NCBI GenBank assembly: GCA_019351975.1
Contig: JABBOG010000034.1
Span: 1 to 39,052 of the forward strand
Length of the DNA: 39,052 bases
Direction: 5' to 3'
Origin: Acidobacteriota bacterium
Lineage (GTDB): Bacteria > Acidobacteriota > Terriglobia > Terriglobales > Acidobacteriaceae
The stretch's first letter is position 1. Each line of letters begins with the position of its first letter. The notes under the pieces were generated by a model. That model searched no databases, was not told the DNA's origin, and saw nothing but the letters and a program-made list of their open reading frames with translations. The translations under genes and the position numbers were made by a program. This document shows, piece after piece, positions 1 through 39,052 of this stretch.

Positions 1-145
1 AACCACGCAAAAGCCGCTGCAAAGAATCAAGCTATATACCTTTGGCTAATCAGCTATAGAGCAAGTCCCAACCTCCTGTCCGTTGACACCACGCAGCACA
101 CTCATGGAAGCAGATTTCCCATAGCCGTGATCCCGAACCAACGCC

Positions 146-174
146 GTGACGGTCTTCCCCAACAAAACCGTCAC
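146..174 (-). terminator. possible hairpin terminator after first permease
   Basis: GTGACGGT and ACCGTCAC form a perfect 8-bp stem around a 13-base loop, 38 bases beyond the stop codon of the minus-strand permease. There is no clear T tract on the minus-strand 3' side, so intrinsic termination is uncertain. The rest of bases 1-212 shows no convincing gene. Confidence 0.3.
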
Positions 175-212
175 AGCATCGAGAGCTTCACTTCACAGCA
201 AAAGAAAATACG

Positions 213-1763
213 CTACGCCCCAGGCTCAACCATCGGCTCCTGCGCCTCATGCGGTAGTTTCTGCACCGTGCTGTGCTTGAGGCTGTACGTGAAGTAGATA
301 ATCAGCCCAACCAGCAGCCAGACCACCACCACAATCTTCGTCAGCGCAGGCAGCGTCCAGATCAGGTACAGCGCACTCAGGATCCCGAGGATCGGCACCA
401 GTGGCACAAGCGGCGTCTTGAACGGCCGATGCAGGTGCGGTTGGCGCCGCCGCAGAATCCACACGCCGGCACACACAATTCCGAACGCCAGCAGCGTCCC
501 CATATTCACCAGTTCGCTCAACTTGTCGATCGGCAGCAGCGCCGGCATAAACGCCACAATCAGCCCAACCACAATGTTCGAAATCCACGGCGTCCTGAAC
601 TTCGGATGCACCGCACTCGCCCACTTCCACAGCAACCCGTCCTTCGACATCGAAAAGAACACCCGCGACTGCCCGTACAACATCACCAGCATCACCGTCG
701 CCAGCCCAAACACCGCGCCGATCCGCACCAGAATCGATCCCCACCGAATCCCTGTCGCATCGATGCCCACAGCCACCGGGTCCGCCACATTCAGCGCATG
801 GTAGTTCACCAGGCCCGTCAGCACGCCCGACACCAGAATGTACAGCACCGTGCAGATCACAAGCGACCCCAGAATCCCGATCGGCATATCCCGCTGCGGG
901 TTCTTCGCCTCCTGCGCTGCCGTCGAAACCGCGTCAAACCCTATATACGCGAAGAAGATCGACGCCGCTCCCGCCGTTATGCCCCCAAACCCAAACGCCC
1001 CCGGCCCCTGGCTCTTCGGTATAAACGGATGCCAGTTTGCATGCGCAATCGCAGGATGATGAAACAGGAAGTTCGCTCCCAGCACCAGGAAGATTCCCAC
1101 CACCACCAGCTTCACCATCACAATCCCGGTATTGAAATCCGCTGACTCCTCAATCCCGATCACCAGCACCGCCGTGATCGCCAGGATCGCCAGAAACGCC
1201 ACCAGATTGAACACCCCCGTCACATGCGGCAGCGCGGCTCCGCTCACGCCCGCAGGCAGCGACGTCAGCGGCTGCCATCGATCATGGTACAGATACAGCA
1301 CATTCCCTGGCGTCGTCGTCAACTGCGGGGGCAGGTGAATATGAAAATCCTGTAGGAGTCCTACAAAGTACCCACTCCACCCCGACGCCACCGTCGCCGC
1401 TCCAAACGCATACTCCAGCACCAGGTCCCAGCCGATAATCCACGCCACAAACTCACCCAGCGTCGCATAGCTGTACGTGTACGCCGACCCCGCAATCGGT
1501 ATCAGCGACGCAAACTCCGCATAGCACAGCCCCGCAAACGCGCACGTAATCCCGGCCACAACAAAGCTCAGCACCACCGCCGGTCCCGCATGCTTGGCCG
1601 CAGCCTGCCCCGTCAGCACAAAGATCCCCGCGCCAATAATCGCGCCAATGCCCAGCGTAATCAGGTTCAGCGGCCCCAACGCGCGCTTCAACCCGTTCTC
1701 TCCCTTATTCTCTGCTTCCTTCAACAATATCGATAACGGCTTCACCGCCAACAAATTTGCCAT
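213..1763 (-). CDS. APC-family amino acid permease
   Basis: A 516-residue multi-pass membrane protein of the amino acid-polyamine-organocation (APC) superfamily, closest in character to the cationic amino acid transporter/YfnA-like group. It should import amino acids across the inner membrane by cation symport or exchange. The first transmembrane helix carries the family glycine motif (GIGAIIGAGIFVLTG, about residues 37-51). About twelve hydrophobic segments follow, and the segment with FFAYIGFDAVSTAAQEAKNP is the typical substrate-path helix and following loop. The ATG start has AGGA about five bases upstream. It begins 28 bases after the stop of the second permease, so the two are probably co-transcribed. 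The substrate cannot be read from the sequence. Confidence 0.9.
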   Translation of the reverse strand: MANLLAVKPLSILLKEAENKGENGLKRALGPLNLITLGIGAIIGAGIFVLTGQAAAKHAGPAVVLSFVVAGITCAFAGLCYAEFASLIPIAGSAYTYSYATLGEFVAWIIGWDLVLEYAFGAATVASGWSGYFVGLLQDFHIHLPPQLTTTPGNVLYLYHDRWQPLTSLPAGVSGAALPHVTGVFNLVAFLAILAITAVLVIGIEESADFNTGIVMVKLVVVGIFLVLGANFLFHHPAIAHANWHPFIPKSQGPGAFGFGGITAGAASIFFAYIGFDAVSTAAQEAKNPQRDMPIGILGSLVICTVLYILVSGVLTGLVNYHALNVADPVAVGIDATGIRWGSILVRIGAVFGLATVMLVMLYGQSRVFFSMSKDGLLWKWASAVHPKFRTPWISNIVVGLIVAFMPALLPIDKLSELVNMGTLLAFGIVCAGVWILRRRQPHLHRPFKTPLVPLVPILGILSALYLIWTLPALTKIVVVVWLLVGLIIYFTYSLKHSTVQKLPHEAQEPMVEPGA

Positions 1764-1791
1764 GCGTTCCTGTTCTCCTCATCCCGAACCA

Positions 1792-3459
1792 CTAATCGCG
1801 AACCGCTGTCTCTTTTCTCTTCCACATCATGTACACCGGCACACCCAGCAAAACCAGAATCAACCCGGGCCATGTGTACTGAGGCTTGTATCGCAACAGT
1901 ACACCACAAATCCATACCGCCATCGCAATATATAGCGCCGGAAGCACCGGATACCCAAACGCACGGTACGGTCTCTCCGCCTCAGGACGCGTCCTCCGCA
2001 ACACAAACAGCCCAAAGATCGTCAGCACATAAAACACCAGCACCGCAAAAATTACGTAATCCAGCAGCTGCCCATAGCTTCCACTCAAACACAGCAAGCA
2101 CGTCCATCCCCACTGCATCCATAACGAATTCACCGGCGCTCCCGACCGCTCGCTCAACACCCCCGCGGGCGCGAAAAACAAACCATCCCGGCTCATCGCA
2201 TAGTACACGCGCGCCCCCGCCATCAGCATCCCGTTCACGCACCCAAACGTCGACACCAGAATCGCCGCCGCCATCAGCTTCGAGCCGATTCCTGCAAACG
2301 CCGACTGCATCACCGCCGTCGCCACCCTGTCCTCGGTCGCAAACTGGATCCCCCGCCCCGCCAGCGTCGTCGCTCCCGCCGTCCCCACCATCGGCAGCAC
2401 ACTCAGATACACAAAGTTGCACAGCACATACAGCAGCAGCACCACGCCCGTCCCCAACACCAGGCTCAGCGGCAGGTTCCTCCGCGGGTTCCGAATCTCC
2501 CCCGCCGTAAACGTCACATTGTTCCACGCATCCGAGCTGAACAGGCTTCCCACCTGCACCACCGCAATCACCGTAAAGATCCCCACATACTCCACCGGCC
2601 CGCCCACGCCCACCTGCACCGCATGCTGCGTATGCCATCCCGCATTCGCCCAGAACGAGTGCACCCCCGCTCCAAAATTCGCCGCCATCGCCGCCGCATT
2701 CTTCGCCACCAGTCCCACCGCAACGATCCCCAGCAGCGCCAGCACCTTCGCGCTCGTAAACACGTTCTGCACCGCCGCTCCCAGCTTCACGCCTCGCGTA
2801 TTGCTCAGCGTCAGCAGCGTGATGATCGCAATCGCCGCCAGGTTCGCCGTATTCAGCCCGATGTCCATATTCCCCAGCACCATCGGCCCCACCTTCCACG
2901 CCGGCACATGCCCTATATGCCACAGCCAGTGGCTCGCGCTCACGCTCGGAAAAAACACCCCCAGAAACTTCCCAAACGCCACACCCACCGCCGCAATCGT
3001 TCCCGTCTGAATCACCAGAAACAGCGTCCACCCATACAGAAATCCCCAGATCGGTCCCAGCGCTTCGCGTAGATACACATACTGCCCGCCCGCCTTCGGC
3101 ATCATCGCCGCCAGCTCCCCATAACTCAGCGCACCGATAATCGTCATCGCCGCCGTCACCAGCCACGCCGCAATCAGCAGCGCCGGAGACCCCAGCACCC
3201 GGCTCATATCCGCCGGCACAATAAAAATCCCCGACCCGATCATCGACCCCATCACAATCGCCGTCGCCGAAAATAGCCCCATACCCTGCACAAACTTCGG
3301 CGCAGCCGTTCCCGTCGGCGCATCGCTCCTCGCACCTGCACCAACGCCGCCCTCCTGAGCATCCGAACCCCGCAAAGCGCTTCCATCCTGAGCGGAGTAG
3401 CGCGCAGCCTCATCGCGGGCTTCGGAGCCGAAGGACCCCGAAAGTCTGGAACTTGCCAC
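1792..3459 (-). CDS. APC-family amino acid permease with repeat-derived N-terminal extension
   Basis: A second APC-superfamily permease, 555 residues from a GTG start. The family core begins near residue 60 (MGLFSATAIVMGSMIGSGIF, first helix with its GS/GSGIF motif) and continues through about twelve membrane helices. The PKAGGQYVYLREALGP loop is typical of the family. The first roughly 55 residues are hydrophilic, unlike the family, and residues about 7-26 are encoded by a palindromic repeat-like stretch (3384-3440). The GTG start is preceded by AGGGGTGAG about ten bases upstream. A shorter protein starting at the ATG at 3282 is a real alternative. It lies 42 bases downstream of thiE and 28 bases upstream of the next permease. 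Family assignment is firm, but substrate and exact start are not. Confidence 0.85.
   Translation of the reverse strand: MASSRLSGSFGSEARDEAARYSAQDGSALRGSDAQEGGVGAGARSDAPTGTAAPKFVQGMGLFSATAIVMGSMIGSGIFIVPADMSRVLGSPALLIAAWLVTAAMTIIGALSYGELAAMMPKAGGQYVYLREALGPIWGFLYGWTLFLVIQTGTIAAVGVAFGKFLGVFFPSVSASHWLWHIGHVPAWKVGPMVLGNMDIGLNTANLAAIAIITLLTLSNTRGVKLGAAVQNVFTSAKVLALLGIVAVGLVAKNAAAMAANFGAGVHSFWANAGWHTQHAVQVGVGGPVEYVGIFTVIAVVQVGSLFSSDAWNNVTFTAGEIRNPRRNLPLSLVLGTGVVLLLYVLCNFVYLSVLPMVGTAGATTLAGRGIQFATEDRVATAVMQSAFAGIGSKLMAAAILVSTFGCVNGMLMAGARVYYAMSRDGLFFAPAGVLSERSGAPVNSLWMQWGWTCLLCLSGSYGQLLDYVIFAVLVFYVLTIFGLFVLRRTRPEAERPYRAFGYPVLPALYIAMAVWICGVLLRYKPQYTWPGLILVLLGVPVYMMWKRKETAVRD
3384..3440. repeat. REP-like repeat copy inside permease 5' end
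   Basis: The stretch begins CATCCTGAGCGGAG and ends GAAGGACCCCG. This is the same skeleton (CATCC ... GGA/ACCC) as the intergenic repeats at 6839-6872 and 9642-9675, with a different interior. It falls inside the reading frame of the second permease and encodes part of its atypical N-terminal extension. Membership of the family is judged by eye. Confidence 0.45.
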
Positions 3460-3501
3460 TACCGCTCACCCCTTTTCGCCTGAATGTAGATTCCTTCCAA
3501 A

Positions 3502-4353
3502 CTATCCCAAAATCCGAAGAAAGTCTTCCGCAACCTTCCCCACCCTCTCCCCCTCCACCAGCAACCCGCTGATCACCGCCACCACATCCGCTCCCGCATC
3601 CACCACGCTCCGCGCGTTCTCCCGCGTGATCCCTCCAATTGCCACCAGCGGCTTGCGCGTCAACGCCCGAGCCCGCCGCACCCCTTCCAGCCCCACCACA
3701 GCCTCCGCATCCACCTTCGTCGTCGTCCCAAACACCGGCCCCACCGCAATGTAATCCGCGCCTCGTTCAAATCCCGCCATTCGCACATCCAGGTGCCCCA
3801 TGTCTTGCCTCTGAGACATGGGATCCGCCGCCCGCACCTGATCCTCCGTATGCGTCGAAACCCCGACCACCCACCCCAAACCATTTACCTTCCCCAAACC
3901 CAAAGCACCTGCCTTTCTTGACCCCAAAGTCCCTGCTTTTCTTTCTGTCATTCCCGATGGGAATCTGCTTTTCCCCTCGCCTGCGCTCCGGGTGCCCCAT
4001 TCATGCGCGCCTTCTGCGCATGGGTGGGGAAACATCCCATTCCCCGCCAACACCCTCCGCGCATCCACCACCCCCAAATCCCCCTGCCCCACATGCACAC
4101 CCCACCCCGCCAGCATCGCCAAATCCGCCCGGTCATTCATCACCAGCACCGCATCCACCCCCGCAAACACCTCCGAGATCACCTCTGCCCCCCGCAGCAC
4201 CTCCTCCGGCGACCCCACCTTGTCCCGATACTGCACCAGCCTCACCCCCGCATCCCTCAACTCCTCCACAAACGCTCGCAATCCCACCCCTCGCTCCGCC
4301 AGCACACCCGCATCCGCAATCGCATACAGCCTCGGCATCACCACTCTGTCCAT
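3502..4353 (-). CDS. thiE: thiamine phosphate synthase with two in-frame insertions
   Basis: ThiE joins HMP-pyrophosphate and thiazole phosphate to form thiamine phosphate in the cytoplasm. Family motifs are intact: QYRDK (41-45), MNDRAD (72-77), GVHVGQGDL (85-93), GVSTHT (164-169), GADYIAVGPVFGTTTK (198-213) and AIGGI (238-242). The protein has 283 residues, against about 205-215 for the family. The excess maps to two segments with no place in the fold: about residues 105-160 (nucleotides 3874-4041) and 178-196 (3766-3822). Both are built from palindromic repeats and their lengths (168 and 57 bases) are multiples of three. Removing them leaves about 208 residues, a normal ThiE. AGGAG directly abuts the first ATG, so a GTG at 4344 or the ATG at 4338 may be the real start. 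It probably heads an operon with the two permeases. No TPP riboswitch is visible in the 58 bases upstream. Confidence 0.9.
   Translation of the reverse strand: MDRVVMPRLYAIADAGVLAERGVGLRAFVEELRDAGVRLVQYRDKVGSPEEVLRGAEVISEVFAGVDAVLVMNDRADLAMLAGWGVHVGQGDLGVVDARRVLAGNGMFPHPCAEGAHEWGTRSAGEGKSRFPSGMTERKAGTLGSRKAGALGLGKVNGLGWVVGVSTHTEDQVRAADPMSQRQDMGHLDVRMAGFERGADYIAVGPVFGTTTKVDAEAVVGLEGVRRARALTRKPLVAIGGITRENARSVVDAGADVVAVISGLLVEGERVGKVAEDFLRILG
3797..3822. repeat. palindromic insert 2 in thiE
   Basis: CCCATGTCT and AGACATGGG form a perfect 9-bp inverted repeat with an 8-base loop. It lies inside the extra segment that separates the VSTHT loop from the GADYIAVGP motif of ThiE. On the minus strand it encodes PMSQRQDMG, which is not part of the family's conserved sequence. 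Confidence 0.75.
3935..4029. repeat. composite palindromic insert 1 in thiE
   Basis: Two palindromes lie side by side. ATTCCC-gat-GGGAAT at 3950-3964 sits in a 34-base block (3935-3968) that recurs almost exactly at 9800-9833. At 3995-4029, CCCCATTCATGCGC pairs with GCGCATGGGTGGGG over 14 positions, two of them G-T, around a 7-base loop. Beside them, at about 3899-3945, are two imperfect copies of a 22-24-base tandem unit (CCCAAAG..CTGC.TTTCTT), which read RKAG(T/A)LG in the protein. All of it is translated in frame within thiE. Confidence 0.75.
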
Positions 4354-4411
4354 CTCCTAGTCATACACCAGCCTGTGGGAACCTCGCACCCACTCCCCGC
4401 GTATCTCACCC

Positions 4412-5317
4412 ATGCACCTCGCCATCCTCACCCTTGGACTCTGCCTCTCGGTCGCACCCCTCCACGCCCAGACACCCGCACAGCCACAGCCCGACGCCGC
4501 CACCATCATGGCCCGCGTCGCCGCCAACCAGGACCGCTCCGCCGCTGAGCGCTCTCACTACGTCTACACGCAACACGCCCGCGTCATCTCCCGCAAAGGC
4601 AGCACCGTCCGCTGCGAAGAGATCACCGACGCCCGCATCACTCCCACCGCCACCAACTCCACCCAGCAACTCCTCAAGCTCGACGGCCGCCTCCTCGTCA
4701 AACACCACTACGTCACCTATACCCACCTCCCCGACCCCAAAGACACTGGCAACACCAACGTCGATAACGGCGACGATGACCTCTCCATCAGCATCGATGA
4801 CAACGGCACCATGGACCGCGATCTCGTCGAAAGCATGCGTGACAGCCTGATCGCTTCAAACTCCAAAGACGGTATCGCCGCAGACCTCTTTCCACTCACC
4901 ACCACAACGCAAGCCAACTACACCTTCCACCTCGTCGGCCTCGAACCCCTCAACGGCCGCCAGGTCTTCCACCTCACCTTCCAGCCCAAAAACAACTCCG
5001 GCGCCACCTGGAAAGGCGACGCCTACATCGACACCACAGCCTTCGAGCCCGTCGTCGTCCGCACCACCATGGCGCACAATATTCCCTTCGCCGTACGCAC
5101 GCTGCTCGGCACCAGCCTGCCCGGCCTCGGCTTCACCGTCGTCTACGCGCCGCAGCCTTCAGGCGTCTGGTTCCCGGTAAACTTCGGCACCGAGTTCAAA
5201 ATCCACGTCCTCTTTTTCTTCCACCGCGAGATCATCGTCAACGCCGACAACCGCGACTTCGAGCAGACCCACGTCTCCTCCACCATCCACGATGCCGCGC
5301 CCACGCCCAAAAACTAG
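4412..5317 (+). CDS. secreted protein of unknown function
   Basis: A 301-residue protein with a clear Sec signal peptide (MHLAILTLGLCLSVAPLHAQ, cleavage likely after A-x-A near residue 19). I do not recognise a named family. The mature part has a helical, charged N-terminal stretch (AATIMARVAANQDRSAAERSHYVYTQHARV) followed by beta-rich sequence with repeated threonine/valine strands. That outline recalls the LolA/outer-membrane lipoprotein-sorting fold, but it is only a resemblance. It starts 58 bases from the divergent thiE and ends convergently with accC, with a double hairpin between. Codon use matches its neighbours. The product is probably periplasmic. Confidence 0.75.
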   Translation: MHLAILTLGLCLSVAPLHAQTPAQPQPDAATIMARVAANQDRSAAERSHYVYTQHARVISRKGSTVRCEEITDARITPTATNSTQQLLKLDGRLLVKHHYVTYTHLPDPKDTGNTNVDNGDDDLSISIDDNGTMDRDLVESMRDSLIASNSKDGIAADLFPLTTTTQANYTFHLVGLEPLNGRQVFHLTFQPKNNSGATWKGDAYIDTTAFEPVVVRTTMAHNIPFAVRTLLGTSLPGLGFTVVYAPQPSGVWFPVNFGTEFKIHVLFFFHREIIVNADNRDFEQTHVSSTIHDAAPTPKN

Positions 5318-5344
5318 GGTCGTCGGAATCCATTGTCTTGAAGG

Positions 5345-5397
5345 GGACGGGCTTCAGCCCGTCCGTCAAATGCACACAACGAGGTGGCTTCAGCCAC
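5345..5397. repeat. twin hairpins with GGCTTCAGCC core
   Basis: GGACGGGCTTCAGCCCGTCC (5345-5364) and GTGGCTTCAGCCAC (5384-5397) are two perfect inverted repeats that share the core GGCTTCAGCC. They lie between the convergent secreted-protein gene and accC. They resemble bacterial REP-type elements and could terminate or protect both transcripts. Confidence 0.7.
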
Positions 5398-5438
5398 AGA
5401 GGGAATGCCTCGGGGACCCTCACAAATCTCCCTGTGAT

Positions 5439-6800
5439 TTATCCCTGCTTCTGCCGCTCCAGAAACCGCTCCATAAACTTCGTGTCGAACTGCCCCGACC
5501 GGAACTCCGCATCCGCAAAGATCCGCTGGTGCAGCGGGATCGACGTATGGATTCCCTGCACCACAAACTGGCTCAGCGCCCGCTGCATCTTGTCCATCGC
5601 CTCTTCGCGGTCCTTGCCGTGGCAGATCAGCTTCGCAATCAGCGAGTCGTAATACTGTGGCACCACGCCCTCCGCATACTGCGCCGTATCCACACGCACG
5701 CCATTCCCGCCTGGCAGGTTGAACACCGTAATCTTGCCCGGACTCGGCGTAAACTTCTCCGGATGCTCCGCATTGATCCGGCACTCAATCGCATGCCCGT
5801 TGATCTTCGGCACCTCCGGCACAATATCGCCCAGCTTCTCGCCTGACGCGATCCGCAACTGCGCCTTCACCAAATCCACACCCGTCACCATCTCCGTAAC
5901 GCAGTGCTCCACCTGGATGCGCGTATTCATCTCGATGAAGTAGATCGATCCATCCTCGTCCATCAAAAACTCAATCGTCCCCGCGTTCCAGTACCCGATA
6001 TCCTTCAGCGACCGCTTGATGACCTTGCCCATCTCCTCGCGCTGCTTCGGCGTAATCTGCAAGCTCGGAGCCTCTTCGATCAGCTTCTGATGCCGCCGCT
6101 GAATCGAGCACTCACGCTCCCCCAGGCTCATCACATTCCCGTGCTCATCCGCCAGCACCTGGAACTCAATATGCCGTGGCCGCTCGATAAACTTCTCCAT
6201 GTACAGGTCGCCATTTGAAAACGCATTCAGCGCCTCCGTGCTCGCCGACTGAAACATCCCCGGCAGCTCTTCCTTCGACCGCACAATCCGCATCCCGCGC
6301 CCGCCACCGCCAGCCACAGCCTTCAGGATCACCGGATACCCAACGCTCTCTGCCCACTCCAGCGCCGCGCCCTCGTTCTCAATCACGCCATCCGACCCCG
6401 GCAGGATCGGCACCTTCGCCTTCTTCATCGTCTGCCGCGCCGTGGACTTCTCGCCCATCATCCGCGTCACCTCCGGCGGCGGCCCAATAAACTTGATATT
6501 CGACGCCCGGCACACCTCCGCGAAGTTCGCATTCTCGCTCAGCAGCCCATACCCCGGATGGATTGCCTCCGCTCCCGCAATCTCCGCCGCCGAAATCACC
6601 GCCGGCACATTCAGATAGCTGTCCCGCGACGGCGGCGGCCCAATGCAGATCGCCTCGTCCGCGAACTTCACATGCAGGCTGTTCCGGTCCGCCTCCGAGT
6701 ACACCGCAACCGTCCGAATCCCCATCTCCTTGCACGCGCTGATCACGCGCAGCGCAATCTCCCCACGATTTGCAATCAACACCTTACGAAACATGCTCAA
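5439..6800 (-). CDS. accC: acetyl-CoA carboxylase, biotin carboxylase subunit
   Basis: AccC carboxylates the biotin on AccB using ATP and bicarbonate, the first half-reaction of acetyl-CoA carboxylase in fatty acid synthesis. The 453-residue length is normal. Visible motifs are the N-terminal [11 protein letters not shown] (6-16), [10 protein letters not shown] (81-90), the ATP-grasp glycine loop AGGGGRGMR (163-171), the [10 protein letters not shown] segment (231-240), and the catalytic [10 protein letters not shown] (290-299). It follows accB on the same strand with a 94-base gap that contains a REP-like repeat. The carboxyltransferase genes accA and accD are not in the window. Confidence 0.97.
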
Positions 6801-6838
6801 CCCTTACTCCACTTTCCGGTTATCCAAGCGTTAGAACT

Positions 6839-6872
6839 GTCATCCTTCGCCGCAGGCGGAAGACCCGCTTCT
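6839..6872. repeat. REP-like repeat between accB and accC
   Basis: The block GTCATCCTTCGCCGCAGG... at 6839-6872 recurs at 9642-9675 with about 30 of 34 positions identical. Its centre contains the small palindrome CCGC-AG-GCGG. It lies in the gap between accB and accC of the same operon. Confidence 0.7.
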
Positions 6873-6894
6873 CATCGTCCAGCACCGATGCAGC

Positions 6895-7428
6895 CTAGGC
6901 CTTCACCGCAAACAGCGGCTGCCCATATTCCACCGGCTGTCCCGGCTGCACAAACACCTTCACAACCTCGCCCGCAGCATCGCTCTCAATCTCATTCATC
7001 AGCTTCATCGCCTCCACAATACAAAGCACCTTGCCGACCGCCACCTTGTCACCCACCGCCACAAACGGCTCCGCATCGGGCGACGGCGCCGCATAAAACG
7101 TCCCCACAATCGGCGACTTCACAATGTGCGCTCCAGCATGCGGATCAACCTCCGCAGCCGGTGCCGCAGGTGCCGCCGCAGCAGGTGCCGCCGCTGCCAC
7201 CGGAGCAGCCGCTGGCGCCGCTGCACCTCCACCCTTCGCCGCTGCCAGCAGCGCCGCCATCTGCAACGCATCAATTCCGGGAGCCGCAGCCGCAGCCGGT
7301 GCAGCACCTGCAAACCGCAGCGCCACCTTCAGGTCCTCGCGCTCCATCTCAAACTCTGCAATTCCGCTGGCCTTCAAAAACTCCACCAGCTCCCGCAACT
7401 CCTGCAAGTTCTTGCCTTCCATAACCAT
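6895..7428 (-). CDS. accB: acetyl-CoA carboxylase, biotin carboxyl carrier protein
   Basis: The carrier subunit holds the biotin that shuttles CO2 between AccC and the carboxyltransferase. The C-terminal biotinyl domain ends normally and contains [13 protein letters not shown], with the biotinylated lysine 36 residues from the C-terminus, plus the [19 protein letters not shown] thumb region. An N-terminal helical segment ([25 protein letters not shown]) is joined to it by an alanine/proline-rich flexible linker of about 60 residues, longer and more repetitive than in many homologues. AGGAG at 7433-7437 rules out the upstream TTG (7440), and ATG 7428 or ATG 7422 is the start. It lies 39 bases downstream of the M24 peptidase gene and 94 bases upstream of accC, a common bacterial gene order. 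Confidence 0.95.
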
Positions 7429-7479
7429 TCCACTCCTCAAAATCGTCTCTACGTATTCTTACAATCTCTACCCACTGCG

Positions 7480-8622
7480 CTACAACTCCATCCATACCTT
7501 CGGGCTGGCCGACGTCAGCACCTCACCCCCGCCCTCCGTCACCAACACCATATCCTCAATCCGCACACCAAACGCACCACCGCTCCTCTTCGTTCCGCCC
7601 AACGCCTTCCCGCCACCAACCGCCGTCCTTGTAGCAAGATACGCTCCCGGCTCCACCGTAATCACCATCCCCTGCTTCAGCACCTGCTCCTGTTTGGCCG
7701 CAATCCTCGGCCCTTCATGGATCTCCAACCCAACTCCATGCCCGGTCGAGTGCGAAAACTCTTTCTCCAGCCCTGCCCTGCGCAGCACCGCACGCGCAGC
7801 CTCATCCACCTCGCCGCACCTCACTCCCGGCGCAATCGCAGCAACCGCAGCCTCCTGCGCTTCCAGCACCGAATGATACACGTCCCACGCCTCATCCGTT
7901 GCCCTCCCCAGGTGCACCGTCCGCGTCATATCCGAGCAGTACCCATCCACCACCACCCCGAAATCCATCGTCACAAACCCACGCTTCGGCAGCTTCGCCC
8001 CCGTCGCCCGCCCATGCGGCAGCGCCGACCGCTCTCCGCTCGCCACAATCGTCTCAAAGCTCATCGCCTCCGCCCCACCCATCCGAGCCCTGTACTCCAA
8101 CTCCGCCGCCACCTCGACCTCCGTCGCTCCCGGCACAACAAACTCCAGCACCGCCTCGAACATCCTGCACCCCAGCTCCGCCGCGCGCTTCATCCGCGCA
8201 ATCTCGTCCTCATCCTTCACCTCGCGCAGCCGTGCCACCAACCCGCTCCCAGCCACAAAGAAGCTTCGCCGCACCCCCGCCGGAAGCGCCTTCTTCATCG
8301 TCTCCATCGCCGCCACGGTCGTCTGCCCCGCATCGAACGCGCACCTCGTCACACCCGCCGCCGCCATCCACTCCACCGCCTGCACCGCCGGTGCCCGCTT
8401 ATCGATCACCACCCGAACGCCCTCAGCCTCAGCCTTCGCCTGCGTCGTATAGCGCCCATCCGTAAACAGCGCAGATCGTCCGCCTACCATCGCCACAGCT
8501 CCGCTCGATCCCGTAAACCCACTCAAATAGCGCACATCCGGCCCATGCGTCACCAGCAGCGCCTCCGCTCCCGCAGCTTCCACCGCCCGCATCGCCTGCT
8601 TCCGTCTCGCCCGTTCACGCAT
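7480..8622 (-). CDS. M24 family aminopeptidase (Xaa-Pro aminopeptidase type)
   Basis: A 380-residue cytoplasmic metallopeptidase of family M24, probably removing N-terminal residues that precede proline. The N-terminal creatinase-like domain (about 1-130) starts at RRKQAMRAVEAAGAEALLVTHGPDVRYLSGFTGSSG. The C-terminal pita-bread domain supplies the dimetal ligands: two Asp in MDFGVVVDGYCSDMTRT, His in GHGVGLEIHEGP, Glu in VEPGAY and Glu in RIEDMV. Between the last two, where homologues have a short loop, there is a glycine-rich insertion of about 18 residues (GGGKALGGTKRSGG). It is the first gene of the M24-accB-accC set. The 98 bases upstream, shared with the divergent phosphoesterase gene, should hold both promoters. 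Confidence 0.92.
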   Translation of the reverse strand: MRERARRKQAMRAVEAAGAEALLVTHGPDVRYLSGFTGSSGAVAMVGGRSALFTDGRYTTQAKAEAEGVRVVIDKRAPAVQAVEWMAAAGVTRCAFDAGQTTVAAMETMKKALPAGVRRSFFVAGSGLVARLREVKDEDEIARMKRAAELGCRMFEAVLEFVVPGATEVEVAAELEYRARMGGAEAMSFETIVASGERSALPHGRATGAKLPKRGFVTMDFGVVVDGYCSDMTRTVHLGRATDEAWDVYHSVLEAQEAAVAAIAPGVRCGEVDEAARAVLRRAGLEKEFSHSTGHGVGLEIHEGPRIAAKQEQVLKQGMVITVEPGAYLATRTAVGGGKALGGTKRSGGAFGVRIEDMVLVTEGGGEVLTSASPKVWMEL

Positions 8623-8720
8623 CCGTCAATTCTACTGATTTGACAGACATCCGCACAGGTTTCCGTCCATTCCCGACACACGACCATCTTTTTACCTCGC
8701 TCAGCCCGTCATAATGGACT

Positions 8721-9608
8721 ATGCGTCGCATTCCTTACTCCATCAGGCACCCGCAGCCCGGCTCCATGACGCGCCGCAGCTTCATCGCAGGTGCCGCCGC
8801 CGCCAGCCTCGGCTTTGCCCTCTACGCCGGCACCCACGCCCGCCACGAGTTCGAAATCACCCAAAAGACCCTCGCCATCCGCAATCTCCCCGACGGCTTC
8901 CAGGGCTTCCGCATCGTCCAGATGAGCGATATTCACCTCGAAGAGTTCACCGAAGCCTTCTTCCTCGAACGCATGGTCCATCAGGTCAACGATCTCAACC
9001 CCGACCTCGTCCTCATCACCGGTGACTTCGTCTCCCGCGGCCCCCGTCCCCACACCGTCGCCTGGAACGCCGCCGGCCTCGCCGCCGAAATCCTCTCCAC
9101 CCTCAAGGCTCCCCAGCGCCTCGGCATCCTCGGCAACCACGACGTCGCCGTCGGTGCCGATCACGTCATCGATCCCCTCGAAGCACACGGCACACCCATC
9201 CTCGTCGACAGCTACACCCCCCTCGAACGCGGAAAAGACGTCCTCTGGATCGCCGGCGCCGACGACCCCGGTACCCGCAAGCCAGACCTCAACTTCGCCA
9301 TCCCCCCCGATCCCCGCGCGCCCGTCATCTTCATGTGTCACGAGCCCGACTACGTCGATCACGTCATCCAGCACCCCCGCTTTCCGCTCATCGACGTCAT
9401 GCTCTCCGGCCACACCCATGGCGGCCAGATCCGCATCCCCTACATCGGCCCCCTCGTTCTCCCGCCCATGGGCCAGAAGTACATCGAAGGCTTCTACAAA
9501 TTCGGCCACATGCAGCTCTACGTCAACCGAGGCATCGGCACCGTCGGCGTCCCCTTCCGCCTCAACTGCCCCGCCGAACTCACCCACTTCACCCTCCAGC
9601 GCGCCTAA
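8721..9608 (+). CDS. Tat-exported metallophosphoesterase
   Basis: A calcineurin-like dimetal phosphoesterase of 295 residues, similar to the YaeI/YkuE group. Metal-binding motifs appear in order: QMSDIHLE (D-x-H), ITGDFVSRGP (GD), LGILGNHDVAVG (GNHD), FMCHEPDY and LSGHTHGGQIRIP (GHTH). The N-terminus has a twin-arginine signal (MTRRSFIAGAAAASLGFALYAG), so the enzyme should act outside the cytoplasm. The ATG at 8766 would place the RR motif immediately at the N-terminus and is a credible alternative start. No strong ribosome-binding site precedes either ATG. The natural substrate is unknown. Some family members act on phospholipid-type substrates, but nothing here shows that. Confidence 0.92.
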   Translation: MRRIPYSIRHPQPGSMTRRSFIAGAAAASLGFALYAGTHARHEFEITQKTLAIRNLPDGFQGFRIVQMSDIHLEEFTEAFFLERMVHQVNDLNPDLVLITGDFVSRGPRPHTVAWNAAGLAAEILSTLKAPQRLGILGNHDVAVGADHVIDPLEAHGTPILVDSYTPLERGKDVLWIAGADDPGTRKPDLNFAIPPDPRAPVIFMCHEPDYVDHVIQHPRFPLIDVMLSGHTHGGQIRIPYIGPLVLPPMGQKYIEGFYKFGHMQLYVNRGIGTVGVPFRLNCPAELTHFTLQRA

Positions 9609-9641
9609 CCCCTCCGCGCACCCCACTTACCTCTAACCCTT

Positions 9642-9675
9642 GTCATCCTTCGCCGCAGGCGGAGAACCCGCTCTT
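9642..9675. repeat. REP-like repeat, second copy
   Basis: Nearly identical to 6839-6872: the first 22 bases are the same and the last 12 carry about four differences. It stands 33 bases after the phosphoesterase stop codon and runs directly into the hexamer-repeat tract. Confidence 0.7.
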
Positions 9676-9875
9676 GCTCTTGCCTTTGCCTTTGCCTTTG
9701 CATAAGTTACATAATTTAGCTTAAGTTAAGTTACACGCTGCTGTTGCTCTTGCTTTTGCGTTTGCCGTTGCTGTTGCCTTTGCTTTTGCTCTTGCCGTTG
9801 CATTTCTTTCTGTCATTCCCGCAGGGAATCTGCCCTTGCTCTCGCCGTTCCCCTTGCTCTTGCCTTTGCCCTCCC
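9671..9875. repeat. composite hexamer repeat tract with palindrome
   Basis: This holds most of the 386-base gap 9609-9994, which has no gene. Runs of the hexamer (C/T)TTGC(C/T) occur at about 9671-9702, 9737-9802 and 9831-9875. The first two runs are split by an AT-rich piece containing three TAAGTTA words. The last two are split by a 34-base block (9800-9833) with the palindrome ATTCCC-gca-GGGAAT that is also found inside thiE. Read as protein the hexamers give alternating Ala-Lys or Leu-Pro, which I take as non-coding. Confidence 0.7.
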
Positions 9876-9994
9876 TTCCGCCCTTCCCGGCCAGCAAACC
9901 CGCTCCTCCTCCCACCTAACGCCACACCCCAAAAAAATCCTTCCAACTTCTCCCCGCTTCCCATACAGTTGTCTCCATCACCACGGAGGCATCC

Positions 9995-10297
9995 ATGGAC
10001 CCATCGCAGTACAACCACATGCAAGGCATGATCGCCAGCATGATGGGCATCTTTCTCCTCATCGGCCTCGCCTTCATCGCCTTCTTCATCTTTCTCTTCT
10101 GGCGCATCCTCGACAAAGCCGGTCTCGCCGGCCCGCTCTCCCTGCTCATCCTCATCTGGCCCATCGGCCTCATCATCGTCACCTGCATCCTCGCCTTCTC
10201 CGACTGGAAGGTCATCCCCGCCGCCCAGCTCTACCCCGGCCTCCAACCCTACCCACCGCCTCCGCCCAGTTACCCTCCACCACCACCCACAGCCTGA
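9995..10297 (+). CDS. small membrane protein with proline-rich tail
   Basis: A 100-residue protein with two strongly hydrophobic segments, about residues 13-33 (MMGIFLLIGLAFIAFFIFLF) and 45-68 (LSLLILIWPIGLIIVTCILAF). The C-terminus is a tyrosine/proline-rich tail (YPPPPPSYPPPPP). The start is well supported by GGAGG six bases before the ATG. No family is recognised. The outline resembles small membrane proteins of the DUF4870/SHOCT-neighbour kind only in general shape. It is followed 44 bases later by gltX on the same strand. Confidence 0.75.
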   Translation: MDPSQYNHMQGMIASMMGIFLLIGLAFIAFFIFLFWRILDKAGLAGPLSLLILIWPIGLIIVTCILAFSDWKVIPAAQLYPGLQPYPPPPPSYPPPPPTA

Positions 10298-10341
10298 CCG
10301 CACCACATCCCCCCGCAAGCTGTTAACATGAGCACTGACTC

Positions 10342-11877
10342 ATGACAGACACTGCTGCTCCAAACTCACCGCTCGATACCCGACCCACCCGCGTCCGCAT
10401 CGCCCCCTCACCCACCGGCGATCCCCACGTCGGCACCGCCTACATCGGCCTTCTGAACTACATCTACGCCCGCCAGCGCGGCGGCCAGTTCGTCCTCCGT
10501 ATCGAGGACACCGACCGCACCCGCTTCGTCGCCTCCTCCGAGCAGATGATCTTCGACGCCCTCAAGTGGGTCGGCCTCACCTGGGACGAAGGCCCCGACG
10601 TCGGCGGCCCCTACGGCCCCTACCGCCAATCCGAGCGCACCGAAATCTACCGCGAGCACGTCGAAATCCTCCTCGCCAACGGCACCGCCTACCGCTCCTT
10701 CGAGACAGCCGACGAACTGGAAGCCATGCGCCAGTCCCAGATCGCTGCCAAGCAGCCACCCCGCTACAACGGCGCCCACCGCCACCTCACCCCGCAACAA
10801 ATCGACGCCTTCCTCGCGGAAGGCCGCCCCTACACCGTCCGCCTCAAAGTCCCCACCGAAGGCTCCACCACATTCCGCGACGAACTCCGCGGCGACATCC
10901 GTTTCGACCACAACAACGTCGACGACCAGGTCCTCATGAAGTCCGACGGCTTCCCCACCTACCACCTCGCCAACGTCGTCGACGACCATCTCATGCACAT
11001 CACCGACGTCATCCGCGCCGAAGAGTGGATCTCCTCCACCCCCAAACACGTCCTCCTCTACAACGCCTTCGGCTGGCAGCTTCCGCGCTTCTGGCACATG
11101 CCGCTCCTGCGCAACATCGACAAGTCGAAAATCTCCAAGCGCAAAAATCCCGTCTCCCTGGTCTACTACCGCGAGTCCGGCTATCTACCCGAGGCGATGC
11201 TCAACTTCCTCGGACTCATGGGCGGCGGCATGGCCCAGCCCACCGAAGCCGAGATCGTCAGCAAAGGCCTCAACACCAAGGAAGGCGACATCTTCTCCCT
11301 CGCCGACATGCTCGCCAAATTCGACTTCACCCGCATCTCCCTCGGCGGCCCCGTCTTCGACCTGGTCAAGCTCAAGTGGCTCAACGGCGAGTACCTCCGC
11401 AAACTCTCCCCCGACGCCTTCTTCCACGCCCTCCGCAGCACCATCCTCTCCGACGCCTACATCCGCGCCATCGCCCCCCTCGTCCAGGCTCGCCTCGAAA
11501 CCCTCGGCCAGTTCGGCGACATGACTGGCTTCTTCTTCGCCGACAACGTCACTCCGCCCGAGTCCGTTTGGCTCCCCAAAAAACGCACCCCCGAAGAGAC
11601 CCTCCTCTTCGCCGCCGACCAGCTCGCCACTCTAGAAACCACGAACTGGGACGCCATGTCCATCGAGTCCGCCCTCAAAGCCCTCGGCGAAGCCAAACAG
11701 TGGTCCGTTAAGAAAAACTTCATGCTCCTCCGCGCCATCCTCACCGGCAGCGTCACCAGCCCACCCCTCACCGAAAGCCTCGTCGTCTTCGGCAAATCAC
11801 GCTCCCTCGACCGCCTCCGCCGCTTCCTCTCCACCCAGCAGGAAGCCCAGAAGCGTCAGGCGAACCAGCGCAAATAG
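10342..11877 (+). CDS. gltX: glutamyl-tRNA synthetase
   Basis: A class I aminoacyl-tRNA synthetase that charges tRNA-Glu with glutamate. The 511 residues are in the normal bacterial range (about 470-510). The HIGH-type signature is PSPTGDPHVGTAYIGLLNY (22-40) and the KMSKS-type signature is KISKR (263-267). FVLRIEDTDRTR (about 51-62) is the family's substrate-site signature. The C-terminal anticodon-binding helical domain is complete. A tRNA-Glu(CTC) gene lies in the same window at 28.6 kb but is not linked to it. Codon use is strongly C-ending like the other housekeeping genes here. Whether the enzyme is discriminating, or also charges tRNA-Gln, cannot be told without a search for gatCAB and glnS in the genome. 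Confidence 0.97.
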   Translation: MTDTAAPNSPLDTRPTRVRIAPSPTGDPHVGTAYIGLLNYIYARQRGGQFVLRIEDTDRTRFVASSEQMIFDALKWVGLTWDEGPDVGGPYGPYRQSERTEIYREHVEILLANGTAYRSFETADELEAMRQSQIAAKQPPRYNGAHRHLTPQQIDAFLAEGRPYTVRLKVPTEGSTTFRDELRGDIRFDHNNVDDQVLMKSDGFPTYHLANVVDDHLMHITDVIRAEEWISSTPKHVLLYNAFGWQLPRFWHMPLLRNIDKSKISKRKNPVSLVYYRESGYLPEAMLNFLGLMGGGMAQPTEAEIVSKGLNTKEGDIFSLADMLAKFDFTRISLGGPVFDLVKLKWLNGEYLRKLSPDAFFHALRSTILSDAYIRAIAPLVQARLETLGQFGDMTGFFFADNVTPPESVWLPKKRTPEETLLFAADQLATLETTNWDAMSIESALKALGEAKQWSVKKNFMLLRAILTGSVTSPPLTESLVVFGKSRSLDRLRRFLSTQQEAQKRQANQRK

Positions 11878-12088
11878 CCCCACCGCCAACACCACCAAAC
11901 CTTGTCAACCCCCCAGCCTCACGCTGAACCACGCATCGCCCTCAATGCAAACCACTTATAGCCTGCAAAACTCTGGCATACTTACCCCATCCACTGCACT
12001 ATCCTTGTCATAGGCACTCTTTTTCGTTCTCACTGCCGCAGGAAACCTTCACCCCTTGCCTCCCCCAAGGGAAAAGCTGCGTCCCATT

Positions 12089-12110
12089 GTTGTTCCCGTA
12101 GGGAATCTGC
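12089..12110. repeat. ATTCCC/GGGAAT-type palindrome, third copy
   Basis: TTCCC-gta-GGGAA followed by TCTGC matches the core of the blocks at 3935-3968 (inside thiE) and 9800-9833. Only the centre and the right flank are conserved here. Confidence 0.55.
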
Positions 12111-12179
12111 GTTCGCACTCCCATACGCCACCGTCCATGTAGCCCTAAAGAAGCCAGCCGGCACACGCAACACAACGCT

Positions 12180-12242
12180 GTCATCTCGACCGGAGCCAAA
12201 CAGCTTCATCGTTTGGCGCAGTGGAGAGACCCGCAGCTTCTA
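12180..12242. repeat. REP-like element with internal stem
   Basis: It starts GTCATCTCGACCGGAG and ends GGAGAGACCCGCAGCTTCT, the same outer skeleton as the copies at 6839 and 9642. Its interior is longer and contains a perfect 7-bp stem, GCCAAAC (12195-12201) with GTTTGGC (12211-12217). Confidence 0.55.
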
Positions 12243-12415
12243 CGCCGAACGAAGCACGGCGACACCACCCAACCCGTAACTCCAATCGTTTGAAGACTTT
12301 GCCCGTAAGCGCCCTGTTTTGAAGACTTTGAAGGCAAATCTTACCCGCAAACACCACATCCCAAAGCACTTACGCCCGAAAGTCATGGGGGGGGGAGGGG
12401 GGGGAGCGGCAAACC

Positions 12416-13999
12416 CTACCGCAGCCCCACCCTCATCATCCCGAACGACTGAAACCCCTTCACCAGCCCTCCCACCAGGTCCTGGCTTGGAGCCACGACG
12501 CCCGCACGCATCACGGGCCCTTCGCCCGCCGGAGGATTCGCCGCATCCACCGCATCGCGCAACCTCTGCGCCAGCGCCAGGTCAAACCCCTCGCTCACCC
12601 ACACCTTCCTGTCCTCCAGCGTCAGCAGCACATCGCCCTCACGCGTCGAGTACACCCGCTCATCCTCGTCCTTCTCCTTGTCCCGCAACCGCTTCAGCCC
12701 GTCATACTGCCGCGGCAACTCCTGCTCAAACACCTCAAAGAAGCTCCTCGCCGAATCGTGATTCTTCCACTGCGAGCTATACAGCAACGCCAGTGACGCC
12801 GTCGTCTCCTTCTCCGCCGCCGTCGCGCTCTTCCGCTGCGCCGCATAGTAGATTCCGCCGTCCCACTCCGGAGCCAGCGCCTCCGCCAGCGGCCTTCCCC
12901 CAAACAGCTCCGCCGTCATCCTCACATCCAGCTCGCCCATCACGCCCACGTCGTATGGCTCAAATCCCGCATCCTTCAGCATCGGGTGAATGTCCGGCAG
13001 CTTCATCACCGGAATCGACGCATGGCGCAGATACGCCCGTGGCGTCATAATCTCGTAGCTCGAATCCGGCGGTGCCGCGAGCACGCCCGCAAACGCCGGC
13101 TCCGTCCCCTCTTTCGTCAGCACAGCGTCCTCAAAGCCCAACCCAGCCGTGTACGGAAACAGCAGTGACTGCTGCAGCACCAACGGTGCACGCGCCAGAA
13201 TCGGCGAGTCCGACATGTCCCCCGCGTTCGACTCCAACTGCTGCGCAAGCTGCGGATAATCCCTCAGCGACTGCGCCGGATGCCCCTGCTCCGCCAGCAC
13301 ATAATCCGCAAAGCTCACCATCGCCTGGCCTTCCAGCACCGCCTCGCGCGCGGTGTCGGTCTCATCGCGCTCAATGTGCTTGTTGTCCTCCTTCACGTTC
13401 TTCGCAATACCCTCAATCTCCTGGTTGTCCCACTTGTTCAGGTTCACCGTCTGGTCCTGTAGCGCGTGTGTCAACTCGTGCGCCATCACAGGCTTCTGCT
13501 CATCGATCGGGACCCAGTCCAGCAGGTTCATCTGCCGTGTCTTGTTGTCGTAGTAACCGGCAATCTGTTCCGTCAGCAGGCTCAGTAAAAACGGCCGCAT
13601 TTTGAAGTCCTCATCCAGCAGCCCAAACTTCTTCAGCACCAGTTCGCTGTTTTGCATGCGCTTCGCATCTTTGTCGTCATCAAACCGCTTGCGCAGGTCC
13701 TTCGCCACTGACTCCCGCGACACAAAGCGGCACTGCACCGGCGCCTTGATCGGTAGCTGCGTCTTGTCGCTCACAAACTGCAGAATCTTCCCCTCATCCT
13801 CCAGCAGCTTCTTTTCCTGTCCCGGCGACAGGATCGTGTCTACCTTGATCTTCGTCTCACCTGATTCCAGCACCGGCGGCGAGGTCGCTCCGTCGTTTCC
13901 ACCGTTTTGCGCAACCGCTGCGCCCGTAACCATTCCCACCAGCATCCCTGCACACAAAACGCTCTTCCAGCTCAAACGACCTCCGACCTTACCCTGCAC
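12416..13999 (-). CDS. secreted HExxH zinc-peptidase-like protein
   Basis: A 527-residue exported protein with a signal peptide (WKSVLCAGMLVGMVTGAAVAQ, about residues 11-31). The central part has a canonical zincin motif, HELTH (174-178, in VMAHELTHALQDQ). A likely third ligand is Glu223 in VLEGQAMVSFADY, 45 residues later, as in gluzincin-type metallopeptidases. Preceding sequence (EQIAGYYDNKTRQMNLLD) resembles the strand and loop usually found before such a motif. I do not recognise a named family, and peptidase activity is an inference from the motif. The start is a GTG without a clear ribosome-binding site. The gene is isolated: divergent from the ygfZ-like gene (121-base gap) and convergent with gltX. 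Confidence 0.8.
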   Translation of the reverse strand: MQGKVGGRLSWKSVLCAGMLVGMVTGAAVAQNGGNDGATSPPVLESGETKIKVDTILSPGQEKKLLEDEGKILQFVSDKTQLPIKAPVQCRFVSRESVAKDLRKRFDDDKDAKRMQNSELVLKKFGLLDEDFKMRPFLLSLLTEQIAGYYDNKTRQMNLLDWVPIDEQKPVMAHELTHALQDQTVNLNKWDNQEIEGIAKNVKEDNKHIERDETDTAREAVLEGQAMVSFADYVLAEQGHPAQSLRDYPQLAQQLESNAGDMSDSPILARAPLVLQQSLLFPYTAGLGFEDAVLTKEGTEPAFAGVLAAPPDSSYEIMTPRAYLRHASIPVMKLPDIHPMLKDAGFEPYDVGVMGELDVRMTAELFGGRPLAEALAPEWDGGIYYAAQRKSATAAEKETTASLALLYSSQWKNHDSARSFFEVFEQELPRQYDGLKRLRDKEKDEDERVYSTREGDVLLTLEDRKVWVSEGFDLALAQRLRDAVDAANPPAGEGPVMRAGVVAPSQDLVGGLVKGFQSFGMMRVGLR

Positions 14000-14120
14000 C
14001 AGTTAAGACTCGCATCCGCCGCTCTCGTCATCCGGACCGCTCCGAACCGCGCGACGCATCCACATCCATATACAAGATATCCTTAGGAAGCATCACCCGT
14101 TACAGCTTCATCCAACACTT

Positions 14121-15116
14121 ATGGCAGAAACCGCACAGCTCGACCCTTCGCCGCTCATCGCACTCCGCGAAGCCGCAGCCTTCGCCACCCTCACCGACCG
14201 CGCCTTCCTTCGTGTCACCGGCTCCGACGCCGCCCGCTGGCTCAACGGCATGGTCACCAACGCCATCCATCCGCTCGCTCCCGGTGAAGGCTGCTACAAC
14301 TTCCTCCTCAACGCCCAGGGCCGCATCCAGGGCGACTGCACCATCTATCGTGAGACCAGCGATCTCCCCGAAGCCCCCGCAACCTTCCTCATCGCCACAA
14401 CCGCCGCACAGGCCCAAATCATCCAGCAGCACCTCGATCGCTTCATCATCATGGACGACGTAGAGCTCGCACCGGCCTTCACCGACGAATCCAGCCTTAT
14501 CCTTCTCGGCCCGGCCGCGCCGGACGTACTCCAGCGCCTCGGCCTGCCCGCTCTCGCCCCGCTCCACCTCGTCCACGCCGATACACCACACGGACCCGTT
14601 CTGCTCTTCACGCCAGCGCCCGCATCCATCCCCAAATTCGAACTCCGCGCGGCTACAGCCACCTGCGACGCCATCCGCGCCGACCTTCAGCTCCCGGAAG
14701 TAACCGCAGAAACCCTCGAAGCCCTCCGCATCCTCGAAGCTCAGCCGCTCTTCGGCAAAGACATCCGCGACCGCGACCTCCCGCAGGAGACCAACCAGTC
14801 TCACGCCCTCCACTTCGCCAAAGGCTGCTACCTCGGCCAGGAGATCGTCGAACGCATCCGTTCTCGCGGACAGGTCCATCGCCAGCTCACCGCCTTCCGC
14901 CTCGCCGGCGACCTACCCGCCACGCTTCCAACGCCCCTCGAAACCCTCACCAACGGTCAGCGGAAACCCGCCGGCGAGCTCACCTCCGCCGCCCTCGTTC
15001 CGTTTCCCGAAGGCCCCGTTCTGCTCGCGTTAGGCTATGCTCGAAGAGAAGCTCTCGACACGAAGCAGCAACTCACCTACGCTGGCGGCATCGCTACGCC
15101 GCACCACGTCATCTAA
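14121..15116 (+). CDS. ygfZ: YgfZ/GcvT-like folate-binding protein
   Basis: A 331-residue member of the tetrahydrofolate-binding aminomethyltransferase-fold family that supports maturation or repair of certain iron-sulfur enzymes (YgfZ in E. coli). The signature K-G-C-Y-x-G-Q-E appears at about 234-241 (FAKGCYLGQEIVERIRSRGQVHR). The N-terminal FLRVTGSDAARWLNGMVTNAI is the typical opening of the folate-binding domain. It starts a plus-strand set with a DUF1844 protein (21-base gap), a metallo-beta-lactamase protein and ribF. YgfZ and RibF both serve cofactor-dependent metabolism, which makes a housekeeping role likely. The promoter should lie in the 121 bases shared with the divergent HExxH-protein gene. 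Confidence 0.9.
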   Translation: MAETAQLDPSPLIALREAAAFATLTDRAFLRVTGSDAARWLNGMVTNAIHPLAPGEGCYNFLLNAQGRIQGDCTIYRETSDLPEAPATFLIATTAAQAQIIQQHLDRFIIMDDVELAPAFTDESSLILLGPAAPDVLQRLGLPALAPLHLVHADTPHGPVLLFTPAPASIPKFELRAATATCDAIRADLQLPEVTAETLEALRILEAQPLFGKDIRDRDLPQETNQSHALHFAKGCYLGQEIVERIRSRGQVHRQLTAFRLAGDLPATLPTPLETLTNGQRKPAGELTSAALVPFPEGPVLLALGYARREALDTKQQLTYAGGIATPHHVI

Positions 15117-15137
15117 ACTCCAGGACTGAGAATCAAC

Positions 15138-15788
15138 ATGGCAGAGATCAAAGAATTCGTCGTCAATGACCGTCGCAAGTTCACCGCAGAGGGCGACATC
15201 CGCCCCGACGCTCCACCCTCCGAACCCAGAGCGCCGCGCCCCGAGACCCTCTCCGCACCCGACGCCAACGACAGCGCCAAACTCGTCGAGTCGAAGGGTC
15301 CCCAAGCCGTTCCCTCGCCCTCCAAGGCTGCTCCCGACGCCAACGACAACGGCGACCAGCTTCCGCCGCCTACAGCCGAGCAGCTCGATCAGGCCAAACG
15401 CGCCTACGACGCCACCGTCGATCGCCTCGATACCGCCATCCGCGCCACGAATCCCGGCATGGATCGCGCCCCTCAGCTCACCTTCGAGAGCCTTATCCAG
15501 TCCCTCTACATGCAGGCCATGATGCAGCTCGGCGGAGCAGCCGCGCCCGGCCAGCAGCCGCAGGTAGACATCCTCGGTGCTCGCCAGACCATCGACATGC
15601 TCGGCATCTTCTCCGCCAAGACCGAAGGTAATCTCTCGCCCACCGAGGCCACCCTCCTCGACACCGCCCTCTTTGAACTTCACATGGGGTTTCTCGAAGT
15701 CACGCAGGCACTCGCGCGCCAGTCCGCCACACGTCAGCCCGGCGCCCCCGGCGCTCCTCCCATGAGCGGCCCAAGCATCGTCCGCTAA
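15138..15788 (+). CDS. DUF1844 domain protein
   Basis: A 216-residue protein with a disordered, Pro/Ala/Asp-rich first half and a conserved helical C-terminal domain (LTFESLIQSLYMQAMMQLGG ... LLDTALFELHMGFLEVTQALAR, about 113-195) typical of DUF1844. DUF1844 proteins are common in Acidobacteria and Deltaproteobacteria-type genomes and have no established function. It is cytoplasmic by lack of signals. Only three bases separate its stop from the next start, so it is co-transcribed with the metallo-beta-lactamase protein. Confidence 0.85.
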   Translation: MAEIKEFVVNDRRKFTAEGDIRPDAPPSEPRAPRPETLSAPDANDSAKLVESKGPQAVPSPSKAAPDANDNGDQLPPPTAEQLDQAKRAYDATVDRLDTAIRATNPGMDRAPQLTFESLIQSLYMQAMMQLGGAAAPGQQPQVDILGARQTIDMLGIFSAKTEGNLSPTEATLLDTALFELHMGFLEVTQALARQSATRQPGAPGAPPMSGPSIVR

Positions 15789-15791
15789 CAC

Positions 15792-16601
15792 ATGGAGGCT
15801 ACGCTCACCTTCCTCGGCAGTGGAACCTCCATGGGAGTTCCTACCCTCGGTTGCAGCTGCGCCGTTTGCACCTCAGCCTACGACCCCGCCTCGCCCAACC
15901 GCCGCACACGTCCCTCTGTGCTCGTCTCGTTCGACGGCCACAACATTCTCATCGATACCGGCCAGGACTTCCACGTTCAAGCCGTCCGTGAAAACCTGCG
16001 CCGCGTCGATGCCGTCCTCTACACCCACGCCCACGCCGACCACGTCCTCGGCATGGACGACCTCCGCCCGCTCAGCTTCGCCCATCCCGATTCCCTTCCG
16101 CTCTACGCCGACGAAGCAACCGCCACCGTCATCGAGCGCATCTTCGAATACACCTTCCGCAAGGTCGACCGCTATCCCACCAGCGCCCGCGTCACCCTGC
16201 ATCGCATCGCCGAAGCCGCCGGAACCATCATCCCTCTCTTCGGCGTAGACTTCATCCGCGTTCCCGTCATCCACGGACGCAACACCATCGCCGGCTATCG
16301 CTTCGGCGCCGCCGCCTATCTCACCGACATGAGCGACATCCCCAACGAAAGCCTGCCGCTACTCCAGAACCTCGACATCCTCGTCCTCGACGCCCTCCGC
16401 CACGAACCGCATCCCAGCCACTCCCACCTCGCCAAATCCATAGAACTCGTTGAAAAGATCGCGCCCGCACGCGCATTCTTCACCCACATCTCCCACGATC
16501 TCGACCACGACGCCACCAACGCCTCCCTTCCCAGCCACATCCGCCTCGCCCACGATGGGCTCAAGCTCACCTTCAACATTAGACAACCTGAGTCTGCCTG
16601 A
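15792..16601 (+). CDS. metallo-beta-lactamase fold hydrolase, PhnP-like
   Basis: A 269-residue cytoplasmic hydrolase of the metallo-beta-lactamase superfamily. The opening LTFLGSGTSMGVPTLGCSCAVC and the metal motif THAHADHVLGMDDLRPL (about 78-94) are characteristic of the PhnP-like branch, some of which cleave cyclic phosphodiesters. Further ligands are present in VIHGRN, YLTDMSDIP and FTHISHDLDHD. A cysteine cluster (CSCAVC) near the N-terminus matches the PhnP-type structural zinc site. No phosphonate genes are nearby, so the physiological substrate remains open. Its stop overlaps the ribF start as TGATG, indicating translational coupling. Confidence 0.88.
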   Translation: MEATLTFLGSGTSMGVPTLGCSCAVCTSAYDPASPNRRTRPSVLVSFDGHNILIDTGQDFHVQAVRENLRRVDAVLYTHAHADHVLGMDDLRPLSFAHPDSLPLYADEATATVIERIFEYTFRKVDRYPTSARVTLHRIAEAAGTIIPLFGVDFIRVPVIHGRNTIAGYRFGAAAYLTDMSDIPNESLPLLQNLDILVLDALRHEPHPSHSHLAKSIELVEKIAPARAFFTHISHDLDHDATNASLPSHIRLAHDGLKLTFNIRQPESA

Positions 16602-17551
16602 TGAAGATCGCCTACTCTATCGCAGAACTCCATCCCTGCACCTCCTCCGTCGTCACCATCGGCAACTTTGACGGCGTACACTGCGGCCACCGCATGGTCA
16701 TCGCCTCCGTCCTTGACCGCGCCCGCATCCTGAACGCTCAATCCATTGCCGTCACCTTCGATCCACATCCCGCGCACGTACTCCGAACCGACTCGCGCTT
16801 GCCCCTCATTACACCGCTTCCCGAGAAACTCAAGCTGCTCGCAGACACGGGCCTCGATCAGGTACTCGTTCTTCCCTTTACGGAAGATCTGCGCCACTGG
16901 TCTGCCCGCAACTTCGCTGAGCGCATCCTGCGCGACGCGCTCCACGCCGTAGAAGTCCACGAAGGCGAAACCTTCCGCTTCGGACATCTCGCCGAAGCCG
17001 ATATCGCCGGACTCGCCCAACTCGGCCAGCAGCTTGGCTTCAGCGTCCGAACGTATGTTCCCCGCGTCATGCGCGGCGCTCCTATCTCCTCCAGCCGCAT
17101 CCGCGCGCTCATTTCCGGTGGAGCCCTCCCACAAGCCCGCGCCCTCATGGGTCGCACCTTCTCCATCCGCAGCACACCCGCCTCCGGCCGTGGCTATGGC
17201 AGTCGCTACGTCGTCCCAACCATCAATCTCGCGCCCTACCCCGATCTCCTTCCACCGCACGGCGTCTACATAACCACCCTCGAAGTCGACGGCAGCAAAA
17301 CCTTCCGCGGCGTCACCAACATCGGCAACCGCCCAACCTTCGGCGCAGACTCTTTCGCCGTCGAGAGCCACCTCTTGGACTTCACGCCCATCCCCCTCAA
17401 CGAGACGACGCCCCTGGAGATGACCTTCCTGCGTCGTCTTCGCTCGGAACGCCGCTTCGAATCCCCGGAAGCTCTGCGCGCCCAGATCAACCTCGACGTC
17501 CAACGCGCACTCCGCTACTTCACCCTGTCCGACGCCATGCGCGAGAAATGA
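16601..17551 (+). CDS. ribF: bifunctional riboflavin kinase / FAD synthetase
   Basis: RibF phosphorylates riboflavin to FMN and adenylylates FMN to FAD. The 316 residues contain the N-terminal nucleotidyltransferase domain, with VVTIGNFDGVHCGHRMVI (about 18-35) and the SSSRIRALISGG motif (near 166). The C-terminal kinase domain follows, with PTINLAPYPDLLPPHGVYITTLEV and GVTNIGNRPTFG. It is the last gene of the four-gene set, coupled to the metallo-beta-lactamase gene. No FMN riboswitch is visible upstream, which fits its internal position. Confidence 0.96.
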   Translation: MKIAYSIAELHPCTSSVVTIGNFDGVHCGHRMVIASVLDRARILNAQSIAVTFDPHPAHVLRTDSRLPLITPLPEKLKLLADTGLDQVLVLPFTEDLRHWSARNFAERILRDALHAVEVHEGETFRFGHLAEADIAGLAQLGQQLGFSVRTYVPRVMRGAPISSSRIRALISGGALPQARALMGRTFSIRSTPASGRGYGSRYVVPTINLAPYPDLLPPHGVYITTLEVDGSKTFRGVTNIGNRPTFGADSFAVESHLLDFTPIPLNETTPLEMTFLRRLRSERRFESPEALRAQINLDVQRALRYFTLSDAMREK

Positions 17552-17586
17552 CCCTCATCGCCAACCCGCGCTTCGGACAGCCATGC

Positions 17587-17604
17587 CATCCTTCATTTAG
17601 GATG
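17587..17604. other. small hairpin between ribF and GH127 gene
   Basis: CATCCT and AGGATG form a perfect 6-bp stem with a 6-base loop, 18 bases before the GH127 start. It could act on translation or as a weak terminator for ribF. The evidence is the inverted repeat alone. Confidence 0.3.
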
Positions 17605-17621
17605 ACTCTCAGGTTTTCGCT

Positions 17622-19556
17622 ATGATGGATTTCTCTCGCCGCCAGTTCTTCAAGACCTCTGCCGCTGCAGCCAGCCTCTGTCTCATCACGCGCTCTCCAG
17701 CCCTGCACGCCCTTACATCCGGCCCATCCGAGTACCCTGCAGGCAGGCTGGAAGCCTTCCCGCTCGCCTCCGTGCGCCTTACTCCCGGAATCTTCCAGCA
17801 GCAGGCGGAGATCAACGCCCGATACCTCGACTCTCTCACCGTCGACCAGCTTCTGCACTCCTTCCGCCTCACTGCCGGAATCCACTCCAGCGCAAAGCCG
17901 TACGGCGGCTGGGAGGCTCCCGATTGCGAACTGCGCGGACACTTCGCCGGCGGACACTTCCTCTCTGCCGCGGCTCTCTCCGCCGCATCTTCCGGCAACT
18001 CGGTGCTCAAAAATCGCGGCGACGCGCTTGTCTCCGGCCTCATCACCTGCCAGAAAAAAATCGGCACTGGCTACGTCAGCGCCTTCCCCGAAGATCTCTT
18101 CGAGCGGCTCGCACAGGACAAGCCCGTCTGGGCACCCTTTTACACCTACCACAAGATCATGGCCGGCCTCGTGGACATGTACCTCCATACCGGCAATACG
18201 GAAGCTCTCCAGGTCGCCGAAGGCATGGCGCAATGGGCGCAGAACTTCATGTCCGCCTTTAGCTTCGACCAGCGCCAGCGTATGTTGCGTAACGAATTCG
18301 GCGGCACCAACGAAGTTCTCATTAACCTCGCCGCCATCACCCAGAAGCAGCGATACCTCGACGCCGCGCTTCTCTTCGAGCAGCCCAGCTTCCTCGACCC
18401 CCTCGCCCAGCGCCGCGACGAACTTCAAAGTCTGCACGCCAACACGAACGTTCCCAAGATCATCGGTGCTGCACGAATGTACGAGGTTACCGGCGACCGC
18501 CGCTACCGCGACATCGCAGAGTACTTCCTCGCCGAAGTGCTCGCCGCCCGCAGTTACGCCATCGGCAACACCAGCGTCGACGAGCACTGGACCACGCCGC
18601 CCGACCAACTCAAGGGCACCCTCGCCTGGGCCAATGCCGAGTGCTGCGTCGCCTACAACCTCATGAAGCTACAGCGCCATGTCTTCAGTTGGACGGCCGA
18701 CGCCCGCTGGATGGACGCCTACGAGCGCACTCTCTTCAACTGCCGCCTCGGCACCCAAAACCCGCAGGGGCTCAAGCAATACTTCTTTCCCCTCGCAGCC
18801 GGGTACTGGCGCGCGTACAACTCTCCCGAAGAGTCCTTCTGGTGCTGCACCGGCACGGGCGCGGAAGACTTCGCCAAGTTCTCTGACACAATATATTTCC
18901 GTCGTGGCACTGATCTCTTCGTCAACCACTTCATCGCCTCCACCCTGGACTGGAAAGACCAGAACTTCGGCCTCGAACAAACGACACACTTCCCTATCGA
19001 ACAAAGCACAACCCTCAAGATCAAATCCTCGCAACCCACACCGCGCACCATCCACCTGCGCATCCCCAGCTGGACCACAGGAGCCGCACTGATCTCCATC
19101 AACGGCCAGCCGCTCGATGCTATGTCGAACCCCGGGTCCTATCTCGCCATCCACCGCTCCTGGAGGGAAGGCGACACGATCACCCTGACCCTCCCCATGC
19201 ATCTCCATCAGGAGCCTCTCGCAGGTGACCCAACCGTTTCCGCTCCACTCTACGGACCCCTTGTCCTTGCGGCCGACCTCGGGGCTGGCCCCGCCGACGG
19301 CCCGCTCCGCATCGTTCATGGTCGGCCCACTATCCCCAAAGATCTTCCCCCGGCTGCTCCTTTGCCGCAGTGCACTGCCGCCAGCAACAGCCCCGAGCAG
19401 TGGATCCACCTCGACTCCGCACCCGAGCTCCGTTTCACGGCCGCCGCTGAGGGCAGCAGCCATCCCCTTAAGCCGATGTATCAAATTACCGACGAGCGAT
19501 ACGCGACATACTGGCAACTTGCACGCAAAGATACCTCCAAAATCTTTCCCGCCTGA
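17622..19556 (+). CDS. GH127-type beta-L-arabinofuranosidase (DUF1680)
   Basis: A 644-residue glycoside hydrolase with a twin-arginine signal (SRRQFFKTSAAAASLCL), so it is folded in the cytoplasm and then exported. Family features are the N-terminal LTPGIFQQQAEINARYLDSL, the barrel segments GGWEAPDCELRGHFAGGHFLSA and WAPFYTYHKIMAGLVDMY, and the cysteine-rich active site. In GH127, Glu and Cys residues bind zinc and a Cys is the nucleophile. Here NAECCVAYN and FWCCTGTG supply the equivalent Glu/Cys and Cys-Cys. The C-terminal beta-sandwich is present (LRIPSWTTGAALISINGQP). L-arabinose decorates pectin side chains, which fits the pectin locus 10 kb away, but no shared operator was found here. 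The promoter is not evident in the 70-base gap after ribF. Confidence 0.88.
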   Translation: MMDFSRRQFFKTSAAAASLCLITRSPALHALTSGPSEYPAGRLEAFPLASVRLTPGIFQQQAEINARYLDSLTVDQLLHSFRLTAGIHSSAKPYGGWEAPDCELRGHFAGGHFLSAAALSAASSGNSVLKNRGDALVSGLITCQKKIGTGYVSAFPEDLFERLAQDKPVWAPFYTYHKIMAGLVDMYLHTGNTEALQVAEGMAQWAQNFMSAFSFDQRQRMLRNEFGGTNEVLINLAAITQKQRYLDAALLFEQPSFLDPLAQRRDELQSLHANTNVPKIIGAARMYEVTGDRRYRDIAEYFLAEVLAARSYAIGNTSVDEHWTTPPDQLKGTLAWANAECCVAYNLMKLQRHVFSWTADARWMDAYERTLFNCRLGTQNPQGLKQYFFPLAAGYWRAYNSPEESFWCCTGTGAEDFAKFSDTIYFRRGTDLFVNHFIASTLDWKDQNFGLEQTTHFPIEQSTTLKIKSSQPTPRTIHLRIPSWTTGAALISINGQPLDAMSNPGSYLAIHRSWREGDTITLTLPMHLHQEPLAGDPTVSAPLYGPLVLAADLGAGPADGPLRIVHGRPTIPKDLPPAAPLPQCTAASNSPEQWIHLDSAPELRFTAAAEGSSHPLKPMYQITDERYATYWQLARKDTSKIFPA

Positions 19557-19563
19557 GTCAAGA

Positions 19564-19586
19564 GAGGGGGGGTTGCTTCTCCCCTC
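19564..19586 (+). terminator. possible hairpin after GH127 gene
   Basis: GAGGGG and CCCCTC flank an 11-base interior starting eight bases after the stop codon. There is no T tract, so this is a weak candidate. The remaining bases to 19731 show nothing else. Confidence 0.25.
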
Positions 19587-19731
19587 ATCGGTGCGGCGAG
19601 ACTAGGTCGGATGCCTCAAGGATGCGTTCGGCGTTCATTTAGAACCCTAGCCCTCCGCTTGAGCCGCCAGCTATCTGGATCTGTCAGTGTGGTCTAGCTA
19701 CTTGACACCTTCATTCAATTGGAGAGAACCC

Positions 19732-20586
19732 TCAGAGTGAATTTGGCTGAGGCTTTGACGTGGGTCTGTGTCCTTCGTCTCGTAAAAGCCGCAGCGTAAC
19801 GATCATTGCAGGAACGAGATACGCGAATGATCCGACCACCCACATGATGACGGCGCCGAGAACCTGATCGTCGACAACAGCGATATGGAATGGATTTGGA
19901 TGGTCGATATAGAACTGATAGACGGGCCTGTCGCAGAACGCGAGAAACGCTGAAAGTAGCGTCATCACGATGTCAGCAAAAGCAAGGTACACGAGCACGC
20001 CCCAATCATCTCGCCGCTGTTCTGCCGGCCACGGACGCATGATGTACCACCAGAACAGCATCGAGGTGAAGAGGAAGCAAAGGTGTTCGATACCGTGCCA
20101 TGTCTCATTTTCAAGAGCGAAATCGTAGGCTGCTGGAATATGCCAACAAATATAAGTGACGTTCATGGCGAGCCATGAGACGGCAGGTGTGACCATCCAG
20201 TGGCCGACGCTACGGACTGCGCTTATCCGCATGATCGGGCCAGCTACCCACCGCACAACTGGGCGAGGAAGCCCTCGAAGCAATGGCACCACGGGCAGGC
20301 CATAGAGAAGAAGCATGGGTATGGCCGACATTAGCATCAGGTGCTCGACCATGTGAGCCGTTAATAGCGCATCCGCGAAGCCATCCATTGGAGACGCGAT
20401 GACCAGCCATAAGAGCGACAAACCACCGAGGAACGAATACAGCCTGACGTCTGAAAACTGTGCTCTGCGCGTCTGTCGAAGTGCAAGCCAACCCCTGATG
20501 TAAACCACTGCCGTGAGACCGATGGAGAGAGTGAGCCAGAGCGGCAGCCTCCAGTCAGCGAAGATCTCGCGTACCGCTTCGGACAT
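19732..20586 (-). CDS. ctaG: cytochrome c oxidase assembly protein, CtaG (caa3 type)
   Basis: A 284-residue inner-membrane protein with about seven hydrophobic segments. It matches the caa3-type CtaG family, which helps insert copper into the oxidase. Conserved histidine motifs are visible: TAHMVEHLMLM (near 90-100), ICWHIPAAYDF and WHGIEHLCFL. ASPMDGFADALLTAHM is the family's best-known stretch. It is the last gene of the respiratory operon, starting two bases after the qcrB stop. Its presence supports a copper-containing aa3/caa3 oxidase rather than a bd-type enzyme. Composition is less GC-rich than in genes outside the cluster. Confidence 0.88.
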   Translation of the reverse strand: MSEAVREIFADWRLPLWLTLSIGLTAVVYIRGWLALRQTRRAQFSDVRLYSFLGGLSLLWLVIASPMDGFADALLTAHMVEHLMLMSAIPMLLLYGLPVVPLLRGLPRPVVRWVAGPIMRISAVRSVGHWMVTPAVSWLAMNVTYICWHIPAAYDFALENETWHGIEHLCFLFTSMLFWWYIMRPWPAEQRRDDWGVLVYLAFADIVMTLLSAFLAFCDRPVYQFYIDHPNPFHIAVVDDQVLGAVIMWVVGSFAYLVPAMIVTLRLLRDEGHRPTSKPQPNSL

Positions 20587-20588
20587 GG

Positions 20589-22121
20589 CTATGGACCATG
20601 CCTTGGCTGGGGAGAAGAGGCGGGTTCAGGCAGATGAAATTGTGTATCGTGGACAATAGTCTGGGACGCGTCGACGGCAGGTTGAAGGTTTTTGCCGCGA
20701 AGCGTCATGAGAAAGCTTACCAATGCCTTTGTCTCGGAGGGATTCAGGGCGTCGCCGTAGGCTGGCATGTTCCCGCCGCCTTGAAGGACCTGCCGGATCA
20801 ATTCATTTTCGGTAAGACGGGTTGCGACCGAGTCGAGTTCTGGGCCGCGTAATCCACCTACACCATCCAACTCATGGCAGTTGCGGCATTGTTTGTTCTG
20901 CAGCACGATTGCTCCTTCGCGCTCTAGAGGCGTACGGTTATGCAGATACGCGGGTGGAACTGCATCGCTGGTCCAGGCGTCCATGATAGGACTCCATGGA
21001 GTGTATGTTCCAAGTCGCGTAAAGATGCCTAGAGTAACCGCAATCACGGATACTGTGAGCACAGCAACTGGGCGGCGTGACCAGTGACGTTCGCCTTCAC
21101 TCGCAAAGATCGGAAGGAGCAACAAGGCTGCGATACCAACCACGGGCACAACAAGCATCGTCGGCGTTTCGATCGCTGGTGGCAGGAACGCCAGAACAGC
21201 GTAGATCCACAGAAAGATAAAGTCAGGCTTTGGAGCTGTCTGGATGATCGTTGGATCCGGCTGGCCGTTGGGGCCGAAGGGGCCGAAGAAGAACGCGAAC
21301 GCCATCACCGTGAACAGAATTGCCGCAGCGAAAACAGCATCTTTCCAGGCTGCATCGGGCACAAACGGTATACCGGTCTTTTCGGTGAGTTCGTGATATT
21401 CACGAACGTATGTGGACTTACGAACGATCCTCCCAGGCATGGGCCACTCGCTGACGCCGTGACGCAAAACCATGAACACATGGACGCCCACACCTGCCAG
21501 GAGTAATCCCGGAATAACGAAGACATGAAGTGTAAAGAAGCGGGCTAAAGTGGGTCCGCCGAGAATGGGGCCGCCAAGAATCAAATGCACGAGCGGAGCG
21601 CCAATGAACGGAACGCGGCTGGCGATAGAAGCACCGATGCCAAGCCCCCAGTAGGCGTCCTGATCAAACCGCATCACCTGCCCAGTAAATGCCATACCCA
21701 GCGTCAGCAGCAGCAGACCAACGCCGACCATCCACGTTAGCTCTCTGGGAAATTTGTACGATCCGAACATGAACACCTGAACCATGTGGATCAATACGAC
21801 CGCAACCATGAAGTTGGAGCCCCACCCATGTACAGCGCGTATGTACCATCCAAGGGGAATGTTATGGTTCAAGACATTCAAGCTGGTCCAGGCGGAGTTC
21901 GCTGTAGGCGCATAGACCAGTGCAAGCAGGATGCCTGTAACCACCTGTAGCATAAGCAACACTGTTGCCGCACTACCAAAGACATACCACCAGCTCGCGT
22001 TATCTGCCGGTGTGGGATGCTGCGCAGCCTCTGACAATGGCTTGACCAGACCGAGCCGGAACTCGATCCAGTGGTAGGCCTTTAATCCGGCGACGGTCCC
22101 ACGTTCTTTCAGGCTTGCCAT
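20589..22121 (-). CDS. qcrB: cytochrome b fused to a C-terminal cytochrome c domain
   Basis: The membrane core of a menaquinol/quinol:cytochrome c oxidoreductase (bc complex), 510 residues. The N-terminal four-helix part has the haem-ligand histidines in IRAVHGWGSNFMVAVVLIHMVQ and in FTLHVFVIPGLLLAGVGVHVFMVLRHG. The subunit IV-like part follows with about three helices. The last about 90 residues form a monohaem cytochrome c domain with CRNCH (in LQNKQCRNCHELDGVGG) and a likely Met ligand in GNMPAYGD. This fusion means the bc complex carries its own terminal electron carrier. The start is an ATG with GGAG about nine bases upstream, and it overlaps the end of qcrA by 13 bases, so translation is coupled. 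Confidence 0.92.
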   Translation of the reverse strand: MASLKERGTVAGLKAYHWIEFRLGLVKPLSEAAQHPTPADNASWWYVFGSAATVLLMLQVVTGILLALVYAPTANSAWTSLNVLNHNIPLGWYIRAVHGWGSNFMVAVVLIHMVQVFMFGSYKFPRELTWMVGVGLLLLTLGMAFTGQVMRFDQDAYWGLGIGASIASRVPFIGAPLVHLILGGPILGGPTLARFFTLHVFVIPGLLLAGVGVHVFMVLRHGVSEWPMPGRIVRKSTYVREYHELTEKTGIPFVPDAAWKDAVFAAAILFTVMAFAFFFGPFGPNGQPDPTIIQTAPKPDFIFLWIYAVLAFLPPAIETPTMLVVPVVGIAALLLLPIFASEGERHWSRRPVAVLTVSVIAVTLGIFTRLGTYTPWSPIMDAWTSDAVPPAYLHNRTPLEREGAIVLQNKQCRNCHELDGVGGLRGPELDSVATRLTENELIRQVLQGGGNMPAYGDALNPSETKALVSFLMTLRGKNLQPAVDASQTIVHDTQFHLPEPASSPQPRHGP

Positions 22122-22771
22122 GAGGTAGACTCCGTCGCATTTGCAGTCGTTACTGTGACACTTGCTGCGTTGGCTGGTTGAATCTGCACCAGAGGATCTC
22201 CCTTGCAGGAGGCCTGGGTTGCCAGCGTCGGCATATCTCCTGCGTGAATGACAAGCGAGTCGCCGACCAATCGGTGCTTATACAGGAACAAACCTCGTTC
22301 CGGTGGGCCCGCCGCGCGTGCACCGTCCTCGTAATACGCGCCTCCGTGGCAGGGACAGAGGAACAACTTCGCCTGCGCAAACCAGCGAACGGGACAGCCA
22401 AGGTGAGCACAGTTGATGGCAAAGACCTGAAATTTCCTCCCCGAAATGTGACGCACCCAGCAAGGGATATCGCCGGTTTGACCATCGTCGAACACGGCAA
22501 CGGGGCTTCGAAAGCTGACCAGTCTAGTCTCGCCCGCCGGAAACTCGTTTACATCTCCGATTTTGATCCACGCACCTGTGCGGGAGCCCTTCTTCAATGA
22601 CGGAGAGATGATGTAACCGACTAAGGGTACGGCCAACACGGCCCCTACGAGAACGTTGAGACCCACAGCCAGTTTGAATAGGAAGACTCTGCGCGTGTGT
22701 GCCGCCGCCTTTCCGTCGGGTGTCAAATCGTTGTTGCTCGACTCTCCTGGATATTTCAAAAGTTCACTCAT
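22109..22771 (-). CDS. qcrA: Rieske iron-sulfur subunit of the bc complex
   Basis: A 220-residue Rieske protein anchored by one N-terminal membrane helix (about residues 36-60, FLFKLAVGLNVLVGAVLAVPLVGYII). The [2Fe-2S] ligands lie in NCAHLGCPV and LCPCHGGAYY, the two Rieske boxes. It passes electrons from quinol to the cytochrome c domain of the complex. The ATG at 22771 is chosen because GGAG precedes it by six bases and homologous sequence begins there. An upstream in-frame ATG at 22855 would add 28 residues that overlap the preceding gene. It lies between the dihaem lipoprotein and qcrB. Confidence 0.93.
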   Translation of the reverse strand: MSELLKYPGESSNNDLTPDGKAAAHTRRVFLFKLAVGLNVLVGAVLAVPLVGYIISPSLKKGSRTGAWIKIGDVNEFPAGETRLVSFRSPVAVFDDGQTGDIPCWVRHISGRKFQVFAINCAHLGCPVRWFAQAKLFLCPCHGGAYYEDGARAAGPPERGLFLYKHRLVGDSLVIHAGDMPTLATQASCKGDPLVQIQPANAASVTVTTANATESTSWQA

Positions 22772-22794
22772 AAATGTCTCCGTGCGTAATCGGC

Positions 22795-23535
22795 CTAATC
22801 GATGGACGTTGCATAAGGTTGACCGGGCGAAGCAATTCGGTGAGATGCCAGCCACGCAACCACGTCAGTGATCTCCTGGTCTGTCATTGCGCGCGCGCCG
22901 CTACCAGAAATATCGGATTTCCAATTCGGCATCCCCTGACCCGGTTGGCCGGCAATGATCAGACTTCTCAGCCCCTGATCACTCACAAGGGCAAGATAGG
23001 AAGGATCAACAATCGAGCCAGAGTTGACGCCGTTCGTTTTGACCCCGGTACCGTCTGCGCCATGACAGCGTGCGCAGAAGGTCTGGTACGCCTGCGCTCC
23101 ATTGGCTGCATTACCTTGGGTCGCAGCCGTGTACGCCGGCAGTTTTTCGTTGCTTCCGGACCCCACATTGCCCCAGTTCGCTTCCATGCCTAGCGCGATG
23201 ACCCCGATTTGCTGGTCTGTCAGCATGCCCCCCTTGCTCTTCGCAAACGGAGGCATCAGCGACTTAGGCACACCGTTTGCCGTGATCTGTTCGATCTTGT
23301 CTACTCCTGCGACTTGAAGATAGATCGGATTTGCAAGCGAGATGGCTGCGCCGTTCCGTCCACCTTCGCCATGACAGGCTGCACAATTCTGGTTGTATAA
23401 CACGGGGAAACTCATCACTTCGGAGGGTCGCATGGCCTGCGGCCCGGGCCGACCGGGCACGCTTTTACAACCCGTACTAGCGAGAAGCAAGGCGCACATA
23501 GCAAGGAATGATCCTGAAAGTCGAAGACGATTCAT
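22795..23535 (-). CDS. dihaem cytochrome c lipoprotein
   Basis: A 246-residue periplasmic electron carrier with a lipoprotein signal (MNRLRLSGSFLAMCALLLASTGCKS, lipobox A-S-T-G-C near residue 23). Two cytochrome c domains each carry one CxxCH: CAACHGEGG (about 55-63) and CARCHGADG (about 155-163), each followed by a Met-containing segment (KSLMPPFAKSKGG and GQGMPNWKS). It probably links the bc complex to the oxidase while tethered to the membrane. Its ATG overlaps the stop of the preceding membrane-protein gene as ATGA, and it ends 24 bases before qcrA. Confidence 0.93.
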   Translation of the reverse strand: MNRLRLSGSFLAMCALLLASTGCKSVPGRPGPQAMRPSEVMSFPVLYNQNCAACHGEGGRNGAAISLANPIYLQVAGVDKIEQITANGVPKSLMPPFAKSKGGMLTDQQIGVIALGMEANWGNVGSGSNEKLPAYTAATQGNAANGAQAYQTFCARCHGADGTGVKTNGVNSGSIVDPSYLALVSDQGLRSLIIAGQPGQGMPNWKSDISGSGARAMTDQEITDVVAWLASHRIASPGQPYATSID

Positions 23536-24422
23536 TGCTGAGACTCCTGATGGTCTTTGCTTTGCGACCCCTCATGCTCGCGCGTACCAATATCGCTGTG
23601 AATGCCCGCACGGACGGCAAAGGGAAGCGACCGAAACTGCGGGGTTCGCACTTTCGCATGTAGGTTTACGACAAAACCGCACACCAAACCAAAGGCTATC
23701 TGCGACGGTACGAACCAAAACCAATCGATGCGCTGATTGAGAATAGGGCTAACGATTCCCAACGCAGAGTACATAATTCCTGTGAAAAGAAGCGGGGCCA
23801 TGATCCCGGCCGTAAGTATGGGGTATTTGGGATACATCGGCAGCATTGCTCCATATAAAAGACCCACGAGGAGCGAGATAAATCCGTGGATTGCCACCGC
23901 CGCGAGAAGTCCTCGCAGGTGAAATTCGCTAAGAAAGGCATTGCTCGCTGAGGCCCAGTGCACAAAGCCACCGGCCGCTAGCAGATTAATCGCATACCAG
24001 AAGCTGTGATATTTCAAGAGACTGAATAGCTCAGCAGGGATGGTCATAGCAATTCCGCCAGCGATTCCACCTTTGATTCCAGTCATAATCTGGAAAGTTT
24101 CTACCGGTAAGTTTTTACGCCGAGTGTCGCTTGTAGGGATCTTCGCCGCCAGCGTCCGGTTCGTATAGGGGATCACCTCTTCTGTCCTGGTCAAAACAGC
24201 CTCGTGGGCCTCGTGCGGCAGCACCTGACGAAACCAGCCAACGGTTCCCATAAGGCAAAGTGCGCCACCGAGAATGCTAATGATGGGGCTTGTCAGCATC
24301 CCCGCTAAAAGCAGAGACAATCCGAGAGCCAACACCATAGGCCACGCTGTAGGTGTTGGGAGAAGAATCTCGCCCTTCTTGATTGGATGATCTTGCTGCA
24401 AGACGCCTCCTCTTTGATTCAT
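23532..24422 (-). CDS. unrecognised multi-pass membrane protein in the oxidase operon
   Basis: A 296-residue protein that I cannot assign to a named family. Two hydrophobic segments (about 26-45 and 47-63) lead to a polar loop with LPHEAHEAVL. This N-terminal part resembles the small subunit IV-like helices of some caa3 oxidases. About five further hydrophobic segments follow (near 112-130, 140-155, 168-192, 200-222 and 234-254), then a charged histidine-rich tail of about 40 residues. The ATG overlaps the ctaE stop (ATGA) and its own stop overlaps the cytochrome c start (ATGA), so it is translationally coupled on both sides. That argues for a structural or assembly role in the respiratory complex. 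Confidence 0.8.
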   Translation of the reverse strand: MNQRGGVLQQDHPIKKGEILLPTPTAWPMVLALGLSLLLAGMLTSPIISILGGALCLMGTVGWFRQVLPHEAHEAVLTRTEEVIPYTNRTLAAKIPTSDTRRKNLPVETFQIMTGIKGGIAGGIAMTIPAELFSLLKYHSFWYAINLLAAGGFVHWASASNAFLSEFHLRGLLAAVAIHGFISLLVGLLYGAMLPMYPKYPILTAGIMAPLLFTGIMYSALGIVSPILNQRIDWFWFVPSQIAFGLVCGFVVNLHAKVRTPQFRSLPFAVRAGIHSDIGTREHEGSQSKDHQESQQ

Positions 24423-25015
24423 CTTCCGAACACGTATACAACCGAGAAAACGATGACCCACACCGCGTCGACGAAGTGCCAGTAAAGTGAGAGGACTTCA
24501 AGCTTTTCGCTGTGCTCTTCTCCCATCTCTCCTCGTAGCGAAAACCATAAGGCGATCGAAAGCATGAGGAGCCCGATGATGACGTGCGACGCGTGCAAGC
24601 CGACCAGTGAGTAAAACGTTGTCCCGAACAGGTTGGTACGAATCGTTAGACCGCGAGCGTAGATGAGGTGGTACCACTCATGTGCTGTCCCGGCCAAAAA
24701 AATCGATCCCAGCAGAACCGTGGCTGCCAGCCATATAGAGCACATCTTACGGTTGTTGTGGCGTAGGGCTGACACCGCAGCGTGAACCGTAAAGCTGCTC
24801 GAGAGCAGGCAGATGGTCGTAACAATTGGAAGTTCGAGCACGTCGCGCGGAATCGGGCCCGTAGCGCTCTTGCCAAGGTAGAAGATGTAAGCAACAACGA
24901 AGATGATGAAGATGGCAGCTTCCGCGATGATCAGGCAGACCATCCCCACGATGCCCTTGGAAGGCAGTTGCCAGTCTCCACTCGGTTCATTGGGTATTAC
25001 GGCACTCGTGCTCAT
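24419..25015 (-). CDS. ctaE: cytochrome c oxidase subunit III
   Basis: A 198-residue integral membrane subunit with five hydrophobic segments, the short bacterial form of subunit III. The motifs FYSLVGLHASHVIIGL and the C-terminal VLSLYWHFVDAVWVIVFSVVYVFG are diagnostic. It stabilises the oxidase core and does not carry redox centres. It overlaps ctaD by four bases (ATGA) at its start and the membrane-protein gene by four at its end. Confidence 0.95.
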   Translation of the reverse strand: MSTSAVIPNEPSGDWQLPSKGIVGMVCLIIAEAAIFIIFVVAYIFYLGKSATGPIPRDVLELPIVTTICLLSSSFTVHAAVSALRHNNRKMCSIWLAATVLLGSIFLAGTAHEWYHLIYARGLTIRTNLFGTTFYSLVGLHASHVIIGLLMLSIALWFSLRGEMGEEHSEKLEVLSLYWHFVDAVWVIVFSVVYVFGR

Positions 25016-26736
25016 CGGTAACTCTCTTCATCAGCAGTGCTGTCATTAAACTCATAGTTGCTGTCGGGATCCTCAGGATGCTTGAGATCCCATAATGGGC
25101 GCCTACTTCCGACACTAGGAATCTTCGCGAAGTTGTACGCCGGGGGGGGAGAAGTGGTGGTCCATTCCAGCGTCCACGCATCCCAAGGGTCGGCTCCGGC
25201 AATCTCTCCCTTGAAGTAAGAATGGATGAGGTTGTAGACAAAGATCGTAACCCCCACTGCTTGAACGAAAGCGCCGGTTGACACGATCATGTTCCAGATC
25301 ATCCATCCGCGATCTGCCTCGTACGTGTATATGCGACGAGGCATTCCAAGAAGACCTGGGATGTGCATGAAGTCGAAGGTCAGATGGAATCCAATTAAGA
25401 AGAGCCAAAAGTGCCATTTGCCCAATCGTTCACTAAGCATCCGGCCACTCATCTTCGGATACCAATAGTAGAAGGCCGAAAAAATCATGAAGAGGATGGC
25501 ACCTACTAAGACGTAGTGAAAATGCGCTACAACAAAGTACGTGTTGTGAACCTGCCAATCGAAGGGCGCAGACGACAGCATGATGCCAGTTAGTCCCGCG
25601 ATCAGAAACTGGAACAGAAATCCAATCGCAAACATCATTGCGACTGTGAAGCGAATCTGACCACCCCAAAGAGTTGCAAGCCAGTTAAAGATTTTAATTC
25701 CCGTAGGTACGGCAATCGCCATCGTGGCAAGCACGAAAAACGTGTTCGCGTTGGCACCCATGCCGACGGTGAACATGTGGTGAGCCCATACGCTCATACT
25801 GATAAAGCCAATGCCGACAGTCGCCGCCACCATCGCTGGATAGCCAAAGATCGCCTTCCGTGAAAAGACGGGAATGATTTCATTGGCAAAGCCGAACGCG
25901 GGAAGTACCAGTATGTACACCTCGGGATGTCCGAAAATCCAGAAGAAGTGCATCCATAGAACAGCTGATCCCCCAGCTTGCGTATCGAAGAAATGCGAGC
26001 CGAGAAAGCGATCAAAGAGCAACATGATTTGTGCGGCAGTGAGCGGCCCCACTGCGATAAAAACCATAAAAGCCGTCACTAGATACAACCACACCAGCAA
26101 AGGGAGCCGACTCATCTTCATACCAGGACAGCGCATGCTGATAGTAGTCGCAACGATGTTGAGAGATGTACCGATCGTGCCGATACCTGTTAGCAGGAGA
26201 GCGATGATCCAGTAGTCCGTGCTATTGCCGCGTGAAAATGCGGGAGACGTAAGAGGTGCGTACGCAAACCATCCAACATTTGGCGCCGACCCCGCCCCGT
26301 AAAGACCATCACTGCCGATGTAACTGAAATAAAGGAGAATGCCTCCAAATGCCGATATCCAAAAACTGAAGGCATTCAGCCTCGGAAAAGCCATATCACG
26401 AGCACCAATCATGAGAGGCACGAGATAGTTACCTAAGCCGAACAGCAAAGGCATGCCAACAAAAAAGACCATGGTCGTGCCATGCATTGTGAAGAGCCGA
26501 TTGAAAACCTCTGGTGAAACAAAGTCATTATTCGGTACAAATAACTGTATGCGGATGAGGAGCACCTGGAAACCTGCGACCAGCAGAAAAAACAGGGCGA
26601 ACCCCATATACATCAGTCCAATTTTCTTGTGATCGACAGTTGTCACCCAGTCATGCGCGACTTCCAGCCACAGGTGCTTTGGTGGCTTCGGTGCAGTAAG
26701 ATCCACCACTTCCGTTATTGGCGTCTGCGTTGCCAT
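25012..26736 (-). CDS. ctaD: cytochrome c oxidase subunit I
   Basis: The 574-residue catalytic subunit with twelve membrane helices holds haems a and a3 and CuB and reduces oxygen while pumping protons. The active-site helix HFFWIFGHPEVYILVLPAFG contains the cross-linked His-Tyr pair and the glutamate typical of A1-type oxidases. WAHHMFTVG supplies the two further CuB histidines. AHFHYVLVG near the C-terminal third carries haem ligands. The ATG at 26736 has AAGGAA five bases upstream and is preferred over the adjacent GTG. It follows ctaC by 20 bases and is coupled to ctaE. Confidence 0.97.
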   Translation of the reverse strand: MATQTPITEVVDLTAPKPPKHLWLEVAHDWVTTVDHKKIGLMYMGFALFFLLVAGFQVLLIRIQLFVPNNDFVSPEVFNRLFTMHGTTMVFFVGMPLLFGLGNYLVPLMIGARDMAFPRLNAFSFWISAFGGILLYFSYIGSDGLYGAGSAPNVGWFAYAPLTSPAFSRGNSTDYWIIALLLTGIGTIGTSLNIVATTISMRCPGMKMSRLPLLVWLYLVTAFMVFIAVGPLTAAQIMLLFDRFLGSHFFDTQAGGSAVLWMHFFWIFGHPEVYILVLPAFGFANEIIPVFSRKAIFGYPAMVAATVGIGFISMSVWAHHMFTVGMGANANTFFVLATMAIAVPTGIKIFNWLATLWGGQIRFTVAMMFAIGFLFQFLIAGLTGIMLSSAPFDWQVHNTYFVVAHFHYVLVGAILFMIFSAFYYWYPKMSGRMLSERLGKWHFWLFLIGFHLTFDFMHIPGLLGMPRRIYTYEADRGWMIWNMIVSTGAFVQAVGVTIFVYNLIHSYFKGEIAGADPWDAWTLEWTTTSPPPAYNFAKIPSVGSRRPLWDLKHPEDPDSNYEFNDSTADEESYR

Positions 26737-26756
26737 CACAATTCCTTCCTAATCCT

Positions 26757-27788
26757 CTACTTCAATGTTCCAAGATACGCTGTGACTGCATCAAGATCGT
26801 GGTCGTTGAGGTGCATCTCTGGCATGAGGACTCCAGGCTTCAAATATTCAGGGTTCTGAATAAAGTTGTGAAGATTGATCGCGGTGTTTGGAACCGACCC
26901 GGACAAAATGGTATCTCTACTCGCCAGATGCGTAAGATCGGGGCCAAATCGACCCGTGGCTACCGTGCCGCGTATGGTATGGCAGTTGATGCAGGCGTTG
27001 TGCTCGAAAACGTCCCTGCCTTCCTTGACGCTCGGATCCTCAACCGCTGGTTTTTGCTGATTGGCCACCCAAGCAGAGAACGCTTGTGGGCTGTCCGCAT
27101 AAACGCGAATGAGCATCTTTGCGTGTGATGTACCGCAATATTCCGCACACTGCCCTAAATAGATACCCGCAGCTTCGGGATCAAACCACATTTCATTTAC
27201 TTTGTTCGGAATCACGTCCGTCTTCCCCGATAATCGCGGTACCCAGAAGCTGTGGTCGGTATCAGCAGACGACATCGTGAGGTAGGTTGGCATGTGATCT
27301 CTTGGTCCGCTCACAGGAATATGCACTTCATTCGCTGTAACGATCCCTAACTTTGGGTAGCGATACTCCCACCAAAATTGATGGCCGATGACAGAGACGT
27401 TGAGTGCCTCAGACGGCCTTTGCGCGTGTTCTGTCGAATAAACCACACGAGCCGTCGCAAGGAACAGAATCACGACTAACAAGATTGGGATTACTGTCCA
27501 GGACAGTTCAATCTGGTTGCTGCCGTAAATCTGCGGGGGCTCCTGAAAATTCTCGCCACCCGTGGCTGGAGACCTGTAACGAATGAGGGCGTATAGCAGA
27601 AGCCCCGCAACAACTATAAAAATGGCTCCGGTGATCCCGAAAACGAGCATGGACAGACCAAAGATCGAATGCGCAGGCGTAGCAGCAGGTTCAAAGATAT
27701 TCGTTGGGCTATTGAATATCTTCGATTGCGCCGTAGCTAAACCGTACCATCCTTGACTTGCCAACATGATCTCCAGAATTACATTCAT
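26757..27788 (-). CDS. ctaC: cytochrome c oxidase subunit II with fused cytochrome c
   Basis: Subunit II accepts electrons at the binuclear CuA centre. The 343 residues contain two N-terminal hydrophobic stretches (the second, about 44-68, is a clear membrane helix). Next comes the cupredoxin domain with GHQFWWEYRYP and the CuA motif GQCAEYCGTSHAKMLIRV. A C-terminal cytochrome c domain follows with CINCH (in HNACINCHTIRGT) and a distal Met in PGVLMPEMHLND. This domain order defines a caa3-type oxidase. It is the first gene of the operon. No strong ribosome-binding site is seen before the ATG, and the promoter should lie in the region to its right. Confidence 0.96.
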   Translation of the reverse strand: MNVILEIMLASQGWYGLATAQSKIFNSPTNIFEPAATPAHSIFGLSMLVFGITGAIFIVVAGLLLYALIRYRSPATGGENFQEPPQIYGSNQIELSWTVIPILLVVILFLATARVVYSTEHAQRPSEALNVSVIGHQFWWEYRYPKLGIVTANEVHIPVSGPRDHMPTYLTMSSADTDHSFWVPRLSGKTDVIPNKVNEMWFDPEAAGIYLGQCAEYCGTSHAKMLIRVYADSPQAFSAWVANQQKPAVEDPSVKEGRDVFEHNACINCHTIRGTVATGRFGPDLTHLASRDTILSGSVPNTAINLHNFIQNPEYLKPGVLMPEMHLNDHDLDAVTAYLGTLK

Positions 27789-28550
27789 ATCTAGGTTTAG
27801 GTCACATTTAAAAGCTATATCGCGTCACTGCAACAGGATGCGTTCTAGATAACTTCAATACCTCCGCTACACCACAAAAAGACCAGTACACGTTCAAGAT
27901 GTAGATGGTACCCATGTATTATCGTTATTCAAGCTAAAAACCTCAGACTAGCCAGTATTGCAATGGCACGCCTATTGCAAACATATACCGGAATACTGCC
28001 TACTGCATCAGGCATTGCTACTTCGCGCGCGATTAGCGATTCAGGATTCTCCCTAGCTCGTCTCCAAACAGAAATCCAATTCTGCTACTCCTCCTCAATC
28101 GAAAATAACCGGTAAACCGGAGTTGGCGGCGTCTTTACCTCAATCACTATCTTCACCTTTAAATGCTGAACTTGAAGCACTTATCCTTGCTGGACTATTT
28201 GGTGTTTATCGTCACGCTTCGCTGAGAAATAGGAGCATTTTTAGACCTTCCTCCCAGCCCTCGCGGCTAACTTCTCACCGCACCCGAATACGGATACCAG
28301 TTAAACCAACAACGAAAGTGGCCGCTACACCATGCGGTGCGACCGCAGAAAGCGATATCGCGTCTCCGTCCCCTCTCAGACGCCGCTGCTGAACCCACAG
28401 TTTTCAAGGACTCCATAGGACGGGCCCCGAGCAGCAGAACAAAGGTTCCTGTAGCTCCGCACGACTGACGTGGCCGCATCGGCTCTCGGTTGCTCTGGAA
28501 TCAGGCGAGGGCAGCGCCAGCTTCGCGCAGCATCGCAATGAAGGGGATTT
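27789..28550. other. gene-free region upstream of respiratory operon
   Basis: About 760 bases between ctaC and the tRNA-Glu gene. It is less GC-rich than most of the window near ctaC and must contain the operon's promoter, but I could not identify convincing -35/-10 boxes. Short open frames at 28.1-28.5 kb show no family features and no ribosome-binding site. No integrase, transposase or duplicated tRNA end was recognised. Confidence 0.6.
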
Positions 28551-28627
28551 TGGTAGCGTTACCGGGGCTCGAACCCGGACTCTTCGCCTTGAGAGGGCGA
28601 CGTGTTAACCAGTTACACCATAACGCC
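28551..28627 (-). tRNA. tRNA-Glu (anticodon CTC)
   Basis: The reverse complement folds into a complete 77-base cloverleaf. The acceptor stem is GGCGTTA with TAACGCT, including one G-T first pair. The D stem is GTGT/ACAC and the anticodon stem is TCGCC/GGCGA with loop CTCTCAA. The variable region is AGAGT, and the T stem is CCGGG/CCCGG with loop TTCGAGC. The CCA end is encoded. Anticodon CTC reads GAG. The 3' end faces the respiratory operon. Confidence 0.96.
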
Positions 28628-28660
28628 ACACCACGGACGTGGTCTCAGTGCGACTTCACA

Positions 28661-28666
28661 AGTATA
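28661..28666 (-). promoter_or_regulatory. likely -10 box of tRNA-Glu
   Basis: On the minus strand TATACT lies 33 bases upstream of the tRNA 5' end and matches five of six consensus bases. The -35 region (TTCTTT with a 17-base spacer) is weak. Confidence 0.4.
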
Positions 28667-28717
28667 GCAAAGTCCGCCGCCATAAAGAAGGCTCGGATCT
28701 CCTCAAAGCTTATGCGC

Positions 28718-29494
28718 CTACTGGTTCACCCCGCTCGCCAGAAACCCTCCATCCACCACTAAAATCTCTCCAGTGACAAACGAACTCGCATCGGACGCCA
28801 GGTAGATTGCTGCGCCGACCAGCTCCTCCGTCTTTCCGAACCGGTTCATCGGCGTCCGCATCCGCAGTTCTTTACCGCGCTCACTCTCGTCCAGCAGCTT
28901 CTGGTTCAGGGCCGTCCGAAACACACCCGGGGCGATCGCGTTTACCGTAACGCCCTGCGCGCTCCACTCCACCGCCAGAGACTTCGTCAGCGCACCCACC
29001 GCAGCCTTCGAGCATGCATACGCGGTCACCTCCTTCAAACTCACAAACGTATTCAGCGAAGCAATATTGATAATTCGCCCATACCCACGCTCCAGCATAT
29101 GCTTGCCAAAGATTTGGCACGCCCGCAGCGTCCCCATAACGTTTGTATCCATGATCGACTGCCACTCGTCCTCTGGAAAATCCACCGTCGGTGCCCGCTT
29201 GATCTTCCCCGCACAATTGATCAGGATGTCCACCTTTCCAAAAGTCTTCAGCGTCTCCACGAAGACTCGCTCCACACTCGCCCTATCACCCACGTCTGAA
29301 GCCACCCTCAGCGCCCGCCGCCCGGTCGCCTCAATCGCCTTCGCCGCATCTTCCACCTGCTCCGCTCTGCGACTGGTCGCCACAACGTCAGCACCAGCCT
29401 CCGCCAGTCCAATCGCTATCGCCAACCCAATCCCCGACGTGCCGCCTACAACGACTGCCGTCTTCCCACTCAAATCAAACAACTTCGTCGCCAT
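28718..29494 (-). CDS. SDR-family oxidoreductase, hexuronate pathway type
   Basis: A 258-residue classical short-chain dehydrogenase of the gluconate 5-dehydrogenase/KduD-like branch. The cofactor loop is GGTSGIG (about 15-21), followed by NCAG, the catalytic Ser in NIASLNTF and the YACSK catalytic Tyr-x3-Lys. LVVDGGFLASGVNQ is a normal C-terminus. In this operon it probably reduces a keto-uronate (for example fructuronate to mannonate) or acts on 2-keto-3-deoxygluconate. Context suggests the pathway, but sequence alone does not fix the substrate. AGGAG is better spaced for the second of two adjacent ATGs (29494). It is the last gene of the pectin operon, eight to eleven bases after gntK. Confidence 0.88.
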   Translation of the reverse strand: MATKLFDLSGKTAVVVGGTSGIGLAIAIGLAEAGADVVATSRRAEQVEDAAKAIEATGRRALRVASDVGDRASVERVFVETLKTFGKVDILINCAGKIKRAPTVDFPEDEWQSIMDTNVMGTLRACQIFGKHMLERGYGRIINIASLNTFVSLKEVTAYACSKAAVGALTKSLAVEWSAQGVTVNAIAPGVFRTALNQKLLDESERGKELRMRTPMNRFGKTEELVGAAIYLASDASSFVTGEILVVDGGFLASGVNQ

Positions 29495-29505
29495 CATCTC
29501 TCCTA

Positions 29506-29997
29506 TTACATTCCAAGTTTTCGCAAGACCTCATCCACAACCTCTTTCGGCGTCTGATCGTTCAGTACGCGCAACGCATCCGCTGGCCGCTCCAGCGTCG
29601 CAAACTGGCTATCCAGCAGCTTCGGATTCATATAGTGGTCCCGCCGCTCCGACAGCCGCGCTGCAATCAACTCCTTCGATCCATCCAGCAGCACAAACCT
29701 GACAGCACCCTCCGTCATCCCACGCACCAGTGTCTTCCTGTACGCGTCCTTCAACGCCGAGCACGCCAGCACGCCCGATCCATCGCCCGCCGCCCATTCG
29801 TACATCAACGCATTCAGCGTCTCCAGCCACGGCTCCCGGTCCGTATCATTCAGCGGATGCCCTGCCGCCATCTTCGCCTTGTTCGCCGCCGAATGATAAT
29901 CATCGGCGTCCGCGAAGACAGTGTGCATACGCTCCGCCAGTAGCGTTCCAATCGTCGTCTTCCCCGATCCCGAGACACCCATCAACACAACAATCAT
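29506..29997 (-). CDS. gntK: gluconokinase-type sugar acid kinase
   Basis: A 163-residue kinase of the GntK family, which phosphorylates gluconate to 6-phosphogluconate. The P-loop is GVSGSGKTTIG (about 8-18), followed by FADADDYHSAANKAKMAAGHPLND (substrate-site region) and ACSALKDAYRKTLVRG. Length is typical. The ATG has AGGA about seven bases upstream and starts nine bases after uxaE. In a galacturonate operon its substrate could be gluconate or a related sugar acid, and a role on KDG cannot be excluded. Similar kinases occur next to uxaE in other bacteria. Confidence 0.9.
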   Translation of the reverse strand: MIVVLMGVSGSGKTTIGTLLAERMHTVFADADDYHSAANKAKMAAGHPLNDTDREPWLETLNALMYEWAAGDGSGVLACSALKDAYRKTLVRGMTEGAVRFVLLDGSKELIAARLSERRDHYMNPKLLDSQFATLERPADALRVLNDQTPKEVVDEVLRKLGM

Positions 29998-30006
29998 GTC
30001 CCTATC

Positions 30007-31269
30007 CTACAAACCTACAAAGATAGGTTTGATGTGCCGCTCATATAGATTTGTCGTCACGTTCTTGGCAACGGTCTCCTCGTTCTCCTCCAACGCATTC
30101 AAATACCGTGGCCCCATCTTCGCCGCCACCTTAAATCCAACATGCAGCAACTGCCGAAAGCTTGGGTTGTACGCTGTATTCCTCTGGTCGTGCCGCAGCG
30201 CCGACGTATACTGCTCGCTCGTCCACATGTCTGCCACGTGCGGCTTCGGCAGCTTCGCATAGTCGATATCGATCACCGCCGCATACGGCTTGCACAGCTC
30301 CTCCACATGCGCAAACGCCTCGCGATACACCTCTTTCGCGATCTCCAGTCCACTGCCTCCGGCCTCAGCCAGCCCAATCAACTCTTCCAACCACGTCGTC
30401 CCCGCAGTCTTCACATGAACGCCCGCGTCAAACTTCTTCACCGCGCTCCGAATCGCCTCATAGATCGAAAACTTGTCCGACCCCGAGTGCACGCTCAGCT
30501 TTAAATTTTTCTGCATCCCGTAACGGCTTACCGCAAACGCAATCGTCGCCAGGTCCTCCTCAAACTCCTTCCCAAACAGCGCAACATCGCCCACATAATC
30601 CACGCCCTTATTGAACCGCCCCGTAAACTTCGGAGCAATCGTCTGGATCGGAATCTTCTCATCCGCAATCGCCGCGAGAATGATCAGCAGCTCCACCGGC
30701 GTCTGCGGTGAATCCGTCTCGTCCATCGAAATCTCAGGCACAAACGTTCCTGCGCCCTTGCGCTCCACCAGAAGCCGATAGATCTTCCCAGCGTCCTGCA
30801 CCGCCGCCAGAAACTTGTTTGCAACGCCCTTCACAAATGCCGCGTCCGTCATAAACGGCTTCTCAATCCGCGGTATGCGCACCTCGCCCACCAACTCCGG
30901 ATGCCGCGCCAAAAACGCGTCTACATCCTCCGACTTCGCCGCCTTCCCAATCTCCTCAGCCACATCCAGCGTAAAAAAATTGCACGGCTCCAGAAACCGC
31001 TCCACCGTCTTCAGCGTGATGTGATCGGCATCCACAAAGTACGGCTCCCTCCATCCCAGCGCCTTCACCGCAGCATCCGCCGCCGCGCGCGTCTGGCTTG
31101 GTTCGGTGCCGATAATCGTATGCTCACGATTACTCTTGTTCCACACCGGCACTACCTCAACACCAGCCTCCGCAGCCTTCATGCATGCCTTCAACTGCGC
31201 CTTCGCCTGATGCGCAAACCTGTCTCCAACCCCGACTGAGTACTTCGGCAACATCAACATCTCCCCCAT
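30007..31269 (-). CDS. uxaE: tagaturonate epimerase
   Basis: UxaE converts tagaturonate to fructuronate, letting galacturonate feed into the glucuronate branch without tagaturonate reductase and altronate dehydratase. The 420-residue protein opens with LPKYSVGVGDRFAHQAKAQL and contains PVWNKSNREHTIIG, YFVDADHITLKTV and LSVHSGSDKFSIYEAI, which I recognise as the family's conserved stretches. The ATG at 31269 has AGAGGA upstream and avoids overlap with the pectinesterase gene. An in-frame ATG at 31404 would add 45 residues of unlike sequence. The 94-base gap to the pectinesterase is the widest in the operon. Confidence 0.87.
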   Translation of the reverse strand: MGEMLMLPKYSVGVGDRFAHQAKAQLKACMKAAEAGVEVVPVWNKSNREHTIIGTEPSQTRAAADAAVKALGWREPYFVDADHITLKTVERFLEPCNFFTLDVAEEIGKAAKSEDVDAFLARHPELVGEVRIPRIEKPFMTDAAFVKGVANKFLAAVQDAGKIYRLLVERKGAGTFVPEISMDETDSPQTPVELLIILAAIADEKIPIQTIAPKFTGRFNKGVDYVGDVALFGKEFEEDLATIAFAVSRYGMQKNLKLSVHSGSDKFSIYEAIRSAVKKFDAGVHVKTAGTTWLEELIGLAEAGGSGLEIAKEVYREAFAHVEELCKPYAAVIDIDYAKLPKPHVADMWTSEQYTSALRHDQRNTAYNPSFRQLLHVGFKVAAKMGPRYLNALEENEETVAKNVTTNLYERHIKPIFVGL

Positions 31270-31363
31270 CTCTGATCCTCTTTCTTTCTTGGTCTCTTCC
31301 TTTACTTCTACTTCAAAGACCCCTTCCTCACGCAAAACACTCACCAACCATGCACAACTTTCT

Positions 31364-32356
31364 TCACGGCAACTTCGCAGCCTCCGCAACTGCGTTCCAA
31401 TCATCCGATCCCGCTAGGAACTGTCCCGGCGCAAAGGCCGCCGCCTCTGCCCCCGTCAATTCGTGCGATCCCTTCAAAAACGTCTGCATTCTCGCGCCAG
31501 GACCCGTCAGTTCTCGCTCACCGTAGAACGCATCCTGTAGCGTCTCACCCTTCTTCCACGGCGACCAGCCTTGCGGGCTCAAACTCTCGGGCATCCACGA
31601 CGACAAAAACACCACCCGTGAATACGCACGCCAAGGACGTCCGAGATAAAAAAACTTTCCGTCCATCTCCGCTGCCGTCACCTTCGCATGCCGAAACACA
31701 TATCCCGTCGTCTGCTCCGATGACGTCCGCGACTGCGCCGTCAAATACCCTGGCCGAATAATGTGAATCTCGTCGTCATCAAACACCGCCGTAGCGTTCC
31801 CGAAGATGAAATCCACCCCACCCTCGATATACGAATCAACGTAATACTGCCGTCCGTAATCCGCAAACAACGTATCCTGGTCCCCGAGAAATCGGCACTT
31901 CTTGAACACCGACCGATCCGACCGCACCGCAATGGCCACAGCCTGTCCCGTGTTCCCCGCCGTATTCTCGAACGTCACATTGTCCGCCTCAAACGCTGCA
32001 CCATAAACCTCCACCGTAGAAGAGAAAAACGTCCCGCCAGCGCTCTTCGCATTCTGCGAAGCTGTAATCACCACGTCCTCCGGCTTCGACCCCATCCCGA
32101 CCACCGTCGTTCGCGGCCGGTTCTGAGTCACAATTACCCTCTCCCGATACACCCCCGGAGCTATTTCTAGATACAACCTTCCCTCAGGCCCAGGCTGCGG
32201 AGCATGGTCAAGCGCCATCTGGATCGTCGGAAAATCATTTGTACTCGCCGTCGTTCCCTTCGAGTCCGGCGACACGCGAACATGTACGTCCTGCCCACGC
32301 ATCACGGTCCCTCCAGCCAACGTCACCGCGACGATCAAACTCATCCGCATCCGCAT
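31364..32356 (-). CDS. secreted pectinesterase (CE8)
   Basis: Removes methyl esters from pectin so that polygalacturonase can cut it. The 330 residues begin with a signal peptide (MSLIVAVTLAGGTVMRGQ) and continue as the right-handed beta-helix of family CE8. Catalytic features are GDQDTLFADYGRQYYVDSYI (Asp161), VDFIFGNATAVF (Asp182) and YLGRPWR (substrate arginine). FPTIQMALDHAP is the usual opening. It starts 11 bases after the polygalacturonase stop, so the two are co-transcribed. Confidence 0.94.
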   Translation of the reverse strand: MRMRMSLIVAVTLAGGTVMRGQDVHVRVSPDSKGTTASTNDFPTIQMALDHAPQPGPEGRLYLEIAPGVYRERVIVTQNRPRTTVVGMGSKPEDVVITASQNAKSAGGTFFSSTVEVYGAAFEADNVTFENTAGNTGQAVAIAVRSDRSVFKKCRFLGDQDTLFADYGRQYYVDSYIEGGVDFIFGNATAVFDDDEIHIIRPGYLTAQSRTSSEQTTGYVFRHAKVTAAEMDGKFFYLGRPWRAYSRVVFLSSWMPESLSPQGWSPWKKGETLQDAFYGERELTGPGARMQTFLKGSHELTGAEAAAFAPGQFLAGSDDWNAVAEAAKLP

Positions 32357-32367
32357 CTTTGCCCCCG

Positions 32368-33606
32368 CTACTGCTGCTTCAACCCAACAACACCATCGCC
32401 TACCTGTATATCCTGTCCCTGGCTGGCCTTCACCGTAAAGTTCTTCGCCGTCACGTCTGCATATTGCACGACAGCGCCCTTCACACCCTGCAAGTGCACA
32501 TTCGTCAGCGTCAAACTGCGTATCGGCGACTCCGGTAGCCCAACAATAACCGCTGCCTGCCGCGCTCCCGTCGCCGTCACGTTCTCAATCGTTATATTGT
32601 GAAAGAACGGTGTAAGCCGCTGCACTTTCTCTTCTGTAATCGTCTCCGGCACCTTCGGATAAAACTCGCTCAGCAGTATCGGCGTCCGCACATCCGTCAT
32701 CGTCATATCGCGAAACACAAAGTCTCCAATATCCGCATTGCCGCGGTCACGATTCGACTTCACCCGAATCCCCTGGTCCGTTCCCTTGAACGTAATCCGC
32801 TCCGCCCGCACATGCTGCACTCCCCCAGCAATCTCACTTCCAATCGACAACCCGTGCCCGCGCAGAAAGGTGCAGTCCGTAATCACAATATTCCTCGACG
32901 GCGCGTCAGGCCCTGGCGACCCCGGCTGCCCGCTCTTGATCGCAATATTGTCATCCCCCGTATCAATCGTCACATGCTCAATCTTGATGTTAGACGACGA
33001 AAACGGGTCAATACCGTCCGTATTATGCGAGCCCACCGCTCCCAGCACCTGCATATTCCTGAACGTCAAATCATCCGAGTAATACGGCACAATCTGCCAC
33101 ATCGGCGAGTCCTTCGCCGTAATATCCTCCATCAAAATATGCTTCGAGTGATCGAACACAACGAGGCGCGGCCTCGGTTCTAATGGCTTTGGCCACCACG
33201 AAGCACCGCGACCGTCAATCGTGCCGCCACCGTCAATCGTGATGTCCTCTGCATTGGTCGCCGTAATCAGCGCCTGCTTGCCTTTGTCCTTGAACTCTTC
33301 CTTGTCAGGATAATCCGCATGGTCCGTGCTTCCCGCAAGCGTGCTTCCCTTCCCAATCGACAGCGTGATGTGGCTCTTCAGCATCAGCGGTGCCGTGACA
33401 AAAACCGAATCTCCATCCAGCACCACCGTTCCGCCGCCCTTCGCCGCGCAATCGTCAATCGCCTTCTGGATCGCCGTCGTATCCTTCGTCACGCCATCGC
33501 CCTTCGCGCCATAGTGCCGCACATTGCACATCGTCGCCGCATGCCCATACAACGGCAGCAGCACGCATCCGGAAAGCATCAGCACCGTGCACATCGCGAA
33601 CTTCAT
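32368..33606 (-). CDS. secreted polygalacturonase (GH28)
   Basis: Hydrolyses alpha-1,4-galacturonosyl bonds of demethylated pectin. The 412 residues begin with a signal peptide (MKFAMCTVLMLSGCVLLPLYGHA) and the GH28 opening VRHYGAKGDGVTKDTTAIQKAIDDC. The active-site motifs are all present: NTDGIDPF, DTGDDNIAIKSG, GHGLSIGSE and IRVKSNRDRG. The ATG at 33606 is chosen for the intact signal peptide, with AAGGGA upstream, and an in-frame ATG at 33639 has no ribosome-binding site. It is the first gene of the operon and lies directly behind the promoter/operator at 33649-33700. Confidence 0.95.
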   Translation of the reverse strand: MKFAMCTVLMLSGCVLLPLYGHAATMCNVRHYGAKGDGVTKDTTAIQKAIDDCAAKGGGTVVLDGDSVFVTAPLMLKSHITLSIGKGSTLAGSTDHADYPDKEEFKDKGKQALITATNAEDITIDGGGTIDGRGASWWPKPLEPRPRLVVFDHSKHILMEDITAKDSPMWQIVPYYSDDLTFRNMQVLGAVGSHNTDGIDPFSSSNIKIEHVTIDTGDDNIAIKSGQPGSPGPDAPSRNIVITDCTFLRGHGLSIGSEIAGGVQHVRAERITFKGTDQGIRVKSNRDRGNADIGDFVFRDMTMTDVRTPILLSEFYPKVPETITEEKVQRLTPFFHNITIENVTATGARQAAVIVGLPESPIRSLTLTNVHLQGVKGAVVQYADVTAKNFTVKASQGQDIQVGDGVVGLKQQ

Positions 33607-33648
33607 AGGTCCATCCCTTACTCGCACAAATGTGTGCAATTCATTTTT

Positions 33649-33660
33649 GGCAACGTTGCC
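33649..33660. promoter_or_regulatory. putative LacI-family operator at the pectin operon
   Basis: GGCAACGTTGCC is a perfect 12-base palindrome with a central CpG, the form preferred by LacI-family repressors. It begins 10 bases downstream of the -10 box of the minus-strand promoter, at about +4 to +15, where a bound repressor would block transcription. It is also 88 bases upstream of the regulator's own start, so autoregulation is possible. Confidence 0.7.
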
Positions 33661-33670
33661 GCGCCACAGG

Positions 33671-33700
33671 ATGCTAGCAAGCCGCGCTAATCTGCGTCAA
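33671..33700 (-). promoter_or_regulatory. sigma70-type promoter of the pectin operon
   Basis: Read on the minus strand: TTGACG (33700-33695), an 18-base spacer, TAGCAT (33676-33671). The -35 box matches five of six consensus bases and the -10 box four of six. The predicted start is near 33664, giving a leader of about 58 bases before the polygalacturonase ATG. Confidence 0.65.
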
Positions 33701-33747
33701 CAACTTATTTCGCAGGCCTTCCATTGCCTCTGTTACCATCACTCTGC

Positions 33748-34767
33748 ATGAATGACACCAAGCGTCCGACCATCATCGATGTGGCGCGCTCCGCCGGCGT
33801 CGGTGCATCCACAGTCTCACGCCACGTCCGCGGCGGCCAGTCCGTCAGCCCCGCCGTCGCCAAACGCATCGGCATCGCCATCGCCGAGCTAGGCTACGAG
33901 CCCAACACTCTTGCCCGCAGCCTCCGCGTCGGACGCTCTCACACCCTCGGCGTCCTCTTCCCACACGTAAACAACATCTTCTTCGGCAACGCCATCCACA
34001 CCATCCAGAATGAGGCCCGTCGCGGCGGCTTCACCGTCATGCTTCTCACTCATCAGGAAGACCCCAAGCTCCAGCAGGAGCAGCTGGCCTCTCTCAAACG
34101 CTCGCAGGTCGACGGCATCATTCTCGTTCCCGCCGCCGAAACCAACGCCGCCCAGGTAAAAACTCTTCTCGGCAACGTGCCCATGGTCTGCTTCGACCGC
34201 CCCCTTGGTGCCGCCCTCGACTCCGTCATGCTCGACAACTTCGCTGCCGGACAACAGTCCACACAGCATCTCCTCTTCCACAAACACAGCCACATCCTCT
34301 CCGTCACCGCGCCCCACAAGCTCTTTCCCCTTCAAAGCAGACTCAAGGGCCACGTCGACGCAATGCAGTCCGCTGGCAAATACGTCGAGACCATTCACTG
34401 GCGCGATCCCGAACGTCTCAAACACGATCTCACGCTCGCACTGCGGCGCAAAAAGGCGCCTTCGACGGCGATCCTTTCCATGAGCTATTCCATCACCATC
34501 GCCATCCTCGGCGCGCTCCACGACCTCAACATTCGACTCTCAGACCTCGGCTTCATCGGCATCGACGATCTCGAATTTGCCAGCTTCGTCTCTCCCTCAA
34601 TTACCACTTTGGCCCAGCCAGCCGAGCAGTTCGCCCGTCTGGCCGTCGAACAACTCCTCAAGCGAACCTCCGGTTCCACCGCCACCGCCTCCCACGTCAC
34701 TCTGCCCGGAAGCCTCATCCTCCGCGCCTCTTGCGGCTGCAAACGCATAGCATCCAGGCGCTCTTGA
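33748..34767 (+). CDS. LacI-family transcriptional regulator
   Basis: A 339-residue DNA-binding regulator with the N-terminal helix-turn-helix (PTIIDVARSAGVGASTVSRHV, about 6-26), the hinge region (ELGYEPNTLARSLRVGRSHTLGVLFP) and a periplasmic-binding-protein-like effector domain. It is divergent from the polygalacturonase operon with 141 bases between them. It is the natural candidate to bind the palindrome at 33649-33660 and its near copy before the TonB receptor. The inducer is probably a galacturonate-derived metabolite, which is an inference from context. The ATG at 33748 is chosen because the HTH starts right after it; an upstream ATG at 33724 gives eight unlike residues. Confidence 0.93.
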   Translation: MNDTKRPTIIDVARSAGVGASTVSRHVRGGQSVSPAVAKRIGIAIAELGYEPNTLARSLRVGRSHTLGVLFPHVNNIFFGNAIHTIQNEARRGGFTVMLLTHQEDPKLQQEQLASLKRSQVDGIILVPAAETNAAQVKTLLGNVPMVCFDRPLGAALDSVMLDNFAAGQQSTQHLLFHKHSHILSVTAPHKLFPLQSRLKGHVDAMQSAGKYVETIHWRDPERLKHDLTLALRRKKAPSTAILSMSYSITIAILGALHDLNIRLSDLGFIGIDDLEFASFVSPSITTLAQPAEQFARLAVEQLLKRTSGSTATASHVTLPGSLILRASCGCKRIASRRS

Positions 34768-34818
34768 TTCGCTCGCTCGACTGATATCTCCTACAAATCT
34801 ACCCTTGAAATTTTAATC

Positions 34819-34848
34819 TTGACGATCGCTCTTTACGGGCGATACTAT
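34819..34848 (+). promoter_or_regulatory. sigma70-type promoter of the TonB receptor gene
   Basis: TTGACG (34819-34824), an 18-base spacer, TACTAT (34843-34848). The -35 hexamer and spacer length are identical to those of the polygalacturonase promoter. Transcription should start near 34855. Confidence 0.65.
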
Positions 34849-34862
34849 TCGGCGATTCATTT

Positions 34863-34874
34863 GGCTACGTTGCC
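34863..34874. promoter_or_regulatory. second putative LacI-family operator
   Basis: GGCTACGTTGCC differs from the site at 33649-33660 by one base, and ATTCATTT precedes both. It begins 14 bases after the -10 box, at about +8 to +19, the same arrangement as at the pectin operon. Confidence 0.65.
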
Positions 34875-34959
34875 ATTGTCGTCAAAGAGTCATTCCACTA
34901 TGGCAAATAACCTTCTTTGGATCGTTCTGCATCGCGTCCGCAGGCCCGTTGTCTGATCT

Positions 34960-34980
34960 GTGATCTCCAGCAGAGATCAC
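34960..34980 (+). promoter_or_regulatory. hairpin in TonB receptor leader
   Basis: GTGATCTC and GAGATCAC form a perfect 8-bp stem with a 5-base loop, followed by CGCTTTT. It lies in the predicted untranslated leader. It could be an attenuator or an mRNA-stabilising structure. The T run is only four long. Confidence 0.4.
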
Positions 34981-35120
34981 CGCTTTTCAAAACAGACATG
35001 CAACCCCTGCCGCCCACCGCCCTTCAGAATCAGCGATCCAACCCTCATCCGGCGGAGTCCTAACCCGCCTCAACCCCATGAACCTGGGCAAATGGTTTTA
35101 CATACAAGGAGCGGATGGGC

Positions 35121-38100
35121 ATGAGGCTTATCATGAGTTACCTTTCAGGAGGCGTGCGAGCAGTTCTCATACTGCTCGTCGCGATCGCATCAATCTGTGT
35201 ACCCGCAAGCGCCCAGGAGTTCCGCGCCACCATCAGCGGTGCCGTCACAGATCCCACCGGTGCCATGGTCCCCGGCGCAACCGTTGTCGTCCGTGAGTCG
35301 CAAACCGGAACCACCAGCCAGACCAGGAGCGACGCCGACGGCCAGTACGTCATCCCGTTCCTCATGCCAGGCACCTACTCCGTCACGGCATCGATGCCAG
35401 GCTTTGAAAAAACTGTACAGCGCAATATCGTCCTACAGACGCAGGAACACCCCATCATCAACCTGAAACTCGCCGTCGGTTCTTCAGCCCAAACCGTCAC
35501 CGTCACCACCGCTCCGCCGCTCCTCGATCAGGCAAACGCTTCCGTCGGCTCCGTCATCTCCACGCGCTCTGTCGCCGATCTTCCCCTCGACGGCCGCACG
35601 CCTGCCGTCCTTCAAGAACTCTCCGTCGGCGTCATCTCCACAGCCGCTCCCCAACTCGTGCACCCTTTTGACAACAATGCCGCTAACTCCTGGAGCATCG
35701 GCGGAACCCCCAACCAGGTCAGCGAAGTTCTCCTCGATGGCGCACCCGACCTCACCATGCTCGGCGCCGTCGCCTACAATCCGTCCGAAGACACCGTCTC
35801 CGAAGTCTCCGTTCATCCCTTCGACACCGACGCCAGCTTCGGCCACACCATCGGCGGCGTCGTCAATCAGGTCACAAAGAGCGGTACCAACCATCTCCAC
35901 GGAACCGTCTACGAGTTCTCGCAACTCTCCGCCATCGACGCCAACACCTACTTCGACGACCGCAATAATCCACCCAAGCCGCTTCCCGTCACCCACTTCA
36001 ACCAGTACGGGCTCACCGTCGGCGGTCCTATCTGGATCCCCAAGATCTACGACGGCAGAAATAAACTCTTTTTCTTCTTCGCCTTCGAAGGCCTTAAGGA
36101 TTCGCAGCCCAACACCTACGACACCACAGTTCCAACCGCGGCCGAACGCTCAGGCGACTTCTCCGGCCTCCTCGCTGCTGGTTGCACAGGCGGCGCATAC
36201 ACGGTTAGCACGACCAGCGGCCTCGCCACATGCAACAGCAACGGAGCCGCAGATCCAAACCAGATCTACGATCCCTTCACCGCAACCCAGAACGGCTCCA
36301 ACATCGTTCGCCAGCCTGTAGCCAACAACCAGCTCCTCGCCGCCGCCGGTTCCCTCGGTGTCGTCAATCCCGTGGCAGCAGCGTATCTCAAACTCATCCC
36401 CCTCCCCAACAACACCACCGGTGTCGGCGTCGACGGACAGGACAACTACATCACCAACGCACCCAGCGTCGACACCTACGACAACGAGTTCGGACGTCTC
36501 GACTACAACCTCAGCTCACGTGACCACATCTTCTTCGACTTCCGTCACAACAACCGCACCCAGACCAAGAACGATTACTTCGGCAACGGCATCACTGGCT
36601 CCGGCCTCGTCCGCGCAAACTACGGCGCCACGCTCGACAACGTGCTCACCATCAACCCCTCTACCATCCTCGACACACGCTTCAACTGGACGTACTTCAA
36701 CGAACTCCACAACACGCCCGCACAGCGCTACAGCCCCACGTCCGTGGGTCTGCCCGCTTCCATGAACGCCGCCAGTGAACTGCTGCAACTGCCCTTCATC
36801 AACTTCGCCACCGGCGGCAGCTGCGGCCACGTCAGCAGCTATCAGTGCCTCGGCGACACTGGTTCTGGCTACGATCCCACCACCAGCTATCAGGCCTTCG
36901 TCGATGTCGTAAAGATCCTCGGCCGCCACACCCTCAAAATCGGTTTCGACGGTCGCGAGTATCGTCTTCGCGTCGCTCAGTTCGCCAACTCCTCCGGCAA
37001 CTTCACCTTCAACTCCGCCTTCGTCAACGCTGGAACCGGCGCAGCCAACCAGTCATTCGGCGGCGACCTCGCCAGCTTCCTCTACGGTCTCCCCGGCTCG
37101 GGTAGCTTCGACAAGCAAGCCGAGGCCGACTACCTCAACTACTACGTCGGCGCATTCGCACAGGACGACTGGCGCGTCACCGACCGACTCACCCTCAACC
37201 TCGGCCTGCGCTACGACGTCAACACCCCGTTCGGCGAACGCTACGGGCGCACCGTCAACGGCTTCGATCCCACAGCCCCCAACACTGCTTCTGCACCCGC
37301 AGCCGCCGCCTACGCTGCGCACCCCAACGCCACCGTCAACGTAACCGGGCTCAACACCCTCGGAGGCCTTACCTTCCCCGGAGTCAACGGTGGCGCCCCC
37401 TACCAGACCAACAGCGGTTTTCTCAGCCCGCGCTTTGGCTTCTCCTACACCCCAGCCGTGTTCAACGACAAAACTGTCTTCCGTGGCGGCTTCGGCATCT
37501 TTGTACAGCCTGAGACCATCTCCAACACCAACGCAGAGGGCGTCACCGGCTCCAACCCCATCAATAACCAGGAAGGCTTCAGCGCATCGACTGCCTACAT
37601 CGCAACCAACAACAACTACCTCACCCCTGCCAACAACCTAACCAATCCCTTCCCGGATGGCTTCACCCAGCCCGCCGGTTCCTCTCAAGAAGCAAGCACG
37701 TTTCTCGGTGAGAGCATCAGCTTCATGGCTCCCGTCGAGCATGATCCTTACTCCGAGCGTTGGGACCTCGGCTTCCAGCACTCCCTCACCAGCAGCACCC
37801 TGATTGAAGCTCTCTACGTTGGCAATCACTCGCTGCATCTGCCCATCGATCAGCAAAACATCAACGCCATCAAGCTCCCTTACCTCACCAAAAATCCATA
37901 TCGCGACCAAAACCTCGCTAAGGCTTACGGCGCAACCATCGCCAACCCCTTCGCTGGTCTTCTGCCGAACGGCGGCAACGCCAACGGAAAGAACGTCAGC
38001 CTCGGCAGCCTGCTGGTTCCATTCCCGCAGTTCGGCACCAACTCCATCCTCGAGCAGAACGAGACCGTCGGCCAGTCCTACTTCAACAGCGCCATCCTGC

Positions 38101-38837
38101 ACATCGAGCAGCGCGAGAAGCACGGCCTCACCCTCACCGCCAACTATAGCTTCTCCAAACTCATCGAAGCTGATACCTACCTCAACGACCAGAACCTGAA
38201 GCCGACACGCCGCATCTCGCCCTTCGATCACACCCATCACTTCACCGTCGGCGCAACCTACGACCTCCCCTTTGGTCGCGGCAAAATGCTCTCCTTCGGC
38301 GGCAGCCGTCTCGCAGATGAACTCTTTGGCGGCTTCGTCGTCAACGGTGTCTATCAATTTCAAACCGGCTCTCCAATCGAGTTCTCCGCCGACATCCCCC
38401 TACAGCCTGGCGCGAACATCCGTCAGATCACCAACAAGCACCGCGATACCTCTCCTGTCGGCTCCGGCGATCCCGCTCTCAGCACAAACCTCTTCGTCAC
38501 CGGCAACTCCACCGCCTGCCCCGCAACCGGCGCATGCGACGGCACCACCTTCATTGACGGCCAGTACTACGACCACTACCGCACCCTCCCACAGACCTTA
38601 TCCTGGGTCCGTCAGGACGGCTTCAACAACCTCGACGCATCCATCCTGAAGGACTTCAAGTTCACCAGCACCGCCTACATCCAGCTGCGCTTTGAAACCT
38701 TCAACACCCTCAACCACCCTATCTTCGCTGCCCCCAACGTCAGCAGCGCAACCTCCAGCAACTTCGGCTATATCACCTCCGTTGAATCCAACAGCCTTCC
38801 CCGTCAGGTGCAGCTAGGCGCGCGCATCGTGTTCTAA
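35121..38837 (+). CDS. TonB-dependent receptor with carboxypeptidase-regulatory-like domain
   Basis: A 1238-residue outer-membrane protein of the large Oar-like type common in Acidobacteria. It has a signal peptide (GVRAVLILLVAIASICVPASAQ), then a carboxypeptidase-regulatory-like beta-sandwich (about 33-115: ISGAVTDPTGAMVPGATVVVRESQTG ... PGTYSVTASMPGF). A plug domain (about 130-250, with LPLDGRTPAVLQEL and VSEVLLDGAPD) is followed by a long beta-barrel ending in QVQLGARIVF. Such receptors import large substrates using TonB energy. The shared promoter/operator with the pectin operon suggests oligogalacturonides or pectin fragments. The ATG at 35121 is preferred because AAGGAG lies eight bases before it; the ATG at 35115 is too close. 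No SusD-like partner is visible. Confidence 0.92.
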   Translation: MRLIMSYLSGGVRAVLILLVAIASICVPASAQEFRATISGAVTDPTGAMVPGATVVVRESQTGTTSQTRSDADGQYVIPFLMPGTYSVTASMPGFEKTVQRNIVLQTQEHPIINLKLAVGSSAQTVTVTTAPPLLDQANASVGSVISTRSVADLPLDGRTPAVLQELSVGVISTAAPQLVHPFDNNAANSWSIGGTPNQVSEVLLDGAPDLTMLGAVAYNPSEDTVSEVSVHPFDTDASFGHTIGGVVNQVTKSGTNHLHGTVYEFSQLSAIDANTYFDDRNNPPKPLPVTHFNQYGLTVGGPIWIPKIYDGRNKLFFFFAFEGLKDSQPNTYDTTVPTAAERSGDFSGLLAAGCTGGAYTVSTTSGLATCNSNGAADPNQIYDPFTATQNGSNIVRQPVANNQLLAAAGSLGVVNPVAAAYLKLIPLPNNTTGVGVDGQDNYITNAPSVDTYDNEFGRLDYNLSSRDHIFFDFRHNNRTQTKNDYFGNGITGSGLVRANYGATLDNVLTINPSTILDTRFNWTYFNELHNTPAQRYSPTSVGLPASMNAASELLQLPFINFATGGSCGHVSSYQCLGDTGSGYDPTTSYQAFVDVVKILGRHTLKIGFDGREYRLRVAQFANSSGNFTFNSAFVNAGTGAANQSFGGDLASFLYGLPGSGSFDKQAEADYLNYYVGAFAQDDWRVTDRLTLNLGLRYDVNTPFGERYGRTVNGFDPTAPNTASAPAAAAYAAHPNATVNVTGLNTLGGLTFPGVNGGAPYQTNSGFLSPRFGFSYTPAVFNDKTVFRGGFGIFVQPETISNTNAEGVTGSNPINNQEGFSASTAYIATNNNYLTPANNLTNPFPDGFTQPAGSSQEASTFLGESISFMAPVEHDPYSERWDLGFQHSLTSSTLIEALYVGNHSLHLPIDQQNINAIKLPYLTKNPYRDQNLAKAYGATIANPFAGLLPNGGNANGKNVSLGSLLVPFPQFGTNSILEQNETVGQSYFNSAILHIEQREKHGLTLTANYSFSKLIEADTYLNDQNLKPTRRISPFDHTHHFTVGATYDLPFGRGKMLSFGGSRLADELFGGFVVNGVYQFQTGSPIEFSADIPLQPGANIRQITNKHRDTSPVGSGDPALSTNLFVTGNSTACPATGACDGTTFIDGQYYDHYRTLPQTLSWVRQDGFNNLDASILKDFKFTSTAYIQLRFETFNTLNHPIFAAPNVSSATSSNFGYITSVESNSLPRQVQLGARIVF

Positions 38838-38853
38838 ACACCCAGAACCCAAC

Positions 38854-38887
38854 CATCGAGGCCCGCTTGCATGAGCGGGCCTCGATG
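38854..38887 (+). terminator. hairpin terminator after TonB receptor
   Basis: CATCGAGGCCCGCT and AGCGGGCCTCGATG form a perfect 14-bp stem with a 6-base loop, 17 bases after the stop codon, followed by CTTTAAT. The stem is very stable although the T run is short. Confidence 0.75.
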
Positions 38888-38917
38888 CTTTAATGCCGCA
38901 CCCGCTAAAATAATCCT

Positions 38918-39052
38918 ATGAGCCTCACCCCTCACGCTCGCCTCCTCCACCAGACCCTCTTCATCGACGCCGACGACACGCTCTGGGAAAACAACATCTA
39001 CTTCGAGCGCGCCATCGCCGCCTTCATCTCCTTCCTCGACCACCAGACCCAC
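38918..39052 (+). CDS. HAD-family hydrolase, N-terminal fragment
   Basis: The first 45 residues of a gene that runs off the window. FIDADDTLWENN (about 15-26) contains the DxDxT nucleophile motif of haloacid dehalogenase-type phosphatases, and the following helix (YFERAIAAFISFL) is the usual start of a cap domain. The ATG is 31 bases after the terminator hairpin of the TonB receptor gene. Substrate unknown. Confidence 0.8.
   Translation, partial: MSLTPHARLLHQTLFIDADDTLWENNIYFERAIAAFISFLDHQTH

Follow-up and report, generated by a model that had tools for sequence, protein, structure and literature searches.

Apparent in-frame insertion of three families of small hairpin elements in the thiamin phosphate synthase gene of an acidobacterium

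In an acidobacterium from soil that belongs to the Granulicella group, the thiE gene encodes a thiamin phosphate synthase of 283 residues that contains about 55 and about 18 additional residues in two segments built from three hairpin elements. Very probably, these segments are insertions of such elements, two of which (B and C) are REP-like and come with Y1 transposase genes as probable drivers and one of which (A) represents a third family, and the enzyme presumably keeps working in their presence. A first-pass annotation of this DNA had proposed that an acidobacterial repeat family can invade coding sequence; the observation itself is confirmed and the in-frame invasion is supported, but the single family has to be replaced by three, with B and C linked to Y1 genes.

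The thiE gene and its two inserts

The window, that is, the whole stretch of 39,052 nucleotides analysed here (contig JABBOG010000034.1 of assembly GCA_019351975.1), comes from a draft genome of 3.9 Mb in 132 contigs that is 95.1% complete (hereinafter G000). The features on which the argument turns are the following.

3502..4353, minus strand: thiE, thiamin phosphate synthase, 283 aa (Pfam TMP-TENI, TIGR00693, synteny)
3877..4041, minus strand: insert 1, ~55 residues, between helix 95-103 and strand 163-167 (alignment A1, loop census, model)
3769..3822, minus strand: insert 2, ~18 residues, between helix 170-176 and strand 201-204 (alignment A1, loop census, model)
3990..4029, plus strand: element C, GGGTGCCCCATTC-ATGCGC...GCGCAT-GGG-TGGGG; coding-strand reading HPCAEGAHEWGTR
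3941..3968, minus strand: element A, GCAGATTCCC-ATC-GGGAATGACAGAAAG; coding-strand reading SRFPSGMTER
3892..3942, minus strand: spacer with an imperfect 24-nt tandem duplication (RKAGTLGS/RKAGALGL)
3791..3822, minus strand: element B, CCCATGTCTCAGAGGCAAGACATGGGGCACCT; coding-strand reading PMSQRQDMGHL
9799..9846 (core 9811-9832), minus strand: second window copy of element A, between ORFs 8721-9608 and 9995-10297

Pfam TMP-TENI matches the protein in two stretches (E=2e-40), and the thiE model TIGR00693 is the top of 12 NCBIfam matches, with a score of 132.5 bits that lies below its cut-off of 145.1. Relatives' loci have AccC upstream of ThiE in 13 of 13 cases, and 11 of 13 have a strong APC match on the downstream side. 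In coding-strand order, insert 1 begins with element C, continues with element A and ends in the spacer, and insert 2 contains element B; the lengths of both inserts are multiples of three, as had been described for segments then put at about 56 and 19 residues.

So how unusual are these segments among thiamin phosphate synthases? In an alignment of 16 sequences (A1, the window and 15 relatives), every invariant column is retained in the window protein, in agreement with the initial description of its motifs as intact, and the extra residues fall in two blocks. The loop census covered 110 loci, 91 of them parsed and 83 distinct; loop 1 consists of 23-25 residues in 78 of the 83 distinct sequences and of 79 residues in the window ThiE, and loop 2 of 18 residues in 81 of the 83 and of 36 in the window. 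With looser anchors, 13 of the 19 loci missed at first could be parsed as well (6 stayed unparsed), and these gave a loop 1 of 40 residues (G025) and 66 residues (L203) and a loop 2 of 32 residues (G016), none as long as in the window, the ThiE of which is the longest at both loops among all those parsed. The window's insert segments are absent from every other ThiE parsed (83 distinct sequences and 13 further loci, with 6 loci unparsed), and a conserved long-loop subfamily of ThiE, akin to the conservation across distant homologues that had been named at the outset as counter-evidence, is thus rejected.

Predicted fold and function of the enzyme

In the AlphaFold2 model of ThiE, 183 of the 283 residues have a pLDDT of at least 90 and the predicted barrel is intact; the best match in the PDB is ThiE 1g4s, and the best matches are ThiE structures. 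Each insert is placed between a helix and the following strand, insert 1 with a pLDDT below 50 (residues 110-157), that is, predicted to be disordered, and insert 2 with values of ~62-74. The helix-to-strand loops of such barrels lie on the side away from the active site. G000 contains one match to the window ThiE, and no second ThiE was found in this 95.1% complete genome, such as the intact thiE beside a non-functional copy that had likewise been named as counter-evidence; ThiC is present elsewhere in it. We infer from the model and the genome content that the window ThiE still functions, with the inserts as additional flexible loops. Given the intact motifs, the predicted fold, the presence of ThiC and the parallel insertions in the single-match AlaRS and TsaD (see below), the inserts appear to be tolerated, which is in line with the early suggestion that they are accommodated as surface loops.

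Three families of hairpin elements

Element A has the pattern TGTC-ATTCCC-NNN-GGGAAT-CTG, with a stem of 6 bp (ATTCCC-3-GGGAAT), a loop of 3 nt and the tail CTG, and accounts for the ATTCCC palindrome of the first-pass annotation. The genome contains 72 copies at <=2 mismatches, against 0 for the reversed-pattern control, and the loop ATC is unique to the thiE copy among the 72. The block that had been noticed in the window at a distance of 5.9 kb is another copy of element A (85% over 48 bases). Element B, with 38 genome copies at <=3 mismatches (reversed-pattern control 0), folds with 10 pairs, the perfect outer part being the 9-bp stem reported originally, and element C, previously credited with 14 pairs, folds with 15, at an energy of -26.0 kcal/mol. 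The hairpins are short and imperfect, and no inverted repeats came up between 3300 and 4500 when a repeat search was run at its default seeds.

In the stem of element B (30 distinct sequences among the 38 copies), the two pairs that the search pattern leaves unconstrained (5/22 and 6/21) co-vary, with both partners altered in 25 cells, a value reached in 0 of 500 shuffles. The flanks of the B copies are unrelated and the ends of the element are sharp, which implies that these are units that moved, not segments. Element C, which consists of a foot and the ATGCGC stem, has three exact occurrences in the genome, namely in thiE and at two sites beside the Y1 gene of contig C88; a further copy, with 1 mismatch, lies at a distance of 5 kb from this Y1 gene, and the sole dispersed copy is the one in thiE. 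Elements B and C share the foot GGGTGCCCCA. All three thiE copies (A, B and C) are variants private to thiE within G000. The elements are 28-40 bp long, are open in five of the six frames and are read in several frames. Judging by the shared foot and the flanked Y1 genes (see below), B and C are REP-like elements, and the hairpins of A, likewise dispersed, form a third family that resembles CGTC/TGTC-tagged REPs.

Among 28 genomes of the genus, the foot-hairpin pattern (8 occurrences in G000) is present in 22 and element A in 18, with controls at 0 in both searches. In contig C1 of the genome G002, the elements often occur as inverted pairs ~90-190 bp apart, in a REPIN-like arrangement.

Y1 transposase genes as candidate drivers

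There are seven Y1 transposase matches in G000. The Y1 gene of contig C88 carries C-type hairpins on its flanks, as direct repeats of 47 nt (89%), and that of C45 carries B-type hairpins, as direct repeats of 34 nt (100%); the gene of C11 has its own 67-nt direct repeat with the foot GGGTGMCCCA, and that of C77 is flanked by GGGGCTTCAGCCCC-type palindromes. The sole inverted match among the flanks in C88, C45 and C11 is 15 nt long, at C88. Thus, B and C each have a probable driver in the same genome, a Y1 gene of the RAYT or the related TIRYT kind. For element A, no driver was found in G000.

In-frame copies in other genes

In-frame copies elsewhere in the genome, a search for which had been proposed along with the original observation, turned up in 17 other ORFs of G000, which with thiE makes 18. 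For element B, 18 of the 38 copies are in frame within 14 ORFs (16 by a codon filter applied on both flanks, with SecA and PcrA/UvrD added by eye), and just over half lie outside ORFs; for element A, 6 of the 70 copies used in this test (the genome count being 72) are within 6 ORFs, two of which also carry B. The best NCBIfam names cover 16 of the 17 other ORFs, several of them below cut-off: ClpB, PolA, MutM, TlyA, XseA, SecA, LigD, TrmJ-like, Nei2, beta-aspartyl-peptidase, PcrA, a symporter/PBP4B-like frame, Tgt, MutL, TsaD and AlaRS; the frame in L130 is without a name. DNA-repair genes make up 7 of the 18 ORFs (PolA, MutM, MutL, XseA, LigD, Nei2 and PcrA/UvrD) and genes acting on tRNA or rRNA another 5 (AlaRS, TsaD, Tgt, TrmJ-like and TlyA). 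AlaRS and TsaD have one match each in G000. In Tgt (L088:158-309, contig C82), three in-frame B elements follow one another in tandem with a 60-bp period.

The codon filter is weak: of 600 random positions in each case, it passes 120 for the window, 94 for G002 and 239 for the G000 loci, which are centred on elements. Set against this last value, the 16 of 38 copies of B are placed with respect to genes about as by chance, and the 6 of 70 of A fall below chance, so that A avoids genes. In G002, a single contig of 6.2 Mb, 0 of the 93 copies examined passed the in-gene filter; these comprised 70 exact copies of A, out of 175 counted at <=1 mismatch, and 23 of the foot type, drawn from stretches up to ~1.9 Mb plus the listed foot-type places. 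By a plain length test, 30 of 49 A copies and 21 of 36 foot-type copies in G000 lie in long frames, compared with 17 of 70 and 6 of 23 in G002, and the resulting 23 of 93 in G002 were judged spurious by eye. Strong entry into genes is accordingly demonstrated for G000 alone, other genomes contributing single cases.

Loops hit in several species

The single cases concern some of the same loops. Foot-bearing inserts are present in ThiE loop 1 of three other organisms, with GGGTGCCCCA in G019, GGGTGGCCCA in G025 and GGGTGCCCCA again in L203 (the palindromes in ThiE of G019 and L203 being called by inspection of the DNA). The last of these, from Terriglobia bacterium isolate S3 (JAIQGL010000014.1), comes from outside Granulicella, and its 66-residue loop 1 (L203:3300-3460) contains GGATGGGGCACCC and GGATAGGGCACCC. 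The AlaRS loop that carries B in G000 has 103 residues with other palindromes in G016, on a contig that comes from an isolate, and a TGTC-type hairpin in G018; these palindromes were called by DNA inspection, and the folding z-scores of ten AlaRS loops range from -2.0 to +2.0. The TsaD loop has 33 residues in G000 and 20-26 in the 26 other loci scanned.

Could a broader regularity lie behind these cases? Tentatively, one REP-like family of this Granulicella lineage may no longer avoid genes, entering core genes approximately by chance and being screened only by protein tolerance, and the same loops of ThiE and AlaRS may have been colonised repeatedly by different palindromes in different species. 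We regard this generalization as plausible without calling it probable; it is strengthened by L203, where an organism outside Granulicella has a foot-bearing insert in this very loop of ThiE. If it is true, the genus would in effect be screening its core enzymes naturally for sites that take in-frame insertions, and an excess of hits in DNA-repair and tRNA/rRNA-acting genes would still call for an explanation. The shared loops also indicate where natural enzymes accept foreign peptides.

Two observations on the same proteins stand apart. For the extra residues in loop 2 of the G016 ThiE, a repeat origin is not apparent by look. The AlaRS of G000 (L136:3-2456, contig C121) has another unusual stretch of ~90 residues (RIVRQQYHEGIST...), outside the repeat families.

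A scenario for the inserts and the alternatives

The scenario that we favor, one of insertion, draws for its mechanism on the RAYT literature. Under this scenario, B and C would be non-autonomous elements, probably moved as single-stranded hairpins by a Y1 transposase that would cleave and join the single strand; each of the two Y1 genes has its own stem variant on both sides in the same orientation. Because the elements are short and five of their six frames are open, frame-preserving insertion lengthens the protein by a small peptide and brings in no stop. Copies in rigid or catalytic regions would be purged, copies that fall between a helix and the next strand, at a distance from the active site, would persist, and later elements could enter a loop that is already occupied.

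The main competing view is that thiE is decaying, that is, ThiE is no longer needed, elements accumulate and the open frame is a remnant. The concentration of three elements and a tandem duplication within one gene is compatible with decay, and so is the end branch of the window ThiE, at 0.37 against a median of 0.21, in a tree that leaves the branches of the insert carriers open and does not separate one ancestral insertion from several. However, thiE has no stop or frameshift and retains all invariant columns, the core of the protein is modelled at high confidence, the match to ThiE is single and ThiC is present. Furthermore, the same elements reside in AlaRS and TsaD, with one match each in G000, and both of these proteins are essential. 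All this makes decay an unlikely explanation.

Alternatively, the inserts might be selected features, with RNA hairpins or peptides controlling how the enzymes are expressed, assembled or localised. As RNA, the hairpins adopt stable folds, and 16 of the 18 in-gene B copies are in two of the five open frames (P 2.6e-5 under equal frames, for a pair chosen post hoc). Nevertheless, at one and the same loop the sequence and the family of the insert vary between species, insert 1 is predicted to be disordered, the genes hit vary in function and, among Rfam families, the window yields a tRNA (28554-28627) as its sole match, for which reason a riboswitch or other known structured RNA is rejected as well. 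Selection for such roles thus appears quite improbable. An assembly artefact, in which unrelated contigs had been fused at repeats or sequence had been misplaced into thiE, might be suspected in a draft of 132 contigs since assemblers fail at repeats, but is hardly credible when each thiE copy is a full-length variant seen nowhere else in G000, frame and motifs are retained through all three copies, the accC-thiE-APC neighbourhood is as in relatives save for one extra ORF, and an isolate contig (G016) has palindromes in its AlaRS.

Relation to known systems

Returning to the reading of the segments as insertions, we can ask which known elements they are most like. The REP/RAYT systems ('REPtrons'), in the parts of the two papers that bear on them, are described as short imperfect palindromes with a conserved foot that are dispersed in the genome and have stem variants matching the flanked Y1 gene, the tetranucleotide before the stem being most often GTAG and the REPs being 20-50 nt long and mostly intergenic (PMC8266576, PMC3733652). 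B and C are similar in being dispersed palindromes in this size range with a conserved foot and in the Y1 genes flanked by matching stems; they differ in the foot, GGGTGCCCCA instead of GTAG, and in the location of 18 of the 38 B copies inside genes. Repeats on the flanks of Y1 genes had been described in Acidobacteria before: the Y1 transposases of T. saanensis, K. versatilis, A. capsulatum and G. mallensis have been grouped as TIRYTs, which are described as flanked by long terminal inverted repeats (PMC3733652). Unlike these, the flanks in C88, C45 and C11 are direct repeats (47, 34 and 67 nt), with 15 nt as the longest inverted match, in a comparison made on the flanking repeats.

Element A shares with the CGTC-tagged REPs a TGTC tag and a stem that begins with AT, and differs from them in its 6-bp stem, 3-nt loop and CTG tail. 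The Neisseria dRS3 element has an ATTCCC...GGGAAT stem with a loop longer than that of element A, and it belongs to the REP class that element A resembles. In the respective passages of PMC3733652, CGTC-tagged REPs have the tag CGTC (TGTC in many), a stem of 8-9 bp that starts with AT, a loop of 4-5 nt and a tail that is mostly CCA, dRS3 is placed in CGTC-1, and the Rickettsia elements RPE-4 and RPE-6 are placed among the CGTC-tagged REPs. RPEs are presented, in the portions of the sources concerned, as palindromes that occur in frame in unrelated genes, are presumed tolerated, measure ~150 bp and encode a conserved peptide (PMC10969869, PMC2635572). The likeness to Rickettsia palindromic elements drawn by the first-pass annotation thus holds best for A, which is similar to RPE-4 and RPE-6 in tag and stem start, and in general for the in-frame location of palindromes in unrelated genes; it does not extend to the ~150-bp conserved-peptide type, given that the elements here are 28-40 bp long and are read in several frames.

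In-frame intragenic REPs are already known elsewhere, often in repair genes: GTAG and CGTC REPs have been described, single or grouped, inside genes of Opitutus terrae, Rickettsia conorii and others, with many DNA synthesis and repair genes among the REP-bearing genes of other phyla, and the phylum lists for GTAG or CGTC REPs in section 4, part 1, do not include Acidobacteria (PMC3733652). The present case differs in that three families meet in one enzyme and that tRNA/rRNA-acting genes are hit as well. The literature searches turned up no report of in-frame palindromes in genes of Acidobacteria; the RepRanger paper (PMC12306157) has Granulicella aggregans in a table, and the words 'intragenic' and 'in-frame' are absent from its available text. 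As far as this literature shows, what is new are the in-gene copies in this phylum, the other foot, the mosaic of three families in one enzyme and the loops hit by different palindromes across species. These findings bring in-frame REP-like hairpin insertion to Acidobacteriota, link B and C, among the families inserted, with transposase genes of the same genome and show AlaRS and TsaD carrying in-frame elements. The repair-gene pattern may recur independently across phyla, a possibility that becomes testable.

Other observations in the window

A plus-strand ORF (4412-5317), without an NCBIfam match, sits between accC and thiE. A search of 13 loci from relatives gave no match to this ORF; the accC-thiE spacing in these loci is ~125 nt or less in 9, ~560 nt in 2 and 1.6-1.9 kb in 2. 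At 5340-5400, 3' of this ORF, there is a palindrome, GACGGGCTTCAGCCCGTC, the reading of which, KGTGFSPS, recurs within TsaD (L132), the L051 frame and the G016 AlaRS (L255). In the APC-type transporter ORF (1792-3459), the N-terminus crosses a repeat-like stretch at 3360-3450 (tcctgagcggagtagcgcg...cgaaggacccc), and the true start of this ORF may be further in. The second copy of element A is surrounded by a simple-repeat tract of the CTTTGC/CTTGCC type (9690-9880), and similar tracts trail many copies of A.
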